Shown piece by piece: positions 1 to 64,000 of a stretch of DNA of 64,000 bases. The stretch lies in contig JAJRXR010000052.1 of the NCBI GenBank assembly GCA_024276195.1, positions 19,282-83,281 on the forward strand. Direction: 5' to 3'. Below the pieces are notes generated by a model that did not search any database, was not told where the DNA came from, and was given only the letters and a program-made list of their open reading frames with translations. Position 1 is the stretch's first letter. The number at the start of each line of letters is the position of its first letter. The position numbers and the translations under genes are program-made. This stretch comes from Planctomycetota bacterium. GTDB taxonomy: Bacteria > Planctomycetota > Phycisphaerae > Phycisphaerales > UBA1924.

Positions 1-29
1 GGGCTCAAGGGCGCAATTACCAAGAAATA

Positions 30-102
30 TGGAGCGACGGGGACTCGAACCCCGAACTTCCAGCTTGCAAAGCTGGCACTCTACCAGTTGAGTTACCGCC
101 CC
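30..102 (-). tRNA. tRNA-Ala (anticodon TGC)
   Basis: Read on the minus strand this is a 73-nt cloverleaf. It has a 7-bp acceptor stem (GGGGCGG with TCGCTCC, two G-T wobbles), a 5-bp anticodon stem CCAGC/GCTGG around the loop TTTGCAA, and a T-arm CGGGG/CCCCG with loop TTCGAGT. The loop places TGC at positions 34-36, so it reads GCA alanine codons. The discriminator is A and the 3' CCA is not encoded. Confidence 0.95.
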
Positions 103-205
103 GGAACGCTCTGGCGCAGCGCCAGACGCCCCGAGTCTAGGCGATCCGGCGTGCGGCGCGCCCTTGGCGTGTATGCTCCTGGCCCCGAAGTGCATGGAGA
201 GCACG

Positions 206-1213
206 ATGAGAACCGAGCCGACGACACCCCCCGCCCGACCGAGCCCCGCCCGCTGCCTCGCGGGCTTCCTGATCCCAGCGGTCTGCCTGTCGGGCGCGCT
301 GGCCCAGAGCGACCCGCCCCCGCCCGGGCAGCCCCCCGAAGCGGACGCGGTCCTCGCGGCGGACCAGGGCGCCGAGCAGATTGAACACGCCCGCCCCCCC
401 GCCTTCACGCTCACCCTCGGCGCCAGCGCCAGCTACCGCTTCGATTCTGAGTTCGACAGCGGCTCGAGCGACGTCTCCATCGCCCGCGTCGGCGCCTCCG
501 CCGAGGGCGCCTTCCTCGTCGGCGACCGCTCCATGCTCACCCTCACCCTCGCCACAGAGCACTCCTTCTACGACTTCGCCCCCATGGGCGTGCTCGTCCC
601 GGGCGGGGTCGACCCGTTCGGGAGCATCCACGACTACAGCGCCAGAGCACGCTTCTCCTCCCAGATCAACCGGACCTGGTCCGTCATCGTCGGCGGCGGC
701 GTCAACTCCTCCGGCGAATCCTCCGCCAACTTCAGCGACACCCTCACCTACAACGTCCTCGGTGGCGCAACGTACAGGGTCAACGATGCGCTCAGCATCG
801 GCGGCGCCCTCGTCATCACCACCCGCCTCGAAGACGAGATCACCGCCTTCCCCATCCCCATCATCACCTGGAACATCGACGATCGCTGGCGCCTCGAATC
901 CAAGGGCTTCGGGATGCTCCTCTCGTACAAGGCGTCGGACACGGTCCGCGTTGGTCTCGAGGGCATGTACGAACGGCGCGAGTACCGCCTCGACGACACG
1001 GGTCCGCTGGCTGCGGGCGTGGTGCGCGAGGTCCGCCTGCCCGCCGGGCTGTGGGTCGAGTGGAAGCCGGCGGCGCACATCACGCTCGAGGGCACGCTCG
1101 GAGCCGACATCTACGTCGAGTTCGAGTCGTACACCAGCGCCGGCGTCCGCTTCGCCGACGACCTGACCGACCCCGCGATCTACGCCGGCCTGACGCTCAG
1201 CTACCGCTTCTAA
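206..1213 (+). CDS. Outer-membrane beta-barrel-like secreted protein
   Basis: A 335-aa protein with an N-terminal signal peptide (hydrophobic CLAGFLIPAVCLSGALAQ, probable cleavage after ALAQ). A Pro/Glu-rich linker follows, then about 270 residues of alternating polar and hydrophobic strands with many Tyr/Trp/Arg. The chain ends LTLSYRF; a C-terminal aromatic residue after a strand is typical of outer-membrane barrels assembled by the BAM complex. I chose ATG 206 because GGAGAG lies just upstream and earlier in-frame starts would place extra residues before the signal. No specific substrate can be inferred. Porin-like or outer-membrane structural roles are both possible. Confidence 0.7.
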   Translation: MRTEPTTPPARPSPARCLAGFLIPAVCLSGALAQSDPPPPGQPPEADAVLAADQGAEQIEHARPPAFTLTLGASASYRFDSEFDSGSSDVSIARVGASAEGAFLVGDRSMLTLTLATEHSFYDFAPMGVLVPGGVDPFGSIHDYSARARFSSQINRTWSVIVGGGVNSSGESSANFSDTLTYNVLGGATYRVNDALSIGGALVITTRLEDEITAFPIPIITWNIDDRWRLESKGFGMLLSYKASDTVRVGLEGMYERREYRLDDTGPLAAGVVREVRLPAGLWVEWKPAAHITLEGTLGADIYVEFESYTSAGVRFADDLTDPAIYAGLTLSYRF

Positions 1214-1218
1214 TCGCC

Positions 1219-2301
1219 CTACCGATCCACCGGCGAGCGGACCGGCTTCGAGACCCGATCCGGCTCCTCGCCCAGCGGCGGGGCATCCACAAGGCGCGCC
1301 GAGAGAATCATCGGCGGGTCCACCGGGCGATTCTTCTCCCCCACCTCGACCGCGCCGATCCGCTCGATCACCCCGGCGCCCGAGATCGCCTCCGCGAACG
1401 CGGTGTACCGCCCGTCGAGATGGGCCGTGCCCTCGCGGCTGAGGCAGATGAAAATCTGCGACCCGTTGGAGTTCGGGTCGTCGGACCGCGCCATCGAGAC
1501 GACCCCGAAGTCATGCCTGAGCGTCGTCTGCTCAAGATCCAGGAAGTATCCGGGTCCGCCCGAGCCGCCGCCCGAAGGGTCGCCCGTCTGGATGACAAAC
1601 GGCGCCCCGTTGGGCAGCGTCGCGACGACGCGGTGGAAGAGGATGTCGGTGTAGAACCCGCCCTCGACGAGGTGGCGGAAGTTGAACGCGGTGTTGGGCG
1701 CCGCGTCCGGGCGGAGACGCAGGCGGATCTCACCGGCGGTCGTTTCGAGGAGGACGTGCTGATCGACGTAGGCGCGGATGCCCGAGTAGATGATCTCGCG
1801 CTCGCTCGGGCCTCCGAGGCCGCTCTGGTGGCGCAGCTTGAGGCGCTCATCCTCGAACATGACCCGCCCGCGCCCGATGACCGGGAGCATCGGGTTCTGC
1901 TCGGACATGTTCATGGCGTAGTTGGGCGTGAGCATGGGCTGGAGGACGAGCGGCGCACCGACGGGCGCCCCGTCGAGCACGAGCTGGGCGTACAGAACAA
2001 CGGGCGATTCCGTTCTCCAGAGCGAGGGGAACAGGGCCGCCAGATCGACGCGCCCGGAGGCGCCGGGGGCTGTCTCTTTCGCCCGGGCGACGCCGCGCTC
2101 GCGCAGCTCGATCTCGATCTCGCCCGCGAAGTTGTCGGGCGTCTGGACCACCACCGCCATCGGCCGGTCGCGCCCGTAATACAGCCGCTCGGGCGTGAGC
2201 TGGGCCAGCGCCCCGGTCGCGGTCAGGGCGAGAGCCACCGCGGCGCCAAACGCGGACAAACCCCGGGGAGCACATCGGATGGATCTGGGTGCGAAGCTCA
2301 T
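1219..2301 (-). CDS. Secreted cyclophilin-type peptidyl-prolyl isomerase
   Basis: A 360-aa protein with an N-terminal signal peptide (AVALALTATGALAQ), about 160 residues of periplasmic N-terminal domain, and a cyclophilin domain over roughly residues 180-345. Family signatures are visible: FNFRHLVEGGFYTDILFHRV, FVIQTGDPSGGGSGGPGY, GVVSMARS and NSNGSQIFICLS. The Arg of FHRV and the Gln of the SQIFI block are the usual catalytic residues. It should catalyse proline cis-trans isomerisation of exported proteins. The unusual N-terminal domain may recruit clients. It converges on the upstream barrel gene with only 5 nt between stops. A TACAGT box sits 6 nt before the start, suggesting a leaderless mRNA. 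Confidence 0.88.
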   Translation of the reverse strand: MSFAPRSIRCAPRGLSAFGAAVALALTATGALAQLTPERLYYGRDRPMAVVVQTPDNFAGEIEIELRERGVARAKETAPGASGRVDLAALFPSLWRTESPVVLYAQLVLDGAPVGAPLVLQPMLTPNYAMNMSEQNPMLPVIGRGRVMFEDERLKLRHQSGLGGPSEREIIYSGIRAYVDQHVLLETTAGEIRLRLRPDAAPNTAFNFRHLVEGGFYTDILFHRVVATLPNGAPFVIQTGDPSGGGSGGPGYFLDLEQTTLRHDFGVVSMARSDDPNSNGSQIFICLSREGTAHLDGRYTAFAEAISGAGVIERIGAVEVGEKNRPVDPPMILSARLVDAPPLGEEPDRVSKPVRSPVDR

Positions 2302-2307
2302 GGGCGC

Positions 2308-2313
2308 ACTGTA
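2308..2313 (-). promoter_or_regulatory. -10 box of a probable leaderless promoter (cyclophilin)
   Basis: On the minus strand TACAGT is followed by exactly 6 nt and then the ATG at 2301. There is no Shine-Dalgarno sequence. The same geometry recurs at several other genes in the window. No good -35 is visible. Confidence 0.5.
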
Positions 2314-2381
2314 CCGCAGCGCGGCGCTCTGGTCGCGGGTCTAGCCATCACTCCGGTTTGGTTCGATCCGGGGCGCTTCGC

Positions 2382-3206
2382 TTACGGCCCGCCCACGCCC
2401 TGCCCGTCAAAACGCCCCCAAGCCTCGTTGACAGTGGTGTCGTCCTCAGCGGCTGCCGTATCAGCAAGCTGATCAGAGAGCGAGCCGCTCGAGTCTTCGA
2501 ACCAGCTCACCGAGCCGTCCACGCGGAGGATGTTGAACCCGGAGGCGTGGTTGAAATACTCCTCGCCGGCGAGCGCGTCGGAGACGAGCGCAACCCCGCC
2601 GCTGAGTTGGTACAGGCGCTTCTGCCCGTTCGGGCCGATCCCTCGGTACTGATAGTTGGAGATGATCTGGGGAACCCCATCGAGCTGGAACAGATCCGCG
2701 TACCGCTCGAACGGGTGCTCGCCCCGGTGCGACGGGCAGTAGAAGACCGCCGAGGCGGGGAGAAGATGATGGGAGAAGAGCTTGCCAACGCCGTCCCACT
2801 GCCCGCTGGATTCTTCCCGCCCGCCGCTGACGTGCGGCAGACGCTGGAAGCGGAGATAGTACATGTTTCGCTGCTGGACACTCACCGATCGTCCGCCGGA
2901 GTAGGGACTGTCCGGATCAAGGAACTGGCTCATGGGCAGGGAGCCGCTATTCCCGTCGGCAAACATGTGAATCCCCAGCCCGATCTGGCGATCGTTCGAG
3001 GCGCACACCGCCTGCCGCGCGATCTCGCGCACCCGCCCGAGCGAGGGCAACAGGATGCTCATCAGCAGCGCGACGATCGCCAGCGAGACGAGCATGTCGA
3101 TCAGGCTGAAGGCGCGCCGCGATCCCGCAACGCGCTGACAGGCGCACGCGGAACTCACCGAGCTAGATCTGAGACCCCCAGATCGTGGCACACAGCTCTC
3201 CTTCAT
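2382..3206 (-). CDS. Prepilin-like (pseudopilin) protein with N-terminal methylation-type helix
   Basis: A 274-aa protein. A basic leader of about 31 residues is followed by RRAFSLIDMLVSLAIVALL, the hydrophobic helix of type II secretion/type IV pilus prepilins. The canonical G|FTLIE is here A|FSLID: the residue before the cleavage point is Ala and position 5 is Asp rather than Glu. A C-terminal LRVDGSVSWF resembles the DGSV motif at the end of planctomycete DUF1559-type pseudopilins. Longer in-frame starts exist up to 3341, but ATG 3206 gives a normal leader length. Likely a minor pilin or a secretion pseudopilin. No assembly genes are nearby. Confidence 0.72.
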   Translation of the reverse strand: MKESCVPRSGGLRSSSVSSACACQRVAGSRRAFSLIDMLVSLAIVALLMSILLPSLGRVREIARQAVCASNDRQIGLGIHMFADGNSGSLPMSQFLDPDSPYSGGRSVSVQQRNMYYLRFQRLPHVSGGREESSGQWDGVGKLFSHHLLPASAVFYCPSHRGEHPFERYADLFQLDGVPQIISNYQYRGIGPNGQKRLYQLSGGVALVSDALAGEEYFNHASGFNILRVDGSVSWFEDSSGSLSDQLADTAAAEDDTTVNEAWGRFDGQGVGGP

Positions 3207-3500
3207 CGGCAGCCCCCAAACCGTAACCCAGGGTCCACCCGACACAGGTACGGTATCCACAGATGGACTTACACACAAGCGCCACATCCCCCCGAACGGG
3301 GATTCTGAGGCGCAAGTGGGGATAACACCCCAGTATGCCACGAAACTATTTTCGTCATCCTGCCCACAGGCGTGAGATTCCTCGTAAAATCAGGGCGACG
3401 GCGGCATCCCGCCCGGGCATATTCGCGTATCTCCTTATGGAGGCCGGCTCTCGGCCTTCGCGGGTTCGGTTGATCCCGCTTTCAGACCGTGGGTAAACAC

Positions 3501-4196
3501 ATGGCCGAGTCACACCGGAACCCAGGCGCCAAAACCGCCGGGAACCGGCGGGGTTCGATGGACACGAGCGGGTCTGCGGCGAGATCGTCGCGCCCCAAAG
3601 GCGACGACGCCCGGAGGCGTCAGGACAGGATTGATCTGGATCTCATGCAGCGAGTCTCCACCAACCAGGAAGCGGCAGTCGCCGAGCTCTACGACCGATT
3701 CGGGTCGCTGGTGTACCGCATGGCCTTCCAGTCGCTGCCCTCGCGGGCCGAGGCCGAGGACGCGGTGCAGGAGATTTTCGTCCGACTCTGGCGGACCGCC
3801 GGTCGGTACGACCCGACCCGGGCCGCCCTGGTCACCTGGGTCATGCTCATCGCCCGCAGGCATCTGGTTGACAAGCTCCGGCGCAAGCGCGCCCGGATCA
3901 AGGCGTCAAGCCTCGACGAGTTTGAGCCCAGCACCGCCTCGGGCGTCTCCTCCGGCTCCGCCCCGCTCGCGCAGGGTGTCCGGATGGAACGCGACGAGAA
4001 CTACATCACGCTTATGAACAAGATCGACACGTTGCCCGAGCTGCAACGCACGGTTGTCACACGGGCCTATCTGGGGGGGCAGACGCTCCGCCAGATCGGC
4101 GAAGAGCTCGACACACCACTTGGAACGATTAAGTCAGCGCTTAGCCGGGCACTCGTGCGCCTGCGTGAGCGAAGCAATGAGGAAGCCACGTCATGA
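3501..4196 (+). CDS. ECF-type RNA polymerase sigma factor
   Basis: A 231-aa protein. After a polar N-terminal tail of about 45 residues, region 2 runs from LMQRVSTNQEAAVAELYDRF through EAEDAVQEIFVRLWR to the -10-binding helix RHLVDKLRRKRAR. After a linker, region 4 (LPELQRTVVTRAYLGG, LRQIGEELDTPLGTIKSAL) provides the -35 helix-turn-helix. There is no region 3, as in ECF sigma factors, and the order resembles the SigK group. The gene overlaps the downstream anti-sigma gene by 4 nt (ATGA), the usual arrangement for a sigma factor held inactive by its membrane partner. GTG 3489 is an alternative start giving 4 more residues. Confidence 0.9.
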   Translation: MAESHRNPGAKTAGNRRGSMDTSGSAARSSRPKGDDARRRQDRIDLDLMQRVSTNQEAAVAELYDRFGSLVYRMAFQSLPSRAEAEDAVQEIFVRLWRTAGRYDPTRAALVTWVMLIARRHLVDKLRRKRARIKASSLDEFEPSTASGVSSGSAPLAQGVRMERDENYITLMNKIDTLPELQRTVVTRAYLGGQTLRQIGEELDTPLGTIKSALSRALVRLRERSNEEATS

Positions 4197-5008
4197 ATAC
4201 GCGTGAGTTGCTCGAGATGACAGTCCTTGATTCGATGGGACTGCTCGAAACACATGAGCAAGATCTGTTTGAGCGCGCTTTCGCGGACTCGCCCCCGGCG
4301 ATCCGTGAGCAGGTCCGCTTTGAGCAGGCCCGCCTGGTCGATCTGACCGATCTGCTGCCCGGCGTCGAGCCCCGCGCCGAGCTGCGCGGCATCGTGATCG
4401 ACACGGTGCGCCAGGCGATGGACGAGGCCGAGGCCGCCCAGGCCGCCGAGACGCGACGCGCCCACCACACGCCCGGGCGATCCGTTCCCAGGCTGTCACG
4501 AGGCCCGCGTGTGAGCTGGGTCTGGCGCGCCGCCGCGATCGGGCTCGCGGTTTCTGTCGCGGTGCTGGGCGTCGCGCTGACGCAGTACCAGATGGACTTC
4601 AACAACCTGGAAAACGAGCTCCGCCTCGGGCAGCTCGAAGAGCTCGTCGGCGCAGAGCACCTCGACGACCTCGTCTTCAACCCTCAGACCAAGCGCGCCT
4701 TCCTCACCCCGGTTGACGCCGGCTCCCCCGCGATCGCGGCTGTCTTCTTCAACCCCGACCGCTCGGTCGCCCGCCTCTACCACAAGAACGTCGGCGCCGA
4801 CGCCGGCCAGGGCACGTTCCGTCTGGTCGTGCTCGACGAGAACGACAACGTCGTCCGCGAGGTCGCCACGTTCAACTCCGAGGGACGCCGCCACGGGCTC
4901 GACGTCCGCGTTGACCTGCTCAACGAAAGCCGCCTGGGTCTGATGCAAGTCTCGCTCGATGAGGGCGACCGCCTGCTGCTCCGCAGCGACGGACTCGCCG
5001 CTGGCTGA
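4193..5008 (+). CDS. Membrane-anchored anti-sigma factor (RskA-like)
   Basis: A 271-aa protein translationally coupled to the sigma gene (ATGA overlap). Residues 1-90 form an acidic helical cytoplasmic domain suited to binding the sigma factor. A single membrane helix lies at about 103-122 (WRAAAIGLAVSVAVLGVAL). The rest is a periplasmic domain of about 145 residues with beta-rich segments such as AAVFFNPDRSVARLYHKNV, like the extracytoplasmic part of anti-sigma-K proteins. No HxxxCxxC zinc motif is present, so it is not a zinc-type anti-sigma. Release of the sigma factor probably follows an envelope signal. The signal itself cannot be deduced. Confidence 0.8.
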   Translation: MNTRELLEMTVLDSMGLLETHEQDLFERAFADSPPAIREQVRFEQARLVDLTDLLPGVEPRAELRGIVIDTVRQAMDEAEAAQAAETRRAHHTPGRSVPRLSRGPRVSWVWRAAAIGLAVSVAVLGVALTQYQMDFNNLENELRLGQLEELVGAEHLDDLVFNPQTKRAFLTPVDAGSPAIAAVFFNPDRSVARLYHKNVGADAGQGTFRLVVLDENDNVVREVATFNSEGRRHGLDVRVDLLNESRLGLMQVSLDEGDRLLLRSDGLAAG

Positions 5009-5062
5009 CGCGCCCGGGCGTGTGAGCGTCGCCCCGATGGACAGTTCGTTTTCTCTCTCCGG

Positions 5063-5092
5063 GGGGTCGGCCGTTCGCCGACCCCTTTTTTT
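5063..5092 (+). terminator. Rho-independent terminator of the sigma/anti-sigma operon
   Basis: GGGGTCGGC and GCCGACCCC form a perfect 9-bp stem around the 5-nt loop CGTTC, followed by seven T. It lies 54 nt after the anti-sigma stop. The T-run is only on the plus side, so it terminates the rightward operon. Confidence 0.92.
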
Positions 5093-5099
5093 GTGCGCC

Positions 5100-7316
5100 T
5101 CAGGTGGAGTCCGGGCCTGCGCCGTCCTGCTCGCCCGGCGCCCCCCACTGCACATCCCCGGCCAGCACATCCACCCGGTGGTCGTGCTCGAAGCGCGCCT
5201 TCGCGTTGGCCAGCTTCCGGTACGCGCCAAAGCCCATGACCAGCGAGAACAGCACCCCGCCGCCCATGATCCCGCCCGCATAGATCAGGCGAGTCTGGTC
5301 CAGCGGCTCCGGGTACGGCGTCGCCTCGACCTCAACACGTGTTGACGCCCCATCGGCCCGGCGCACACGGTTCGCGTTGGCCACGCTCGTCATCGCCACG
5401 ACATAGGTATCGAGCACGCGCTGCGTGTGCGTCGCGCCCAGGCCCCTGAACTCCAGCTCCAGACGCCCGGCGTGCGGCGACTGCGTCTCCAGCCCCGTCT
5501 CGAGTACCTTGGTCAGCTCGCCCGGTGTTGACAGCGTCTTGAGCCCGCGCCGCTTGAGGCGCTCGGCCACCGTCTCGATCAGACGCGGGTCCCGCGTCAG
5601 ATCCTCGTGATACAGCTGCCACGCGTCGAGGTTGTCGGGCGTGAGCGTCCGCGCGCCGCCGTCGGCGACCACCACCGCCCGAGCCGCGTACATCCCGGGA
5701 GCTGCGCGCCCCGCGATCAGCCAGCTCACACCCGCGAGAATCCCGAACAGCGTCGCCATGCCCAGCACAAGCCACATCGAGCCCGACTTGGCGTGCTTGT
5801 GGACGAGCTTGGCCTCCTTCTCGGCGATCGCCTGGTGCGCCTCGGCCAGCTGCGCCCGCTTCGACAGGATCACCTCGCACTGCGAGAACCGTTCGCGCAG
5901 CGCCTCGCTGGCGCGCCGGACCTTGACCGACTGTTCGCGCGTGAGCCTGCGCTGCTTGCGAAGGCGCTCGCGCCGCAGGGCCGCCCCGGGGTCGAGCCCC
6001 TCGCCCGATGCCTTCTGCGCCGCCTTGAGCTGTTCGTTCAGGCTCGCGACGCTCGCCTCGAGCTCCTGCGTATGCGTGCGCGCCGCTTCGAGTGACTTGG
6101 CCAGCTCCGCCTGGTCGCCCGCCTCGTCAAGCTGGCGGCGCACGCTCTCAAGCTCGCCCTCAAGCGATGCGATGCGCTCCTTGGATTCCTTCAGAGCCCC
6201 GCCGAGCTGCTCGACCTTCTCCCGCCCGCCCGGGCTGCCCTTGGACAGCAGCTTGGCGCGAAGCCCGGCGTTCTCCTTGCGGAGCGTCGTGATCTCCTGG
6301 ACGCGCTTGCCCTTGCCGGGCGTCGGGGCGTTCTTGAGCTTCTCCTCAGACTCCTCTCTGGCCCGGCGCTCCTCGTCACGCCCGCGCTTGGCCTCCGCCA
6401 GCTCCCGCTCGAACTCGCTGATCTTGAACCGCAGCTTGGCGCTCTCGTCGCTCGCGCCCGCGGCCTCGCCCTGCACCTTCTTCACCCGGCGCTCGAACTC
6501 GGCGCGCTGGTCCTCGAGCGCGCTCTTGCCCGCCTCGGCCCGCTGCTCGGCGACCTGCGCCCGCTTGACCATCTCGGACAGCTCATCGCGCAGCTGCCCG
6601 AGCTGCTGGGCCGCCCCGTCCCGGTCGGCCGACTCGCTCTGGCCGCTCGCCCGGAGGGTCTCGATCTCTTGGCGCAGCGACGCCGCCGCCTCCTCGTGCT
6701 GCGATGCGCTGGCTTTGATTGACTCGATCTCGGCGCGGAGCGCATCGACCCGGGCCTGCGCCTCGCTCTGGCGCGCGTTCTCGCCGCTCATGCCCGAGGA
6801 CAGGCGCTCTTCGAGTGTGTTGATCTGGTCCTGGCGCTCGCGCGAGATCCGCCTGACCTCTTCGAGCTCGTCCCGGAGCGTGCTCGCCCGCTTGGCCTCT
6901 TGCTCGAGCTCTTCGACGCGGCGCGGGGCGTTCTGTTCATACTCGCTGACGTGCTCGGCTGCGGCTGTGATCCGCGCCTCTCGCTTGCTCAGCTCCTGCT
7001 CACGCTGGCGCAGCTTCTCCTCCTGGGACCGGATCTTCTCCTTGCCCAGGTTCACGTCGCCGAGCGCCCGGTCGATCTCGGCCCTCTTCTCGTCGAGGTT
7101 CCCGCGCTCGCTCTCGAGCTCCTGGCGCTGCGACGCCAACGCCGCCAGCGCCTTCTGACGCTCGGCGTGGGCCTTGCGCAGCGACTCAAGCTGCGACTGC
7201 ACCCCCGAGATGACGTCGAGGATCTCCTCCTCGTTGGGACGCTTCCCGCCCGCCTGTGGCTTCTTGGGCGCCTCTGCCCCGGGCCTTGGCTGCGTATCGC
7301 CCTTCGTCGGGTCCAT
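5100..7316 (-). CDS. Long coiled-coil protein with two C-terminal membrane helices around a Wzz-like periplasmic segment
   Basis: A 738-aa protein. About residues 25-490 are almost continuous Glu/Lys/Arg/Ala/Leu heptads, so a long cytoplasmic coiled coil. A membrane helix (about 507-530, MWLVLGMATLFGILAGVSWL) leads to an external domain of about 145 residues, then a second helix (GGIMGGGVLFSLVMGFGAY) and a short charged tail. The segment between the helices (YAARAVVVADG...DPRLIETVAERLK...YVVAMTS) resembles the periplasmic part of Wzz chain-length regulators. Here it follows the coiled coil rather than containing it, reversing the usual layout. Start ATG 7316 has GGGAG 8 nt upstream. Function unknown; the likeness suggests a link to polysaccharide export or envelope scaffolding. 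Confidence 0.7.
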   Translation of the reverse strand: MDPTKGDTQPRPGAEAPKKPQAGGKRPNEEEILDVISGVQSQLESLRKAHAERQKALAALASQRQELESERGNLDEKRAEIDRALGDVNLGKEKIRSQEEKLRQREQELSKREARITAAAEHVSEYEQNAPRRVEELEQEAKRASTLRDELEEVRRISRERQDQINTLEERLSSGMSGENARQSEAQARVDALRAEIESIKASASQHEEAAASLRQEIETLRASGQSESADRDGAAQQLGQLRDELSEMVKRAQVAEQRAEAGKSALEDQRAEFERRVKKVQGEAAGASDESAKLRFKISEFERELAEAKRGRDEERRAREESEEKLKNAPTPGKGKRVQEITTLRKENAGLRAKLLSKGSPGGREKVEQLGGALKESKERIASLEGELESVRRQLDEAGDQAELAKSLEAARTHTQELEASVASLNEQLKAAQKASGEGLDPGAALRRERLRKQRRLTREQSVKVRRASEALRERFSQCEVILSKRAQLAEAHQAIAEKEAKLVHKHAKSGSMWLVLGMATLFGILAGVSWLIAGRAAPGMYAARAVVVADGGARTLTPDNLDAWQLYHEDLTRDPRLIETVAERLKRRGLKTLSTPGELTKVLETGLETQSPHAGRLELEFRGLGATHTQRVLDTYVVAMTSVANANRVRRADGASTRVEVEATPYPEPLDQTRLIYAGGIMGGGVLFSLVMGFGAYRKLANAKARFEHDHRVDVLAGDVQWGAPGEQDGAGPDST

Positions 7317-7561
7317 CCAGACAACTCCCAATCAATCTCTTCGGTCGCGCACACCCCACTCGCGGGGTTCCATCGGCACTATCGGCCCGGGCGAGGGGGC
7401 ACTGAACGTCCAACCCCGACTGGCGCCCCGGAGACCCAGGCCCGGGCCTCATGTCCCCACCAAGACCCGGAAAATCTGGAATAATGGCCCGAGATCGCGG
7501 TTTTCTGCCGGTGTCCAGACACATTTTTCCCCGTCCCCCACCCTCCCCGGAGATCCTGACA

Positions 7562-8020
7562 ATGAGCACGCAATCGAGCCTCGCAACTGGTCTGATTAGT
7601 CTTGTGGTCGCCGGCGCCGGGGCTGTGGGCATCTACAACATCTCAACCGGGGGCGCCCTCTTCGGCTCATGCTCCTCAGGCGCCAATGCCAGCACAGGCG
7701 AATCCGCCCCGGTCGGGCTGAATGTCGCTGCCATGACCACCAGCGACGCGGGCGAGACCCTCGGTTCGTGCTGCGCCGCTCCGGGCGCCTCCGCAATCGA
7801 AGGCGGCGCCCTGATCGAAGCGGGTCTGGCGCCGGACGCGATCGCCCAGACGTGCGCCGCCCATCCTCTGGACGGCGCCGCGCTGGTCGCGGGCGAGCCC
7901 TCCGCCGAAGGCGGGTGCTGCGCCGCAGACGCTCCGGGCGAGTGTGCAGATGAGCAAGTCGCCGAGACGCTCGTGATCGAAACGCCCGCCGCCGAGGCGC
8001 CCGAAGCAAGCGACGGCTGA
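7562..8020 (+). CDS. Small membrane-anchored Cys-rich protein, function unknown
   Basis: A 152-aa protein with an N-terminal hydrophobic helix (GLISLVVAGAGAVGIYNI), followed by an Ala/Glu/Gly-rich chain containing C37, the pairs C70-C71 and C119-C120, C98 and C128. The acidic C-terminal tail is rich in EAPE. ATG 7562 has GGAG 9 nt upstream. The cysteine pairs in a low-complexity acidic chain recall the end (SCCSSDG) of the metal-island protein at 51376-51744, but the four-cysteine repeat of that protein is absent. Metal binding or extracytoplasmic thiol chemistry is possible but unproven. Confidence 0.6.
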   Translation: MSTQSSLATGLISLVVAGAGAVGIYNISTGGALFGSCSSGANASTGESAPVGLNVAAMTTSDAGETLGSCCAAPGASAIEGGALIEAGLAPDAIAQTCAAHPLDGAALVAGEPSAEGGCCAADAPGECADEQVAETLVIETPAAEAPEASDG

Positions 8021-8116
8021 TCCAGCCCCCCCACTTCAATAGACCGACCCACCGCCGGGCCTCGCGTGAGGCCCGCTTTCGTGCGCACACCCCTCGCCCC
8101 CGGTACGATCGCGCCG

Positions 8117-9049
8117 ATGCCCCCACTCACCATCGAAAGCCCCTCGCTCCGCGCAGCGATCGACCCGGACCTGGGCGCCTCGCTCATGGACCTCTCCCTG
8201 CTCACTGGCGACGGGCACTGGAGCCCGCTGATGCGCCGGGCGCCCTCGGCGACATGCCGATGCGACGAAACCGCGATGTTCCTCATGGCCCCTTGGACCA
8301 ACCGGATCGCGGGCGCCTCGTTCACCTTCCAAGGCAAACCCTTCGACCTGCGCCCCAACTTCCCTGACAACAGCGCCATCCACGGCGACGCCCGCTCGCG
8401 CCCCTGGCGCATCACCGACCGCACCCCCGTCTCCGCGACACTCCTGCTCGATTCGCGCGAGCACGAGGGCGTGAACTTCCCCTGGGCCTTCGGCGCCCTC
8501 GCCCGGTACGAAATCTCCCCCGACGCCATCGAGATCGACCTGAGCGTGACCAACCTCGACCGCGAACCCATGCCCGCGGGCCTCGGCTTCCACCCCTTCT
8601 TCCGCAGGCGCCTCTGGGCCGACCGCGACGAGGTCCGCCTGCGCGCCCCCGTCGGCGGGCGCTACCCATGCGAGAACCAGATCCCCACCGCCCCAGCGAT
8701 TGGCGACACGATCAGCGCCGCGCTGCGCGAGCTCGCCCCCCTGGGCAACCCCGGGCTCGACGACGTGTTCAACGCCTTCAGCGGCGAGGCCACCATCGAG
8801 TGGCCCGCCAGCGGGGTGCGCCTGACGATGAGCTGCTCAGAATCACTCGACCATCTCGTTGTGTTCACTCCACGCGACGCCTCGGGCGGGGCGCTGTCGC
8901 ACTTCTGCGTCGAGCCGGTGAGCATGGTCAACGACGGGTTCAACCTCGCCGAGCAAGGCCAAACCGGGACCGGCGTTCGCGTGCTCGAGCCGGGCCAGAC
9001 GCTCGAGGGGCGCGTCCGGATGAGCATCGAACGCCTGCCCGCACCCTGA
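8117..9049 (+). CDS. Aldose 1-epimerase (galactose mutarotase)-like protein
   Basis: A 310-aa protein of the galactose mutarotase-like fold. Visible motifs include FLMAPWTNRIAGASFTFQGK near residue 55-75 (the NR-x-G signature), NSAIHGDARSRPW (catalytic-type His), GLGFHPFFRR (second His) and FCVEPVSMVNDGFN near the end (Glu acid/base). Such enzymes interconvert alpha and beta anomers of sugars in the cytosol. The exact sugar cannot be told. There is no signal peptide. A TACGAT box 7 nt before the ATG suggests a very short or absent leader. Confidence 0.82.
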   Translation: MPPLTIESPSLRAAIDPDLGASLMDLSLLTGDGHWSPLMRRAPSATCRCDETAMFLMAPWTNRIAGASFTFQGKPFDLRPNFPDNSAIHGDARSRPWRITDRTPVSATLLLDSREHEGVNFPWAFGALARYEISPDAIEIDLSVTNLDREPMPAGLGFHPFFRRRLWADRDEVRLRAPVGGRYPCENQIPTAPAIGDTISAALRELAPLGNPGLDDVFNAFSGEATIEWPASGVRLTMSCSESLDHLVVFTPRDASGGALSHFCVEPVSMVNDGFNLAEQGQTGTGVRVLEPGQTLEGRVRMSIERLPAP

Positions 9050-9056
9050 CCCGCAC

Positions 9057-9062
9057 TATCCT
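9057..9062 (+). promoter_or_regulatory. -10 box of a probable leaderless promoter (EVE gene)
   Basis: TATCCT, then 6 nt, then ATG 9069. There is no ribosome-binding site. Same geometry as seven other genes in this window. Confidence 0.5.
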
Positions 9063-9068
9063 TCGCCC

Positions 9069-9494
9069 ATGACGACCTACCTGCTCAAAACCGAGCCGAG
9101 CGACTACTCGTACGACGACCTCGACCGCGACAAGCGCGAGCCCTGGGACGGCGTCCGCAACCCGACCGCCCAGATGCACATGCGCACCGTCAAAAAGGGC
9201 GACGAGGCCTTCATCTACCACACGGGCAAAGAGCGCGCCATCGTTGGTCTGGCCCGGATCGTGACCAACCCGTACGAAGACCCGTCCGAGCCCGGGCTCA
9301 ACACCAAGGGTCAGATGAAGGCGCCCCTGTTCGACGTCATGCCGATCAAACGTGCGATCATGCCCGTCACGCTCGCGACGATCAAGGGCGACGCCCGGTT
9401 CGAGGGGTTCGACCTAGTGCGCCTTGGGCGCCTGAGCGTGATGCCGGTGCCGAGGAAGCTCGACACACTGCTGCGGAAGATGGCGGGGTTCTAA
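9069..9494 (+). CDS. EVE domain (PUA-like) protein
   Basis: A 141-aa protein that is a single EVE domain. It starts MTTYLLKTEPSDYSYDDL and contains WDGVRNPTAQMHMRTVKKGD and the FIYHTGKERAIVGLARI strand-turn-strand, matching the thymocyte nuclear protein 1/EVE family at usual length. EVE domains bind modified bases in DNA or RNA and often sit near modification or defence genes. Here the nearest neighbours are an aldose epimerase-like gene and hicAB. The large hairpin at 9520-9577 follows its stop. Confidence 0.88.
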   Translation: MTTYLLKTEPSDYSYDDLDRDKREPWDGVRNPTAQMHMRTVKKGDEAFIYHTGKERAIVGLARIVTNPYEDPSEPGLNTKGQMKAPLFDVMPIKRAIMPVTLATIKGDARFEGFDLVRLGRLSVMPVPRKLDTLLRKMAGF

Positions 9495-9519
9495 CGCGGC
9501 GCATCGGATGACCACAACC

Positions 9520-9577
9520 GAGCCGCGAGCGTGAGCTCGTGAGTCCTGAGCCATGCGCGAGCTCACGCTCGCGGCTC
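9520..9577. repeat. 20-bp perfect inverted repeat between convergent genes
   Basis: GAGCCGCGAGCGTGAGCTCG (9520-9539) and its exact reverse complement (9558-9577) flank an 18-nt loop. The hairpin lies between the 3' ends of the EVE gene and hicB. There is no T-run, so it is a possible bidirectional stem terminator. The same sequence word recurs at 54296-54327 as a compact palindrome, marking it as a dispersed repeat. Confidence 0.8.
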
Positions 9578-9616
9578 TGACGGGTGGGCGCCGCCCGCCG
9601 CGAACGAAGACCGGCG

Positions 9617-10078
9617 CTACCCCGCCCAGTCGAGCCCGGCGGTGCGGAGAAAGTCGGAGATGCTGCGGAATCCGGCCTGACGTGCGGCCTCTTCGAGGCG
9701 TTCTTTCTCGTCGGCGGTCATGCGGATATTGACCTGGCGATCTCGCTTGGCTGCGGAAGCGGGGGTTGGAGGGCGTTGACCTTGCTCCAACATCGTCGCG
9801 ATCGCGGCGATCGTCGCGTCCATTGTCTCGCGGATGCACGCTTCGATCGTTTCACCGTCACCCATGGCGTACGGCATCTCGGCGGTGCGCCCAAAGTAGC
9901 CCACATCGGGCTCGGGTTCGATGACGAGGCGATAGCTCGCAGCAACCCGCTTCGCCTTCCGCAGAATCGCGGCGTCGAAGGGACGGTCGATCGCCTTGGA
10001 GCGCGAGGACGACTTACGCGTCGTCGTCTTCCTGCTGGATTTCGCGGATCGCTTTTTCGACTTGCTTCCGGTAGACAT
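9617..10078 (-). CDS. hicB: HicB-type antitoxin with C-terminal ribbon-helix-helix
   Basis: A 153-aa protein. Residues 1-30 are a Ser/Lys/Arg-rich tail. Residues 45-105 hold a partial HicB fold (DVGYFGRTAEMPYAMGDGET, IEACIRETMDATIAAI). The C-terminus (VNIRMTADEKERLEEAARQ, ISDFLRTAG) is a ribbon-helix-helix DNA-binding domain. It should bind and neutralise HicA and repress the shared promoter. The start overlaps the hicA 3' end by 65 nt in another frame, so the basic tail is encoded by overprinting. A start further downstream would need a non-ATG codon. GAAGG precedes the ATG. Confidence 0.82.
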   Translation of the reverse strand: MSTGSKSKKRSAKSSRKTTTRKSSSRSKAIDRPFDAAILRKAKRVAASYRLVIEPEPDVGYFGRTAEMPYAMGDGETIEACIRETMDATIAAIATMLEQGQRPPTPASAAKRDRQVNIRMTADEKERLEEAARQAGFRSISDFLRTAGLDWAG

Positions 10079-10229
10079 CCTTCACCTTCCCGTGGTGGAC
10101 CGGAATACTGATCGTCCGTCGATCAGGGCCGGTGAAGATATGGTGTGAACTCTTGGCTATACGGGCCAAGTGCCAGCCGTGTTCTTCGAGGATCTTCCTG
10201 ATCTCAGCGAATCGAACGTCGGACGCCAT
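10014..10229 (-). CDS. hicA: HicA-type mRNA interferase toxin
   Basis: A 71-aa protein with the HicA double-stranded RNA-binding-like fold: FAEIRKILEEHGWHLARI, then SSHHIFTGPDRRTISIPVH with the active-site-type His, then HHGKVKDVYRKQVEKAI. HicA toxins cleave mRNA and inhibit translation. ATG 10229 has GAGGAG 8 nt upstream; a longer start at 10253 is less likely. It is the first gene of a two-gene operon with hicB and is read from the strong promoter at 10469-10497. Confidence 0.88.
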   Translation of the reverse strand: MASDVRFAEIRKILEEHGWHLARIAKSSHHIFTGPDRRTISIPVHHGKVKDVYRKQVEKAIREIQQEDDDA

Positions 10230-10468
10230 CGGCGTGCTCCTCGGGACTGCCACGCATCGTCAGCGCCCAGGCGCTCACGAAATGTGATGCCACGGCGACC
10301 ATGCCGATTTCGTGCCAATCCCGAGCAAGCCAGCCGCTCATCGTGCCCCTTGATCTACCCATGTCTGGGCGCTGCACGATTCAGACTGCTCGAGACCTGA
10401 TTGTCTCGTCCTACATCAACGAAACTGCCCAACCGAGCGGAGGTCAGGCCCCTTTCGTACCTGATGTG

Positions 10469-10497
10469 TGTATAGCACAAGATATACGTTATGTCAA
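10469..10497 (-). promoter_or_regulatory. Near-consensus sigma-70 promoter reading toward hicAB
   Basis: On the minus strand TTGACA (10492-10497) and TATACA (10469-10474) are separated by exactly 17 bp in an AT-rich stretch that stands out from the GC-rich surroundings. Transcription would start near 10462, leaving a leader of about 230 nt before hicA. It lies directly beyond the lipA 3' end. Confidence 0.75.
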
Positions 10498-10499
10498 GC

Positions 10500-11606
10500 T
10501 CACTGCCCGAGCATTTTTAGCGCATCCGCCTGCTCATCCGCCAGATAGCTCGACCTCACCAGCGGCCCACTCTTAACCACCTTGATCCCCGCTTCCAGCC
10601 CGGCCCGCTCGTACTCCGCGAACTCGTCGGGGTGGACCCAGCGGTCCAGCGGCAGGTGGTTGCGCGTCGGCTGGAGATACTGCCCGATGGTGATGATGTC
10701 CACGGGGTCGCCGCGTGAAGGGTTGCCCGCCTTGGGGCGCGGGTCGCGCGGGCCGTCGTGGGCGCTGGTCATGCGGACGAGGTCGTCGAAGAGTTCGAGG
10801 ACCTCGTGCTGTTTCTCGCCGATGCCGACCATGATGCCGGTCTTGGCGATGGCGCCCTGGGCCTTGACGCGCCGGAGAAGTTCAATCGTCCGCTCGTAGC
10901 GGGCTGCGGGACGGACGGCCGGGTGGCAGCGTTTCACGGTCTCGACATTGTGGGCGATGATCGTCGGGTGCGCGTCGATGACCATCTGCAGGGCCGCCTC
11001 ATCGCCCTTGAAATCGCCGATGAGGACCTCGAGCGACATCTCCGGGCAGGCGTCGCGGACGCGGAGGATGGTCTCGGCCCAGATCGCGGCCCCGCCGTCG
11101 GGCAGGTCGTCGCGATCGACCGACGTAATCACGATGTGCTTGAGCCCGGCGCCCCGGAGCGACTCAGCGACCCGGGCGGGCTCGTCATAATCCGTCACCG
11201 GGGGCTTGCCCGTCTTGACATTGCAGAACCCACAGTTGCGGGTGCAGGTGTCGCCCAGGATCATGATCGTGGCGACCCCACGAGCCCAGCACTCGCCCAT
11301 GTTCGGGCACGCGGCCTCCTCGCAGACCGTGTGGAGCTTGTGCCCCTGGATGTTCCTGCGGGTCTTGTGGAAGCCCTCGCCCCCGGGGACGCGGGCTCGG
11401 AGCCACGGGGGCTTGCGTTTGACGAGCAGCTGCTCGGGCGCGTCGGACTGGTTATTGAGGATCATGCCCGTGAGCGAGACCGACGCGCGGGTATTGCGCC
11501 CGGGATCCCCCCCCAGTGGGCGGGGATGGCGGGCGAGTGTCCGCTCGAGGGCGCCCGGCGACGGGGGCGCGGCGCCCCGGGATGGGTTCTGCGGGTGGGT
11601 CGTCAT
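10500..11606 (-). CDS. lipA: Lipoyl synthase (radical SAM)
   Basis: A 368-aa protein. It inserts two sulfurs into protein-bound octanoyl groups to make the lipoyl cofactor of 2-oxoacid dehydrogenases. The auxiliary cluster motif CEEAACPNMGEC (CX4CX5C) and the radical-SAM motif CTRNCGFC (CX3CX2C) are intact, and VDIITIGQYLQPT and HLPLDRWVHPDEF match the family C-terminus. Two oddities: the first ~47 residues are Pro/Arg-rich and may not be translated (ATG 11465 is an alternative start), and an insert of about 18 residues (GPRDPRPKAGNPSRGDP) precedes the VDIITIG strand. No lipB or pdh genes are adjacent. Confidence 0.93.
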   Translation of the reverse strand: MTTHPQNPSRGAAPPSPGALERTLARHPRPLGGDPGRNTRASVSLTGMILNNQSDAPEQLLVKRKPPWLRARVPGGEGFHKTRRNIQGHKLHTVCEEAACPNMGECWARGVATIMILGDTCTRNCGFCNVKTGKPPVTDYDEPARVAESLRGAGLKHIVITSVDRDDLPDGGAAIWAETILRVRDACPEMSLEVLIGDFKGDEAALQMVIDAHPTIIAHNVETVKRCHPAVRPAARYERTIELLRRVKAQGAIAKTGIMVGIGEKQHEVLELFDDLVRMTSAHDGPRDPRPKAGNPSRGDPVDIITIGQYLQPTRNHLPLDRWVHPDEFAEYERAGLEAGIKVVKSGPLVRSSYLADEQADALKMLGQ

Positions 11607-11874
11607 GGGCTTTCGGGCGATGCTAGGCTCTGGGCCTGTCTGGCCGCAGGTCGTTGTCGGCCCGAAAGATCCGGCGGATTGAAAGGGACCGCGAACGCAC
11701 CGAGAGCCGGTGCGTACCGAGCCTTCCGAGAAGATGTACGTTCTGTGACGCGAATCCGGGCGTGTTTTTCAATACGGGTCCGGGAACGACCGATGAGCGG
11801 CGACAAGCGGGTATCCCTGAGACCCCCGCGACAAGGAACCGACCCGCCCGCCAACCCCCCGATTGTGGGTGATT

Positions 11875-11902
11875 TTGACGGGCGACAGAGATGAGCTATA
11901 GA
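11875..11902 (+). promoter_or_regulatory. Possible promoter of the exopolysaccharide block
   Basis: TTGACG (11875-11880) and TATAGA (11897-11902) are 16 bp apart. The -10 overlaps the GAGGAG ribosome-binding site of the GTG 11914 start, so either a nearly leaderless transcript starts here or the true promoter lies further upstream. The rest of the gap 11607-11913 shows no gene. Confidence 0.35.
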
Positions 11903-11913
11903 GGAGTCAGGCC

Positions 11914-13497
11914 GTGACGCATCTGAACTCGACCTCCAAGACGACGGATGAGCGGAGCCGCAGGCGATCCCTGCCCCTGCTGGCGACGGGCGCCCTGGCC
12001 GGCGTTCTGGGCCTGAGCGTGCTCTCCGGGTGCTCCGAGTGGGACTCATATATGGACCCGAGCGTGGTTGGTCGGTGGGAGCACACTCCCACGCGGGTGC
12101 CGATCCTTGACCGCATCGCGACGATCGAGGATCCGGACATCCAGTTCGTCGAGACGAGCGAGATCACCACGAACGACCTGCTGCCCGAGGCGGAGGTCTA
12201 CCGCGTGGGGCCGGGCGATGTGCTCGCTCTGACGGTGTTCGACCTGTTCACGCCGGGCGTGCCGGAGCTGCTCCCGCGGGTGGTGGACGCCAACGGGTAC
12301 ATCGAGATCCCGCAGCTTGGACGGATCTGGGTCAACGGCCTGACAGAACTGGAAGTCGGCGAAGCGGTCGGCGACGCGATGAAGAAGCTCATCGCCGAAC
12401 CCGATATCTCGGTGGTGGTGCAGCAGCGTCGCCAGTCGTCGTTCAGCGTGATGGGCGCGGTGGCGCGCCCAGGCCCGTACTTCATCCCATCGGCGGATTA
12501 CCGTCTGCTCGAAGCACTGCTGGCTGCGGGCGGGATCAACGAGAGCCTCAAGCACGTCTTTATCATCCGCCAGGTCCCGCTCACGAGCGAGGCGGCCGGC
12601 GCGAGCCCCGAGGTTGGCGGGCAGTCCGGCAGAACCCCCGACAGCTCGACCACACCCCAGAATCCGGGCGATGACCTGCTCGACATCATCGACAACCTCT
12701 CGGACCCGGCCCCGGCGGTCCTCAGCGCCGACGACACCTTGGTTGGCGCCTCGCTGCTCCCGGCCATGCCCGCCGCTGTCCAGCCCGAGCGTGAGCCCGT
12801 GATCGACCTGATCGATCCGAGCGGAGCCCAGGAGATCACCCCGACGGCGCCGAGCGTCGCCGGAAGCGACGGCGTCGCCACCCGATGGATCTTTGTCAAC
12901 GGGCAGTGGGTTCTTGCGCAGACGCAGGATTCGATGGCGCCCGTCACCTCCAGAGACGACCCGAGCGCCGAGTCGGAGTTCCTCCGCCGGGCCTCGGCCA
13001 TGATGACCCAGCGCGTCATCCGCGTGCCCGTCAAGCCGCTCGTCGCCGGCGACGCCCGGTACAACATCATCGTCCGCCCGGGCGACATCGTGCGGGTGCC
13101 CGCACCGCCGCAGGGCAACATCTATATCGATGGCGAGGTCGTGCGTCCGGGTGTCTACGTGCTCCCGCCGCTGGGCGATCTGACGCTGGTGCGGGCCATC
13201 ACCGCTGCGGGCGGGCTCAACGGCCTAGCCATCCCCGAGCGTGTCGATCTGACGCGGATGGTCGGCAACGACCACCAGTCCACGATCATGCTGAACCTGC
13301 GTGCGATCACCGAGGGCACGCAGCCAGATATCTACCTCAAGCCGAACGACCGGGTGAACGTAGGGACGAACTTCTGGGCGACGCCGCTGGCGGTCCTTCG
13401 GGGCGGGCTGCGTTCGAGCTACGGGTTCGGGTTCCTGCTCGACCGGAACTTCGGCAACGATGTGTTCGGGGCTCCCCCAACCAGCCTCCGCAGATAA
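11914..13497 (+). CDS. Polysaccharide export lipoprotein with SLBB domains (Wza/GumB-like)
   Basis: A 527-aa protein. A lipobox (LSVLSGC, Cys about residue 40) anchors it. The poly-export domain follows (YRVGPGDVLALTVF, IEIPQLGRIWVNGLTE, VVVQQRRQSSFSVMGAVARP). After a Pro/Ser-rich linker of about 150 residues there is a second SLBB-like unit (IVRPGDIVRVPAPPQGNIY, DGEVVRPGVYVLPPLGDLTL, AITAAGGL). It should form the outer-membrane channel for exopolysaccharide. GTG 11914 has GAGGAG 7 nt upstream. It is the first gene of the exosortase locus and ends at a strong terminator, so later genes need another promoter or readthrough. Confidence 0.87.
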   Translation: MTHLNSTSKTTDERSRRRSLPLLATGALAGVLGLSVLSGCSEWDSYMDPSVVGRWEHTPTRVPILDRIATIEDPDIQFVETSEITTNDLLPEAEVYRVGPGDVLALTVFDLFTPGVPELLPRVVDANGYIEIPQLGRIWVNGLTELEVGEAVGDAMKKLIAEPDISVVVQQRRQSSFSVMGAVARPGPYFIPSADYRLLEALLAAGGINESLKHVFIIRQVPLTSEAAGASPEVGGQSGRTPDSSTTPQNPGDDLLDIIDNLSDPAPAVLSADDTLVGASLLPAMPAAVQPEREPVIDLIDPSGAQEITPTAPSVAGSDGVATRWIFVNGQWVLAQTQDSMAPVTSRDDPSAESEFLRRASAMMTQRVIRVPVKPLVAGDARYNIIVRPGDIVRVPAPPQGNIYIDGEVVRPGVYVLPPLGDLTLVRAITAAGGLNGLAIPERVDLTRMVGNDHQSTIMLNLRAITEGTQPDIYLKPNDRVNVGTNFWATPLAVLRGGLRSSYGFGFLLDRNFGNDVFGAPPTSLRR

Positions 13498-13534
13498 TCC
13501 CCGAGACCGGGCCGATCCAGCGATCAACAAGATC

Positions 13535-13567
13535 GGGGGCCTCCGCGAAGGCGGACGCCCCCTTTTT
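13535..13567 (+). terminator. Rho-independent terminator after the export lipoprotein
   Basis: GGGGGC/GCCCCC outer stem (13535-13540 with 13557-13562) encloses an inner TCCGC/GCGGA stem with GAAG loop, and is followed by TTTTT. It ends transcription about 40-70 nt after the stop of the SLBB gene. Confidence 0.85.
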
Positions 13568-13792
13568 CATGGGCATACAGTCGGGGCGACAGCATCGGGG
13601 CGCCCCCGGGGCTGGGGCGCGAGGGACGGAGCCCGAGCACATACATTCGATCGCCCGGGGATGAACCGGAGCGGAGCAGCGGCGTAGGACCGCCCAGGAG
13701 GGGGCCTTGGCGGCGTGATCGGTGTCGCCCGATCCCGCTGGCGCGGGGGCTTCCGATCCCCGATCAAGAGCGATACGACCCCGGAGTGCCCG

Positions 13793-14740
13793 ATGAGCAG
13801 TGCCCAAACAACCCGTGCCCAGGTCCAGCCCGACAAGGGCGCTGGCGGCACGCGCCTGCTCGGGCTCGTCTCGCCCGCGGGTCTGGGCATGATCGCGGTC
13901 CTGGGCGTCGTGTTCGTCGCGCTCTTTTACCGCTGGTTCCTCCGCCAGAACATGTGGAGCTCGGAGCGCGTCGAGGACTGGGGGCACGCCTACGTCATCC
14001 CCCTGATCAGCCTGTACATCATCTGGCAGTCGCGCAAAGAACTCTCGCAGCTCCGGAGCGAGGTCTTCTGGCCCGGGCTGGCCCCGTTCCTGCTCGGCAT
14101 CATGACCTATTTCGCGGGCGTCGTGACGATCCGCAACCACATGATCCAGGGCTTCGCGATCGTGCTGACGGTCTTCGGGCTGACGCTGCTGATGACCGGC
14201 CCGCGGATGATGAAATACCTGTTCGTCCCGATCGGGTACCTCGTGTTCGCGGTCACGGTCTCCGAGTCGATCATGCTCGCGATCACGTTCAAGCTCCAGC
14301 TCGTCGCGTCCGAGGGGGCGTACCTGATGCTGAACATGATCGGTCGCCCGCTGGGCTGGTTCAGCGTCGAGATCGACGGCAACCTCCTGGAAATCATCCA
14401 CGGGACCAAGACCATCCCGATGAACGTCGCCGAGGCGTGCTCCGGGATGCGCATGGTCGTCGCGTTCCTGGCGCTGGCCGTCGCGGTGGCGCTGCTCGCG
14501 TGCAAGCAGTGGTGGCAACGAACAGCGCTGCTGCTGCTCGCGGCCCCGGTCGCGGTCCTGATGAACGTCATCCGGGTCACGGTGCTCGGGCTGGTCTCGC
14601 TGGGCAACCCGGAGCTGGCTACGGGCGACGCGCACACCGTCATCGGCACGCTGCTGCTCTTCCCCTCGCTGCTGCTCTTCCTGGGCATCGTCTGGGCGCT
14701 CAACCGGGTGTACCGCGAGCCGACCGGGAGGCTCTCATGA
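13793..14740 (+). CDS. Exosortase/archaeosortase family transpeptidase
   Basis: A 315-aa polytopic membrane protein with about eight helices. The catalytic residues of exosortases are all visible: Cys in VAEACSGMRM, Arg in MNVIRVTVLG and His in GDAHTVIG. Exosortases recognise C-terminal PEP-CTERM-type signals on exported proteins and process them at the inner membrane, usually in organisms making exopolysaccharide. ATG 13793 has GGAG 7-8 nt upstream. It is coupled to the EpsI gene by ATGA. No protein encoded in this window has an obvious PEP-CTERM tail, so its substrates lie elsewhere. Confidence 0.92.
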   Translation: MSSAQTTRAQVQPDKGAGGTRLLGLVSPAGLGMIAVLGVVFVALFYRWFLRQNMWSSERVEDWGHAYVIPLISLYIIWQSRKELSQLRSEVFWPGLAPFLLGIMTYFAGVVTIRNHMIQGFAIVLTVFGLTLLMTGPRMMKYLFVPIGYLVFAVTVSESIMLAITFKLQLVASEGAYLMLNMIGRPLGWFSVEIDGNLLEIIHGTKTIPMNVAEACSGMRMVVAFLALAVAVALLACKQWWQRTALLLLAAPVAVLMNVIRVTVLGLVSLGNPELATGDAHTVIGTLLLFPSLLLFLGIVWALNRVYREPTGRLS

Positions 14741-15648
14741 CACGCAAAGGACGCTCGATCGTCGCGTTTGCAGTGGCGCTGGGCGTGATGGGCGCGGGGG
14801 CTGCGGGCTTTAGCGCCGCGATCAGCAAGTACCGCCTGCACCTGAACAAGCTCGAGATCTACCCGCCCAAGGACCGCCAGCTCTCGCAGCTCCCTGCGCA
14901 GGTCCCGGGGTGGGAACGCATTGGCCCCGACCAGGTCGAGAGCGCCGAGGTGCTCGAGGTGCTCGGCACCGAGAACTACGTCTCCCGCTCGTACATCGAG
15001 ACCGACCCCGAAGACCCGCGCAACCCGTTCCGGATCGAGCTGCACGCGGCGTACTACACCGGGATGATCGACACGGTGCCGCACGTCGCGGAGCGCTGCT
15101 TCGTGGGCGGCGGGTATCAGCAGTCCTCGGGCTCGCGTTCGGTCGCGCTCCCGCTGGACACCAGCTCGTGGTCCGTTGACGCGAGCGTCCCGGAGAACCT
15201 CCGGGGCCAGAGCGGCGCGCTCTACACCACGCGCCTGCACGAGTACCCGTACTCGGACACCCCGGGCACGCGCGTGCGCCTGCCGCGCGATGTCACGCCC
15301 GACCGCCCGATCAAGATGCGCGTCAGCGAGTTTGTCCTCGCAAAAAACCGACGCCTGTACGCGGGGTACTTCTTCATCGCCAACGGGGGCGCCGTGCCCA
15401 ACGCCAACGATGTCCGCACGCTCGCGTTCGATCTGACGAGTGACTACGCGTACTACCTCAAAGTCCAGGTGACCAGCGCCAGTGCAGGCTCGAGCGAAGA
15501 GTTCATCCAGCAGGCGGCGTCGCTGCTCGACGGGCTGCTCGGCGAGGTGATGCGCTGCGCCCCGGACTGGGTCGAGGTCGAAACAGGGCGATACCCCGAG
15601 GACAACCCCCGTCGCAAGGCGGACGACGAACCAATCGCGGGCGGCTGA
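14737..15648 (+). CDS. Exosortase-associated EpsI-like protein (DUF3485)
   Basis: A 303-aa protein with an N-terminal hydrophobic anchor (VAFAVALGVMGAGAAGFSAA) and an external domain. It carries the EpsI pattern: PGWERIGPDQ, HAAYYTGMIDTVPHVAERCF, GGGYQQSSG. EpsI proteins are encoded next to, or fused with, exosortases and are needed for exopolysaccharide-linked sorting; the exact role is not settled. The start overlaps the exosortase stop (ATGA), so they are co-translated. The C-terminal tail is charged (DNPRRKADDEP). Confidence 0.85.
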   Translation: MTRKGRSIVAFAVALGVMGAGAAGFSAAISKYRLHLNKLEIYPPKDRQLSQLPAQVPGWERIGPDQVESAEVLEVLGTENYVSRSYIETDPEDPRNPFRIELHAAYYTGMIDTVPHVAERCFVGGGYQQSSGSRSVALPLDTSSWSVDASVPENLRGQSGALYTTRLHEYPYSDTPGTRVRLPRDVTPDRPIKMRVSEFVLAKNRRLYAGYFFIANGGAVPNANDVRTLAFDLTSDYAYYLKVQVTSASAGSSEEFIQQAASLLDGLLGEVMRCAPDWVEVETGRYPEDNPRRKADDEPIAGG

Positions 15649-15714
15649 GCCCGAAACAGAGATGACGATCGGTGCACGCGGAGCGCGGAGCAGCGAGACA
15701 GGAAGGGACCGACG

Positions 15715-17739
15715 ATGGCTTCGCAGCAGGTGAACAAAAAGTTCGTGGTGGTTCTGGTCACGGGGATCGTGCTGCTGCTGGGCGTGATGCTCGTGGCGTA
15801 TGTGACGTTCCTGCGCAAGTCGGGCGACGACTACGCCCGTCTGGGTGACCAGATGATGGCCGAGGGCAACGCGAAGCAAGCCGGGATCAACTACGGGATG
15901 GCGTACGGGCACGACCGCTCGCGCGTTGACTGGCTCGAGAAGTGGATCGGATCGCTCGAGTCATGGACCCCCGAGACCCGGACCGAATACTCCGGCGCGT
16001 ACCGCCAAAAGTACATCCCGGTGCTGCAGACCTTGTCACAGGTCAAGGGCGGCGGAACCGACATCGAGGCGCACGACCAGTACCTGGGCCTCATGCGCGA
16101 GCAATCGCTGCACTCGCGCTACTCGCGGGAGGGCGCCGACGCCATGATCGCCCAGAGCGAAAACGCCTACCGCTTCTTCGAGTACACCCCCTCCGACCAG
16201 ACCGAGTGGAAGCGCCTGCTCCGCTACCGGGGTCTGGCGATCAGCCGGATCATCTCCGAGGGCGCCACCCTGGACGAGGGCATGCACGAGCAGTCCGTCG
16301 AAGACCTGACCGCGGCGCTCAGCGAACGCCCGGACGATTCAGAGTCGCTGCGCGGTTTGCTCTCGATCCGCCTGCGCGATGCGTACGACGCTCGCGTTGA
16401 CGACGACTTCGAGGCGGCGCAAACCCTTCTCGACGAGGCCCGGCGCGAGGTTCTCGCGTTCACCAAGACCAACCCCTCGTCCCCCGACGGGCTGCTCGCG
16501 AAGCTGACCGTCGAGGTCGAGCAGCTCCGCCACGACACGATGCGCGAGAACGCCTCCACCGGGCAGACCGGACGCATCACCAACACCGCCCAGTTCAAGC
16601 CCCAGCTCGACCGGATCGTGTCGCTGGTCGAGCAAGACCCGACGGCGCCCGGGACAGCCCGACTCGCCGCCCGTTTCCGGGTGCTCGAGGCGTCGCTCGA
16701 TCCCGAGGCGAAGCTCTCGCGATCTGAGCGGATGGCTCGCCTGCTCGTCGAGCAGGACGAGAAGGACGCGTCGGCGTTGATGCTGCTCGCCCGGATTCTC
16801 GAGGCGCAGGGCGAGACCGACGAGCAGATCACGGTCCTGCGCAAGATCCAGGATCTCGAGTCGCGCCCGCTGAGCCTCGAGGGCATGCTCCAGTTCTCGT
16901 TCCAGGAATCGGCCTTGGGCGACGAGGCCATGGCTTACCTGACAAACCTCTCGAAGATCGAGGACACACCCGAGAACGAGGCGGCACGCGCCGAGCAGCT
17001 CCGCCAGGCCGAGGACGCGCGCCGGCGCTTCGCCCAGATCGTCCCCGAGGGCAACGGGCGCCTGCTCATGGTTGACGGCATGATCGCTCTGGCGCACGAG
17101 GACTACCCCAAGGCCCTCTCGCTGTTCCGCCAGTTCAACGAGCTCGCCTCATACCAGGATTTCGACGGCCTCTGGCGTGAGGCACAGGTCGCCATGCTGC
17201 TCAGGCAGAACGGCGTCGCCCGCGACCGCCTCACCCAGATGCGCGACATGCAGCCCCGGAACCTGCCCGCGACACTGATGCTCGGACGCGTCGAGATCTA
17301 TCTCAACGATCTCGACGGCGCCAAGGACCTGTTCGAGGAAGCTCTCGAGATCGACCCCACAAACGAGGTCGCGATCGACGGGCTCCGAGAGGTCCGCCAG
17401 CTGCTCGGCGAGCTGGAGGTCGAGGATCCGATCGTGGGCGCCCTGCTCGAATCCAGGCGCCTGCTGGGCGGTTCGGCCGAGCTCGTCGGCGACCCCCGGG
17501 CCTCGATCAACTACCTCTCCGGGCAGATCGAACGTCTGGAGTATGACCCGCGGATCGCGCGCGAGCTGGCCGGGCTGCACCTCGGGCAGAACGAGATGGA
17601 CGAGGCCCGGAACGTCATCCACAAGGCCGTCGCCAAGCACCCGGACGATTCCGATCTCAAGATCGTGCAGCAGGCGCTGCTGGCCGACAACCTGATCGAT
17701 GCGCGGATCCGCCTGTACGAGCTGTCCGACGCGCCGTAG
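15715..17739 (+). CDS. TPR-repeat membrane protein of the exosortase locus, N-terminal part before an in-frame TAG
   Basis: A 674-aa product. An N-terminal membrane helix (FVVVLVTGIVLLLGVMLVAY) is followed by a long external chain of helical TPR-like repeats, for example PTNEVAIDGLREVRQLLGEL and MDEARNVIHKAVAKHPDDSD. GGAAGGGA precedes ATG 15715. The frame ends at TAG 17737-17739, and the same frame continues as TPR repeats to 20391, so this looks like the first half of a protein of about 1,558 residues. Large TPR proteins (PrsT-like) are usual at PEP-CTERM exopolysaccharide loci, where they probably scaffold envelope assembly. Nonsense mutation, sequencing error and true split genes are all possible. 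Confidence 0.8.
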   Translation: MASQQVNKKFVVVLVTGIVLLLGVMLVAYVTFLRKSGDDYARLGDQMMAEGNAKQAGINYGMAYGHDRSRVDWLEKWIGSLESWTPETRTEYSGAYRQKYIPVLQTLSQVKGGGTDIEAHDQYLGLMREQSLHSRYSREGADAMIAQSENAYRFFEYTPSDQTEWKRLLRYRGLAISRIISEGATLDEGMHEQSVEDLTAALSERPDDSESLRGLLSIRLRDAYDARVDDDFEAAQTLLDEARREVLAFTKTNPSSPDGLLAKLTVEVEQLRHDTMRENASTGQTGRITNTAQFKPQLDRIVSLVEQDPTAPGTARLAARFRVLEASLDPEAKLSRSERMARLLVEQDEKDASALMLLARILEAQGETDEQITVLRKIQDLESRPLSLEGMLQFSFQESALGDEAMAYLTNLSKIEDTPENEAARAEQLRQAEDARRRFAQIVPEGNGRLLMVDGMIALAHEDYPKALSLFRQFNELASYQDFDGLWREAQVAMLLRQNGVARDRLTQMRDMQPRNLPATLMLGRVEIYLNDLDGAKDLFEEALEIDPTNEVAIDGLREVRQLLGELEVEDPIVGALLESRRLLGGSAELVGDPRASINYLSGQIERLEYDPRIARELAGLHLGQNEMDEARNVIHKAVAKHPDDSDLKIVQQALLADNLIDARIRLYELSDAP

Positions 17740-17751
17740 GTCAACCGGCTG

Positions 17752-20391
17752 GTGGGCGTGTACAGCGTCTACCGCGCGGCCCAGCGCGACGACGAAGCGG
17801 AGGCGACACTCGCCCGCCTCATCGAGATCGCGCCCGAAAACTCCATGGTGCTGAACCTGCGCATGATCGCCGCGCTGACGTCGAAAGACGACGACGAGGC
17901 CGAGCGTGTGGTCGAGATTGCGCAGCGGACCGACGCCGACCGCGTCGGTGGGCTGACGTTCGTCGCCCGCCTGGAATCGTCGCGCGGGCGCGGCGCCGAG
18001 GCGGTCGAGGCGCTCCGGCGAGCGATCGCCCAGGGCTCGGCCGACGCCAGCGTCTACCGCATGCTCGCGCTCCAGCAGATCCAGCTCCGCAAGTACGACG
18101 ACGCGCTGGCGACCTACCAGGACGCCCTCGCCATCCGCCCCGACGATCTCCCGTCCATCCTCGAGTATCTGCGCACGCTCGTGACCCTCAACAGAACACA
18201 AGAGGCCCTGATCCGCGCCCGCGAGATGGAACGCTACGGGCGGACCTCGGGCCAGTACATGGACCTGCGGCTCCGCCTCGAATCCGTCGCGGGCGGCCCC
18301 GTGGGCGTGCAGTTCGCCATCGACCAGAGGCGCCAGCTCCTGGAGCTGGACCCGAGCGACCGGATCAACCGGACCGAGCTCGTTCGCCTCTACATCATCG
18401 GCAAGCAGTTTGATCTGGCCCGCCCGCTGCTCGACGAGCTCCGGGGCGAGCAGGATGCGCTCCTGCTCGTCGAGCTCGACGCCCGCTGGCACGCCGACCA
18501 GGTCACGGTCCGGGTCAACGACACCCCCCGCGACGGCGTGGAGATGGCCCGGGGTGTCTACGTCTCGTACCTGCTGGCCCAGGATAGTGACAAGGTCAAC
18601 GAGGACGTGTACGTCTCGATGGCTCAGTTCATGCTCCAGCGCGGTCGCCGCCAGGTCGCGATCGACGCGCTCATCGAAGCCCGCGAGTTCCAGGACCCGG
18701 AGACACGCCGGGCCGACCGGATGCTCGCCAACGTGTACGCGGCGGTCGATCAGTGGGACGACGCGCTCTCGCTCTACCGCTCGTTCACGCAGGGCGGGAC
18801 CGACGCTGAGAACCTCAGCTACCAGAAGCGCGTCGTCGAGTCGCTGCTGCGTCTGAACCGGTACGACGAGGGCGCGCAGGAGCTTGCGAAGATCGAGGAC
18901 CGGGCCGCGACGGACACGACGATCCGTCTGCAGCAGGCCGAGCTTGCCCTGGCCCGGGGCGATTATGACGGCGCGATCGCTCTGCTCGACAAGGCGGTGT
19001 CGGAGAACCCGACCGAGCCGCTGGTATACATCCAGCGCGCCCTGGCCAAGAGCCGCCAGCCAGAGCTCGCGGGCGACGTGCTCGCCGACCTCGAGCAGGC
19101 GCTCAAGCTCAACCCGAACGACTGGCGGACGCTGCGCGTGCGCGCGGGGGTTTATTACGATCAAGGGCGTGACGATGATGCAATCGACGACCTGCGCGCG
19201 ACGCTGCGTCTGAACCCGAGCCTCGACGAGGTGCTGCTCGGGCTGGTGCTCGAGCTGATCGAGCGTGGGCGCGGCGGCGAGGCCCAGAGCCTGGCCGAGG
19301 ATGTCATCGAGCGCCGCCAGGGCGACGTCCAGCTCAGCGCCAAGGTCGCGGGGTTGTTCGCCGAGCAGGAAAGATGGGGACGTGCCGCGCGGTTCTACTC
19401 CGCCGCGTGGGAACGGAGCCGCTCCGAAGCGATCGCCGGGGCGCTGATTGACGCGAACCTGCGCACCGATCCGCCCAACATCCGAAACGCGCGCGACGTG
19501 CTGACCGGGCTCATCGAGAACGGGGCCGATGCGCGCGAGGACCCGCAGATCCTGGGCATCCGGGCGATCATCGACTACGCCGCAGGCCAGAAGAGCAACG
19601 CCGAGGAGCGCATGATCATCGCCTTCGAGAAGGCGCTGCTCAAGATCGATTCCGACCCGGGGCAGCTCAACTCCTGGAACATCAACACGGCCCGCATGTT
19701 CGACAACGAGCCGGACAGCACCATGCTCGCGTTCATGAGCCGCCTGGCCCGGACGCAGGCGCCAGGCTCGCCCGGGCGAGAGTGGCTCGACTACTTCATG
19801 GCCCTGCGGATGCTTGCCTCCGACGAGACACGCTCGCAGGCGTTGGATGTGCTGGCCTCGCTCTACACGAGCGCGAGAACGGCGCACATCCCGCGTCTTG
19901 CGTACCGCGTCGCCGGTTCCGTCCCCTACGCCGACGGCGACTACGCCAAGGCCGAGCAGATCTGGACCGAGGGGCTCGAAAGGTTCCCGGACGACTGGGA
20001 GATGCTCAACAACCTGGCGTACCTCATCGGTGAAAAACTCGCCCAACCCGCCCGGGGCCTGCCCCTGGCCCTGCAAGCCAAGGACGCCACGCGCGGGCAG
20101 AACGCTCAGGTGCTCGACACGCTCGCGGCCATCCAGGTCGGGCTCGGAAAGAACGAGGACGCCAAGGCGACCCTGTTGCTCGCCAGGCGGTTGGTGCGCA
20201 ACATTGACACCCGCCTGGCCCTGCTTGTTCGCCTTGCCAATGTCCACCTGGCCCTGGGCGAGGTGGAGCAGGCAAGAGAGCTGCTGGGGCAGATCAAGGG
20301 TGACGCCGGCGTCGGACGGAGCCGTCTGGAGCGGTACCAGTCCGATATTGATTCGCTTCAGTCTCAGATCGACTCAGCCGAGGGTCCGTGA
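17752..20391 (+). CDS. TPR-repeat protein of the exosortase locus, C-terminal part after the TAG
   Basis: An 879-aa product in the same frame as the preceding gene. It contains many TPR units (for example YDDALATYQDALAIRPDDLP, WDDALSLYRSFTQGGTDAEN, YDGAIALLDKAVSENPTEPL, YAKAEQIWTEGLERFPDDWE). It has no signal peptide or membrane helix of its own. A TPR-containing envelope protein would need one, which argues that it is the distal half of the upstream protein. If independently translated, the first start is GTG 17752, 12 nt after the TAG, with only AGG as a weak ribosome site. Repeat architecture and codon use do not change across the stop. Confidence 0.78.
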   Translation: MGVYSVYRAAQRDDEAEATLARLIEIAPENSMVLNLRMIAALTSKDDDEAERVVEIAQRTDADRVGGLTFVARLESSRGRGAEAVEALRRAIAQGSADASVYRMLALQQIQLRKYDDALATYQDALAIRPDDLPSILEYLRTLVTLNRTQEALIRAREMERYGRTSGQYMDLRLRLESVAGGPVGVQFAIDQRRQLLELDPSDRINRTELVRLYIIGKQFDLARPLLDELRGEQDALLLVELDARWHADQVTVRVNDTPRDGVEMARGVYVSYLLAQDSDKVNEDVYVSMAQFMLQRGRRQVAIDALIEAREFQDPETRRADRMLANVYAAVDQWDDALSLYRSFTQGGTDAENLSYQKRVVESLLRLNRYDEGAQELAKIEDRAATDTTIRLQQAELALARGDYDGAIALLDKAVSENPTEPLVYIQRALAKSRQPELAGDVLADLEQALKLNPNDWRTLRVRAGVYYDQGRDDDAIDDLRATLRLNPSLDEVLLGLVLELIERGRGGEAQSLAEDVIERRQGDVQLSAKVAGLFAEQERWGRAARFYSAAWERSRSEAIAGALIDANLRTDPPNIRNARDVLTGLIENGADAREDPQILGIRAIIDYAAGQKSNAEERMIIAFEKALLKIDSDPGQLNSWNINTARMFDNEPDSTMLAFMSRLARTQAPGSPGREWLDYFMALRMLASDETRSQALDVLASLYTSARTAHIPRLAYRVAGSVPYADGDYAKAEQIWTEGLERFPDDWEMLNNLAYLIGEKLAQPARGLPLALQAKDATRGQNAQVLDTLAAIQVGLGKNEDAKATLLLARRLVRNIDTRLALLVRLANVHLALGEVEQARELLGQIKGDAGVGRSRLERYQSDIDSLQSQIDSAEGP

Positions 20392-20463
20392 GGACCGACA
20401 TAGGACGATGCGTGACATGCCCGAGAAGAAGACCCGCCTCGAGATGACAGCCGGAGCCAAGCG

Positions 20464-22680
20464 ATGAGCAGCCTCCCCGCCCCGACCACCCCGATGCCCA
20501 CCCCCGGCGCCCGACGCCCCGGGCCGCCCACTGCGCCGCCCTCGGCGCAGCTTCCCGCAGTGACCATCGACCCGATCAAGCTGGCGCGCAAGTACATGTG
20601 GCTTGGCATGGCGACGTTGGTCCTGGGCGTCATAATCGGGTTTGGCTCGTTCGTGGTGCTGCGAAAGTTCGCCCCGAAGTACACCTCCGAGGTCATCTTC
20701 GAGTGCCTGCCCCCCGAGGACAACCCGGCCGTCCGTGAGGGCACGGGCAACGAGGACGAGATGGAGCGGTTCATGCTCTCGCAGGTCTCGCGCATGGTGT
20801 CCGAGCCCGTGCTCGAGCGCATCGTCCGCGACCCCCGCCTGCTCACGGAGGCCTCCAGCTGGACCAAGGACGTTATGAACAAGGGCGTCATCGACGCGGA
20901 CGATGCCCTCGAAGAGCTGAGCGATACGGTCTCCGCACGGGTCGTCCCGGGCACCAACTACATCCGCATGACCGCAAACGACAGCGACCCCAACGAGGCG
21001 ACCGCGCTCGTGAAGCTCACCAAAGACGCCTACCTCTTTGAGCTGCGGAGATCGAGCAACACCGAGTTCTCGGCCAGGAAGGACTCCATCAAGCAGCAGA
21101 TCGACCAGCTCGATCAGGAGATCAAAGACCTCAACGCCAAGCGCGCCCGTATCGTTACTGAAGAAGGTGTCGATTCGGTCCAGCAGAATCACACGGAAGC
21201 GTCGCAGAACCTGAGCCTGATCGTCGCCCAGCTTGTGGTAATGGGCCAGTCGATCGAGGCGAACAAAGTCACCGTCGCTCGTCTGGAAACGATGCTCGAA
21301 AGCACGGCCGGGATCACCTACACCGACACCCAACGCATCCTCATCGAGCAGAATCCCCATGTCGCGACTCTGCTCAGCCAGCTCCACGCGCTCACCAACT
21401 CTCGGCGCTCGCTCAGGCAGAGCGGCGTCATGCCCGGGCACCGCAGCTACAAGACCGTGGAAGCGCAGATCGCCGCCACGGAGCAGGAGCTCCAGTCCGC
21501 CCGCGAAGATGAGCTGCTCAAGCTCTTCAACGCGGAGCTGGACAACGCCCGCTCGGCCAACGCGCAGTTCTCGGCCCAGGTCTCCAGCCTGATGCGCCAG
21601 CGTGAAGACCTGCGCCTTCAGCTGACAGACCTGACCCGGATCCTGGCCGACATCGAGGACCTCGACGCCCGCATCTCGCAGATGATTGCGAGCCGCACGG
21701 AGCTGGAGGTCGATCTGCGGAGCGTCACCGCGACCGGGCGTGCCGAGCGAGGCCCGCGCGTGCAGGTCATCCAGTCCGAACGCATCCCCTCCCGCGTCTC
21801 GTTCCCGAAGCTGCTCGTCATGGTCCCGGCGGGTGTGCTGCTGACCGGATCGCTGTTCGCCGGCATCATCGTCATCCGCGAAGTGCTCGACCAGCGTGTC
21901 AAGAGCCCGGCGGACGTCGCGATGATCCCCCATGCCCGCGTCCTCGGGATGATCCCCGTCGCGAGCGAAGACCCGCTGAGCCCGGACTCGGTCGAGACCG
22001 TGTTCAGAGACGAGCCCAAATCGATCCTGGCCGAGAGTTTCCGCCAGATCCGCACGCCGCTGCTCAAGAAGATGCAGCGCGCCGGGCACCGGTCGCTGCT
22101 GGTGGCCTCGGGCATGCCCGGATCCGGGGCGACGACGGTCACGGTCAACCTGGCCTTCGCGTGCGCCGCTGCCGAGCAGCGCGTGCTCATCATCGACGCG
22201 AACTTCCGACGCTCGAGCATCCACCGGATCTTCGGGCAGGGCGAGGCGCCGGGCCTGAGCGACGTGCTCGCGGGCGCCGCGGCTCTGAGCAAGGTGGCGC
22301 GCAAGACCGACACCGAGCGGGTGGACATCCTGCCCGCCGGGTCGCGCGAGCACCGCGTGTTCGAGCGTCTGGGCTCAGAGAAAATGTCCGAGCTGCTGGC
22401 CGAGGCGACTGCGGACTATGACATGGTGCTGATCGACGTTTCGCCCGCGATCGTCTCGGGCGACGCCGTGTCGCTGGCCAACCGCGTGGACGCGAGCATC
22501 CTGGTCGTCCGGGCGCTCTACGAGAAGCGGGGCATGGTCGCCCGCCTGCGCAACGAGCTGGGCGAAGCCCGGGGCGAGATGCTCGGCGTGGTCGTCAACG
22601 CCGTCCGTTCCGCCGCCGGCGGGTACATGCGTAAGAACATCCGCACCTCCCACGCCTACCAATCCGAGGACGCCGCCTAG
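20464..22680 (+). CDS. Wzz/BY-kinase-like exopolysaccharide protein with altered P-loop
   Basis: A 738-aa protein. After a Pro-rich tail, helix 1 (about 44-67) and helix 2 (about 457-477, LVMVPAGVLLTGSLFAGIIV) flank a long Wzz-type coiled-coil domain that ends in a PxxP-like IPSRVSFPK. The cytoplasmic domain resembles BY-kinases (SILAESFRQIRTPLL; LLVASGMPGSGATTVTVNLA; VLIIDANFRRSSIH; MVLIDVSP). In the Walker A loop the usual Lys is Ala556 (GSGATT instead of GxGKS/T). The C-terminus has only two Tyr and no Tyr cluster. It likely controls chain length and export, but kinase activity is doubtful. Confidence 0.85.
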   Translation: MSSLPAPTTPMPTPGARRPGPPTAPPSAQLPAVTIDPIKLARKYMWLGMATLVLGVIIGFGSFVVLRKFAPKYTSEVIFECLPPEDNPAVREGTGNEDEMERFMLSQVSRMVSEPVLERIVRDPRLLTEASSWTKDVMNKGVIDADDALEELSDTVSARVVPGTNYIRMTANDSDPNEATALVKLTKDAYLFELRRSSNTEFSARKDSIKQQIDQLDQEIKDLNAKRARIVTEEGVDSVQQNHTEASQNLSLIVAQLVVMGQSIEANKVTVARLETMLESTAGITYTDTQRILIEQNPHVATLLSQLHALTNSRRSLRQSGVMPGHRSYKTVEAQIAATEQELQSAREDELLKLFNAELDNARSANAQFSAQVSSLMRQREDLRLQLTDLTRILADIEDLDARISQMIASRTELEVDLRSVTATGRAERGPRVQVIQSERIPSRVSFPKLLVMVPAGVLLTGSLFAGIIVIREVLDQRVKSPADVAMIPHARVLGMIPVASEDPLSPDSVETVFRDEPKSILAESFRQIRTPLLKKMQRAGHRSLLVASGMPGSGATTVTVNLAFACAAAEQRVLIIDANFRRSSIHRIFGQGEAPGLSDVLAGAAALSKVARKTDTERVDILPAGSREHRVFERLGSEKMSELLAEATADYDMVLIDVSPAIVSGDAVSLANRVDASILVVRALYEKRGMVARLRNELGEARGEMLGVVVNAVRSAAGGYMRKNIRTSHAYQSEDAA

Positions 22681-22748
22681 ACCCCGCCAACGCCCAACCG
22701 TACCCTCCGCGCCCCCGCGGATGACACGTTCACAAGAGAGAGACCGGC

Positions 22749-23780
22749 GTGCCCACACGCACACCCAAGCCCACCCCGACACGCCCCGCCAACGCGGGGC
22801 GTGTCCTCGTGTCGGGCGGCGCTGGCTTCATCGGCTCTCACCTCGTCGAACGCCTCGTCGATCGCGGCGACCGCGTCTGCGTGGTTGACGACCTCTCCAC
22901 CGGAGCCGAGGCCAACCTCGCCCGGGTCCGCGACCGCATCGACTTCATCGGGCAAGACCTCGCGCTCGCGCTCTCGGGCGATCTCGCGGGCGAGCGGTTC
23001 GGACAGATCTACCACCTCGCCGCGGCCGTCGGCGTCGAACTCGTCATGAACGAGCCCGTCCGCGCCATCGAGACCAACGTCGATCTCACCGCCCAGGTTC
23101 TCCGCTTCAGCGCCAACACCAACACCCCCACCCTCATCGCCTCCAGCTCCGAGGTCTACGGCAAACCCGGCAAAGAACTCTTCAGCGAAGAGGACGACGT
23201 CCTCTACGGCCCCACCAGCGTGACGCGCTGGAGCTACGCATGCTCCAAAGCCATCGACGAGTACCTCGCCCTGGCCTACGCCCGCGAGGGGCGCGTGCCC
23301 GCCGTTGTCTGCCGCTTCTTCAACACCATCGGCCCCAGACAGCTCGGCGACTACGGCATGGTCGTCCCCCGCTTCGTCCGCGCCGCCCTCGCCGGCGAGC
23401 CCCTGCGCGTCTACGGCGATGGCTCGCAATCACGCTGCTTCTGCGATGTCCGCGACGTCACCGAGCTGCTCCCGAGGCTGCTGGGCGAGCCTACCGCCGC
23501 CGGGCGCGTGTTCAACGTCGGCTCCGACACCCCGATCACGATCATGCAACTGGCCGAGCTTGTCATCGACACGCTCAAGAGCGATTCGACGATCACGACG
23601 GTCGCGTACTCGGACGCGTACCCGGGCGGGTTCGAGGATCTGCGTCACCGCCGCCCGGATCTGACGCGCGTGCGTGACGCCGTCGGCTTCGAGAGCGTGA
23701 CCCCGCTCGTGCAGACCATCATGGACATCGCGGCCTCGGTCCGCCAGGGCGCCTCGCTCGAGGCCGAGGGCGGCGCATGA
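22749..23780 (+). CDS. NAD-dependent sugar-nucleotide epimerase/dehydratase (extended SDR)
   Basis: A 343-aa protein. The NAD-binding motif SGGAGFIGSHLVERL starts near residue 20. The catalytic set is Ser in ASSSEVYG and Tyr-x3-Lys in YACSKA. NTIGPRQLGDYGMVVPRFV and VYGDGSQSRCFCDVRDV match the UDP-glucose 4-epimerase/UDP-glucuronate decarboxylase branch. It probably makes a sugar nucleotide for the exopolysaccharide. The precise reaction cannot be told. GTG 22749 is preceded by AAGAGAG. Its stop overlaps the next ATG (ATGA). Confidence 0.86.
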   Translation: MPTRTPKPTPTRPANAGRVLVSGGAGFIGSHLVERLVDRGDRVCVVDDLSTGAEANLARVRDRIDFIGQDLALALSGDLAGERFGQIYHLAAAVGVELVMNEPVRAIETNVDLTAQVLRFSANTNTPTLIASSSEVYGKPGKELFSEEDDVLYGPTSVTRWSYACSKAIDEYLALAYAREGRVPAVVCRFFNTIGPRQLGDYGMVVPRFVRAALAGEPLRVYGDGSQSRCFCDVRDVTELLPRLLGEPTAAGRVFNVGSDTPITIMQLAELVIDTLKSDSTITTVAYSDAYPGGFEDLRHRRPDLTRVRDAVGFESVTPLVQTIMDIAASVRQGASLEAEGGA

Positions 23781-25243
23781 CCCTCCCCCCGACCATGATC
23801 GAGACCCCGACCCAGATCGTCCCCGACGGCATCGCCAACCGGATCGAATCGCTCGGGACGCAGATCCAGTCGCTCGCCGCGCGTCAGCAGGATCTCGCGG
23901 ACCTGGCGGGCATCGCCGGCAAGCCCGAGTGGTCGCGCCTTGAAATCTTCCAGGGCTACCTAGCCGTGGGCGTGGTCGCGTTTCTGATCACGCTGCTCGT
24001 CACGCCGCTCATCCGGCGCATGGCCATCGCCAACGGCGTCGTCGATCACCCCGACGAGCGCAAGATGCACCGCATGCCGATCGCCTACCTCGGCGGCCTC
24101 GCCGTCTTCCTCGGGATCATGGGCGCGATCCTGTTCAGCTACATCGCCACCGACCCGCGCTTCGGCGCCCTGATCACCTTCCACCAGACCGAGCACCTCG
24201 TAGAAGGCGGGATCCCCCTGCCAGTCCCCCCGTGGATTCTCCTCGGCATCACCGTCATCATGCTCGTCGGCCTGCTCGACGACGTCGTCGGCATCCCACC
24301 GCGCGTCAAGGTGGGCGGGCAGCTCTTCGCCGCCGCCGCCCTCGCATACGGCGACGTCGGCGTCAATGTCGCTCAGGGCGTCCTCGCGCCGACAATCGGC
24401 AAACTCGTGGGCAACCAGAGCCTCACATGGGTCTTCGACCTCGGCACTGATCTGCCCCTGATCGGCTCGCACCTAGAGATCAACCTGATCTACTGGGCGG
24501 GCACCGCGATCATCGCCATGTTCGTCCTCGGCGCCTGCAACGCCGCCAACCTCATCGACGGCCTCGACGGCCTCCTCACCGGCACCACCGCCATCACCGC
24601 CGCCGGCCTGCTCGTCGTCGCCCTCGGGCTGGCGATGGTCGATTACGGCAAGCTCGACGCCACGCGCATCATCCTCAGCATGGCCCTGCTCGGCGCCTGC
24701 CTCGGCTTCCTCCCACACAACTTCAACCCCGCGACCATCTTCCTGGGCGATTGCGGCTCGCTCCTGCTCGGGTTCTGCGCCATCGTCATCATCCTGACCC
24801 TGGGCGACCTGGGCCAGACCTTCCTCGTGCTCGCCGGGCTCGTGATCTTCGCGCTGCCGATCATCGACACCATCCTCGCGATCGTCCGGCGCAAGATGGC
24901 GGGCAAACGGATGTCCGACCCGGACTCGGACCACCTCCACCACATGCTCCTGCGAGCCCTCGGGGTCAAGGGGGCCGTGCTCACGCTGTACGCCTTCTCC
25001 GCCCTCTTCGCCCTGCTCGGGATCCTCATCAGCGAGACCAAGGCCCGGTTCGTCTACGCCCTGGCCCTGATCACGATCTCGTACATCACGGTCTACGCGA
25101 TCAAAATCGCCCGCAAGGCCCACCTCGAGAAGCAGACCAGCGATCTGGCCTCCTCCGACGAGCCCGAGGGCAAGCCCGCGGCTTCCGCCTCCAGATCCTC
25201 CTCACCGAGCGAGGAACGCGAGCCCCAAGACGCGAGCGTCTGA
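23777..25243 (+). CDS. WecA/MraY-family glycosyl-1-phosphate transferase
   Basis: A 488-aa protein with about eleven membrane helices. The family motifs are present: LLDDVVGIPPRVKV (Mg-binding Asp pair), NAANLIDGLDGLL, TIFLGDCGSLLLGF and the HLHHML His motif on the last large loop. It should transfer a sugar-1-phosphate from a UDP-sugar to undecaprenyl phosphate, starting synthesis of a surface polysaccharide repeat unit. A polar, coiled-coil-like N-terminal extension of about 50 residues precedes the first helix, and a Ser/Glu-rich tail follows the last. It is coupled to the epimerase gene by ATGA. WecA-like rather than MraY, from the HLHH motif and the context. Confidence 0.88.
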   Translation: MTLPPTMIETPTQIVPDGIANRIESLGTQIQSLAARQQDLADLAGIAGKPEWSRLEIFQGYLAVGVVAFLITLLVTPLIRRMAIANGVVDHPDERKMHRMPIAYLGGLAVFLGIMGAILFSYIATDPRFGALITFHQTEHLVEGGIPLPVPPWILLGITVIMLVGLLDDVVGIPPRVKVGGQLFAAAALAYGDVGVNVAQGVLAPTIGKLVGNQSLTWVFDLGTDLPLIGSHLEINLIYWAGTAIIAMFVLGACNAANLIDGLDGLLTGTTAITAAGLLVVALGLAMVDYGKLDATRIILSMALLGACLGFLPHNFNPATIFLGDCGSLLLGFCAIVIILTLGDLGQTFLVLAGLVIFALPIIDTILAIVRRKMAGKRMSDPDSDHLHHMLLRALGVKGAVLTLYAFSALFALLGILISETKARFVYALALITISYITVYAIKIARKAHLEKQTSDLASSDEPEGKPAASASRSSSPSEEREPQDASV

Positions 25244-25259
25244 GCCCGGGATTTGCCCG

Positions 25260-25265
25260 TATACT
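25260..25265 (+). promoter_or_regulatory. -10 box of a probable leaderless promoter (parA-like)
   Basis: TATACT, then 6 nt (CGGGCA), then ATG 25272, with no Shine-Dalgarno. It lies in the short gap after the WecA-like gene. Confidence 0.5.
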
Positions 25266-25271
25266 CGGGCA

Positions 25272-26216
25272 ATGCCAGGGAAGGCGGACAGGGCGACGCG
25301 GGTCATCGCGCTGATGAACCAGAAGGGCGGGGTGGGCAAGACGACCACCTGCGTCAACTTGGCCGCCGCGATCGCGGCGACAGGGCGGCGCACCCTCTTG
25401 GTCGATCTCGACCCGCAGGCCCACGCGACGCTGCACCTTGGTGTCGAGCCGGGCGAGCTTTCTGAGCGGAACCGGGGCAGCGCGTACGACCTGCTGCTCG
25501 ACCCCGCGCATGACCCGGCCAACACGCTCATCGAGGTGCGCAACAATCTCTCGCTGATCCCGAGCGAGACGGACATGGCCGCGGCCGAGTCCGAGCTGGG
25601 CGCCCTGCCCGAACGCCACGAACGCCTGCGCAGCGCCCTGCAACGCCTGGAATCTGCGCCCGCAGGCGGGCACGAGTTCGTGCTGCTGGATTGCCCGCCC
25701 TCCCTGGGGCTGCTGACGCTCAACGCGCTCGCCGCGGCCCGGGAAGTCATCATCCCGATGCAGGCGCACTTCCTGGCGCTCCAGGGCGTGGGCAAGCTGC
25801 TCGAGACGATCCAACTCGTGCGTCGCCAGCTCAACCCGAGCCTGAGCGTCGCGGGAGTTGTCCTGTGCATGCACGACGCGCAGACGACGCACACGCGCGA
25901 GGTGGTCGATGACCTGCGCGGCTTCTTCAACGCGGCCCGCGAGCAGGACGTGCCGTGGCGCTTTGCGCAGGTGTACAACCCGCCGATCCGCAGGAACATC
26001 AAGCTGGCCGAGTGCCCCAGCTTCGGGCAGACGATCTTCGACTACGCCCCGTGGGCGCCGGGCGCCCTGGACTACCGCAAGCTTGGCGAAGAGATCGTCC
26101 GCGAGTGGGACACCATGATCGACATGATCGACGCGCGCGACGACGCCTCGCCCCTGTCCGAGGCGGAGATCACCGTCCTGCGCGGCTCGCTCGGCGCGAC
26201 CGAGCGCAGCGCGTGA
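25272..26216 (+). CDS. ParA/MinD-family ATPase
   Basis: A 314-aa protein. The deviant Walker A motif NQKGGVGKTTTCVNLA starts near residue 17, Walker A' is LLVDLDPQAHAT, and Walker B is FVLLDCPPSLGLLTLNAL, all matching chromosome or plasmid partition ParA. There is no ParB gene next to it. Orphan ParA proteins often position large complexes, and here the context is a polysaccharide/MurJ block, so it may place envelope machinery. The gene overlaps the VanZ-like gene (GTGA). Confidence 0.87.
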   Translation: MPGKADRATRVIALMNQKGGVGKTTTCVNLAAAIAATGRRTLLVDLDPQAHATLHLGVEPGELSERNRGSAYDLLLDPAHDPANTLIEVRNNLSLIPSETDMAAAESELGALPERHERLRSALQRLESAPAGGHEFVLLDCPPSLGLLTLNALAAAREVIIPMQAHFLALQGVGKLLETIQLVRRQLNPSLSVAGVVLCMHDAQTTHTREVVDDLRGFFNAAREQDVPWRFAQVYNPPIRRNIKLAECPSFGQTIFDYAPWAPGALDYRKLGEEIVREWDTMIDMIDARDDASPLSEAEITVLRGSLGATERSA

Positions 26217-26632
26217 ACGCGCCCGATCCGACCGCCCCCACCCCAACCCCCCGCTCGCACACGCTCCGGCGCACCGTCTTCGGGCTCTACGCGCTCGCCC
26301 TGCTCATCGCGACCCACTGGCCCCAGCTCACGATCACCGGCCCGGTCGAGCGCACGGACCTGTTCATCCACACCGGCGCGTTCGGGGTGTGGACGATGCT
26401 GCTCATCGCGTGCTCGTTCTTCGGGCGCGCCTTGTGCGCGCGCAACGTGCTGATCTCTGGCGCCCTCGGGCTGGTGTACGCCCCGCTGGACGAACTCTCG
26501 CAGAGCCTCCCGATTCTGAACCGGGTCGCTGCAATCGACGACGCGCTGGCGAACATCCTCGGCGTCCTCCTGGCGAGCGCTGGCGCCCTGGTGCTGGGTC
26601 GGGTGCTCAGAGCAAGGGTCCGGCGGCGCTGA
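26213..26632 (+). CDS. VanZ-like small membrane protein
   Basis: A 139-aa protein with four hydrophobic segments. HTGAFGVWTMLLIACSFFG, VYAPLDELSQSL and AAIDDALANILGVLL follow the VanZ family pattern (H..aF, DE..Q, D...N..G). VanZ-like proteins are linked with cell-envelope resistance phenotypes, but the molecular activity is unclear. It starts at GTG 26213 overlapping the ParA stop, so it is translationally coupled. Confidence 0.75.
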   Translation: MNAPDPTAPTPTPRSHTLRRTVFGLYALALLIATHWPQLTITGPVERTDLFIHTGAFGVWTMLLIACSFFGRALCARNVLISGALGLVYAPLDELSQSLPILNRVAAIDDALANILGVLLASAGALVLGRVLRARVRRR

Positions 26633-26654
26633 GGCGATCGCCCCCGTCCGACCG

Positions 26655-28352
26655 ATGGATACCAACGACGTGCCCCAGACCGACACCAACGCGAACCAGC
26701 CCGGAAGCCAGACCGAGAGCGAGAATGCTGCGGATCTGGGGCGCGCGGTGCGCACCGTCTCGGGCATCACGCTGGGCAGCCGCGTGCTCGGGCTGGTGCG
26801 TGATCTGGCGACGGTGCGGATCTTTGGCGATACCGCCGTGGGCTCGGCCTTCGCCGCGGCACTGGCGATCCCCAACATGTTCCGCCGCCTGTTCGGCGAG
26901 GGCGCCCTCTCGGCCGCCTTCCTGCCCGACTACACCCGCCTGCGCGAGTCCGACCCGACCCAGGCCGGCGCGTTTGCGCGCACGACCGTCGCCCTGCTCG
27001 CGCTGGCCACCGGCGCGCTGACCATCCTCATCGAGCTGGGCCTGCTGGCCCTGCTGGTGCTCGCGCCGGGCGACGAAGATAGAACCCTCTCGGTGCGCAT
27101 GATCATGGTGACGCTCCCGTTCATGCCGCTGATCTGCATCGCGGCGATCCTCGGCGGGATGCTCCAGGCGCACGGGCGGTTCGCGCCGTGGGCCGCGGCG
27201 CCGATCATCCTGAACCTGTGCATCATCGCCGCCAGCGTCCCGTTCTGGTTTGTCGAGGGCGCGTCGGCGCGCACATGGGGATACATCATCGGAGCCTCGG
27301 CGGTGCTCGCGGGCGTGCTGCAGGTCGTCTGGTCCGCCCGGTGCTTGCGCGGGCGCGTGGACTGGGGACGCGGAACCGCCCAGACACGCGCCAGGGTCAG
27401 GTCCATGCTCGTGCGCATGGTCCCGGCCCTGATCGGACTCGGCACCCTCCAGCTCAACTCGTTCATCGACACCCTCATCGCGATGTGGCCCCTGTGGGTC
27501 GGGCCGCAAATCGCCGGCGTCGCCTACCCCCTCGACGAGGCCTCCAACAGCGTGCTGTACTACGCCCAGCGCCTGTACCAGTTCCCGCTCGGGGTTTTCG
27601 GGATCGCGGTGGCGACGGCGATTTTCCCGGAGCTGAGCCGGGGCGCGAGCGACCCGGGACGCTTTCTCGGCGCGCTGCGGCGCGGCGTGCGCCTCTCGCT
27701 GTTCATCGCCCTGCCCGCATCGGTCGGGCTCGCGCTCGTGCGCACCGATCTTGTCACAACCCTTTTCTCGGGCGCTGGCAACGCCTTTAGCGATGATGGC
27801 CTCTCGCGCGCCGCCTGGGTTGTCCTGGGCTACAGCGTCGGCGTCTGGGCGTACTCGCTCAACCAGCTCTGGACGCGGGCGTTCTACGCCAAGGGCGACA
27901 CGATCACGCCCATGCGCATCGCCCTGGCGATGGTCGCGCTCAACCTCGCGCTCAACCTCGCGTTGATCTGGCCCCTGGGCGAGGCGGGTCTGGCGTGGGC
28001 GACCTCGATCTCGGCGATTGTTCAGTGCGCTGTGCTCGCCCGGGCCGCGCGGACACGCCTCGGGCTCGGACAGATCCTCGACCAACCCGCCCGGCGCAGC
28101 GTCGCCCGCTCGCTCGGGCTGAGCTTGGTCATGGGCGGGCTCGTCGGGGCGCTCGTCTGGCTCTGGCCCGAGCGGGCAAGCTGGGCGAGCGGCGCGCTGG
28201 CGCTGCTCGCGGCGACGGCGCTCGGCGGCGGGGTGTACGCCCTGCTCGCCCGGGCGAGCAGGAGCGAAGAGCTCGCGTGGATGCTCCATCCCGGGCGAGG
28301 CCCGACAGGCATCCCGGTAGACAAGCCAGCAGACGGGGGCGACCCGAGGTAG
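26655..28352 (+). CDS. murJ: Lipid II flippase MurJ
   Basis: A 565-aa protein with about fourteen membrane helices. SRVLGLVRDLATVRIFGDT, AFAAALAIPNMFRRLFGEGA and SAAFLPDYTRL near the N-terminus are the MurJ/MviN signature, and YYAQRLYQFPLGVFGIAVA is the conserved helix 7-8 block. MurJ moves the lipid-linked peptidoglycan precursor across the inner membrane. An acidic Asn/Gln-rich tail of about 30 residues precedes the first helix. It may also serve the surface polysaccharide made by this block, but the core signature fits peptidoglycan. Confidence 0.92.
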   Translation: MDTNDVPQTDTNANQPGSQTESENAADLGRAVRTVSGITLGSRVLGLVRDLATVRIFGDTAVGSAFAAALAIPNMFRRLFGEGALSAAFLPDYTRLRESDPTQAGAFARTTVALLALATGALTILIELGLLALLVLAPGDEDRTLSVRMIMVTLPFMPLICIAAILGGMLQAHGRFAPWAAAPIILNLCIIAASVPFWFVEGASARTWGYIIGASAVLAGVLQVVWSARCLRGRVDWGRGTAQTRARVRSMLVRMVPALIGLGTLQLNSFIDTLIAMWPLWVGPQIAGVAYPLDEASNSVLYYAQRLYQFPLGVFGIAVATAIFPELSRGASDPGRFLGALRRGVRLSLFIALPASVGLALVRTDLVTTLFSGAGNAFSDDGLSRAAWVVLGYSVGVWAYSLNQLWTRAFYAKGDTITPMRIALAMVALNLALNLALIWPLGEAGLAWATSISAIVQCAVLARAARTRLGLGQILDQPARRSVARSLGLSLVMGGLVGALVWLWPERASWASGALALLAATALGGGVYALLARASRSEELAWMLHPGRGPTGIPVDKPADGGDPR

Positions 28353-28386
28353 AATCCGCAGGTCCGAAACTCAAGGAGAATCAGCG

Positions 28387-28566
28387 ATGAAGAATGAAAC
28401 TGTCCGGCGCTACGGCGCGATCGTGCTGGCCTTCGGCGCCGCGTGCATCGGCCTGACCGTGCTCAGCGCGTGCAACACCGTCGAGGGAGCCGCCGATGAT
28501 GTCAAGGGAGTCGGCAAGGCGACCGTTGACACGACCGAGAAGGTCTTCTCCAGCAACGACGACTGA
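28387..28566 (+). CDS. Entericidin-like small lipoprotein
   Basis: A 59-aa protein. A basic start, the hydrophobic AIVLAFGAACIGLTVLSAC with a lipobox (LSAC), then NTVEGAADDVKGVGKATVDT. CNTVxGxxxDVxxxG is the entericidin EcnA/EcnB signature. Entericidins are tiny envelope lipoproteins, described in enterics as a bacteriolytic toxin/antidote pair; only one copy is present here, so a stress lipoprotein role is safer. AGGAG precedes the ATG by 8 nt, and a TAGAAT box at 28350-28355 could give it its own promoter. Confidence 0.82.
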   Translation: MKNETVRRYGAIVLAFGAACIGLTVLSACNTVEGAADDVKGVGKATVDTTEKVFSSNDD

Positions 28567-28593
28567 TGCTCTGGCCCCAGGAGTTCGCGGGGC

Positions 28594-29439
28594 ATGATTG
28601 ATCTTCGCAACAGGCCGATCGCCATCACCGGAGCCAGCAGCGGCATCGGGGCGGCATCGGCCTTTGCATGCGCCAAACGCGGCATGCCCGTCGCGCTCAT
28701 GGCCCGGCGCGCCGACAAGCTCGAGACCATCGCCAAGACCATCGCCGACGCGGGCGGGCGGGCGATAGTGGTCCCGGGCTCGGTCGATGACCCGGAGGCG
28801 TGCGAAAGACTCATCGACGAAACCGTCAGCGCGTTCGGCTCGATCTACAGCGTCTTTGCCAACGCCGGCTATGGGGTCGAGATCCCCTCGTGCGACATCT
28901 CAGACGCTGACCTGCGCGATATTTTCGAGGTCAACTTCTTCGGCTCGCTCAACGTCACCCGCCCCGCCCTTGAACACATGCGCCGCGCCGGCGAGGGGCA
29001 TCTGATGTTCTGTTCGAGCTGCCTCTCGAAAATCTCCCTCTCGTACTACGGGGCGTACTCCGCGACCAAGGCGTGCCAGGACCACTTCGCCCGGTCGATG
29101 CGCCTGGAGCTGCGCACCAAGGGCATCGCGGTCTCGAGCGTCCACCCAATCGGGACCAGGACCGAGTTCTTTGACTCGGCTGCGGCGCGCGGGGGAGACC
29201 TGAAAATTGCGGACCAGAAGCCCAACATGTTCATGCAATCGCCCGAGCGTGTCGCCCGGGCGGTGGTCAAGCGACTGCGCAAGGGGCGCGGCGGCGAGAT
29301 CTGGACCAGCCTCCCTGTGCGCACCGCCCTGGGGGTGTCGGTCATGTTCCCGGGGATCACCGACCGCACGCTCGCGTTCTTGCTCACCAAGCGTGAGCGC
29401 ATGACCGATCGCCAGCGCGAGAGCAAGGGCGAGCGTTAG
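28594..29439 (+). CDS. Short-chain dehydrogenase/reductase
   Basis: A 281-aa classical SDR. The cofactor motif TGASSGIGAAS (TGxxxGxG) is near residue 11, NAGYG follows about residue 90, and the catalytic set is Ser in FCSSCLSK and Tyr-x3-Lys in YSATKACQDH. The C-terminal region is hydrophobic (TALGVSVMFPGITDRTL), as in SDRs acting on lipids. The substrate is unknown. AGGAG lies 9 nt upstream. The gene converges with ispF and their stop codons overlap by 4 nt. Confidence 0.85.
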   Translation: MIDLRNRPIAITGASSGIGAASAFACAKRGMPVALMARRADKLETIAKTIADAGGRAIVVPGSVDDPEACERLIDETVSAFGSIYSVFANAGYGVEIPSCDISDADLRDIFEVNFFGSLNVTRPALEHMRRAGEGHLMFCSSCLSKISLSYYGAYSATKACQDHFARSMRLELRTKGIAVSSVHPIGTRTEFFDSAAARGGDLKIADQKPNMFMQSPERVARAVVKRLRKGRGGEIWTSLPVRTALGVSVMFPGITDRTLAFLLTKRERMTDRQRESKGER

Positions 29440-29990
29440 CGAGAGAGCAAGACCACGCAGTGAACCTCGATCGCCAGGCCCTGGCCCACGGCGTCCACCG
29501 CCTCGTGCGTCTTGCCCTTGACATTGACCCGCCCGACATCCATCCCGAGCAGGCGGGCGAGGTTGGCCCGGATCTGGTCTTTGTGCGGGCCGATCCGGGG
29601 GCGTTCGAGGACGACCGTCGCGTCCAGGCTGATCGGGCGGTACCCGGAGTCTGTGACGAGTTCGAGAGCCCGGGCGATGTACTCACTTGAGTCCCGCCCC
29701 TCCTCGGCGGCCTCGGAATCGGGAAAAAGCTGCCCGATGTCGGGGTGGGCGATTGCGCCGAGCAGGGCGTCGGTGACGGCGTGGTAGAGGGCGTCGCCGT
29801 CGGAGTGGGCGAGGGGGCCTCGGTCGTGCTCGAGGGGGACCCCGCCGACGATAAGGGGCTTTCCTGGGCCGTCGGGGGCGAGGTGTTCGAGGCGGTGGAG
29901 GTCGTAGCCGTGCCCGATGCGCAAATCCGGCGCGTCGGGGGGGGTGGGGGGCTGGTTTTGTTTTTCCGGGGTGGGGTCCGCTTCAGGCAT
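29436..29990 (-). CDS. ispF: 2-C-methyl-D-erythritol 2,4-cyclodiphosphate synthase
   Basis: A 184-aa enzyme of the non-mevalonate isoprenoid pathway. It closes the cyclic diphosphate and releases CMP. Zinc ligands are seen in IGHGYDLHRL (Asp, His) and LAHSDGDALYHAVTDALLG (His). DIGQLFPDSE, IGPHKDQIRANLA and GRVNVKGKTHEAV complete the family set. The N-terminal 20 residues are a Pro-rich extension. ispD is not adjacent. A TAGACT box 6 nt before the ATG with no ribosome site suggests a leaderless mRNA. Confidence 0.95.
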   Translation of the reverse strand: MPEADPTPEKQNQPPTPPDAPDLRIGHGYDLHRLEHLAPDGPGKPLIVGGVPLEHDRGPLAHSDGDALYHAVTDALLGAIAHPDIGQLFPDSEAAEEGRDSSEYIARALELVTDSGYRPISLDATVVLERPRIGPHKDQIRANLARLLGMDVGRVNVKGKTHEAVDAVGQGLAIEVHCVVLLSR

Positions 29991-29996
29991 GGACGG

Positions 29997-30002
29997 AGTC
30001 TA
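29997..30002 (-). promoter_or_regulatory. -10 box of a probable leaderless promoter (ispF)
   Basis: On the minus strand TAGACT, then CCGTCC (6 nt), then ATG 29990. No Shine-Dalgarno sequence. Confidence 0.5.
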
Positions 30003-30116
30003 CCGATAACCCCTGCGCCACCCCACGATCCCGGCGAACCGGGGGGCAGGGCGGCGCATACTGGACCGGCCGCGATGGACGCGGCAAGACCCGACCCGAG
30101 CCCGGAGAGACCCGAC

Positions 30117-30761
30117 ATGCTCAGCCGACCCCGCCTGATGTCCGCCGCCCTTGCCGCCAGCGCGGCCCTGGCCCTTACCGCCGGCGGGTGCTCGCTGCTG
30201 GAGATGCGACCCTCGGGCAAGCTGCGTTCGCTCGATGAGTTCACCTACATCTCGACGCCGTACGAGCCCATCACGATCACGCTGGTCGACACGCGCGACA
30301 ACCAGGAGTTCTGGTCTGCGGACGTGCCGATCGGCAAGAAGCTGACGATCCGGTTCTACCCGGACAAGGGCGAGGGCAGCGCCTACGCCCCGGATGTGAT
30401 GCGCTGGTCGATCTACGACGTGAAGACCAAGCAGACGCGCCTGCGCAACCAGATCACGGTCCCGCCGGCGGATTCGCGCCGGATCGACATGGCCCTGCGC
30501 ACCGGACCGGAATATCCGCAGTCGATCGAGCTGACCCGCACCATCCCCGAGGCGGCGCCAAGCGGGCCTGTCGCCCCGGCCATCGGTGACAACGCCTTCA
30601 GAGGCCCGAGCAACTTCGAAGTCAGCGGAGGCGACTCGTTCGATGGCTTCGACAGCCTCGACAACGACAACAATGAGCTGATCGACGTCGGCGTCGCGAC
30701 GGGCACGCCCGAGTTTGATACGGGTGACGCGCTCGGCAGCGTCGAGACCGACGACGACTGA
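30117..30761 (+). CDS. Hypothetical lipoprotein
   Basis: A 214-aa protein with a lipoprotein signal (LAASAALALTAGGC, Cys about residue 25). It has a beta-rich domain of about 100 residues (ITITLVDTRDNQEFWSADVP, KLTIRFYPDKGEG, VMRWSIYDV) and then an acidic Asp/Asn/Gly-rich tail. ATG 30117 has GGAGAG 8 nt upstream. I recognise no family. Envelope location is clear, function is not. Confidence 0.7.
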   Translation: MLSRPRLMSAALAASAALALTAGGCSLLEMRPSGKLRSLDEFTYISTPYEPITITLVDTRDNQEFWSADVPIGKKLTIRFYPDKGEGSAYAPDVMRWSIYDVKTKQTRLRNQITVPPADSRRIDMALRTGPEYPQSIELTRTIPEAAPSGPVAPAIGDNAFRGPSNFEVSGGDSFDGFDSLDNDNNELIDVGVATGTPEFDTGDALGSVETDDD

Positions 30762-30804
30762 GGCCGATTGACGCCGGGCGCCCGGGCTTTCCTGCGGGGA
30801 AGAC

Positions 30805-31782
30805 CTACTCGGGGACGGGGCCGATGAGTACGACCACGTCGCCCAGGTTCTGCCAGTCTTCGGGCGGGGAGCCGGGCTCGAGGGCGTACATCAGGATGAC
30901 GAGGACGTCCGCGTCCGCCCCGAGGCGGTCGCGGATTTCTTGTGTGAGCCCGCCGCCCTCGCGGGGGCGTTCGACATGGAAGCGTCCGACGACGTGGACG
31001 ACGGGCGAGCCGAGGCGCGTGCCCTCGGCGACGGACTGGCCCATGGTCTCGTCCCAGACAGACTGAGCGCGGAAGAAGGACTCGGCCATGGAGCGGGCCT
31101 CGTCCTCGGTCATTTCTGTGCCGTGCCCGCCCATGCCGGACATGAGATCCATGAAGCGCGTGCGATAGGCGGAGTCCTGGATGACGCCGGGCGTTTCGAC
31201 GAGGCGGCGCTGCTCGGGCGTCATGGAATCGATGCGGCTGAACCCGCTCTTGCGCGCCAGAGTGGCGTACCGGCGCGGCGCGTTGGACGCGATCACGGGG
31301 CGGGCGCTGACCTTCGCTCGCTCGACCAGCGCCCGGTGCCCGGGCGGGTAGTTCGAGCCTTTGCGGCGCGCGGCCTTGCGGAAGGCGTCCTCGTCGGTGA
31401 TGCCGTTGAGGTAGTCGTCGAGCGCGACCTGCTGGTCACGCTCGAAGAACTCCATGCTCAAGACCGCGTCGGGGTTGCGCTCGAGGATCGCGTCCCAGAG
31501 GTGCGAGGCGACAGCGAGCCCGACGGGGTGCCCGTGCAGCTCGCCGATGATGACGACGTCTGCGGTGGCGCCCCGGTCGGCGAGCTGCTCGATCGTGGTC
31601 GGGCCTCCGAGGGAGGCGTCCAGGGCCAGGTACCGCTGGGGCGGGAGCGATTCGAGCAGGGCCATCGCTTCGCTCGCCTTGGCGTCTTTCTTGGTGTCCC
31701 GCGCTTGCTTCGAGGCGCAGGCGCCCAGGGCGGAAACGGCGGCGAGGGCGAGAAGAACGGTGCCGGCAGTTCGTGCGTTCAT
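30805..31782 (-). CDS. ChaN-family (haem-binding-like) lipoprotein
   Basis: A 325-aa protein with a lipobox (SALGAC, Cys about residue 22). The ChaN fold signatures are IIGELHGHPVGLAVASHLW, VLSMEFFERDQQVALDDYL, SARPVIASNAPRRYA and VHVVGRFHVE. ChaN-like proteins are outer-membrane lipoproteins proposed to bind haem. No haem transport genes are nearby. The 3' neighbour on the same strand side is the RND efflux pair, with 8 nt between this gene's start and the RND stop. A TAAGCT box lies 5 nt before the ATG. Confidence 0.8.
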   Translation of the reverse strand: MNARTAGTVLLALAAVSALGACASKQARDTKKDAKASEAMALLESLPPQRYLALDASLGGPTTIEQLADRGATADVVIIGELHGHPVGLAVASHLWDAILERNPDAVLSMEFFERDQQVALDDYLNGITDEDAFRKAARRKGSNYPPGHRALVERAKVSARPVIASNAPRRYATLARKSGFSRIDSMTPEQRRLVETPGVIQDSAYRTRFMDLMSGMGGHGTEMTEDEARSMAESFFRAQSVWDETMGQSVAEGTRLGSPVVHVVGRFHVERPREGGGLTQEIRDRLGADADVLVILMYALEPGSPPEDWQNLGDVVVLIGPVPE

Positions 31783-31790
31783 GCCCGAGC

Positions 31791-34700
31791 TTAGGCGGCC
31801 CGGGGCTTGGCGTCGGGCGCCCGGATCGGCTCGGGCGCCTCGGGCGTGCGATCGCCCATGCCCAGCAGGCGGCGCAGGCCCGCGTCCATCTCCAGGACGA
31901 GGCTGAGCATCAGCGGGGCCAGCACGAGCGTAAAGCCGGTCGAGACGAGCAGCCCCCCCACCACAACCGAGCCGAGGCCTCGGTACATTTCCGAGCCCGC
32001 GCCGGGGAAGAGGACCAGCGGAAGCATCCCGCCCACGCTGGTGAGCACGCTCATGAAGATGGGGCGGATGCGTGTGCGCACGGCGGCGGCGACGGCCTCG
32101 AGCGGGTCCATCTGGGCTGCGCCGTCGCCCTCTGCGTAGAGGCCCCGCATGAAGTTGAGCGACTGGTGGACGAGGAGGATCGCGTTGTTGACGACGACGC
32201 CGATGAGGATGATGAACCCGAGCATGGTCAGTACGTCGAGCTGCTGGGGCGCCTTGGTGGGGTCGTTCATGGACCAGGCGTGGACGATGGCCAGGCCCGC
32301 GAAGCCGCCGACGATCGCCAGCGGGATCGTGAACATGATGACGAAGGGGTAGACAAAGCTCTCAAAGAGCGCGGCCATGAGCAGGTACGTCACAAGCAGC
32401 GCCCAGACGAGGCGGGCGGTCATGAGGTTCGGGTTCGAGCCGAACATGAAGACAAGGCCCCCGAGCACAAGCGCCAGCAGCAGCGCCCCCGCCCCGGCGT
32501 ACAGGAACGTCACCTGCCCCCGGGACATCGAGCGAACCAGCGCAAAGGCGCACACCCCCAGGCCCGCGAGCAGAATCAGACCCGTGACGATGTTCACGGG
32601 GGAGAACCAGCTCACGTTCGTGCGCGGCGGGGCGGGCGGGCCGAACAGGGACGCGCGCACCTCGTCGAGCTTGGCGGCGGTTCCCTCCAGGCGCACGCGC
32701 ATGGACCGGTCGATAAGCCCGGCGCTCTGGGCGGGGGCGATGGCCTCGTCGCGGAGCCAGGCCATGGTCTCTTCGAGCGGAGCGTCTACGGGCGGGTCGA
32801 TCTGGATGGTGACGCTGGCGAGCTCTTCGATGCGCTGGATCTGCTGGGAGGCGAGAGTGGGGACAAAATCGACGACGGTGTCGATGGGGACGACGGGGCC
32901 GGCGGGGGTGGCGATGGGGATGGTGGCGAGCTGTTCTTTGTAGTCGAGGCGCCCGCCGAGGGGGAGGGCCACGAGGTCGATGGTGCGTCCGTCGAGCTTG
33001 TAGTCGCCGATGAGCGAGCCGTCGAAGAGGCTTCGGATGGCGACGCCGACGCCCTCGGTGGTCAGGCCCAGCTCGCGCCCGCGCTCGTTGAGTCGAATCT
33101 GGAGCTCTTGTTCAAGAAGGCTGTAGTTGGAGGGGCTGGGGCGGACATCTCCGGGCTTGAAGTGTGGTCTGGCGACTTTGAAGATCGCCTTGGCGGCGGC
33201 GGTGACGCTGGCGAGGTTGGGGCCGGAGATTTCGATGTCGATGGTGTTGCCGCCGCCTACGCCGCCCCCGAAGAGCGAGGTCTGGCCTGCGCCGCCGTAG
33301 CTATCGGGGATGGAGCTCATGGCGTTGGTGAGGAGCTGGCCGATGGGGCGGACAACGAGGTTGTCCTCGCTGGTGCCCCCGACGAACATGGCGGGGCCGA
33401 AGGCGCCGATGAAGAAGTTGTCGATGGGGACGGGGGCGAACGGCGGGAGGGCGGGCTCGGAGCCGAAGGACGGGCGGGCGATCTCGGGCAGGGCGGCGAC
33501 GGTCTCGGGCTCGTCGAGGGTGGCCTCGAGGTAGGGCTGGATATGCGCTTCGATGCGCATGGCGATCTCTTCGCGTTTTTTGAGCGAGAGACCCGGGGGG
33601 ATGAGCAGGCCGCCGAAGACGAGGTTGCGGTTGCCGGCGGGGAGGTAGTCGAGCGGCGGCGCGAGCTTGATGGCGCCGAAGATGCTCGCGGCGGTCATGA
33701 CGATGATGATCGCTGGTCGGAGGGACCAGCCGCGCCAGCCGGTCATGAGCCAGAGCATGACAGAGCCGATCCAGGCGTTGAGAACGCTAAGCGCGGGGAC
33801 GAGGCCGAAGAGGTCTTTCCAGGCCCGGACAACCGGGTTGCGGGCCTTGGCTTTGGGGCGCAGCCAGCGGGCGGCGGCGGCGGGGATGACCGTGATCGAA
33901 ACAAGCAGCGAGAGCATGACCGAGGCGACGATCGCCAGGGAGATGTCGCGGAAGAGCTGGCCCGCTTCTTCCTGGATGGTGAGGACGGGGACGAAGACGG
34001 CGGCGGTGGTGAGGGTGGAGGCCAGGATGGCGCCCCAGACCTCGCGCCCGCCGAGATACGCGGCGCGCCGGGGCGATTCGCCGCCCTGGATGCGCCGGTA
34101 GATGTTCTCGAGCACGACAATGGCATTATCAACGACCATGCCGACGGCGAACGCGAGGCCCGCGAGGGAGATGATGTTGAGCGTGCGCCCGAGCGTGAGC
34201 AGGACGAGGAAGGTGCCGATGACGGAGATGGGGATGGCCAGGGCGATGATGGCGGTGGAGGTCAGCGAGCGGAGGAAGAGGAGCAGGACGAGGACGGCGA
34301 TGACGCCGCCGATGTAGAGGTTCTGCGTGACGAGGCCGACGGCGGAGTTGATGTAGACGGTTTCGTCGTAGACCTGGCGGAGGCGGAGGTCCGGGCCGAC
34401 GGGTCCGCCGCTGGTGCTGCCGCCGTAGCTGGGCAGGAAATCGGTTCGGATTTCGTCGAGGCGAGGGCGGAGTTTTTCCATGACCTCGACGACGTTGGCG
34501 CCGGACTGGCGGACGACGGGCATCGCGATGGACGGGTGCCCGACGGAGCGGACAAACCCGCGTTGCTTCTGGTAGCCGATATCAACCGTCGCAACGTCCT
34601 TGACGTAGACCGGGCGCCCGGAGCGGAAGGCGATGATGGTTTCGAGGACCTGCTCGGGCGTGTCGTACTGCCCGACGAGGCGAACGCGGTAATCGCGTTT

Positions 34701-35390
34701 GCCCTCGGCGATGGTTCCCGCAGAGACGTTGCGGTTCTCGGCGCGCAGGGCGTTGACGACATCGACGTGCGTGAGCCCGCGCTGGGCGATGGCGATGGGG
34801 TCGATCAGGACACGGGCCTCGCGCTCGCGCCCGCCGTAGACGTTGACCTGGGCGACGCCCTCGATGCGCTCGAGGTATGGCTTGATCTCTCGCTCGATGT
34901 CGTCGAAGAGAGAGGTGATATCGAAGCCCGGGTGTTTGGCGATTTTGTCTTCGGGCAGGTCGATGATGAGCCAGGCGATGGCGTTGTCCATCTCGCCGTC
35001 GGAGGCGCGGACGACCGGCTCGTCAACACCAGCGGGGTAGGCCGGGACCTGACGCAGCGCGTCGGACACCTCCTGGAGCGCGCGAGAAAGATCGGCGTCG
35101 ATGGTGAAATCCAGCGTGATGGTGCTCGAACCCTCGGACGAGTTCGAGCGCATTCTCTTCAGGTTGACGACGTTCTTGAGTCGCTGTTCCTGCTCTTTGG
35201 TGATCTCATCGACAACCTCCTGCGGCGAGCGCCCGGGCCAGCTCGTCTCGACCGTGATGACCGGGCGATCGACGGTGGGCGTGAGCTGGATGGGGATCGC
35301 GCCGAGGCCGATGAGCCCGAACATGACGATGAGAATTACGCCGACGGTGACCCCGACGGGCTTTGCGATGGCGAGTCGAACAATGTCCAC
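31791..35390 (-). CDS. RND-family efflux permease
   Basis: A 1199-aa inner-membrane pump of about twelve helices in two repeats, with two large periplasmic loops. The N-terminus (IVRLAIAKPVGVTVGVILIV) and the helix 4 motif FAVGMVVDNAIVVLENIYRR, with the proton-relay Asp, are those of AcrB/HAE-type transporters. LIGVVVNNAILLVHQSLNFM marks the equivalent helix of the second half. At about 150 residues longer than AcrB it has an extended central region. It is cotranscribed with the adaptor upstream (3-nt gap). No outer-membrane factor gene is adjacent. Confidence 0.92.
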   Translation of the reverse strand: MDIVRLAIAKPVGVTVGVILIVMFGLIGLGAIPIQLTPTVDRPVITVETSWPGRSPQEVVDEITKEQEQRLKNVVNLKRMRSNSSEGSSTITLDFTIDADLSRALQEVSDALRQVPAYPAGVDEPVVRASDGEMDNAIAWLIIDLPEDKIAKHPGFDITSLFDDIEREIKPYLERIEGVAQVNVYGGREREARVLIDPIAIAQRGLTHVDVVNALRAENRNVSAGTIAEGKRDYRVRLVGQYDTPEQVLETIIAFRSGRPVYVKDVATVDIGYQKQRGFVRSVGHPSIAMPVVRQSGANVVEVMEKLRPRLDEIRTDFLPSYGGSTSGGPVGPDLRLRQVYDETVYINSAVGLVTQNLYIGGVIAVLVLLLFLRSLTSTAIIALAIPISVIGTFLVLLTLGRTLNIISLAGLAFAVGMVVDNAIVVLENIYRRIQGGESPRRAAYLGGREVWGAILASTLTTAAVFVPVLTIQEEAGQLFRDISLAIVASVMLSLLVSITVIPAAAARWLRPKAKARNPVVRAWKDLFGLVPALSVLNAWIGSVMLWLMTGWRGWSLRPAIIIVMTAASIFGAIKLAPPLDYLPAGNRNLVFGGLLIPPGLSLKKREEIAMRIEAHIQPYLEATLDEPETVAALPEIARPSFGSEPALPPFAPVPIDNFFIGAFGPAMFVGGTSEDNLVVRPIGQLLTNAMSSIPDSYGGAGQTSLFGGGVGGGNTIDIEISGPNLASVTAAAKAIFKVARPHFKPGDVRPSPSNYSLLEQELQIRLNERGRELGLTTEGVGVAIRSLFDGSLIGDYKLDGRTIDLVALPLGGRLDYKEQLATIPIATPAGPVVPIDTVVDFVPTLASQQIQRIEELASVTIQIDPPVDAPLEETMAWLRDEAIAPAQSAGLIDRSMRVRLEGTAAKLDEVRASLFGPPAPPRTNVSWFSPVNIVTGLILLAGLGVCAFALVRSMSRGQVTFLYAGAGALLLALVLGGLVFMFGSNPNLMTARLVWALLVTYLLMAALFESFVYPFVIMFTIPLAIVGGFAGLAIVHAWSMNDPTKAPQQLDVLTMLGFIILIGVVVNNAILLVHQSLNFMRGLYAEGDGAAQMDPLEAVAAAVRTRIRPIFMSVLTSVGGMLPLVLFPGAGSEMYRGLGSVVVGGLLVSTGFTLVLAPLMLSLVLEMDAGLRRLLGMGDRTPEAPEPIRAPDAKPRAA

Positions 35391-35393
35391 GGG

Positions 35394-36596
35394 TCAGCCA
35401 TCCCCCTGCGCGGGCTGCTCGCCCGAATCGACCCGGCTCTGGGGCGCCTCGCCCAGACGCCCGAGGACTTTCAGCGGCTGCGTCGGGTAGAGACGCTCGT
35501 TGCCCTCGACGACCAGATCCATGCCCGGGCTGACCCTGCCCCGGCGGATCGCGACGCGATCGCCCACGGCGAAGAGGCGCTCGATGGTCGCGATCATCGC
35601 CGACCCGTCCGCGTCGAAGTAGACGTACTCGCCCGCGTCGTTGCGCAGGATGGCGTCCTTGTGGACCGTCACCGTCTCGCCCCGCACCCGCGTGGGCATC
35701 GACGCGATCACGCTCATGCCCGGGCTCATCCGCCCGCCCTTGTTGTCGATCTCGATGCGGACCGGGAACAGGCGGCTCAGCTCGTCGCCCTCGGGGATGA
35801 TCCCGATGACCCTGCCCGGGACGATCGCTCGCAGCGCGGGCACACGCACGTCGATGACCAGCTCGCCCAGGGCGAGCAGCTCGCTCAGGCGTCCGACGAC
35901 GTTCTCGGGTACGTTCACGCGCGCTTCGAGCGAGCGGACAGAGATAATCTCGACAATCCCGTCGCCGCGTGACGCCCACTGGCCCACCTCGGTCGCCTTT
36001 CGGACCACGCGCCCGGCGAAGGGCGCCCGGATGGTCATGTCATCGAGGCGCGCCTCGCCCCGGGCGACGTCCGCCTCGGCGATGGCCAGGTCCGCCATCG
36101 CCTGGGCCAGCGTGGCCTTGTCCGCATCAACGCGGGTGCGCCCGTCGTCCATCTCGGATTCGGAGGCGGAGCCGCGCGCGTCGAGTTTTTCGAGGCGCGC
36201 CAGGCTGCGCTGCGACTGGTCCAGCTCGGCGCGTCGCTGGTCAACGCGGGCCCGGGCCAGGGTGGCCTGGGCGCGCGTGCGTGTCAGTTCGATCTGCATA
36301 TAGGTTGGGTCGAGGCGGGCGACGATCTGCCCCCGCTCGACCGTGTCGCCAGCCTCCAGTGGGAGCTCGATGACCAACCCAGCCTCTTCGGCTGCAAGGT
36401 TGCTGCGCCGGCGCGTGAGGATCTGGCCCGTCGCGGCCCGGTGCTGCTCGACCACTTCGAGGCGGACAGCGTCGAGGACGACATTGGCCGGGGGCGGCCC
36501 GTGCGACTGCGCGTGGGCGCCCGGGGCGCTGAGCAGGGCAGCAAGCACCACACCCATGCGCGAGAGCCAACAACTCGATCTCGATCTCCGCCTCAT
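35394..36596 (-). CDS. RND efflux periplasmic adaptor (membrane fusion protein)
   Basis: A 400-aa protein with a signal peptide (GVVLAALLSAPGAHAQ). A lipoyl/barrel-sandwich half motif (AEEAGLVIELPLEAGDTVER) is followed by an alpha-helical hairpin (about 100-180, Arg/Ala/Glu-rich) and the second half motif MTIRAPFAGRVVRKATEVG. It bridges the RND pump to an outer-membrane channel. ATG 36596 has GGAGG 5-6 nt upstream; TTG 36611 is less likely. It is the first gene of the efflux operon. Confidence 0.9.
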   Translation of the reverse strand: MRRRSRSSCWLSRMGVVLAALLSAPGAHAQSHGPPPANVVLDAVRLEVVEQHRAATGQILTRRRSNLAAEEAGLVIELPLEAGDTVERGQIVARLDPTYMQIELTRTRAQATLARARVDQRRAELDQSQRSLARLEKLDARGSASESEMDDGRTRVDADKATLAQAMADLAIAEADVARGEARLDDMTIRAPFAGRVVRKATEVGQWASRGDGIVEIISVRSLEARVNVPENVVGRLSELLALGELVIDVRVPALRAIVPGRVIGIIPEGDELSRLFPVRIEIDNKGGRMSPGMSVIASMPTRVRGETVTVHKDAILRNDAGEYVYFDADGSAMIATIERLFAVGDRVAIRRGRVSPGMDLVVEGNERLYPTQPLKVLGRLGEAPQSRVDSGEQPAQGDG

Positions 36597-36694
36597 CCAG
36601 CCTCCAGACAACCTGAGTCCCCGCCGGGGCCTGTTCCCCTCAGATTCGTACCCCCGATCATTGATCCACGCCGCAGGCGGATCCGCGTGGGCGC

Positions 36695-36714
36695 GAGAAT
36701 CAGGCGTGATTCTC
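36695..36714. repeat. 8-bp inverted repeat upstream of the efflux operon
   Basis: GAGAATCA and TGATTCTC are separated by GGCG. It lies between the divergent efflux and LacI-type genes, about 100 bp before the adaptor start, where an operator would be expected. Repressor binding is only an inference. Confidence 0.5.
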
Positions 36715-36784
36715 TGTACGCAATTTACTAGGGCCTCGATCTAAGAACCAGAGATGGAAGGGCTCTCCGGCATGTTTGTGGAGG

Positions 36785-36826
36785 CGGACATCATCAACGA
36801 AAGTTGATTCATTCTCAAGATGTCCG
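36785..36826. promoter_or_regulatory. Two-stem hairpin with GAAA tetraloop in a divergent intergenic region
   Basis: An outer 8-bp stem CGGACATC (36785-36792)/GATGTCCG (36819-36826) encloses a 6-bp stem ATCAAC/GTTGAT closed by the loop GAAA. A 10-nt bulge (36809-36818) lies on one side. It sits 147 nt before the LacI-type start. It could be an operator, or a structured leader if transcribed. The remaining DNA of the gap 36597-36972 shows no gene. Confidence 0.55.
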
Positions 36827-36972
36827 ATAAGAGTGTGAGAATGGGGGTCAAGGAAGGCAAGTTGGGGTAGAGTCTCGCCAGTATCAGGGCATACACCCCA
36901 TTCAAGTCAGAGCGCCGCCCGACTGGGGAGAGTTGAGGGCGCGTGACGGGACTTTCCCCCAAAAGGATCCCG

Positions 36973-38013
36973 ATGGGCAGTTCGAGTTATTCCAAGCGTG
37001 TGACCCTGGCTGCGGTTGCGCGCCAGGCGGGCGTGGCCGAATCGACCGCGAGCCGGGTGATGAACGGGTACACGCGAAACTTTCGTGTGCGCCCGGAGGT
37101 ACGCCAGCGTGTGATCGACGCGGCACGCGAGCTGAACTACAAGCCCAACCCGATGGTGCGGTCGATCGCTGCGAAGCAGACGAACCTTGTTGCGATCATG
37201 GGCTCGACGCGGGATGAGGAGATGTACACTGCGGTACACGCTGCGGCGCGCGTCCTTATTGAAGAGGGCAAGCACGTCTGCACCTCGTTTCTCGATCCCG
37301 ACGACGGCGCGTTCGGCGCCCCCTCGTGGCGCGTGGACGGGGCCATCGCGGTCAGGCCTGACGATCTGCAAGAGCTCGAATCGCTCCGCGCCCAAGGTGT
37401 CCCCTGCGTCTCCATCGACGGGATGAGCCCCAGCGGGAGCGACTCGGCATGCATCGACGAGGACGCCTCCGTCCGCCTCGCCTTCGAGCACCTCAAGCAG
37501 GGCGGGCACGACTCGATCGCGTACGTCCGTCTCAGGGCTGAATCGAAGCCCGCAACAACAAAGCGCACGATAGAGACCCGTGACAAGGCGTACCAGACAC
37601 TCTGCAAGAAGCACGGCGTCAGCCCCGACACCCACGATGTTGATAACACACCCGGCGGCGCGGCGAAGGCGATCGGCAAGCTCGTGTCCTCCGAGGGCGT
37701 TGGCGTGATCGCGTCCGACGCGACCACGGCGATGCGCCTGCTCCAGGGCGCCGCCGAGCTTGGGGTCCGCACTCCCGACGATCTCTCGCTCGTCTGCCTG
37801 GGCGACACCTCGCTCGCCCGCCTGGCGACGCCCATGCTCACATGCGTGCGCCAGTCGCTCGAAGAGATCGGGCGAGCCGCAGCCCACCTGCTGCTCAAAC
37901 GCCTGGACATGAACCCGGACAGCCCCGCCGCCGACGTCCCCGAGGCCAAACGCCAGCTCTTTGCAGGAAAGATCATCGAGCGCGGCTCCACGCCCGCAAT
38001 GCAGATTGGCTAG
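36973..38013 (+). CDS. LacI-family transcriptional regulator
   Basis: A 346-aa protein. The N-terminal helix-turn-helix and hinge helix are clear: VTLAAVARQAGVAESTASRV, RPEVRQRVIDAARELNYKPN. The effector domain is shorter and more divergent than usual, with DGAIAV, GVPCVSIDG, FEHLKQGGHDSIAYV and DLSLVCLGD in order. Family members bind sugars or nucleotides. ATG 36973 has AAGGA 5 nt upstream; GTG 36943 would add 10 residues. It is divergent from the RND efflux operon, so it may control it or act elsewhere. No sugar-catabolic genes are adjacent. Confidence 0.87.
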   Translation: MGSSSYSKRVTLAAVARQAGVAESTASRVMNGYTRNFRVRPEVRQRVIDAARELNYKPNPMVRSIAAKQTNLVAIMGSTRDEEMYTAVHAAARVLIEEGKHVCTSFLDPDDGAFGAPSWRVDGAIAVRPDDLQELESLRAQGVPCVSIDGMSPSGSDSACIDEDASVRLAFEHLKQGGHDSIAYVRLRAESKPATTKRTIETRDKAYQTLCKKHGVSPDTHDVDNTPGGAAKAIGKLVSSEGVGVIASDATTAMRLLQGAAELGVRTPDDLSLVCLGDTSLARLATPMLTCVRQSLEEIGRAAAHLLLKRLDMNPDSPAADVPEAKRQLFAGKIIERGSTPAMQIG

Positions 38014-38104
38014 GTTCTGCTCGACGAAAGGACGGACCGCGACCGTGCCGGAGCGAGATCCTCGTTCTGCGCATCGCATGGCATCACATGGGCCGAAACG
38101 AGAT

Positions 38105-38134
38105 CCGGCGGGCGCCCCCCTCGGCGCCCGCCGG
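38105..38134. terminator. Perfect 12-bp hairpin between convergent regulator genes
   Basis: CCGGCGGGCGCC and GGCGCCCGCCGG pair perfectly around the 6-nt loop CCCCTC. It lies between the stops of the LacI-type (+) and LuxR-type (-) genes. There is no T-run on either side, so it is a candidate bidirectional, possibly Rho-assisted, stop or an mRNA 3'-end stabiliser. Confidence 0.6.
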
Positions 38135-38141
38135 CTGTCGT

Positions 38142-38981
38142 TCATCCCGCACGTTCTGCTGGAGGACTGCCCTGGGCATTGCCGTTTCCGTTGGGCGTGT
38201 GGATCGGCGTGTCGTACCCGTTCCCGACGCGGAACCGCTGGATCAGCGGCTTCTGCCCCTTGACCTCGAAGTGCCGGTACACCGACTTGGTGTACTCCGC
38301 GATCGTGTTCTCGCTCAGGCCCAGCTGGGCCGCCATCTGCTTGCGCGTCCACCCCTCGAGCAACAACCCGAACACCGTCCGCAACCGCGGGCTCAGCTCC
38401 GGCACGCTCTGACCCGGGTCTTGCGGCACACCCGACTGGTGCAGCCACTTCACCTCCGACACCACGATGTGCGCCAGGCGGCGCTGCCTCGCGTCGAACG
38501 CTTCGCGCCCGATCTTCCGGTGCAGCCCCACGGCGCTGAACATCCCCTCGTCCATCGGGAAGATCGAGTAGACATACTCATCCACGCCCAACGGCTCGCG
38601 GTACATCTTGAAATGGCTCGAGCTGTACCACCCGTCGTCGCTGACCATGTCGCGCCGCGTCCGCGTGATGTGCTTCCCGCCGGCGGCGATGATCTCACGC
38701 ATCAGCGGCTCGTTGTCCGGGGGCAGGTTCTCCTGATCCTGCGATGATTCCATTATCATCCCCACGCACTTCTCGTCGAACCCCTCCTGCATAAAGCTCA
38801 CGCACATCGGCGGATCCTTCGGGCCGGCGTACCGGCTCACGACCCAGATCCACGCGTCCGCGTCCACCAGCTCCGCAAGCCCGCCCATCAGGCGGCGCTT
38901 CTTCGCCGGCACGTCCTCGCCCATGACCGCGACGTCTCCCAACAAACGCACGATCGCACGCACATCGCCTTCTCGGATCAT
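38142..38981 (-). CDS. LuxR-type helix-turn-helix regulator
   Basis: A 279-aa protein. The C-terminal region carries the LuxR/FixJ helix-turn-helix: LSPRLRTVFGLLLEGWTRKQ, MAAQLGLSENTIAEYTKSV, YRHFEV. The N-terminal ~190 residues form a sensor-like domain (VDADAWIWVVSRYAG, FSAVGLHRKIGREAFDARQR) without a receiver Asp motif. ATG 38981 has GAGGGG 6 nt upstream; an earlier in-frame start at 39014 is less likely. The C-terminal tail is Asn/Gly/Pro-rich. Ligand and targets are unknown. Confidence 0.82.
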   Translation of the reverse strand: MIREGDVRAIVRLLGDVAVMGEDVPAKKRRLMGGLAELVDADAWIWVVSRYAGPKDPPMCVSFMQEGFDEKCVGMIMESSQDQENLPPDNEPLMREIIAAGGKHITRTRRDMVSDDGWYSSSHFKMYREPLGVDEYVYSIFPMDEGMFSAVGLHRKIGREAFDARQRRLAHIVVSEVKWLHQSGVPQDPGQSVPELSPRLRTVFGLLLEGWTRKQMAAQLGLSENTIAEYTKSVYRHFEVKGQKPLIQRFRVGNGYDTPIHTPNGNGNAQGSPPAERAG

Positions 38982-39122
38982 CCGCCCCCCTCGGGCATCA
39001 GCCCAACCATCCATATGTATACCTGAACTTCACCCGGACAGGTCCACCCATTTCCGACGACCCTCCGCATGGGGGGTACTGCGTCAAGGTGGGTCGCGTT
39101 CGGCCCCTACCCTCTGTACGCG

Positions 39123-40031
39123 ATGCGCGAGCAACGGTTGTTAGAACGGATCCAAAGGCGGAGCGAAGCCCTCTGCGCCGCGTTCGCCCGGACCGTCGTG
39201 GTCGGGCCGGGCGACGACTGCGCCGTGCTCCGGTCGGCAACGGGCGAGATCACGCTCGTCGGCGTGGACCAGCTCATCGTCGGGCGCCACTGCACGCCCG
39301 ACACACCGGTCGATCTGATCGCGCGCAAGGCGATGGCGCGGGCGGTCTCGGACATCGCCGCGATGGGGGGCTCGCCAACCTGGGCGCTGGGCGCTGCCAA
39401 GCTCCCCGCCGACTACCCGGACGCCGACGAGCTGTTCGACCGGTGTGCGCACTGGGCGAGTCATTGGGGCGCCCCGCTCGTCGGGGGCGACATCGCCACG
39501 AGCCAGAGCGAGCTGGCGCTCTCGATCACCGTCGCGGGAATCCCCCACCCCATCCGCGGCCCGGTCCTGCGCTCGGGCGCAAAGGTCGGCGATGTGGTCG
39601 CGGTGACCGGCCCGATCGGCGACTCGTTCACCTCGGGCTGGCATCTCAACTTTGAGCCGCGCCTGGACGAGGCGAGGCGCCTGTGCGACGGGCTCGGCGA
39701 CGACCTGCACGCGATGATCGACGTCTCCGACGGGCTCGGGCTCGACGCCCACCGCGTCGGGCGCGCCTCGGGCGTGCTCATCGAGATCGACGCGTCCCGC
39801 GTCCCCGCCAGGGACGCCTCGACCACGACATGGCGCGAGCGCCTGTCCAGCGGCGAGGACTACGAGCTGCTTGTCACCTTCAGCCCGGACGCCCAGGTCC
39901 CGGAGCAGCTCCAGATCATCGGATCGGTCAGAGAGGCGCCGGACGCGGGACGCGCCGGCGCCGAGGTTGTTTCGCCCACGGGCGAGCGCGTCAGCGGGGC
40001 GGAGCTGGGCTGGGACCACGGCCAGGGCTGA
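39123..40031 (+). CDS. thiL: Thiamine-monophosphate kinase
   Basis: A 302-aa enzyme that phosphorylates thiamine monophosphate to the active diphosphate. Seen: the N-terminal GPGDDCAVL Mg-binding motif, VGVDQLIVGRHC, ARKAMARAVSDIAAMGGSP, VGGDIATSQSEL, VAVTGPIGDS and MIDVSDGLGLDAHRV, all in the order expected for ThiL of the PurM-like fold. Length is normal. There is no ribosome site before ATG 39123. It is followed 39 nt later by tsaE. Confidence 0.92.
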   Translation: MREQRLLERIQRRSEALCAAFARTVVVGPGDDCAVLRSATGEITLVGVDQLIVGRHCTPDTPVDLIARKAMARAVSDIAAMGGSPTWALGAAKLPADYPDADELFDRCAHWASHWGAPLVGGDIATSQSELALSITVAGIPHPIRGPVLRSGAKVGDVVAVTGPIGDSFTSGWHLNFEPRLDEARRLCDGLGDDLHAMIDVSDGLGLDAHRVGRASGVLIEIDASRVPARDASTTTWRERLSSGEDYELLVTFSPDAQVPEQLQIIGSVREAPDAGRAGAEVVSPTGERVSGAELGWDHGQG

Positions 40032-40070
40032 CACCTCGCTCGGGCGCTGGCGGCGACCTACCAATCAGCC

Positions 40071-40706
40071 ATGGACGCGATGACGCGAGAGGTCGGATCT
40101 CTGGACGAAACACGCCGGTTGGCGCGTGAGATCGCGGGTTTGCTGCGCGCGGGGGATGTGGTTCTGCTCGATGGCCCCCTGGGCGCGGGCAAGACCACGT
40201 TTGTGCGCGCGCTCGCCGGCGCCCTGGGCGTGGACGAACGCTTGGTCTCGAGCCCGACGTACGTCATTGTCAACGAATACCGGAGCACATCTGGCCCGGG
40301 GATTGTCCACGCCGACGCGTACCGCCTGGGCGGGAGCGAGGATCTCGACGCCCTGGGCTGGGACAGGCTGACCTCGGGCGATTCGATTGTGCTCGTTGAG
40401 TGGGGCGAGCGGATCGCCCAGAGCTGCCCCGGCGCCGCCCGGATCGAGATTGAGCCCACGGGCGAGACTTCGCGTCGGTTCACGCTGGAGGCGCCCGACG
40501 CCTGGGCGACGCGAACACGCTCGGAAGCCGCCCCAGCCCGCGGGGCGACGACCTGCCCGATCACGGGCGAGGCGGTCGCGGGGGACAGCCCGACGTGGCC
40601 GTTTTCGAGCGAGCGCGCCCAGATGGCGGACCTGCACCGCTGGTTCAGCGGGCAACACGCGATCTCGCGCCCCATCGAGCAGGCCGACCTCGAGCGGGGC
40701 GAGTAA
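40071..40706 (+). CDS. tsaE: TsaE ATPase fused to a degenerate YacG-like domain
   Basis: A 211-aa protein. Residues 1-150 are TsaE, the ATPase for the N6-threonylcarbamoyl-A37 tRNA modification: Walker A GPLGAGKTTFVRALAG, SPTYVIVNEY, HADAYRL and VEWGERI. The extra C-terminal 50 residues (162-211) align with YacG, the small zinc protein that inhibits DNA gyrase: CPITGEAV, then PFSSERAQMADLHRWFSG. Of the four YacG cysteines only C162 is kept; the others are T165, S179 and A183, so zinc binding is lost. TsaE alone is usually about 150-160 aa, so this is a fusion. Confidence 0.88.
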   Translation: MDAMTREVGSLDETRRLAREIAGLLRAGDVVLLDGPLGAGKTTFVRALAGALGVDERLVSSPTYVIVNEYRSTSGPGIVHADAYRLGGSEDLDALGWDRLTSGDSIVLVEWGERIAQSCPGAARIEIEPTGETSRRFTLEAPDAWATRTRSEAAPARGATTCPITGEAVAGDSPTWPFSSERAQMADLHRWFSGQHAISRPIEQADLERGE

Positions 40707-40745
40707 GCTGACCGGACCGGAACACCGCCTGCGGAGGGCTCACGG

Positions 40746-41534
40746 ATGAGCGAGATTCGGCGCCCAGCGAGGGCGCGCTACATGGTTTGGCTGGGGATGG
40801 GCGCCCTGAGCGTCGTCGCGCTCTCGGCTCTGGCCCAGGACGGGCCAACGCCTGCGGTTGACGCCGCCGAGCAGATCCAGTCCGACCAGCTCGGGCTCTG
40901 GACGCTGTTCCGCCAGTCGTTCGACTTCTTTTCGGTCGTGCTGATCATCGGCTCGATCGCTGCGGTGGCGCTGATTGTGCGCACGTTCATCGAGGTCCGG
41001 GCGGGCGTGATCATGCCGCGCAAGCGCACCGGGCGTTTGATCGATCTCATCGAGCACGGGCGCATCGACGACGCGAAGGCGTTTGTGCGCCGTGACGACT
41101 CGTTCGTGGGCAGCGTGCTGCGGTCGGCGATGCGCGAGTCCGGGCGCGGGCGGGCGGCGATGCGCGAGGCGGGCGAGCTGGCGGCGAGCGATCAGGCCGC
41201 GCGTTGGTTCCGCAAGATCGAGCTGCTGAACATCATCGGGAATCTCGGTCCGCTCGTGGGGCTGGCGGGGACGGTCTGGGGGATGATTATCGCGTTCACG
41301 TCGCTGGGTGTGGCCGACGGTCAGGCGGGGCCTGCGGATCTCTCGCTGGGCATCTCCAAGGCGCTGTTCCACACGCTCATCGGGCTGGTGCTCGCGATCC
41401 CGTGCCTGCTGACGTTCGGGATCTACCGGGGCGTGGTGGACCGGATCTGCACCCGTGCGATGGTCGAGAGCGCCCGTTTGATCGAGCTGCTCCCGGCTGG
41501 CGATGCGCGGAAAGGCCCGGAGAAATCCGCGTGA
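40746..41534 (+). CDS. MotA/TolQ/ExbB-family proton channel subunit
   Basis: A 262-aa protein. A signal-like or first membrane segment is followed by FFSVVLIIGSIAAVALIVRTF, a cytoplasmic loop, and the channel pair LNIIGNLGPLVGLAGTVWGM and FHTLIGLVLAIPCLLTFGIY. The GPLLGLLGTV-type motif and the conserved Thr are clear. With ExbD it forms an inner-membrane proton channel that powers outer-membrane transport or envelope integrity. GGAGGG precedes the ATG, and a TAAGCT box (40704-40709) at the tsaE stop may be its -10. Overlaps the first exbD-like gene. Confidence 0.88.
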   Translation: MSEIRRPARARYMVWLGMGALSVVALSALAQDGPTPAVDAAEQIQSDQLGLWTLFRQSFDFFSVVLIIGSIAAVALIVRTFIEVRAGVIMPRKRTGRLIDLIEHGRIDDAKAFVRRDDSFVGSVLRSAMRESGRGRAAMREAGELAASDQAARWFRKIELLNIIGNLGPLVGLAGTVWGMIIAFTSLGVADGQAGPADLSLGISKALFHTLIGLVLAIPCLLTFGIYRGVVDRICTRAMVESARLIELLPAGDARKGPEKSA

Positions 41535-41968
41535 GGCGGACGGCGCTCCAGAGCGTACACGGCAGCGCACACCAGACCGGGCGTGTCAACGTCACACCCA
41601 TGATCGATGTGATGATGGTCCTGATCGTGTTCTACCTCATCGTCGGGCGCCTGGTCATGGAACGCCACGGCGAGGGGCGCCTGCCCGAATCTCGCTACGG
41701 GCGTGAGCTCGAGCGGTCGGCGGCGCCGCTGACACTCTCGATTGTGGATGAGCGGACGGTGCTTGTCGATGGACTGGCGACGCCGATCGACAGGCTCGCG
41801 AGCGTACTCGAGGGGCGATTGGCGCGCGACCCGGGGGTGCGGGTGGAGCTTCGGGCGGGGCGCGAGCGTCCGTACTCGATGGTCGAGCCGGTGGTGAGCG
41901 CGTGCCGTGAGGCGGGCGTGCGGAGTGTTGAGCTTGTGACGGAACGTTCGGCGGGAGCGTCCCCATGA
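41531..41968 (+). CDS. ExbD/TolR-family protein, copy 1
   Basis: A 145-aa protein. NVTPMIDVMMVLIVFYLIVG is the single membrane helix with the conserved proton-carrying Asp. The periplasmic domain of about 95 residues includes VRVELRAGRERPYSMVEPVV, typical of ExbD/TolR. It starts at GTG 41531 overlapping the ExbB-like stop, and its own stop overlaps the next ExbD (ATGA), so the three genes are translationally coupled. Confidence 0.85.
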   Translation: MRRTALQSVHGSAHQTGRVNVTPMIDVMMVLIVFYLIVGRLVMERHGEGRLPESRYGRELERSAAPLTLSIVDERTVLVDGLATPIDRLASVLEGRLARDPGVRVELRAGRERPYSMVEPVVSACREAGVRSVELVTERSAGASP

Positions 41969-42492
41969 GCGAGATCGGCGAGGCCTCGCGCGAGCTTGGG
42001 ATTGACGAGGAGGCGATCCGCGCCCGCGGGTTCCGGAGGCGCGGGGCGCTGCACCAGTGGGAGCTGCACTTCGGCCCCAACATGACGCCCATGGTCGATG
42101 TGGTGATGGTCATCCTGATCTTCTTTATGGCCTCGACCGCGCTGCTAGGCCCGGAGTGGTTCCTCAGGGCCGACGTCGCACCCGACGCGTCCAAGGGCGC
42201 GGCCCTGCGCAACGACCCACGCTTCCAGCTCCCCGAGGTGCGCCTGGAGGTTCGCCTGCGCGTGGACGCGGGCGGGACGGTGGCCGACGCGTTCGGACGC
42301 GAGGGGCTGAGCATGGACGAGCTCGAGGCGCTGGCGGCGGAGGTTGCCAAGGACATGGTGCCCGAGGAGCCGGGGGGCAGCGCCGAGCCGGTGGTGGTGA
42401 TCGCACCCGAGGCGCGGGTGGCGTACAACGACGTGGTGCGCGCGCACGACGCGTGTACGAAGGCGGGGTTCAGGCGGGTGGGGCTGCGCTGA
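41965..42492 (+). CDS. ExbD/TolR-family protein, copy 2
   Basis: A 175-aa protein. After a cytoplasmic N-terminus of about 35 residues, NMTPMVDVVMVILIFFMAST is the membrane helix with the key Asp. The periplasmic domain includes VVVIAPEARVAYNDVVRAHD. Two unlike ExbD subunits after one ExbB suggest a hetero-ExbD channel, a pattern seen in some planctomycete and proteobacterial loci. No TonB gene is adjacent. The glycine-rich secreted protein downstream has its own promoter-like sequence. Confidence 0.85.
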   Translation: MSEIGEASRELGIDEEAIRARGFRRRGALHQWELHFGPNMTPMVDVVMVILIFFMASTALLGPEWFLRADVAPDASKGAALRNDPRFQLPEVRLEVRLRVDAGGTVADAFGREGLSMDELEALAAEVAKDMVPEEPGGSAEPVVVIAPEARVAYNDVVRAHDACTKAGFRRVGLR

Positions 42493-42564
42493 TTTCTTGC
42501 GGCCGCTTTCGTTCACCCAGATATGAGGATTCTGGTTCGTGAGCGTTGTTTCTTTGCCGATGTG

Positions 42565-42596
42565 TTGACAAACGGCACAAGGCATGTTCTGATAAT
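42565..42596 (+). promoter_or_regulatory. Candidate promoter of the glycine-rich dockerin protein
   Basis: A perfect TTGACA (42565-42570) and GATAAT (42591-42596) are 20 bp apart, longer than ideal. The region is AT-richer than its neighbours. Transcription would begin at the edge of the CCCGCCAG tandem repeat. Confidence 0.45.
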
Positions 42597-42600
42597 CCAG

Positions 42601-42640
42601 CCCGCCAGCCCGCCAGCCCGCCAGCCCGCCAGCCCGCCAG
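42601..42640 (+). repeat. Five tandem copies of CCCGCCAG
   Basis: Five perfect 8-bp units fill 42601-42640, followed by ACAGGCGGG, which can pair with a unit to make a short hairpin. The array would lie in the 5' leader of the glycine-rich protein mRNA. Slippage could change leader length. Confidence 0.9.
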
Positions 42641-42694
42641 ACAGGCGGGCGGTTGGACGAGGCTCGGAGCGGCGCCCGGTTGGAAGCCCCCGCC

Positions 42695-44185
42695 ATGCTC
42701 AGACGATTTGCCCTTGTGTTCAGCGTGCTCTGCCTTGCCATGATCGTGGCCCCAGCCTCGGCGCAGGGGGGTCTGATCTACCCGCCGTACCCGGATGATT
42801 ACACGTTTGGCGCTGACGGCGACCAGAACCATCCCGATGGGTACGACGGCTGGCCAGGGGATCATCCGAACAACCCAAACTCACCGCACGGGGGCAACGG
42901 GGGCAACGGGTGGAACAACGGGAATGGCGGCAATGGTGGCAATGGCTCGGGCGGCGGCAATGGAGGCGGCGGCGGCATTGGTAGCGGTACTGGAAACGGT
43001 GGGAACGGAGGCAACGGCGGGGATGGGATCGAAGGGTCCGGTGATGGCGGGAACGGCGGAAGCGGTGGCGATGGAGCGAACGGAGGAACCGGTGGGAGCG
43101 GCGGTGACGGATTCGGATTCGGCGATGGTGGAAACGGTGGAAACGGTGGAAACGGCCTTGGCTCTGGAGATGGAGGCGCCGGAGGAGACGGAGGCAGCGG
43201 CTACGGCAACGGTGGCAACGGTGGCGATGGTGGCTTTAGTGGCGATGAAGCAGGCGGCGACGGAGGGGACGGCGGTGACGGAGGTGATTCTGGCGGTGAC
43301 GCGGGCAATGGCGGAAACGGCGGCGATGGATTCGACAACGGTGGCGATGGCGGAGATGGGGGAAACAGTCAATCGGCTGGATCGGGTGGAGATGGAGGCG
43401 ATGGGGGCGATGCTGACAATGGCGTCGGTGGGGATGGTGGCAATGGCGGCAATGGATGGGGCGCTGGTGGTGGCGGGAATGGTGGCGAAGGAGGAGATGG
43501 ACCTGGCGGACTCGGGAACAACGGACACCACGGCTACCGAATCTCCATCATCCCCGGCGCCCCATACATCATCGCGTGGCTGTCCCCGGACCTTCTCGCT
43601 CAGATCGCTCTGCGCGCCGAACTCGACCCGGTGATTGTCGCCCAAAACTGGGATGATCTTCCGGACGAGAACATCGATTGGCGATTGAGCGCGTATTCCT
43701 TCCCCGACGAGAACAACGGGGTCTCGATTGCCAGTGGCGTCCTGCACCCGGGTTCGCTCGGCGCAGATCGCGTCCGCGGCTCGATCGAGTTCCGTGTCAA
43801 CGGACCCGACCCTGTGGTCGATCTCTCCTTCACCGATGGACCCGGCGTCACGATCGCCAACGCCCAGCTCATCCCCGGCGATGGCGATTGGCAGGTGCTC
43901 AAGATCACGCTCATCCGCCAGAACGGTGAGGCGTTCGGTACCGGCGTCGATATGTTCGAGTATCGAACGCGCGACGTGGAGGTGCGGGTCTTCCGCTTTG
44001 CCGAGATGGGACCGATCGGGGACCTCAACGGAAACGGGAACGTCGATGGCGCCGACCTCGGGATCGTCACGGGCAACATGGGCGCCCAGGGCGTGCTTGA
44101 CCCCGAGGACGGCGACGCGAATCAGGACGGAATCGTTGATACGAACGACGCCATCATCGTGATCGAGGGGATCGGACAGCCCTGA
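42695..44185 (+). CDS. Secreted glycine-rich repeat protein with dockerin-like C-terminus
   Basis: A 496-aa protein with a signal peptide (FALVFSVLCLAMIVAPASAQ). Residues about 66-279 are GGNGG/GGDGG repeats, like mycobacterial PE-PGRS chains or ice-binding/silk-like low-complexity proteins. A beta-rich domain (about 285-435) is followed by two EF-hand-like dockerin segments, GDLNGNGNVDGADLG near 443 and DANQDGIVDTNDA near 475, which should bind calcium. The AGACGA-rich leader has no clear ribosome site. Likely a surface or matrix protein held by its dockerin-like end. The repeat DNA also leaves long open frames on the other strand, which are artefacts. Confidence 0.83.
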   Translation: MLRRFALVFSVLCLAMIVAPASAQGGLIYPPYPDDYTFGADGDQNHPDGYDGWPGDHPNNPNSPHGGNGGNGWNNGNGGNGGNGSGGGNGGGGGIGSGTGNGGNGGNGGDGIEGSGDGGNGGSGGDGANGGTGGSGGDGFGFGDGGNGGNGGNGLGSGDGGAGGDGGSGYGNGGNGGDGGFSGDEAGGDGGDGGDGGDSGGDAGNGGNGGDGFDNGGDGGDGGNSQSAGSGGDGGDGGDADNGVGGDGGNGGNGWGAGGGGNGGEGGDGPGGLGNNGHHGYRISIIPGAPYIIAWLSPDLLAQIALRAELDPVIVAQNWDDLPDENIDWRLSAYSFPDENNGVSIASGVLHPGSLGADRVRGSIEFRVNGPDPVVDLSFTDGPGVTIANAQLIPGDGDWQVLKITLIRQNGEAFGTGVDMFEYRTRDVEVRVFRFAEMGPIGDLNGNGNVDGADLGIVTGNMGAQGVLDPEDGDANQDGIVDTNDAIIVIEGIGQP

Positions 44186-44196
44186 TTCTGCTCTGA

Positions 44197-44694
44197 CTAC
44201 TTGCCCGGACTCTTGCCCGCCGACGCGAAGATCTGGAAGCGTGTGCCGTGGGGTTCGAGGCCGCGCTCTTTGCAGATGCGATCGCGGATGGCGGCGAGCT
44301 CGGGGATGTCGATGGCCTCGACGGCGCCGGTGTCGGTGTGGACGAGCAGGGTGTTGGGTTTTTTGCCGAAGACGAGCTGGTAGTGGCTCTGCTCGCGGTC
44401 GAACAGGACTCGCTGGACGAGCCCGGCGACCTCGAGGAGCTTGATCGTGCGGTAGACGGTCGCTTTCGAGACGCGGAACCCCTCGAGCTTGAGGCGTTCG
44501 AGGAGCTGCTCGGCCTCGAACAGGGCGTCGATGCGGATGATCGTGTCGAGGATCTGCGCCCGCTCTGGGGTGTACTTGAGGCCCTCGTCCTTGAGCGAAC
44601 GCCGGAAGACGGCGCACAGGGGCTCGATGATCTCAAGCTCGCCCCCGACAGCGCTGTCCTGATCGCCTTCGGGGCTGGGCGGGTTCAGATTCAT
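44197..44694 (-). CDS. Fur-family transcriptional regulator
   Basis: A 165-aa protein. The winged helix is seen in YTPERAQILDTIIRIDALFE, LLERLKLEGFRVSKATVYRT and IKLLEVAGLVQRV. The dimerisation domain has HYQLVFGKKPNTLLVHTD. The structural-zinc CxxC pairs of Fur are absent: HTDTGAVEAID replaces the usual HHDHxxCxxC. Zinc use is therefore reduced, as in some Fur/PerR relatives. A TACACT box 6 nt before the ATG implies a leaderless mRNA. It converges on the glycine-rich gene. Confidence 0.85.
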   Translation of the reverse strand: MNLNPPSPEGDQDSAVGGELEIIEPLCAVFRRSLKDEGLKYTPERAQILDTIIRIDALFEAEQLLERLKLEGFRVSKATVYRTIKLLEVAGLVQRVLFDREQSHYQLVFGKKPNTLLVHTDTGAVEAIDIPELAAIRDRICKERGLEPHGTRFQIFASAGKSPGK

Positions 44695-44700
44695 GGGGCA

Positions 44701-44706
44701 AGTGTA
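44701..44706 (-). promoter_or_regulatory. -10 box of a probable leaderless promoter (fur-like)
   Basis: On the minus strand TACACT, then TGCCCC (6 nt), then ATG 44694. No Shine-Dalgarno sequence. Confidence 0.5.
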
Positions 44707-44791
44707 GCGTCGGCGGCGGAGGCCCTGCGGGCGGCGGATCCCCCGCGGGCGGCGAAGGCCCTGCGGCGAGCGAGGCGCCCGGTCCGTGCTC

Positions 44792-44797
44792 TACACT
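44792..44797 (+). promoter_or_regulatory. -10 box of a probable leaderless promoter (GT-C-like gene)
   Basis: TACACT, then CGGCGC (6 nt), then GTG 44804. This spacing is why I prefer GTG 44804 over the earlier in-frame GTG 44786, which lies before the -10 box. Confidence 0.5.
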
Positions 44798-44803
44798 CGG
44801 CGC

Positions 44804-46936
44804 GTGAGCGGACACGAACCGGCCAGGACAGACATCTCGGCGCGTGCGGTTGCGCTCTGGGCGGCGCCGATCATCGCGTTGGTCGCGCTGGCGACGCTGC
44901 TGGGAACGATCGGGCATGAACCAACACCCGACCCGCTGATGGCGCTGGGGCTGATTGTCCTGGGCGCGTCGGGTCCGGTCCTGATTGTCGGCGCCCTGCT
45001 GCTCGCGTCGCTGGGGTACGGCTCGGTCTTTCGTCGGGCGTATGACGACTCGCCCGAGGCGTGGACGATCCAGCTCACGCTCGGGCTGGCCCTGCTGATC
45101 ACGATCACGCTGAGCGTTGGGACGCTCGGGCTTTTGATCGCGCCGGTGTCGATCGGGGTGGTGCTGCTTGGGCTCGGGCTGCTGGCGCGTCAGGTGATGG
45201 CGCGGGAGCGCGGCGCCTGGAGCGGGGCGCGGGTGAGCCGCCTGTGGTGGTTGGCGCTGCCGAGCGGAGCGGTGCTGCTGGTGGCGGCGTTGTCGCCCCC
45301 GGGGTGGCTGTGGGATTCGGAGTTCGGGGCGTTCGACGTGCTGAGCTATCACCTGCGCTTGCCGCAGGAGTGGCTCGCGTCGGGGCGGATCGGGGCGAGC
45401 GAGCACAACGTGTATTCGTACCTGCCGAGCGGGATCGAGGGTGTGTACGCGTTGATCGGGTCGATGACACTGGCGCCGACGGACGGCGCCGGGGGAGACA
45501 GCGGGCTGCTGGCGGGGTCGGGCTGGCGGGCGATCGGGGCGCAGGCGCTGCACGCCTCGATGGCGCTGGTGAGCGCGTGGACGATCGGCGCGTTTGTGCG
45601 CCGGGCGCTGACGCGGGCTGAGGTTGACGCGGTCCATGCGGGGCGGTGCGCGGCGATCGCGGGGGTGGTGTTTCTGGCGACGCCTTGGACGGTGGTGGTC
45701 GGGTCGCTGGCGTACAACGAGATGGGCGTGACGGCCCTGGGCGCGGGGGCGATGCTCGTCGCGATCGAGGGGCGGATCCGCCCGCTCTGGCGAGGGGGGC
45801 TGTGCGCCGTGCTTGTCGGCGGGGCGTGCGCCGCCAAGCCGACGGCGATTTTCTTTGTGGCGCCGGTCGTCGGGGTGCTGCTGCTCGGGACAGCGCCGTT
45901 GAAAGAGTGGGCTCGCATCCTGGTCCCGGGCGTGGTGGTCGGGATATTGATGCTGGCGCCCTGGACGGCTCGCAACGCGGTTTCCGCCGGGAACCCGGTC
46001 TTCCCGCAGATGACCGGCGTGTTCGGCTCGGCCCACTGGACCGAGGAACAGGTCGAGCGCTACCAAGGGGCGCACCGCTTTGAGGGGGGACTCGCGGCGC
46101 GCGCGCAGACGCTGCTCTGGACCAGCCCGGACTCGAGCGAGGAAGACCCGAGCGTCAAACGCTGGCGCGGGGCGATCAACCCGCAGTTTGGGGTGATTTT
46201 CCCTGCGGCCCTGCTCGCTGGGATCATCGCGCTATTCGCCCGCCCGACCCGGCGCGTTGCGGCTTTGCTGCTGCTCGGGCTCGGGGCGCAGGCGATCGCG
46301 TGGATGATGCTCACTCACCTGCAGAGCCGGTTCCTGGTCCCGAGCCTGCTGCCCGGCGCGGCGCTGCTGGGGCTGGCGCTGGGGGGGGTAAGGCTGCGCC
46401 GGTCGCGGGGGCCGCTGCTGACGGCGTGGGTGATCGTGATCGCGGCGCAGAGCGTGATGACGATCCGGATCTTCGCCTCGCAGCGCAGCGGGCGTCCGAA
46501 CTTCGGGCTTTTCGGCGGGGTCGGGATGATGCGCGGCGAGCCGTACGACCCTGAGGTCGGACGGGCGGACCCGACGGCGTTCATCAACCACGAGCTGCCC
46601 GAGGGATCGAGAATCGCCATGGTCGGCGCCTCGACGGCGCTCTACATCACCCACGACACGCTCGTCTGGACGACCTGGGACGCCTCGCCCCTGGGCGACG
46701 CGATGGGCGACGCCCAGGACGATGTCAACGCGTGGACGCGAGCGCTCGTCGAGCGCGACGCGACGCACGCGCTGGTTGACCTGGGCGAGATCAGGCGCCT
46801 GCGCCGCAGCGGCTGGATTGATCCTCGCCTCACGCCCGAGCGGGTCTCGCGCTGGCTTGAATCGCTCGGCGAGCCGATACAGACCTGGGCCTCGGGCGGG
46901 CGGACCCGCCAGATCCTCTACCGGCTGGGCGAATGA
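44804..46936 (+). CDS. GT-C-like polytopic membrane glycosyltransferase
   Basis: A 710-aa protein with about fourteen membrane helices. LWDSEFGAFDVLSYHLRLPQ in the first large external loop contains an acidic pair like the catalytic Asp/Glu of GT39/GT83-type enzymes that use polyprenyl-phosphate sugars. A C-terminal soluble domain of about 150 residues (DPTAFINHELPEGSRIAMVG, ALVDLGEIRRLRRSG) is typical of planctomycete GT-C proteins. It may glycosylate proteins or lipids. The acceptor is unknown. It overlaps the next gene by 4 nt. Confidence 0.7.
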   Translation: MSGHEPARTDISARAVALWAAPIIALVALATLLGTIGHEPTPDPLMALGLIVLGASGPVLIVGALLLASLGYGSVFRRAYDDSPEAWTIQLTLGLALLITITLSVGTLGLLIAPVSIGVVLLGLGLLARQVMARERGAWSGARVSRLWWLALPSGAVLLVAALSPPGWLWDSEFGAFDVLSYHLRLPQEWLASGRIGASEHNVYSYLPSGIEGVYALIGSMTLAPTDGAGGDSGLLAGSGWRAIGAQALHASMALVSAWTIGAFVRRALTRAEVDAVHAGRCAAIAGVVFLATPWTVVVGSLAYNEMGVTALGAGAMLVAIEGRIRPLWRGGLCAVLVGGACAAKPTAIFFVAPVVGVLLLGTAPLKEWARILVPGVVVGILMLAPWTARNAVSAGNPVFPQMTGVFGSAHWTEEQVERYQGAHRFEGGLAARAQTLLWTSPDSSEEDPSVKRWRGAINPQFGVIFPAALLAGIIALFARPTRRVAALLLLGLGAQAIAWMMLTHLQSRFLVPSLLPGAALLGLALGGVRLRRSRGPLLTAWVIVIAAQSVMTIRIFASQRSGRPNFGLFGGVGMMRGEPYDPEVGRADPTAFINHELPEGSRIAMVGASTALYITHDTLVWTTWDASPLGDAMGDAQDDVNAWTRALVERDATHALVDLGEIRRLRRSGWIDPRLTPERVSRWLESLGEPIQTWASGGRTRQILYRLGE

Positions 46937-48093
46937 GCGAACAAGCGACAGATCAGGCTGAGACAGCAACCTCTCCGGGCGGCGCCCGGCGCACGATCAT
47001 GGGCGTCGTCCAGATCGCGGGGTTTCTCGGCGGGATCGCGCTGCTGGTCTGGGTGGTCCGCGCGGCGCTGAGCCCGGAGAACCGTGAGCTGCTCGGGCGC
47101 CTGGGCGACGCGACGGCGGGCCAGATCGCGGCCCTGCTCGGGCTCTCGGTCGCCACGCTCGTGCTCAACGGTTCGATCTTCTGGGTGACGCTCCTGCCCG
47201 AGAAGCGGTTGCGCCACATGGACGTGCAGGCGACGAACGGGATCGCGACGCTGCTGAGCTACCTGCCGTTCAAGCTGGGGTTGATTTTCAGGATCGTGGT
47301 CCACAACAAGCGCGACGGGGTGGCTCTCCTGACGATCGGGGCGTGGTACGTCGCGATGATCGCCCTGATCCTGACGAACCTTGGGCCGCCCGTGGGCGCG
47401 AGCCTCTGGCGCGGGGGCATCGACCCGCTCTGGTGGATCAGCTCCCTCGGCGGCGCGGCGTTGCTGACCGGGGCGATGGTGCTTGTGTGCGCCCAGCTCA
47501 GCGGCGAGCGCGGGATGGCGCGAATCCACCGCGTGCTCGACCCGATCCCCCTCGCCCCGGTGCGCCGGTTTATGCGCACAGAATCGTTTGCGCGGATTCA
47601 CGCGGGCTTCGGGATGCTCGCCCACCCGTGGGCGTCGTTCTGGGCGACGGTCATGCGCCTAGCGGACATCGCGGCCCAGACGGCGCGGTTTGTCATCGCG
47701 GCGGACATCCTCGGCATCGACATGGGCTGGGAGACGGCCCTGCTCATCGCCACGACGTACTTCATGATCGGGATGGTCAGCCCCTTCGGCATGATCGGCA
47801 CGCGCGAGGGGGGCACGCTCGGGCTCGGGTCGCTCCTGGGCGTCGGGCTTGTCTCGGGTGATGGCGCTGGCGGGGGGGGGAGCGGGGGCGACCCGCTGGC
47901 GCTGATTATTCTCTTCGTCTCGGCGACGGAATCGCTCGCGTTCTTTGCGGGCGGCGGGTTCGGGGTGGTCTGGCTCCGAGCCGATCGCCTGCTCATCCGG
48001 CGCGCTGGCACGCCCGAGGCGACCGTATCATCCGACGATGCGAATCGCCCTGGCCCCACTGAACCCGACCGTCGGCGCCCTGAAGGACAATGA
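46933..48093 (+). CDS. Polytopic membrane protein (LPG synthase/flippase-like)
   Basis: A 386-aa protein with about eight membrane helices. MIGMVSPFGMIGTREGGTLG resembles the conserved loop of the lysylphosphatidylglycerol synthase transmembrane/UPF0104 superfamily, with a Gly/Ser-rich loop before the last helix. The C-terminal tail is polar and overlaps the nadE start by 56 nt. Its coupling to the upstream GT-C-like gene (ATGA) suggests a shared role in lipid-linked sugar handling. Assignment is tentative. Confidence 0.6.
   Translation: MSEQATDQAETATSPGGARRTIMGVVQIAGFLGGIALLVWVVRAALSPENRELLGRLGDATAGQIAALLGLSVATLVLNGSIFWVTLLPEKRLRHMDVQATNGIATLLSYLPFKLGLIFRIVVHNKRDGVALLTIGAWYVAMIALILTNLGPPVGASLWRGGIDPLWWISSLGGAALLTGAMVLVCAQLSGERGMARIHRVLDPIPLAPVRRFMRTESFARIHAGFGMLAHPWASFWATVMRLADIAAQTARFVIAADILGIDMGWETALLIATTYFMIGMVSPFGMIGTREGGTLGLGSLLGVGLVSGDGAGGGGSGGDPLALIILFVSATESLAFFAGGGFGVVWLRADRLLIRRAGTPEATVSSDDANRPGPTEPDRRRPEGQ
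48026..48031 (+). promoter_or_regulatory. -10 box of a probable leaderless promoter (nadE), inside the upstream gene
   Basis: TATCAT, then CCGACG (6 nt), then ATG 48038. The box lies within the last codons of the upstream membrane protein gene, so nadE could be transcribed on its own despite the overlap. Confidence 0.5.
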
Positions 48094-49750
48094 AACCCTC
48101 ATCGTCGGCGCGATCGAGCGCGCCCGCGCCAGCGGGTGCGACATCGTCGTCACGCCCGAACTCGCGCTGAGCGGGTACCCGCCCAAGGATCTGCTGTACC
48201 GCAGCGCGTTCATCGAGGCGTGCGCCAGCACGGCCAAGCGGATCGGGGAGAACTGCACCGACGGGATCACGCTGGTCCTGGGCACGCCCCTGCCGACGGA
48301 TCCGACCGACCCGGGCTCGGGCGCCGCCAACAGTCTGGTGGTGTACCGCGACGGGGAGCTGGTTGACTACTACGACAAACGCCTGCTCCCGACCTACGAC
48401 GTCTTCGACGAGGACCGGTACTTCACGCCCGGCGCCCGGGCCGTCGTCTTCGAGGCGGGGGGCAATCGCATCGGGCTGGCGATCTGCGAGGACCTGTGGA
48501 AGGGCGAGGACGCGGGCTTTGCGCAGCGATACCGCACCAGCGAAGACCCCGTCGCGGCGCTGGAGACCCTGGGCGTGGAAGTGCTCATCAGCCCGTCGGC
48601 AAGCCCATTCGTTCTCGGCAAGGGCCTGCGCCATCATGAGCTGGTCGCCGGGTGCGCCAAGCGCCTGGGCGCGCACGTGCTCAGCGTCAACCAGCTCGGG
48701 GGGAATGACGACCTCGTCTTTGACGGGCACACCCTCGTGTACGCCCCCGACGGGGCCTTGCAGAGCGCCGGCGGGCTGTTCGGGCAAGAGCTGCGAGATG
48801 GCCTGCACATATGCGATATCGGCGCGAGCCGGTCGCACACCGACGACCCGGCGGTCGCCCTCGACGACGAAGAACTCCTGTACCGGGCGCTGGTGCTCGG
48901 GGTCAGGGACTATCTGCGCAAGACCGGGTTTGAGCGTGCGCTCATTGCGCTCTCGGGCGGGATCGACTCGGCATTGACGGCCGTTATCGCGTGCGCCGCG
49001 ATCGGGAGCGAGCGGGTCACGGGCGTGAGCCTGCCGGGGATGTACTCGTCGGATCACTCGATGGTGGACGCGACAGAGCTGGCGGGCGCGCTGGGCGTGC
49101 GCTGCCTGAGCGTGCCGATCCGCGAGGGGGAGAACGCGCTGGCGGGGATGCTCAACCCGGCGCTGGTCGAGCTGGGGCAGGCGCCACTCGGCGAGGAGCT
49201 GCCGGACGTGGCCGAGGAGAACCTGCAGAGCCGGGTGCGCGGGGTGGTGATGATGGCGCTGTCCAACCGGACGGGCGCGATCCTGCTGACGACGGGCAAC
49301 AAGAGCGAGCTGGCGGTGGGATACTGCACGCTGTACGGCGACATGAACGGCGGGCTGGCCGTGCTCAGCGACGTGCCCAAGACACTGGTCTACACGCTCT
49401 CGCGCTGGATCAACGGGCAGCACGAGCGCCTCGGCTTCGAGAGCCCGCCGATCCCGCAGCGGACGATCGACAAACCCCCCAGCGCCGAGCTGCGCCCGGA
49501 CCAGAAAGATTCGGACTCGCTGCCCGAGTATCACATCCTCGACGAGATCATCGAGCGCTGCGTCGAGCAGCGCCAGAGCACGAAACGGATCATCGACGAG
49601 ACCGGCATCGACCCCGCGATCATCGAACGCATCACGGGATTGATCCGGCGCAACGAGTACAAACGCCAGCAGCTTGCGATCGGGATCAAGGTGACGGGGG
49701 TCGCGTTCGGGGCGGGGAGACGGATGCCGATTGCGCAGGGGTGGGGATGA
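48038..49750 (+). CDS. nadE: Glutamine-dependent NAD+ synthetase
   Basis: A 570-aa two-domain enzyme that amidates nicotinate adenine dinucleotide to NAD+. The nitrilase-type glutaminase has its triad in PELALSGYPPKDLL (Glu), YDKRLLPTYDVFDEDRYF (Lys) and IGLAICEDLW (Cys). The synthetase domain has the ATP P-loop LSGGIDSALT and NRTGAILLTTGNKSELAVGY. Length is normal. The start lies within the upstream gene and follows a TATCAT box by 6 nt. A 10-bp hairpin follows 72 nt after the stop. Confidence 0.95.
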   Translation: MRIALAPLNPTVGALKDNETLIVGAIERARASGCDIVVTPELALSGYPPKDLLYRSAFIEACASTAKRIGENCTDGITLVLGTPLPTDPTDPGSGAANSLVVYRDGELVDYYDKRLLPTYDVFDEDRYFTPGARAVVFEAGGNRIGLAICEDLWKGEDAGFAQRYRTSEDPVAALETLGVEVLISPSASPFVLGKGLRHHELVAGCAKRLGAHVLSVNQLGGNDDLVFDGHTLVYAPDGALQSAGGLFGQELRDGLHICDIGASRSHTDDPAVALDDEELLYRALVLGVRDYLRKTGFERALIALSGGIDSALTAVIACAAIGSERVTGVSLPGMYSSDHSMVDATELAGALGVRCLSVPIREGENALAGMLNPALVELGQAPLGEELPDVAEENLQSRVRGVVMMALSNRTGAILLTTGNKSELAVGYCTLYGDMNGGLAVLSDVPKTLVYTLSRWINGQHERLGFESPPIPQRTIDKPPSAELRPDQKDSDSLPEYHILDEIIERCVEQRQSTKRIIDETGIDPAIIERITGLIRRNEYKRQQLAIGIKVTGVAFGAGRRMPIAQGWG

Positions 49751-49768
49751 GGGGAGGGGGATGATTCA

Positions 49769-49798
49769 CCGCAGAGGGCCGCGGAGGGCCGCAGAGGG
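49769..49798 (+). repeat. Three tandem 10-bp units CCGC(A/G)GAGGG
   Basis: CCGCAGAGGG, CCGCGGAGGG and CCGCAGAGGG follow directly after one another, 18 nt past the nadE stop. They mark the left edge of the repeat-rich island. Confidence 0.8.
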
Positions 49799-49821
49799 GG
49801 GAGAGGGGCGGATTCGCGTGC

Positions 49822-49845
49822 CACTGACCCGTCTTCGGGTCAGTG
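49822..49845. terminator. Perfect 10-bp hairpin after nadE
   Basis: CACTGACCCG and CGGGTCAGTG pair perfectly around TCTT. Only TTG follows, so termination would rely on stem strength. It lies 16 nt before the first copy of the double-hairpin repeat. Confidence 0.6.
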
Positions 49846-49861
49846 TTGATACAAAGGGTGG

Positions 49862-49935
49862 CGTGCAGACGGCGGTAGCCTTCTGCACGGTTTGCGAAGG
49901 TGATTGCGGGATCGTGGGGAAGGCGAGGCGATGTT
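49862..49935 (+). repeat. Double-hairpin repeat, copy 1 (left hairpin intact, right degenerate)
   Basis: CGTGCAGA (49862-49869) pairs with TCTGCACG (49882-49889). The linker is recognisable, but the right stem has decayed (CGTGGGGA without a matching TCTCCACG). Confidence 0.75.
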
Positions 49936-50003
49936 TCGGCAGCACCCGGTGGTCATGTCAACGGGGCGGGCCGGGTCCGCGAGGCTATATCAGAGGGCCG
50001 GGA

Positions 50004-50618
50004 ATGGCGGCGAAGTCGTTGTTTGCCACAGCCAGGGGTGTAATATTGCATTGCAGCACGTCAAAAATCTTTGCTCCAAATAGAAAAAATGTCGCAAGAA
50101 GACCGTTGGCGTTTTCTGTCATCTTGCTAGCAGCCCTCAATCTGGCTGTTCCCTCTTGTCGGCTCAGTCAGTATTCACCACACGGCTACACTCGTGAGTT
50201 TGCGTTGATGACGAGCGATGAACTGGCAATGCGATTTCAGACATCCAGAGACCCGGCGATAATCGATATGGCTACTCTGGCGCTTAGTGATAGGCTGCTC
50301 AGTTGGGCCAGAGGGCGAGAACAAGCAGATTGGGAACAGTTTACGCCCGATCAAGCGCTTGATCTCTACGCAACCGCTGGCGTGCGTGCCCGGCAAGTTC
50401 TACTAGAGAACAAAGCGGATGCCGTTAAAGCAATGAGTAGTTACATGACAGTCTGGCTGATGCTAGAACTGTCGGCCAGCGAGACGGACCCGCAACTCAC
50501 GCTGGAAATTCTTGAAGAGTGGGAAGGCCCCGACAGTTGGGGGCCATTTTATCGGGATCTGTTCGAGCAGAGGCGAGCTGCGATTCAGGCCCATGTCACC
50601 GAGTTGGAAAGCGACTAG
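50004..50618 (+). CDS. Hypothetical secreted or lipoprotein-like protein of the low-GC island
   Basis: A 204-aa protein. A basic segment is followed by a hydrophobic helix ending in a possible lipobox (LAFSVILLAALNLAVPSC), then a helical domain of about 150 residues (MTSDELAMRFQTSRDPAIID, PQLTLEILEEWEGPDSWGPF). The signal begins about 32 residues in, so the true start may be later and non-ATG. Base composition is clearly less GC-rich than flanking core genes, suggesting acquisition. No family recognised. Confidence 0.55.
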   Translation: MAAKSLFATARGVILHCSTSKIFAPNRKNVARRPLAFSVILLAALNLAVPSCRLSQYSPHGYTREFALMTSDELAMRFQTSRDPAIIDMATLALSDRLLSWARGREQADWEQFTPDQALDLYATAGVRARQVLLENKADAVKAMSSYMTVWLMLELSASETDPQLTLEILEEWEGPDSWGPFYRDLFEQRRAAIQAHVTELESD

Positions 50619-50684
50619 GTCGTGTCTGACGGCTCATTTGTTCGGCGCATGAGCGGGGTTGCGCTGTGTTGGGTTGGCCGGTGG

Positions 50685-50764
50685 CGTGCAGACGGCGCCA
50701 GCCTTCTGCACGGGTTGCGGAGGCAAGAGTGGATCGTGGAGAAGGCGAAGACGGCGTCTCCACG
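50685..50764 (+). repeat. Double-hairpin repeat, copy 2 (complete)
   Basis: Left stem CGTGCAGA/TCTGCACG and right stem CGTGGAGA/TCTCCACG are both perfect 8-bp, separated by a GC-rich linker (GGTTGCGGAGGCAAGAG). It fills most of the gap before merR. Confidence 0.9.
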
Positions 50765-50830
50765 CCACCCGGCTCCGGCGCCTGAGCCCATTCCGATTTT
50801 CTTGAAACATTGAACTACGGTGCAAGCTGG

Positions 50831-50836
50831 TACACT
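50831..50836 (+). promoter_or_regulatory. -10 box of a probable leaderless promoter (merR-like)
   Basis: TACACT, then CCCCT (5 nt), then GTG 50842. No ribosome-binding site is visible. Confidence 0.45.
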
Positions 50837-50841
50837 CCCCT

Positions 50842-51252
50842 GTGATCCAGCACCAGACCATCGGCCAGCTTGCGCGGGACGCGGGGGTGCCCACGTCCAC
50901 GATCCGGTATTACGAACGGCGCGGCTTGCTCGCCCCCTCCGGGCGGAGCTGCGGCAACTACCGCGTCTACGGCCCGGACGAGGCCGAGCGGCTTGCGTTC
51001 ATCCGGGCGGCGCAGACCGCCGGGTTCACGCTGGCGGATATCGAGGCGCTGCTGCGCCTCCAGGACGAGCGGACGCCGGCGTGCGCCGAGGTTCAGCAGC
51101 TCCTGTCCGCCCGCCTGGGCGAGGCGGATGAGCAGCTGCGCCAGTTGCGAGCGCTGCGCAAGACGCTCGGGCGCTGGATGGACGCCTGCAAGGAGGCCGA
51201 GCGTGGTGGGCGCTGCGCTGTGATCGAGGGGTTGACGGGAAAAACAGCGTAA
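50842..51252 (+). CDS. MerR-family regulator with mercury-type cysteine triad
   Basis: A 136-aa protein. The winged helix-turn-helix (TIGQLARDAGVPTSTIRYYE, RRGLLAP, NYRVYGPDEAERLAFI) leads to a dimerisation helix and a metal loop. The three cysteines are spaced C-x34-C-x8-C (ACAEV..., DACKEAERGGRC). These are the intervals between C82, C117 and C126 of the Tn501 mercury sensor MerR, so a trigonal thiophilic metal site (Hg, or possibly Cd/Pb) is likely. The downstream gene has a MerR-type promoter and a Cys-repeat product. No merA or merT is in the window. Confidence 0.88.
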   Translation: MIQHQTIGQLARDAGVPTSTIRYYERRGLLAPSGRSCGNYRVYGPDEAERLAFIRAAQTAGFTLADIEALLRLQDERTPACAEVQQLLSARLGEADEQLRQLRALRKTLGRWMDACKEAERGGRCAVIEGLTGKTA

Positions 51253-51277
51253 AAACCGGGAAGCCACGGAAAGGGGC

Positions 51278-51309
51278 TTGACCTTGCACCGCAGTTCAGA
51301 GCCGATACT
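51278..51309 (+). promoter_or_regulatory. Long-spacer promoter of MerR type with imperfect dyad
   Basis: TTGACC (51278-51283) and GATACT (51304-51309) are 20 bp apart. Elongated 19-20 bp spacers are the hallmark of MerR-activated promoters, and TTGACC is a common -35 there. A degenerate dyad (C..TG.AC.GC.GT.CA..G) is centred at 51291/51292, within the spacer. It reads into the Cys-repeat gene, which starts 66 nt downstream. Confidence 0.65.
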
Positions 51310-51375
51310 GCCTGTGTGAATGCTGCGGGCGTCCGAGGGCACTTGCGGATCAGGATTCTCTCTAAGGAGCCGACC

Positions 51376-51744
51376 ATGCTGAAGAAGATCATGTTGATCG
51401 CCGCCGTTCCGGCGTCGTTGAGTGTTGTCGCCCTCGCGATGAACAGCGCGAGCAAGCGCGCCGACCGGGCGGACTGCCCGGGGCGGATCACCTGCCCGCT
51501 CACGGGCGAGCTGGTGTGCGAGGACGAGTGCCCGGTTGACGCTGCGGGCGATCAGGCGGCGCAGCCCGTCGCGGCCCTGCCCACCGACCCCGCCCGCGCC
51601 GATTGCCCGGGGCTCATCACCTGCCCGCTCACGGGCGAGCTGATCTGCGAGGACGAGTGCGAGGCGAACACGGCGGCAAAGGACGAAGCAAAGCCCGAGG
51701 CTGCGCTCCCCGCCGTGCCGAGTTGCTGTTCGAGCGATGGCTGA
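51376..51744 (+). CDS. Secreted protein with two four-cysteine repeats, probable metal-binding target of the MerR regulator
   Basis: A 122-aa protein with an N-terminal signal/anchor helix (IMLIAAVPASLSVVALAM). Two copies of DCPG-ITCPLTGEL-CEDEC (residues 33-52 and 76-95) have identical spacing C-x5-C-x7-C-x3-C, joined by a Pro/Ala-rich linker. The chain ends SCCSSDG. Ten thiols in 122 residues and the preceding MerR gene suggest envelope capture of a thiophilic metal. AAGGAG lies 7 nt before ATG 51376. I recognise CPLTGE-type motifs from metal-island hypothetical proteins, but no named family. Confidence 0.75.
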   Translation: MLKKIMLIAAVPASLSVVALAMNSASKRADRADCPGRITCPLTGELVCEDECPVDAAGDQAAQPVAALPTDPARADCPGLITCPLTGELICEDECEANTAAKDEAKPEAALPAVPSCCSSDG

Positions 51745-51778
51745 GCACCTGAGACTCAGTCAACTCATCAAAGGGTGG

Positions 51779-51858
51779 CGTGCAGACGGCGATAGCCTTC
51801 TGCACGGTTTGCGGAGGCAAGAGTGTGATCGTGGAGAAGCCGAAGCGGCGTCTCCACG
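51779..51858 (+). repeat. Double-hairpin repeat, copy 3 (complete)
   Basis: Both 8-bp stems are perfect (CGTGCAGA/TCTGCACG and CGTGGAGA/TCTCCACG). The right hairpin is extended inside by GCCG/CGGC around AAG. It follows the stop of the Cys-repeat gene by 34 nt. Confidence 0.9.
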
Positions 51859-51880
51859 GCACCCGGCTCGGCGCCCGCTA

Positions 51881-52267
51881 TCAATCTTCCCGCCCCGCAA
51901 TCCGGGATGTATCGGCTCCACACTCAGGGCAACGGCCTGAATTTAGGCCAACTAAGTGGTAGCCGCACGCAGCGCATCTACCCGGCCCGGAGAGCTGATG
52001 TCGACGCCACATCAGCGCAACAAATAAATCGCAAACAATGCCGATCACTACATACTGGATCGCCCCAAGTAGGATGGTTCCGATCCCCTGAAATCCAAGA
52101 ACATTAGCGAGCAACGACGATGGCAACGACACAATGAAAACCGCTCCTGCTCCCCACCCATGCCCCGCACTGCCGGGCGGCCCCAGAAGCAAGAACAAAG
52201 CACTGGCAACAAACACGATCGGTGCGATGGCCCATGCATGCACGTTTGGAGGCCGAGTCTCACTCAT
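51881..52267 (-). CDS. Small membrane protein with C-terminal CxxCGY..CPECG zinc ribbon
   Basis: A 128-aa protein with three to four hydrophobic segments (AIAPIVFVASALFLLLGPPG, AVFIVSLPSSLLANVLGF, AIQYVVIGIVCDLFVALMW). It ends in a zinc ribbon CAACGYHLVGLNSGRCPECG. This C-terminal ribbon is a recurring feature of planctomycete small membrane proteins, and no function is established. Start ATG 52267 follows AGAGG; ATG 52297 would add 10 residues. Confidence 0.7.
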   Translation of the reverse strand: MSETRPPNVHAWAIAPIVFVASALFLLLGPPGSAGHGWGAGAVFIVSLPSSLLANVLGFQGIGTILLGAIQYVVIGIVCDLFVALMWRRHQLSGPGRCAACGYHLVGLNSGRCPECGADTSRIAGRED

Positions 52268-52355
52268 ACAGAATGCGCCTCTTCTGCTCTCGCTCTTCAT
52301 CGCTGATCGTTCGCACCAATGCCCACCGGGTAATTCTATGAATCTCTTCAGTTTC

Positions 52356-52412
52356 TGTGCGGTCTGCGCCTGCTCGCAGCGAAGCCGAAGCGGCGTCTCC
52401 ACGGCGCCGGGC
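52356..52412 (+). repeat. Double-hairpin repeat, copy 4 (right part only)
   Basis: Retains GCGCCTGCTCGCAGCGAAGC and GGCGTCTCCACGG of the family but lacks the left hairpin. It sits 6 nt past the 3' end of the first paralogous lipoprotein, with the same flank (CGCCGGGCTGTCTTCAAAA) as copy 5. Confidence 0.75.
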
Positions 52413-52417
52413 TGTCT

Positions 52418-53218
52418 TCAAAACGACCCATGCCAGAGCCAGTGGTCCGGATCGTTCAGCGCACTGCGAAGAGCAAGTGTCTCGTCAAACAACTCTGTCA
52501 TCACCAGGATAAATGACTCTGTAGAAAATCGACGCCAAAGCATGAGACCCGATTCATCAACAAGGGGGTCTCTAAACTGCCGACGGCTTTCCTCGTAGCC
52601 CAGTTCCCGTGCTCTGCTGATTGCCCCGTCGATTGAGGCGGCAACAGCGAACGGGTACCGGTCTAGCACGAAGTGCGCTACGCCGGTGTCTGGTAGAACT
52701 ATCCAGGCAAAGCTCGGGTTCGATACTCCTGGAGAACCCGTCACCTCGATATCCGAGGTCATGCCCTCTAACCGCTTGATGTTTGCTCGGATCCATCGGT
52801 ACGCGGCGACTTCATCCGGCGCCGTTGTGCGGTAGAGCTCCTGCTGCAATGGGGGTGGATCGAGCTGCCCGCTCTCTGTATCCATACGCATTGCGTAAGC
52901 AACCAGCTCTTCGCCATCAAACCCTCGAATGGCTGCATGCATGTCGATCCAGTGCACAGACCATCCGACAGTCAACACTGGCTCCGAAAGCTCAGCGTGC
53001 TGGATGAGAAACTCACGAAGCAGCTTTTTCTGCCGATCAACAAACCGCGCATCGCCGTGTTCGAGTTGAACGATGCTCTCGAGATCTCCGGCACGAAACG
53101 CCACTTGCATATCATTCGATACCGCTGAGCACGACACGAGTACGCCGAGGCTCAAGGCCAAGCTCGTCACGGCACAAATCCCGGTTCGAGTCGTCTCTCG
53201 GATCGCGATCATGGTCAT
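52418..53218 (-). CDS. Paralogous lipoprotein A of a tandem pair
   Basis: A 266-aa protein with a lipobox (LALSLGVLVSC, Cys about residue 30). It has an alpha/beta domain with motifs AIRGFDGEELVAYAMRMD, APDEVAAYRWIRANIKRLEG, ARELGYEESRRQF and the end SALNDPDHWLWHGSF. It is closely similar along its full length to the next gene upstream (same length, same ends), so a recent tandem duplication. AAGGGGGA precedes the ATG. No known family. Lower GC than core genes. Confidence 0.72.
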   Translation of the reverse strand: MTMIAIRETTRTGICAVTSLALSLGVLVSCSAVSNDMQVAFRAGDLESIVQLEHGDARFVDRQKKLLREFLIQHAELSEPVLTVGWSVHWIDMHAAIRGFDGEELVAYAMRMDTESGQLDPPPLQQELYRTTAPDEVAAYRWIRANIKRLEGMTSDIEVTGSPGVSNPSFAWIVLPDTGVAHFVLDRYPFAVAASIDGAISRARELGYEESRRQFRDPLVDESGLMLWRRFSTESFILVMTELFDETLALRSALNDPDHWLWHGSF

Positions 53219-53268
53219 CGGTCCCCCTTGCGTGGGCCTAGCGGCGCTCATTCCCGAGGCTGAACCGC

Positions 53269-53350
53269 AGTGTGCAGATGGCGCCGGCTTGCTGCACGGG
53301 TTGCGCCTGCTCGCAGCGAAGCCGAAGACGGCGTCTCCACGGCGCCGGGC
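53269..53350 (+). repeat. Double-hairpin repeat, copy 5 (variant linker)
   Basis: GTGTGCAGA-like left arm, GCTGCACGGG, then the linker form GCGCCTGCTCGCAGCGAAGC shared with copy 4, then GGCGTCTCCACGG. It lies just past the 3' end of lipoprotein B, mirroring copy 4 next to lipoprotein A. Confidence 0.8.
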
Positions 53351-53355
53351 TGTCT

Positions 53356-54156
53356 TCAAAACGACCCATGCCAGAGCCAGTGATCTGGATCGTTCAGCGC
53401 ACTGCGTAAAATGACAGCTCCGTCAAAGAGCCCCGCCGCCAAATAGGCGAATGACTCGGCAGAAAACCGGCTCCAAAGCATGATGCCGGAGTCGTGGGCG
53501 ATATCGCCTCCAAACTGCCGACGGCTTTCCTCGTAGCCCAGTTCCCGCGCCTTCCCGAGCGCCACGTCGATGGAGGCGGCGATACTGAACGGGTACTGGT
53601 TCAGCACAAAATGAGCAATACCAGAGTCCGGCAGAATTATCCAAGTGAAGCTCGGATTGGAGGTCCCTGCAAAATCTGCTACCTCAAGATCCTTGGCTCC
53701 GCCTTCAAGCCGCTTAATGTTTGCTCGGATCCATCGGTACGCGGCGACTTCGTCCGGCGCCGCTGTGCGGTAGAGCTCCTGCTGAAAAGGGGGCGCATCG
53801 ATCTGGCGGGACTCCCTATCCATACGCATTGCGTAGGCGACCAGCTCTTCGCCATCGAACCCCCGTACGGTCGCCTCCAAATAGACCCAATGCACGGTCC
53901 AGCGAACATTGAGTACGGGCTCCGTAAGCTCAGCGTGCTCGACAAGAAACTCAAGAAGCAGCTCTTTCTGCCTGTTGTTGAGCTGAATCCCGTCACGCTC
54001 TAACTCGACAAGACTCTCGGGATCGCCGGCACGAAACGCCGCTTGCATATTATTTGACACGCCCGAGCACGCCGCGAGTGCGCCGAGGCTCAAGGCCAAG
54101 CTCGTCACGGCACAAATCCCGGTTCGAGTCGTCTCTCTGATCGCGATCATGGTCAT
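53356..54156 (-). CDS. Paralogous lipoprotein B of a tandem pair
   Basis: A 266-aa lipoprotein (LALSLGALAAC). Its start MTMIAIRETTRTGICAVTSL and its end SALNDPDHWLWHGSF are identical to those of lipoprotein A. Differences are concentrated in the middle (for example residues 35-80 and the segment after IKRLEG). The duplicated unit includes the 3' repeat copy. GAAGGGGA precedes ATG 54156. Much longer in-frame upstream starts are possible but would extend into the DinB and membrane-protein genes. Function unknown. Confidence 0.72.
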   Translation of the reverse strand: MTMIAIRETTRTGICAVTSLALSLGALAACSGVSNNMQAAFRAGDPESLVELERDGIQLNNRQKELLLEFLVEHAELTEPVLNVRWTVHWVYLEATVRGFDGEELVAYAMRMDRESRQIDAPPFQQELYRTAAPDEVAAYRWIRANIKRLEGGAKDLEVADFAGTSNPSFTWIILPDSGIAHFVLNQYPFSIAASIDVALGKARELGYEESRRQFGGDIAHDSGIMLWSRFSAESFAYLAAGLFDGAVILRSALNDPDHWLWHGSF

Positions 54157-54194
54157 CGGTCCCCTTCGGGCAGCTCGGAAGCATGGCGGGCGCT

Positions 54195-54274
54195 GTGCAG
54201 ACGACGATAGCATTCTGCACGGTTTCCGAAGGCAAGAGTGTGATCGTGGAGAAGCCGAGGACGGCGTCTCCACG
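54195..54274 (+). repeat. Double-hairpin repeat, copy 6 (complete)
   Basis: Left stem GTGCAGA/TCTGCAC and right stem CGTGGAGA/TCTCCACG are intact. It lies 39 nt before lipoprotein B and near the right edge of the island. Confidence 0.88.
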
Positions 54275-54295
54275 GCACCCAGCAAGCTTCTCTGA

Positions 54296-54327
54296 ACCGA
54301 GCCGCGAGCGTGAGCTCGCGGCTCGGT
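54296..54327. repeat. 14-bp palindromic hairpin with GTGA tetraloop
   Basis: ACCGAGCCGCGAGC and GCTCGCGGCTCGGT pair perfectly around GTGA, a GNRA-type loop. It shares the word GAGCCGCGAGCGTGAGCTCG with the inverted repeat at 9520-9577. It lies 5 nt past the dinB-like stop and may act as its 3' end. Confidence 0.85.
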
Positions 54328-54332
54328 GTGAA

Positions 54333-54845
54333 TCAAGACCACTCTCCCGCGTACCGCGTTTGGTATTTCCCCGCGTCGCGCACGCTCAGCTCGAACAGGC
54401 GTTTGCTGATCTGGCGGAGGTGCAGGGCGTCGTGGGCGCCCCAGGCGGCGAGGAGATCGGCGGCGCGGATGGGGCCGCTGGGGTGCTGGTAGGAGTTGTC
54501 CCACGCGGGGTCGGTGATTGACCTGACCCAGGCGACGCGCTCGGCGCGGCGCTTTGTGAAGAGTTCGATCTGCTCGCCCAGATCCTGCTCGCGGTAGGCG
54601 TGCTCGGCTGTCCAGCCCTCGGGGTCGATCGGATCCCACGCGGCGGACGGGTCGTTGAGCGTGGACTCGAGGCGTTTGGGGAAGTCGAGCAGTTCCTCGT
54701 CGGCGAGGTGGCAGACGATTTCGAGGATGGACCAGGACTTGCCATCGGCGCGGTGGAGGGCGTCGTCGCGGGTGAGGCTGGCGCAGGCGGTGTCGAGGGT
54801 TGCGGGGAAGCGCTCGAGGCGGGCGATGATGGCGGCGTGGTTCAC
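54333..54845 (-). CDS. DinB-like four-helix-bundle protein
   Basis: A 170-aa protein. KSWSILEIVCHLADEELLDF carries the first family His, and AADLLAAWGAHDALHLRQIS carries the HDALHLRQI motif with two more; together they form the DinB/YfiT metal triad. Members include thiol-dependent S-transferases and DNA-damage-inducible proteins, so the reaction is open. It starts at GTG 54845, overlapping the upstream membrane-protein stop by 4 nt. Confidence 0.85.
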   Translation of the reverse strand: MNHAAIIARLERFPATLDTACASLTRDDALHRADGKSWSILEIVCHLADEELLDFPKRLESTLNDPSAAWDPIDPEGWTAEHAYREQDLGEQIELFTKRRAERVAWVRSITDPAWDNSYQHPSGPIRAADLLAAWGAHDALHLRQISKRLFELSVRDAGKYQTRYAGEWS

Positions 54846-55360
54846 GGATTGGCTTCTTGGTTCTGGTCTGGAGCGAGCCCGTTGTACCGGATGAACTGGG
54901 CGGCGTCGTCCGGATGTTTGAACACAAAGATCGCGTGACCGTTCTCAAGCCGTACCTCAGTTGGGGGCGGAAAGACCATGATCCAGAGTACGACCGGGAG
55001 CAGCAAGACCAAGACAACGGGCAGCGCCGCGAGCGTGCTCCAGGGGCGACCGAGCGGGAGCGTGATCGTCAGGGCAAGAAATATGGACCCGAGTAACCAC
55101 GCAAACCCGGCTGTGTGCAAGAGAGCGCCGATGAGACGGCATCTGGTTCGGCACCCTTTGCAATGCGGGATGCGCCAGGAACCCTCACGACCCGCTCGCC
55201 CGATCCCGGTCAGGAGGCGGATCGCACTGGGACGAGAGGCGTAGATCGTGACCCAGGAAGATGGATCCTGGCGCCGACATCGCGCGCATACCGGAGGGAA
55301 GTAAACCGGATGATCGATCGGAACCCCGACCTCCTGCGGCGAATCGAGGATGTCCAGCAT
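54842..55360 (-). CDS. Hypothetical membrane protein with N-terminal cysteine pairs
   Basis: A 172-aa protein. It has CARC and CKGCRTRC motifs before two membrane segments (AGFAWLLGSIFLALTITLPL, LAALPVVLVLLLPVVLWIMV), then a short C-terminal domain (IFVFKHPDDAAQFIRYN). The cysteine pairs suggest a zinc site in the cytoplasmic N-terminus. Coupled to the dinB-like gene (4-nt overlap). No family recognised. Confidence 0.65.
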   Translation of the reverse strand: MLDILDSPQEVGVPIDHPVYFPPVCARCRRQDPSSWVTIYASRPSAIRLLTGIGRAGREGSWRIPHCKGCRTRCRLIGALLHTAGFAWLLGSIFLALTITLPLGRPWSTLAALPVVLVLLLPVVLWIMVFPPPTEVRLENGHAIFVFKHPDDAAQFIRYNGLAPDQNQEANP

Positions 55361-55373
55361 GGATCGCAAGGGG

Positions 55374-56090
55374 CTAGCTGCTGCCGGAGCGCATGCGGTC
55401 GAGGCCTTCTGGGAAGGGGTAGTGCGGGAAGACGGCGGCGGCGCCGAGGGACCACATCTGCGGGCTGGGGTACACATCGCCCCGGAAGCCGGCGTCGTAC
55501 ATGGTGCTCAGCACCTTCTCGAAGCTCGGCTCATCGCCCGTGTCGTTGACGAGGCGGTTGGAGCGGGCGCCGAGGAAGGAGACGGAGCAGACCGGGCGTC
55601 GGTCGGCGCGTCCCTGGAGCATTTTGGCGATGGTGGTGAAGCCGCGGGAGAGATCGCTGAGTGTGAGGAAGTCGCGACCCTTGGGCTTGAGCACGCCGAG
55701 GATGAGGACGGAGTCGAGGTCGTACTTGAGGATGTAGGGTTCCTTGTCGTGCGCGGCGTGGACGGAGACGGACTCCTGGAACATCTTGGCGTAGCTGGTG
55801 AGGGCGCGTTCGGACCACTGGCTGGTGGTGACGAGATGCACGAGCTGGGCGATGATGCCGTGGGAGTTGTCGGCGTCGTTGACGCCGCAGATGATGGTGC
55901 GGTAGCGCCCGTCGAGCAGGTCGCGGAGCATGTCCTGGCCCCAGGGGATTCGGATGCGCTGGCCGGCCTGGATTTTGCCCGAGTCGCCCGGCAAGAGCGA
56001 GACCCGGTCCGGGAACATTTCCGACGAGAGCAGGGCCTCGGCGTTGTCCTCGTAGAGGCGGACGTCGGAGGCGGGGCGTGTCTGAGTCAT
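55374..56090 (-). CDS. Hypothetical soluble protein
   Basis: A 238-aa protein with no signal or membrane helix. Features include GQRIRIPWGQDMLRDLLDGR, IAQLVHLVTTSQWSERALTS, KYDLDSVLILGVLKPKG and the end FPHYPFPEGLDRM. ATG 56090 has AGGAG 8 nt upstream; longer starts up to 56399 read through the intergenic region and are unlikely. I recognise no family, and the neighbours give no hint. Confidence 0.65.
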   Translation of the reverse strand: MTQTRPASDVRLYEDNAEALLSSEMFPDRVSLLPGDSGKIQAGQRIRIPWGQDMLRDLLDGRYRTIICGVNDADNSHGIIAQLVHLVTTSQWSERALTSYAKMFQESVSVHAAHDKEPYILKYDLDSVLILGVLKPKGRDFLTLSDLSRGFTTIAKMLQGRADRRPVCSVSFLGARSNRLVNDTGDEPSFEKVLSTMYDAGFRGDVYPSPQMWSLGAAAVFPHYPFPEGLDRMRSGSS

Positions 56091-56341
56091 GGCTGGCTCC
56101 TGCGGCGTCCGAAAGGGCGCCTGAACCATGATAGCGGAGCCTAGATGGGGTTTCATGGACGCCGATTCTGGCCTGGGGGGTTCTCTCTCGGGCGGGTTTG
56201 AGGTAGCCTGTGGGTGGTCGGCGTCTGTGCATCGCTCAGGGGTGGAGCGCGGACGCTGTGGGCGGAGATCGGGGCTTTGGCTCCGGAAGGAGAGCGAGAG
56301 AGGCGCCCGGCGCCATTCTCGATTTGATGTGGGGACATCGA

Positions 56342-58012
56342 ATGACACGGAACATGACACGGTGCGGGGTGGGGATTGCGCTGGTGCTCGTCGGTGCACC
56401 GGCGGCGCTCGGGCAGAACGCCTTTACCGACGAGGCGGTCGCGCGCGGAATTGACTACATCGTCGTCAACGGTGTCTTCCAGCTCGGCGCTGGCGTTGCG
56501 ATGATTGATCTCGACAACGACGGCGACCCGGACATCGTGGCGCTGGGCGCCACGGGCGGGGCGGTCGGCCTCTGGGAGAACGACGGGACCGGGAACTTTA
56601 CCGATCGCAGCCCGGGCTCGGGGATCGCGCCTCAGATCGCGGGCTCGGGCGTGTGCGCGGGCGACTACGACGCCGACGGCGACCTGGATATCTTTATCTC
56701 CAACTGGCTTGTCGATGACGTGCTGATGCGCAACGACGGGAACTTCACGTTCACGGATGTCACGGCCGCTGCGGGCGTCGGGGGCGGGATCTGCGCCAGC
56801 AACAGCGCGGTCTGGGGTGATTACAACGGTGACGGGTGGCTGGACCTGTACGTCACCGCGCGGACCAACACCCAGGGCGCCGACGTGCGGAACTTTTTGT
56901 ACCGCAACAACCAGGACGGGACGTTCACGAACGTGGCGCCGCTGCTCGGGGTTGACGACGGCGAGGCCCCGAGCCTCGTGGTGACCTTCCTGGATTACGA
57001 CCGCGACGGCGACGCCGATATTTACCTGGGCAACGACAAGGGCTCCGGCCCGAACTGGCAGAACCAGCTCTACCAGAACCAGGGCGACGGCACGTTCGCC
57101 AATGTCACCGCGTTCACCCGGACCGAGGCGAACGTGGATTGCATGGGCATCGCCGTGGGCGATATGAACCGCGACGGGTGGCAGGACCTGTACGTCACCA
57201 ACATCCCGACGGGCAACGTGCTGCTGACCAGCCACGGGGACGCGACGTTCGACGACAAAACCCTCGCGGCGGACGTCGGCTCCTACGTCGTCGGCTGGGG
57301 CGCGATGTTTGTCGATTACGACAACGACCGGTACCAGGACCTCTTCGTCTGCAACCAGCTCGCGCCGAATCGGATGTATGTGCTTGTGGACGGCGTCTGG
57401 CCGACCGTTGACCTGGCCCAGACACTGGCCCTGGACGAGTTCGACTCGTCGTACTGCTGCGCCGCGGCGGACGTGGACAACGACGGCGACCTCGACCTGC
57501 TCGTCCAGACCAACTCCAAGCGACTCGCCCTGCACATCAACAACGAGGGCGACCGCTTCAGCTGGGTCAAGTTCAACGTCGTCGGGCAGGGCGCCAACCT
57601 CTTTGGCATCGGCGCCCAGGTTGACGTCACCAGCGCCGGCGTCACCCAGATGCGCGAGGTCTTCGCCGGGCACAACTACAAATCTCAGAACCACCGCGTC
57701 CTGCACTTTGGCCTCAAGGACAACGCCTTCCTCGACGAGATCATCGTCTCCTGGCCCGGCGGCGATTCACGCACCCTCACCGGATACTTCGGGCACTACA
57801 CCTGGACGCTCTACCCGCCCGAGCGCATGGGCGACGCCAACAACAACGGACGCATCGACGCCCAGGACATCCTCGGCGCGATCCTGTGCATGGACAGCTC
57901 CTTCACGCCCGGGTGCGAGATCTACGACATGGACGGCAACGGGTACCTGAGCTTTGACGACATCCTGCTCATGGGCCTGCGCGTCTCCGGCCGGTTCATG
58001 GGCGGGATCTAA
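56342..58012 (+). CDS. Secreted CRTAC1/FG-GAP repeat protein with dockerin-like end
   Basis: A 556-aa protein with a signal peptide (GIALVLVGAPAALGQ). It has about seven FG-GAP/VCBS units with the DxDxDGxxD calcium motif (DLDNDGDPDIV, DYDADGDLDIF, DYNGDGWLDLY, DYDRDGDADIY, DMNRDGWQDLY, DYDNDRYQDLF, DVDNDGDLDLL). These should make a beta-propeller. A UnbV/ASPIC-like domain (GAQVDVTSAG, DEIIVSWPGGDSRTL) follows, then dockerin-like EF hands GDANNNGRIDAQDILG near 497 and DMDGNGYLSFDDIL near 535. Extracellular, calcium-dependent adhesion or matrix role is likely. Confidence 0.88.
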   Translation: MTRNMTRCGVGIALVLVGAPAALGQNAFTDEAVARGIDYIVVNGVFQLGAGVAMIDLDNDGDPDIVALGATGGAVGLWENDGTGNFTDRSPGSGIAPQIAGSGVCAGDYDADGDLDIFISNWLVDDVLMRNDGNFTFTDVTAAAGVGGGICASNSAVWGDYNGDGWLDLYVTARTNTQGADVRNFLYRNNQDGTFTNVAPLLGVDDGEAPSLVVTFLDYDRDGDADIYLGNDKGSGPNWQNQLYQNQGDGTFANVTAFTRTEANVDCMGIAVGDMNRDGWQDLYVTNIPTGNVLLTSHGDATFDDKTLAADVGSYVVGWGAMFVDYDNDRYQDLFVCNQLAPNRMYVLVDGVWPTVDLAQTLALDEFDSSYCCAAADVDNDGDLDLLVQTNSKRLALHINNEGDRFSWVKFNVVGQGANLFGIGAQVDVTSAGVTQMREVFAGHNYKSQNHRVLHFGLKDNAFLDEIIVSWPGGDSRTLTGYFGHYTWTLYPPERMGDANNNGRIDAQDILGAILCMDSSFTPGCEIYDMDGNGYLSFDDILLMGLRVSGRFMGGI

Positions 58013-58049
58013 CGCGAGGCCGCGGACGCGCGAGGGGCGCCCTCCGCAG

Positions 58050-59702
58050 CTACTTGGAAGGCAGGCGCAGCACGCGCCCGCGGATCAGCTCGCACATCAC
58101 CGGGTTGACGCGGTGGCGGACCAGCCAGCTCACCGCTGGCGGGGCGACGGCATCACCAAAGCCGAACAGCGCGTCGTCCCGCGATACACCCTCGGCGTCC
58201 AGGCGGAACTCGCCGCCTTGCTTGTATGACCCGTCTTTTTTCACCTCGTCGGCGCCCATCAGACGCGAGCACTCGCGCGGCGTCAGCAGGCGGACACGCC
58301 AGCCGCGCTTGTCCACACGAACGAGGATCTGCTTGGCGCTGCCGCCCTTGGGCGTGCGCAGGCACCCGGCGATCTGGTCGAACCGAAGCTCGGCCATGGA
58401 GCGTCCCTTGCGCATGCGCCGGAAGGCCGTTGCGTGGACGACGCCGTCGCGCTCGAGGCCCTGGGCGACCATCTCTCCATGCCGCTCGCTGACCTGTCCC
58501 CGGAGCTTGTCTACCCGCTCCTCCGACCACCAGGCGGGGTCGTCGGGCGCGAGGTCTTCGAGGATGTCAACGACGGTGGTTGTGCGCACGGGCAGCGCCG
58601 GCATCCGGCGGATGGCCCAGGGCAGGTCCGCGTTGTCGCGCATGAACCGTTGCAGCCGCTCGGGGCGCAGCGCGTCACCATCTTCGAGTTGGTCGGGCGA
58701 GATGGTGGGCACGTCGTCGATATCGTTGCGCACCGCGACGACGAACAGGCGCGGGCGACTCTGGGGGACAAAGTGCCTCGCGTCGATCACGACCGAATCC
58801 AGGCGGTAGCCAGCGTCCGCAAGGCGATCGAGGCAGATGCGGAAGTCGGCGCCATTGTGGCTGTGGATGAGCGCGACGACGTTTTCGAGGATGACGAAGG
58901 GGGGGCGTTTCTTACCCAGTTGATCGAGCAGGTCGGCGAAGACGAGGTAGGCCGAGGATTGGGGGCCGTGCTTGATGCCGCGCCGAGCGCCGGCGAGCGA
59001 GAGGTCGGTACACGGGAAGCACGCGGCCATGAGCCCGACCTCCGGCACGCTCTCGGGCTCGATCGCCTGGATCGGGCGGTCGTCAAGCTCGACACGCTCG
59101 CTGCGCAGGTTGTGCAGGTAGAGCCTGCGCTTGGTCGCGTCGTAATCGTTTGCCCAGACGGTGCGCCAGCCGGCGCCCTTGAGGCCCAGGCGCATGAGCC
59201 CAATGCCGGCGAAGAAGTCGGCGGTGGTCCCCGACGCGGCGGCGCTGAGCCCGCTGGGAGGCTCGCACCCGTCGCGGATTGTGATGATGCGCTCGGCGCA
59301 CGAGTCCGGGTCCGCCAGGACGTCCGACTCCCAGAGGCGGACGACGGTCCAGCCCAGGGCGAGCAGCTCGGCGGTGGAGCGGATGTCGCGCCGGATGTTG
59401 CCATGGATTTTTTCGGTCCAGTAGGCGGGGTCTTTCGCGCCGGCGAACTGGTCTTCGAGGGCGGAGAGCCCGCGCCGGCGCCACTGGACACCGTGCCAGA
59501 GCTCGCCGTCGATGAAGCAGGCGAGGCGTTGGCGTTTGAAGGCGAGATCGGGGGTTCCGGGCAGGTCCGAGGCCTGGCGCGTCGGGCGGGCGCCGAGGCG
59601 TCGGAGCGCGCCGAGCAGCGCCCGCTCGGGCTCGGTGGCGCTGGCCTTGATGCGGCGCATCAGCTCGCTGCGGTCCTGGGTTGAGAGAAAGTCAGCGCTC
59701 AC
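58050..59702 (-). CDS. Fused Vsr-like endonuclease and C5-cytosine DNA methyltransferase
   Basis: A 550-aa protein. Residues 1-140 are Vsr-like: STQDRSELMRRIKASATEPE, LPGTPDLAFKRQRLACFIDG, ELWHGV, YWTEKIHGNIRRD, LGWTVVRLWESDV. The zinc Cys/His ligands of E. coli Vsr are missing. Residues about 155-545 are a Dcm-type methyltransferase: ADFFAGIGLMRLGL (motif I), ACFPCTDLSLAG (catalytic Cys), VILENVVAL (ENV), QSRPRLFVV (motif VIII), RLLTPRECSRLMG, and GDAVAPPAVSWL (motif X). It should methylate cytosine and repair the resulting T:G mismatches. GTG 59702 has GAGGAG 7 nt upstream. No restriction endonuclease gene is adjacent. Confidence 0.9.
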   Translation of the reverse strand: MSADFLSTQDRSELMRRIKASATEPERALLGALRRLGARPTRQASDLPGTPDLAFKRQRLACFIDGELWHGVQWRRRGLSALEDQFAGAKDPAYWTEKIHGNIRRDIRSTAELLALGWTVVRLWESDVLADPDSCAERIITIRDGCEPPSGLSAAASGTTADFFAGIGLMRLGLKGAGWRTVWANDYDATKRRLYLHNLRSERVELDDRPIQAIEPESVPEVGLMAACFPCTDLSLAGARRGIKHGPQSSAYLVFADLLDQLGKKRPPFVILENVVALIHSHNGADFRICLDRLADAGYRLDSVVIDARHFVPQSRPRLFVVAVRNDIDDVPTISPDQLEDGDALRPERLQRFMRDNADLPWAIRRMPALPVRTTTVVDILEDLAPDDPAWWSEERVDKLRGQVSERHGEMVAQGLERDGVVHATAFRRMRKGRSMAELRFDQIAGCLRTPKGGSAKQILVRVDKRGWRVRLLTPRECSRLMGADEVKKDGSYKQGGEFRLDAEGVSRDDALFGFGDAVAPPAVSWLVRHRVNPVMCELIRGRVLRLPSK

Positions 59703-59847
59703 ACGGGCTCCTCGGCAGTCGGAGTCTACCGGGGGCGAGCCCCGGAAATGGGTGGGTGGAGAACCTGGCGGCGTTGCCCGCGCGCGCGCCGGGTCGTAGG
59801 CTGTCTGCGCTGGGGTCAATCCAAGGTCACGGAAGACAGGAGGCGCC

Positions 59848-60546
59848 ATGGGCGTGCTTGGCAAACTGCTTGGTGGGACGAGGCGTCGGGCCAGGACGGG
59901 CGATCTGGCGGGGGGCGGTCCGGTCGCGATCGACGCCCGCGCCGAGGGCGCGGGCGCGGGCGATTCGGTGGTTGTCGCCGGGCGTCTGCTCGGCCGCAAC
60001 GAGGCGATAGGCGAGCTGCAGCGCAACTACAACGAGGTCATCACGCTCGTCCGCAAGGTCGATTCGCACCTGGACAAGGCGGACATGCGTTCGCAGCGTC
60101 TGGTGGATCTGGCCGAGCGGACGGCGGCGTCGCTCGAATCCCTGCCCTCGCTGCGCGACGGGCAGTCCGAACTCAACGAGACCGTCGGGCGTCTGCTCGA
60201 GGCGACCCGCGAGAGCCAGAGCCGGTACGAGGCGACGCTGGTGCGCCAGACCGAGGCGTTCGAGGATGTGCGCCGCTTGGCCCAGCACGCCGGCGAGGGG
60301 CAGACGCGCCTCTCGGGCGCGCTCGACGATTTTTCCGGGTCGATGAGCTCGATGGGCGACGCGACCGGGCGCCTGGGCGATGCGCTCGCGTCCCTGCGCC
60401 AGACCGACATGGACCGCGAGAGCGAGCTGATGCGGATGGTCGCGCGGTCCAACCGCGTGATGATGGCCTGCATGGGCGGCGTCGCGCTCATGGTCATCGT
60501 CACCCTCGTGGTCGTCGCCATGGTTGTCACCGGCTCGGCGTCCTAA
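59848..60546 (+). CDS. Coiled-coil protein with C-terminal membrane anchor
   Basis: A 232-aa protein. A Gly/Arg-rich start is followed by a helical coiled-coil region (about 50-200; NYNEVITLVRKVDSHLDKAD, LLEATRESQSRYEATLVRQT) and a tail anchor (MMACMGGVALMVIVTLVVVA). AGGAGG precedes the ATG, and a TAGGCT box lies about 50 nt upstream. It resembles methyl-accepting or cell-envelope spacer proteins only in general form. Function unknown. Confidence 0.68.
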   Translation: MGVLGKLLGGTRRRARTGDLAGGGPVAIDARAEGAGAGDSVVVAGRLLGRNEAIGELQRNYNEVITLVRKVDSHLDKADMRSQRLVDLAERTAASLESLPSLRDGQSELNETVGRLLEATRESQSRYEATLVRQTEAFEDVRRLAQHAGEGQTRLSGALDDFSGSMSSMGDATGRLGDALASLRQTDMDRESELMRMVARSNRVMMACMGGVALMVIVTLVVVAMVVTGSAS

Positions 60547-60592
60547 ACGAGTACCTGGGCGTGTTTCTCTTGCTCGGCGGCGCCATTGTGCC

Positions 60593-60598
60593 GACACT
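60593..60598 (+). promoter_or_regulatory. -10-like box of a probable leaderless promoter (EEP lipoprotein)
   Basis: GACACT, then CGGGGC (6 nt), then ATG 60605. The first base deviates from T. No ribosome-binding site. Confidence 0.4.
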
Positions 60599-60604
60599 CG
60601 GGGC

Positions 60605-62065
60605 ATGACTTTCACCCGAACCCGCGCCGTGCTCGCCCCGCTTCTTGTTTCGCTCATGCTCCTCCCGCTCGGCGCCTGCGCCGAGGCCCCCCCCATCGCC
60701 CTCGACGGGAGCGCCCGCGAGTGGCCCGCCGGCGCCGGGGTGATCGTCGAGAGCGAACATGTGTATGTGCGCTTCAGCCCGCCCGGCGAGCCGATCACGC
60801 TCCAGGGCGGGCAGCGGACCACGCGCCTGCTCTTCGACACCGACGCCGACACAACGACGGGCGTCGAGCATCGCAGCGGGGACGAGACGCTCGGGGTTGA
60901 TCTGGAGATCCAGATCTCGCCGGCGGGGCGCGACGGGGCGCCCGGGGTCGGGACGGGCGCCTGGGCGTTCGCCTCGAACGGGCAGAAGGTCGCCTTCTCG
61001 CCCAGCGAGATCGGGTTCATGTTCTCGCCGACGTACAGCTCGCGCGAGTACGAGGCCCGGGTCCGGCGGGTGATCCCCGAGGGGCTCAAGCGCCGCCTGG
61101 GCTCGATGACGCGCACGCTGGGCTCCACCCAGCGCGTGCGGGTGCGCGTCGTGCAGATCGACCGCGACGGTCGGGAGTTGTGGGCGTCGGGTGTGATGGA
61201 AGCGGACGCGCCACCGGCGGGCGCAAAGCCGCCCGCGGGCGTGCTGCCCCCGAAGGCGCCCGCGGGCATCCGCGTCGTGAGCCACAACGTGCTGCGTTCG
61301 AGCCCGGAGACGAACCCGGGCGCGTTCGTGCGCCTGTACCGGGCGCTCGAGCCGGATGTCATTCTCGTGCAGGAATGGGACGGGTGGGACAGCGACCGCC
61401 TCGCGGCCTGGTTCAACGAGCGTGTGCCGATCGAGGGAACCTGGAGCGCGGTCGCGCACGAGAGCGATCGGGCGGGCGTCGCGGTGGTCAGCCGCCTGCC
61501 GATCCGCGAAGCGCTGACGGAAACGGTGTCGGCGCCGGGCGGGAAGTGGCCCGTGCGCTTCGTCGGCGCGATCGTCGAAACGCGCGAAGGCCCCATGCTC
61601 GTTGGCAGCATGCACCTCAAGTGCTGCGGCTCGTCGGGCAGCTCTGAGGACGAACGCCGCCTGCACGAAACCAAGGCGATCAATGAGTATGTCGGGCGTG
61701 TGATGGACGAGCGGGAGATCGGGCTGTGCGCGCTGGCGGGGGATCTGAACCTGGTGGGGTCGCGCCCGCCGCTGGACACGCTGCGGGGCGGGCTGGACGC
61801 GGACGGGTCGGACCTCGAGCCGGCGGACGCGGTGGTGACGGGGGACAGCTCGCGGCACACCTGGACGGACGACCGGTCGCTGTTTAGCCCCGGGCGACTG
61901 GACTGGCTGGTGTATTCCGACTCAACGCTCCGAGCTGCCGGCGCCTTTGCGCTCGAGACCGAGCGTCTGAGCGACGACGAGCTGCGCCGGGTGGGGCTCA
62001 GGCGGGACGACTCACGGGTGAGCGATCACCTGGCGGTGGTTGTGGATCTGGTCGCCCGGGACTAA
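60605..62065 (+). CDS. Secreted endonuclease/exonuclease/phosphatase-family lipoprotein
   Basis: A 486-aa protein with a lipobox (LMLLPLGAC). Residues about 28-200 form a CBM9/DOMON-like beta domain (ALDGSAREWPAG, LLFDTDADTTTGVEHRSGDE). From about 218 the EEP fold appears: RVVSHNVLRSS, DVILVQEWDGWD (catalytic Glu), AGVAVVSRLP, GSMHLKCCG, ALAGDLNLVGS and RVSDHLAVVVDL (terminal Asp-His). Such enzymes hydrolyse phosphodiesters in DNA, RNA or lipids. The export signal and extra domain suggest extracellular nucleotide or lipid breakdown. Confidence 0.85.
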   Translation: MTFTRTRAVLAPLLVSLMLLPLGACAEAPPIALDGSAREWPAGAGVIVESEHVYVRFSPPGEPITLQGGQRTTRLLFDTDADTTTGVEHRSGDETLGVDLEIQISPAGRDGAPGVGTGAWAFASNGQKVAFSPSEIGFMFSPTYSSREYEARVRRVIPEGLKRRLGSMTRTLGSTQRVRVRVVQIDRDGRELWASGVMEADAPPAGAKPPAGVLPPKAPAGIRVVSHNVLRSSPETNPGAFVRLYRALEPDVILVQEWDGWDSDRLAAWFNERVPIEGTWSAVAHESDRAGVAVVSRLPIREALTETVSAPGGKWPVRFVGAIVETREGPMLVGSMHLKCCGSSGSSEDERRLHETKAINEYVGRVMDEREIGLCALAGDLNLVGSRPPLDTLRGGLDADGSDLEPADAVVTGDSSRHTWTDDRSLFSPGRLDWLVYSDSTLRAAGAFALETERLSDDELRRVGLRRDDSRVSDHLAVVVDLVARD

Positions 62066-62082
62066 AACGGCAAATCGAAGGC

Positions 62083-62808
62083 TCAGGCGTCGTGGACAAT
62101 GCGGATATCGCCCTGGTCGTTGTGGCGGACGACGCCCAGCTCGCGCAGGGCGTTGAGTGCCGCAGCCTGCTCGGCCTGCTTCTTGGACTGCCCCCAGCTC
62201 GCCTCGTGGCGCCTGGCGTTGAGCTCGACACCGATCTTGAACGCCTTGGCGTGGTCGGGGCCTTTCTCGTCGAGGATGCGGTAGACGGGCGTCTGCCCGA
62301 GGGTCTGCTGGGCGTGCTGTTGCAGAACGGACTTGAAGTTCTGCTGGTGCCCGGACCGGGCGGCGCTCTCGATGATCGGATCGAGCAGCGGCGTCAGAAA
62401 CGCCTGCGTCGCGGACAGACCCGCGTCGAGATAGATCGCGGCGATGACGGCCTCGAGCGCCGCCGCCCCGAGCGAGCTGGGCAGGTCACCGGCCGAGTGC
62501 ATTCCCTTGCCGACCTGCATGAAACGGCAGAGCCCCAGATCATCGGAGATGTGCGCACACGCGCGGCGCGACACGACCGAAGACTTGATCTTGGTCATCT
62601 CCCCTTCGAGCAGGTCCGGGTACTTCTCGTAGATCCGTTGGCACGCGATCAGCCCGAGCACGGAATCACCCAGGAACTCGAGGCGCTCATTGGAGTCGAG
62701 GCGTGAGTCCGAGATCGAGGCGTGGCGCATCGCCCGCTCGATCAGCTCACGCTTGTGAAACTCATGCCCGATCGTTTTCTCGAGCTCACGCAGCAGTTGT
62801 TCTTCCAT
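62083..62808 (-). CDS. rnc: Ribonuclease III
   Basis: A 241-aa enzyme that cleaves double-stranded RNA in rRNA maturation and mRNA turnover. Catalytic motifs NERLEFLGDSVLGL and LEAVIAAIYLDAG are intact. The C-terminal dsRNA-binding domain begins NFKSVLQQHAQQTLGQTPVY and ends with KKQAEQAAALNALRELG. I chose ATG 62808 because GAGGCGG lies directly upstream; ATG 62826 is also possible. A CTGACG-17 bp-TAGGCT promoter-like pair lies further upstream near 62990-63015. Confidence 0.95.
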   Translation of the reverse strand: MEEQLLRELEKTIGHEFHKRELIERAMRHASISDSRLDSNERLEFLGDSVLGLIACQRIYEKYPDLLEGEMTKIKSSVVSRRACAHISDDLGLCRFMQVGKGMHSAGDLPSSLGAAALEAVIAAIYLDAGLSATQAFLTPLLDPIIESAARSGHQQNFKSVLQQHAQQTLGQTPVYRILDEKGPDHAKAFKIGVELNARRHEASWGQSKKQAEQAAALNALRELGVVRHNDQGDIRIVHDA

Positions 62809-63148
62809 CCGCCTCACACAACCCATGACCGACCCGCCGGCGGCAGTCCACCTTGGCGGGCGGACGCGGTCGCTCGGCGATCGGACGGGTGGGGGAGCCG
62901 AGACCCTGGATCCCTCAACCGGCCGCCCGTTGAGCGGTCGCGGCCCAGATATTGCCCGGCGGTTCCGATCCGCCAGCACACACGCGAGCCTATCACCCCC
63001 CCCAGCCCGCGTCAGAGCCGATCTCAGATTCCAGCCGGTTGAGGAGCGGGCCTTCGCTCGGAGGGGCGTGCTGGCCTCTCGGCGGGGGCGGGCCTAATGT
63101 ACCGGCCCGCCGGGAAAGGCCCGGCGTTCGATCGCGGAGAAGACTCGG

Positions 63149-63289
63149 ATGCATTACCCAAAGCGGACCAGCAACGTCAAACGCCGTCGCCAGCTCGGCT
63201 TCCGGGCTCGCATGAGAACCCGCGCCGGGCGGAAGCTGATCAACGCGCGTCGCAGGCGTGGTCGCAAGATCACGGCCAAGGGCCTCTGA
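63149..63289 (+). CDS. rpmH: 50S ribosomal protein L34
   Basis: A 46-aa very basic protein with the L34 pattern: MHYPKRTSNVKRRRQLGFRA, then RMRTRAGRKLINARRRRGRK. In most bacteria this starts MKRTyQPS; the extra HYP before KRTSN is a small variation. GGAGAA lies 8-9 nt before the ATG. The usual partner rnpA is not immediately downstream; a strong terminator follows instead. Upstream gap 62809-63148 holds only promoters of rnc and rpmH. Confidence 0.95.
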   Translation: MHYPKRTSNVKRRRQLGFRARMRTRAGRKLINARRRRGRKITAKGL

Positions 63290-63315
63290 CCCCCTCGACC
63301 AACCCGAACTACCCG

Positions 63316-63346
63316 AGCCCGCGTCGCCCGTGCGACGCGGGCTTTG
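63316..63346 (+). terminator. Rho-independent terminator after rpmH
   Basis: AGCCCGCGTCGC and GCGACGCGGGCT form a perfect 12-bp stem around CCGT, followed by TTGTCGTT. It lies 27 nt past the rpmH stop. Confidence 0.88.
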
Positions 63347-63873
63347 TCGTTGGGCGCGATGCGGAACCCCTGATGCTGAACCGGGGGGCGGACGGGTTGT
63401 GCGGGTTGAAGCGTCTGGGCAAGAGTGCGTGCGCCGCCGGGCTGATCGGCGGCGCTCTCGGTGAGCTGCAAGGGGAAGCGGCGCCCGTGCATGCGCGCAG
63501 GTATACGCCCTGGCAAGATGTGCCGGTTGTGCGGGCGCATCTGCGCGGGCTGGTGGGGTGAGCGCTGCGCGACCGGCGCGCGCAAGAGCCGAGAAAAACT
63601 GAGCGTTGCATCCGTCACCGCTGGCGCGGTCGAAAGAATCGCGCCTCGCGTTGCAAACGTCGTGGGCGCGTGTCTTGTGAAGGTGGCCAGCGGGTTAGGA
63701 ACCGCCGGCTCCCGACCGGCGCGTGTTGCCCGGCGGGGAGGAGAGATCGCTCGACGGGCCCCGATGGGCAACCCAGAAAGCGTGACACACAGTGATTCGG
63801 CCGAGGGGCCGGCGTTCATCGGAACGGCGGGCTCGGAGCCCGGGGCTATCGCCTCGTCAACTGGAGACCAGAC
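63347..63873 (+). other. 527-bp stretch with no recognisable gene
   Basis: Open frames here are low-complexity Arg/Ala-rich shadows without ribosome sites. The 3' half (about 63690-63865) has several GC-rich complementary words and could be a structured leader for the secreted protein that follows. I could not match it to a riboswitch class. Confidence 0.4.
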
Positions 63874-64000
63874 ATGAAGACGTTCGCCATTACTGCACTC
63901 GCCGCCCTGACCATGGTCGCCGGTTCGGCCTCTGCCGATGTCATCCACCCGGCCACCGGCCTCGGTTTCAACGGCGTGGTTGACCGCACCTTTACCGACC
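63874..64000 (+). CDS. Start of a secreted protein, cut by the window end
   Basis: Only 42 residues are seen. A clear signal peptide (MKTFAITALAALTMVAGSAS, cleavage after ASA) is followed by DVIHPATGLGFNGVVDR. GGAG lies 8 nt before the ATG. It could be a PEP-CTERM-type substrate of the exosortase, but its C-terminus is outside the window. Confidence 0.75.
   Translation, partial: MKTFAITALAALTMVAGSASADVIHPATGLGFNGVVDRTFTD

Follow-up and report, generated by a model that had tools for sequence, protein, structure and literature searches.

A merR gene paired with the gene of a small Cys-repeat protein in Planctomycetota

MerP has an HMA fold and carries a CxxC motif, and the usual partners of PbrR and CadR regulators are P-type ATPases. 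MerT and MerC are understood, in excerpts of two papers, as importers feeding MerA (PMC8261052, PMC3466566). For the Planctomycetes, the excerpted table of a survey published on mer genes in 2021 gives 1, -, -, - (PMC8261052). According to excerpts of a further paper, mer promoters have spacers of 19 bp in the Tn501 type and of 20 bp in Gram-positive bacteria, and activation by Tn501 MerR requires a proline after the third cysteine (PMC5027573). The first ligand position is described as Cys in sensors of divalent and Ser in sensors of monovalent metals, with cross-talk also reported (excerpt of PMC11591864).

Here, a gene pair was analyzed in a stretch of 64,000 nucleotides (the window) from contig JAJRXR010000052.1 of a Planctomycetota bacterium, the genome of which is a 3.04-Mb assembly and 91% complete. 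The pair stands alone here and belongs to a widespread, probable soft-metal module under MerR control, which mostly occurs without merA.

The gene pair in the window

The gene merR is located at 50842..51252 on the plus strand and was identified from the ORF list, Pfam and PDB matches. It encodes a MerR-family metalloregulator of 136 amino acids. The Pfam models MerR_1 (1.5e-20), MerR-DNA-bind (4.2e-18) and MerR all score over their cut-offs, and the protein is assigned to the MerR superfamily by a predicted winged-helix domain and a predicted dimerisation/metal-binding region. By a hand count on the translation, its cysteines are spaced Cys81-x34-Cys116-x8-Cys125. The original prediction had likened these intervals to those of the mercury sensor. 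They are indeed shared with Tn501 MerR (5crl), but the argument is not decisive, because 5gpe, which we take to be a lead-type PbrR-like protein, has the same spacing, so that the mercury sensor is not singled out. The PDB matches of the regulator are 5gpe as the best one, CadR (6jgv) and Tn501 MerR. The residue following the third cysteine is alanine (CAVI) and not the proline of the CPLI type of Gram-negative MerR, and a Cys is found at the first ligand position. In NCBIfam, the regulator scores 105.1 bits with the mercury MerR model TIGR02051 (cut-off 150.85), 104.6 with the Zn-responsive (ZntR), 99.8 with the CueR and 99.1 with the CadR-PbrR model. All are below cut-off and the four lie within about 6 bits, so that they do not identify the metal.

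The ORF of the small protein (51376..51744, plus strand) follows merR after 123 bases. Between the two genes, a MerR-type promoter/operator with the sequence TTGACC-20 bp-GATACT was found at 51278..51309 on the plus strand, exactly where the long-spacer promoter had been proposed. Its spacer of 20 bp exceeds the 17 bp above which a dyad in a promoter marks an operator of the MerR superfamily, and it contains an imperfect dyad, a putative binding site. With up to three mismatches allowed, the operator pattern occurs once in the genome itself and once in that of a sister species of the same genus (G002, which matches the L032 contig), and the reversed pattern used as a control gave 0 matches. 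The sequence AAGGAG (51364..51369, plus strand), read directly, precedes the start codon ATG at 51376 and is the probable Shine-Dalgarno sequence. The operator, AAGGAG and the stretch before merR are all conserved in the sister species, and the dN/dS values between the two species are 0.32 for the small gene and 0.22 for merR.

In addition, a second operator core, TTGAACTACGGTGCAA, which was absent from the original prediction, is located before merR at 50810..50825 on the plus strand. It matches TTGNAC-N4-GTNCAA with 0 mismatches, and 0 of 50 mononucleotide shuffles, which keep base composition only, were as good. The core overlaps or abuts a possible extended -10 element, TGGTACACT (50828-50836, plus strand), which is conserved in the sister species and for which a promoter role is predicted. 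A second copy of the core before merR is also found in several close relatives. Since it sits just before merR, the core is probably autoregulatory.

The next long ORF 3′ of the small gene is located on the opposite strand (51881-52402), and no MerT/MerC homologue is encoded downstream within the window, which agrees with the proposal that the promoter reads only a single gene. The regulator is not accompanied by MerA as in a mer operon, since no MerA is encoded in the window according to the ORF list. In the genome itself (91% complete), the best MerA match (8.5e-72) is under the family cut-off and MerT gave zero matches. With neither MerT nor MerC encoded in the window, the regulator is not accompanied by a mercury transporter there either. 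The region is thus free of mercuric reductase and transporter genes, as first stated.

An interspersed repeat of ~93 nt with imperfect terminal inverted repeats was observed at window positions 49852-49949, 50675-50772, 51769-51866 and 54184-54281, two copies of which flank the merR pair. Its predicted fold is strong (two copies were folded, with z -5.8 and -4.5), and its full or partial matches number 41 in the genome itself, 13 in G002, 6 in G001 and 0 in G003. The repeat resembles an element of the MITE or REP type. In addition, there are direct repeats at a distance of 938 bp (52391-52690 and 53329-53628, 77% identical; 53076-53226 and 54014-54164, 91%), and two neighbouring minus-strand ORFs look like tandem copies. 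The gene at 49731-50618 may be a relative.

The small Cys-repeat protein and its distribution

The protein consists of 122 amino acids including ten cysteines, located at positions 34/40/48/52, 77/83/91/95 and 117/118. The two C-x5-C-x7-C-x3-C repeats and the terminal Cys pair are present as originally claimed, and the sequence CPGxITCPLTGELxCEDEC occurs twice. Repeat 1 (C34-x5-C40-x7-C48-x3-C52) is encoded at 51475..51531, repeat 2 (C77-x5-C83-x7-C91-x3-C95) at 51604..51660 and the terminal Cys-Cys at 51724..51729, all on the plus strand. On the DNA level, a direct repeat of 126 nt (51461-51586 and 51590-51715) is 75% identical. Among 34 aligned homologues, C77, C83, C91, C95 and C118 show no variation, and conservation of C117 reaches at least 90%. 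Each repeat is predicted to form a beta hairpin, with block means of pLDDT of 77-85 for residues 31-50 and 80-84 for residues 81-100; the model as a whole is weak (mean pLDDT 66.6, pTM 0.28). The four cysteines of such a hairpin might bind one soft metal, and a further one might be bound by the terminal pair.

The N-terminus (residues about 1-26; 51376..51453, plus strand) comprises a hydrophobic stretch resembling an export signal, which suggests export and supports the description of the protein as secreted. A hydrophobic stretch before the motif was also found in 60 of 63 homologues at a threshold of our own. A lipobox-like pattern is present in 8 of 63, including the doubtful case of L078.

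No convincing model for the family was found in Pfam or NCBIfam, and PDB sequences gave no match to the family profile at E up to 5. An EGF domain (PF25415) reported in 10 of 34 members (best 1.8e-4) was taken as a chance match between Cys-rich sequences. Four other Pfam families, each in one or two of the 34 members, and seven NCBIfam families with one member each (best 0.014) were not accepted as family matches either. For the L027 member, reading past the TGA was considered, but no CC is in frame beyond it, so the protein was ended at this codon. Among the matches listed from the open-licence literature, no description of the protein family or the gene pair was found. The small protein is probably an undescribed exported protein and the centre of a new MerR/mer-like unit.

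It was matched in 13 of 101 relatives, its own genome included, in 13 of the 392 genomes that made up a sample of the phylum, and at 61 loci in a collection of 84,980 species genomes. By their record titles, one of these 61 belongs to Hydrogenedentota, two to Vicinamibacteraceae and the rest to Planctomycetota or lower groups within it; the protein is thus almost confined to Planctomycetota. The two loci titled Vicinamibacteraceae (L045 and L046, WYBR01) match G071, which is placed in the order of the window organism, and probably come from a misnamed assembly. A tblastn search for the small protein against the plasmids of PLSDB gave no match at E 0.01.

The 61 loci were combined with L021, L027, L029 and the window to a set of 65, which are not independent of each other, as some genomes give two loci and others are near relatives (e.g., L034/L037, L033/L040/L061, L064/L065, L084/L087); L061, L090 and L092 are partial or weak members. 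By pattern count, 35 of these loci encode a small protein with two repeats and 28 one with a single repeat, 2 being unscored; a CC lies near the end of the protein in 60 of 65. A merR-like gene is located upstream and codirectional in 51 loci, downstream in 4 and on the other strand in 1, and is absent within 400 bp in 9, of which L047, L055 and L069 have less than 200 bp of upstream DNA. The pairing is therefore conserved, with merR adjoining in 55 of 65 loci (51 upstream and 4 downstream). The repeat CPG-x-[IV]-x-CP-x-TG-x3-C-x-D-x-C, the terminal CC and the adjoining merR, by which the family is recognized, are all present in the window.

Of the 65 loci, 31 have a strong MerR-type site before the small gene and a further 14 have one before merR only, in total 45. 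Sites were required to have a score of at least 19.5, a -35 match of at least 5/6 and at most 1 of 40 shuffles as good, with shuffles keeping non-overlapping base pairs only; spacers of 19 or 20 bp were allowed and the counted sites have 20.

In a quick tree, most of the regulators cluster together, separately from the solved references, and those of L029, L044, L050, L064 and L072 fall with Tn501 MerR, 5gpe and CadR. The support is 96 for the larger split and 86 for the group of five, in a tree that omits L053, L058, L062, L068 and L073, the ORFs of which were misread or cut. Because the tree contains two regulator lineages, the partnership of merR and small protein probably spans both. The regulator of the window groups with planctomycete regulators, 8 of 18 of them transporter-linked (SH-aLRT 87); on the tree, this label shows no clustering beyond that of shuffles (117/500 as low). 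The triad spacing x34-x8 of the window is found in 30 of the 56 regulators of the set, and Pro after the third Cys (Cys-Pro) in all five regulators of the smaller lineage and in several of the larger one.

Mercury transporters and MerA in relatives

The transporters that accompany the pair in relatives had not been part of the original prediction. With profiles built from two Pfam-confirmed members and not Pfam itself, the first 3 kb downstream on the same strand were found to contain MerT in 22, MerC in 8 and either of them in 28 of the 65 loci, in which, unlike in the window, the regulator is thus accompanied by a transporter. With a stricter overlap rule the numbers are 22, 6 and 26. In 22 of the 65, MerT or MerC follows directly, at a distance of up to 150 bp. 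In the proteins scanned, this next gene codes for Trx_3-MerT-HMA in four cases, zf_CopZ-MerT-HMA in three and MerC in two.

Among the relatives, MerT co-occurs with the small protein in 9 of 13 carriers vs. 6 of 88 other genomes (Fisher p 1.3e-6, kinship uncorrected), and in the phylum sample in 10 of 13 vs. 33 of 379 (Fisher p 2e-8, kinship uncorrected). In the latter, MerT is located within 3 kb downstream at 11 of 17 gene places; this sample overlaps the locus set by at least G068 (L029) and the window genome. MerT/MerC neighbours and MerT co-occurrence together bear out the proposed link to a thiophilic metal.

MerA over the cut-off was detected in 2 of 101 relatives, neither of them a carrier (0 of 13 carriers), and in 2 of 50 carrier genomes (L084 and L085). 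The carrier screen covered 50 of 59 genomes, with G000, L021, L027, L029, L087, L088, L089, L090 and L092 left out.

MerT without the small gene was found in six relatives, four of them without MerA over the cut-off. G002 has both the small gene and MerT, the latter being located elsewhere, behind an ORF taken by eye as a CsoR-type regulator. Likewise, L093 (G002), L095 (G011), L097 (G031) and L100 (G003) show MerT-HMA without the small protein behind a short ORF that by eye is CsoR/FrmR-like, which is a possible second regulator for merA-less MerT units in Planctomycetota. L090 and L092 encode long proteins that start with a degenerate Cys repeat, followed by HMA and thioredoxin-like domains (E 1e-9 to 1e-10; Pfam for L092, with a YHS-like stretch seen by eye). 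These are possible fusions of the small-protein family.

The metal, the proposed function and known systems

For the window pair, a reading that we favor slightly is that MerR responds to a thiophilic divalent metal, with Hg(II) as the likeliest one, and induces an exported trap of Cys hairpins. That some soft metal is involved is highly probable; for Hg(II) in particular the balance is about even. Hg(II) is favored because of the MerT/MerC neighbours: among the 30 loci in which the regulator shows the triad spacing of the window, 18 have them within 3 kb. The genome without MerT or over-cut-off MerA, the Ala in place of Pro and the undiscriminating NCBIfam scores speak against this metal. Furthermore, some neighbours argue against a mercury-only family: L075 has a copper ATPase, L079 an ATPase of the Zn/Cd type, and CusA/CzcA pumps are encoded at L057 and L084.

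With the layout unchanged, inducer and cargo could instead be Cd(II), Pb(II) or Zn(II), and a sensor like PbrR, CadR or ZntR would drive an exported metal buffer. The best PDB matches, 5gpe (with its identical x34/x8) and CadR, fit this reading, as does the Zn-responsive NCBIfam score within a bit of the mercury model and the position of the ATPase in L079, upstream of the pair. However, the recurrent partners are MerT/MerC (28 of 65 loci) and not exporters of Cd, Pb or Zn, so this alternative seems unlikely, if the strongest of the rivals. Still less probable is that the small protein serves a system of the Cus or CopA type by buffering Cu(I)/Ag(I) in the envelope. This reading would account for the CopA-type ATPase located before merR in L075 (TIGR01511, 622 bits with a cut-off of 397), the pumps adjoining the pair in L057 and L084, an AcrB-like pump group near 12 loci, the zf_CopZ domains in several MerT fusions and the regulators of L075 and L086, which lack the first Cys. 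The window regulator itself has Cys at this position, where Ser is described for monovalent sensors (excerpt of PMC11591864), which argues against it. We consider it very improbable that the small protein is an envelope thiol redox or disulfide-exchange protein with the metal merely as inducer; thioredoxin-like domains in neighbouring fusions and the vicinal Cys pair could be read this way, but the protein has four-Cys repeats and CC in place of a CxxC active site, and its partners are metal transporters.

If the favored reading of a metal-sensing MerR with an exported trap is followed, the metal would enter the cell and be bound by MerR via Cys81, Cys116 and Cys125 at the dimer interface. MerR would occupy the 20-bp-spacer promoter at 51278-51309 as well as the second site before merR, and metal binding would distort the promoter and switch on the single gene behind it. 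The small protein would then be made and exported, and its hairpins and terminal Cys pair would bind metal on the outer side of the cytoplasmic membrane. Many relatives would probably then pass the metal to a transporter of the MerT or MerC type, the gene of which comes next in the operon; in the window organism the pair alone would form a metal-induced envelope trap. The small protein looks like a donor or buffer where a transporter adjoins and like a trap where it stands alone. Capture rather than reduction, as originally suggested, fits the window, but capture without transport is not the general design, because the pair heads a transporter operon in many relatives.

The occurrence of MerT/MerC behind merR and the Cys-repeat gene in mostly MerA-less genomes raises the question of the metal's destination. 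A tentative and rather doubtful answer is a mercury route without reduction in Planctomycetota, in which the metal would be captured by exported Cys hairpins and, where MerT/MerC (often as thioredoxin- or CopZ-like fusions) are present, handed over to them. Either the metal would end up in some sink that is not MerA, or transport by the MerT fusions would be directed outward; in stand-alone pairs like the present one, capture by itself would serve as resistance. Apart from this, the pair offers a functional handle on a protein family that has no Pfam or NCBIfam model, and as a compact regulator-promoter pair it is suited to testing in a laboratory strain.

With bacterial metallothioneins, the small protein shares the small size, the richness in cysteine and a putative role in metal binding; unlike them, it has an export-like N-terminus, cysteines arranged in repeated hairpins plus CC and no metallothionein family match. 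The regulator shares the fold and the Cys triad with PbrR/CadR regulators (5gpe, 6jgv), including the spacing in 5gpe. However, 5gpe and CadR pair together on the quick tree apart from the group of the window, and their usual partners are missing from the window. In its proposed role, the small protein resembles MerP, a small exported thiol protein that catches Hg(II) before MerT, but it has no HMA match, and HMA domains occur separately in the MerT fusions. Compared with mer operons, carriers of the pair rarely have MerA (2 of 50; 0 of 13 among relatives), and they have an extra, putatively exported protein with Cys repeats, which the excerpt of PMC3466566 does not include in its list of mer proteins. 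The transporters of the relatives are fused to thioredoxin-like or CopZ-like domains, and the window has none. Common to both are the MerR-type regulator, the palindromic operator in a long-spacer promoter and, in many relatives, adjoining MerT, MerC and HMA (MerP-like) domains.
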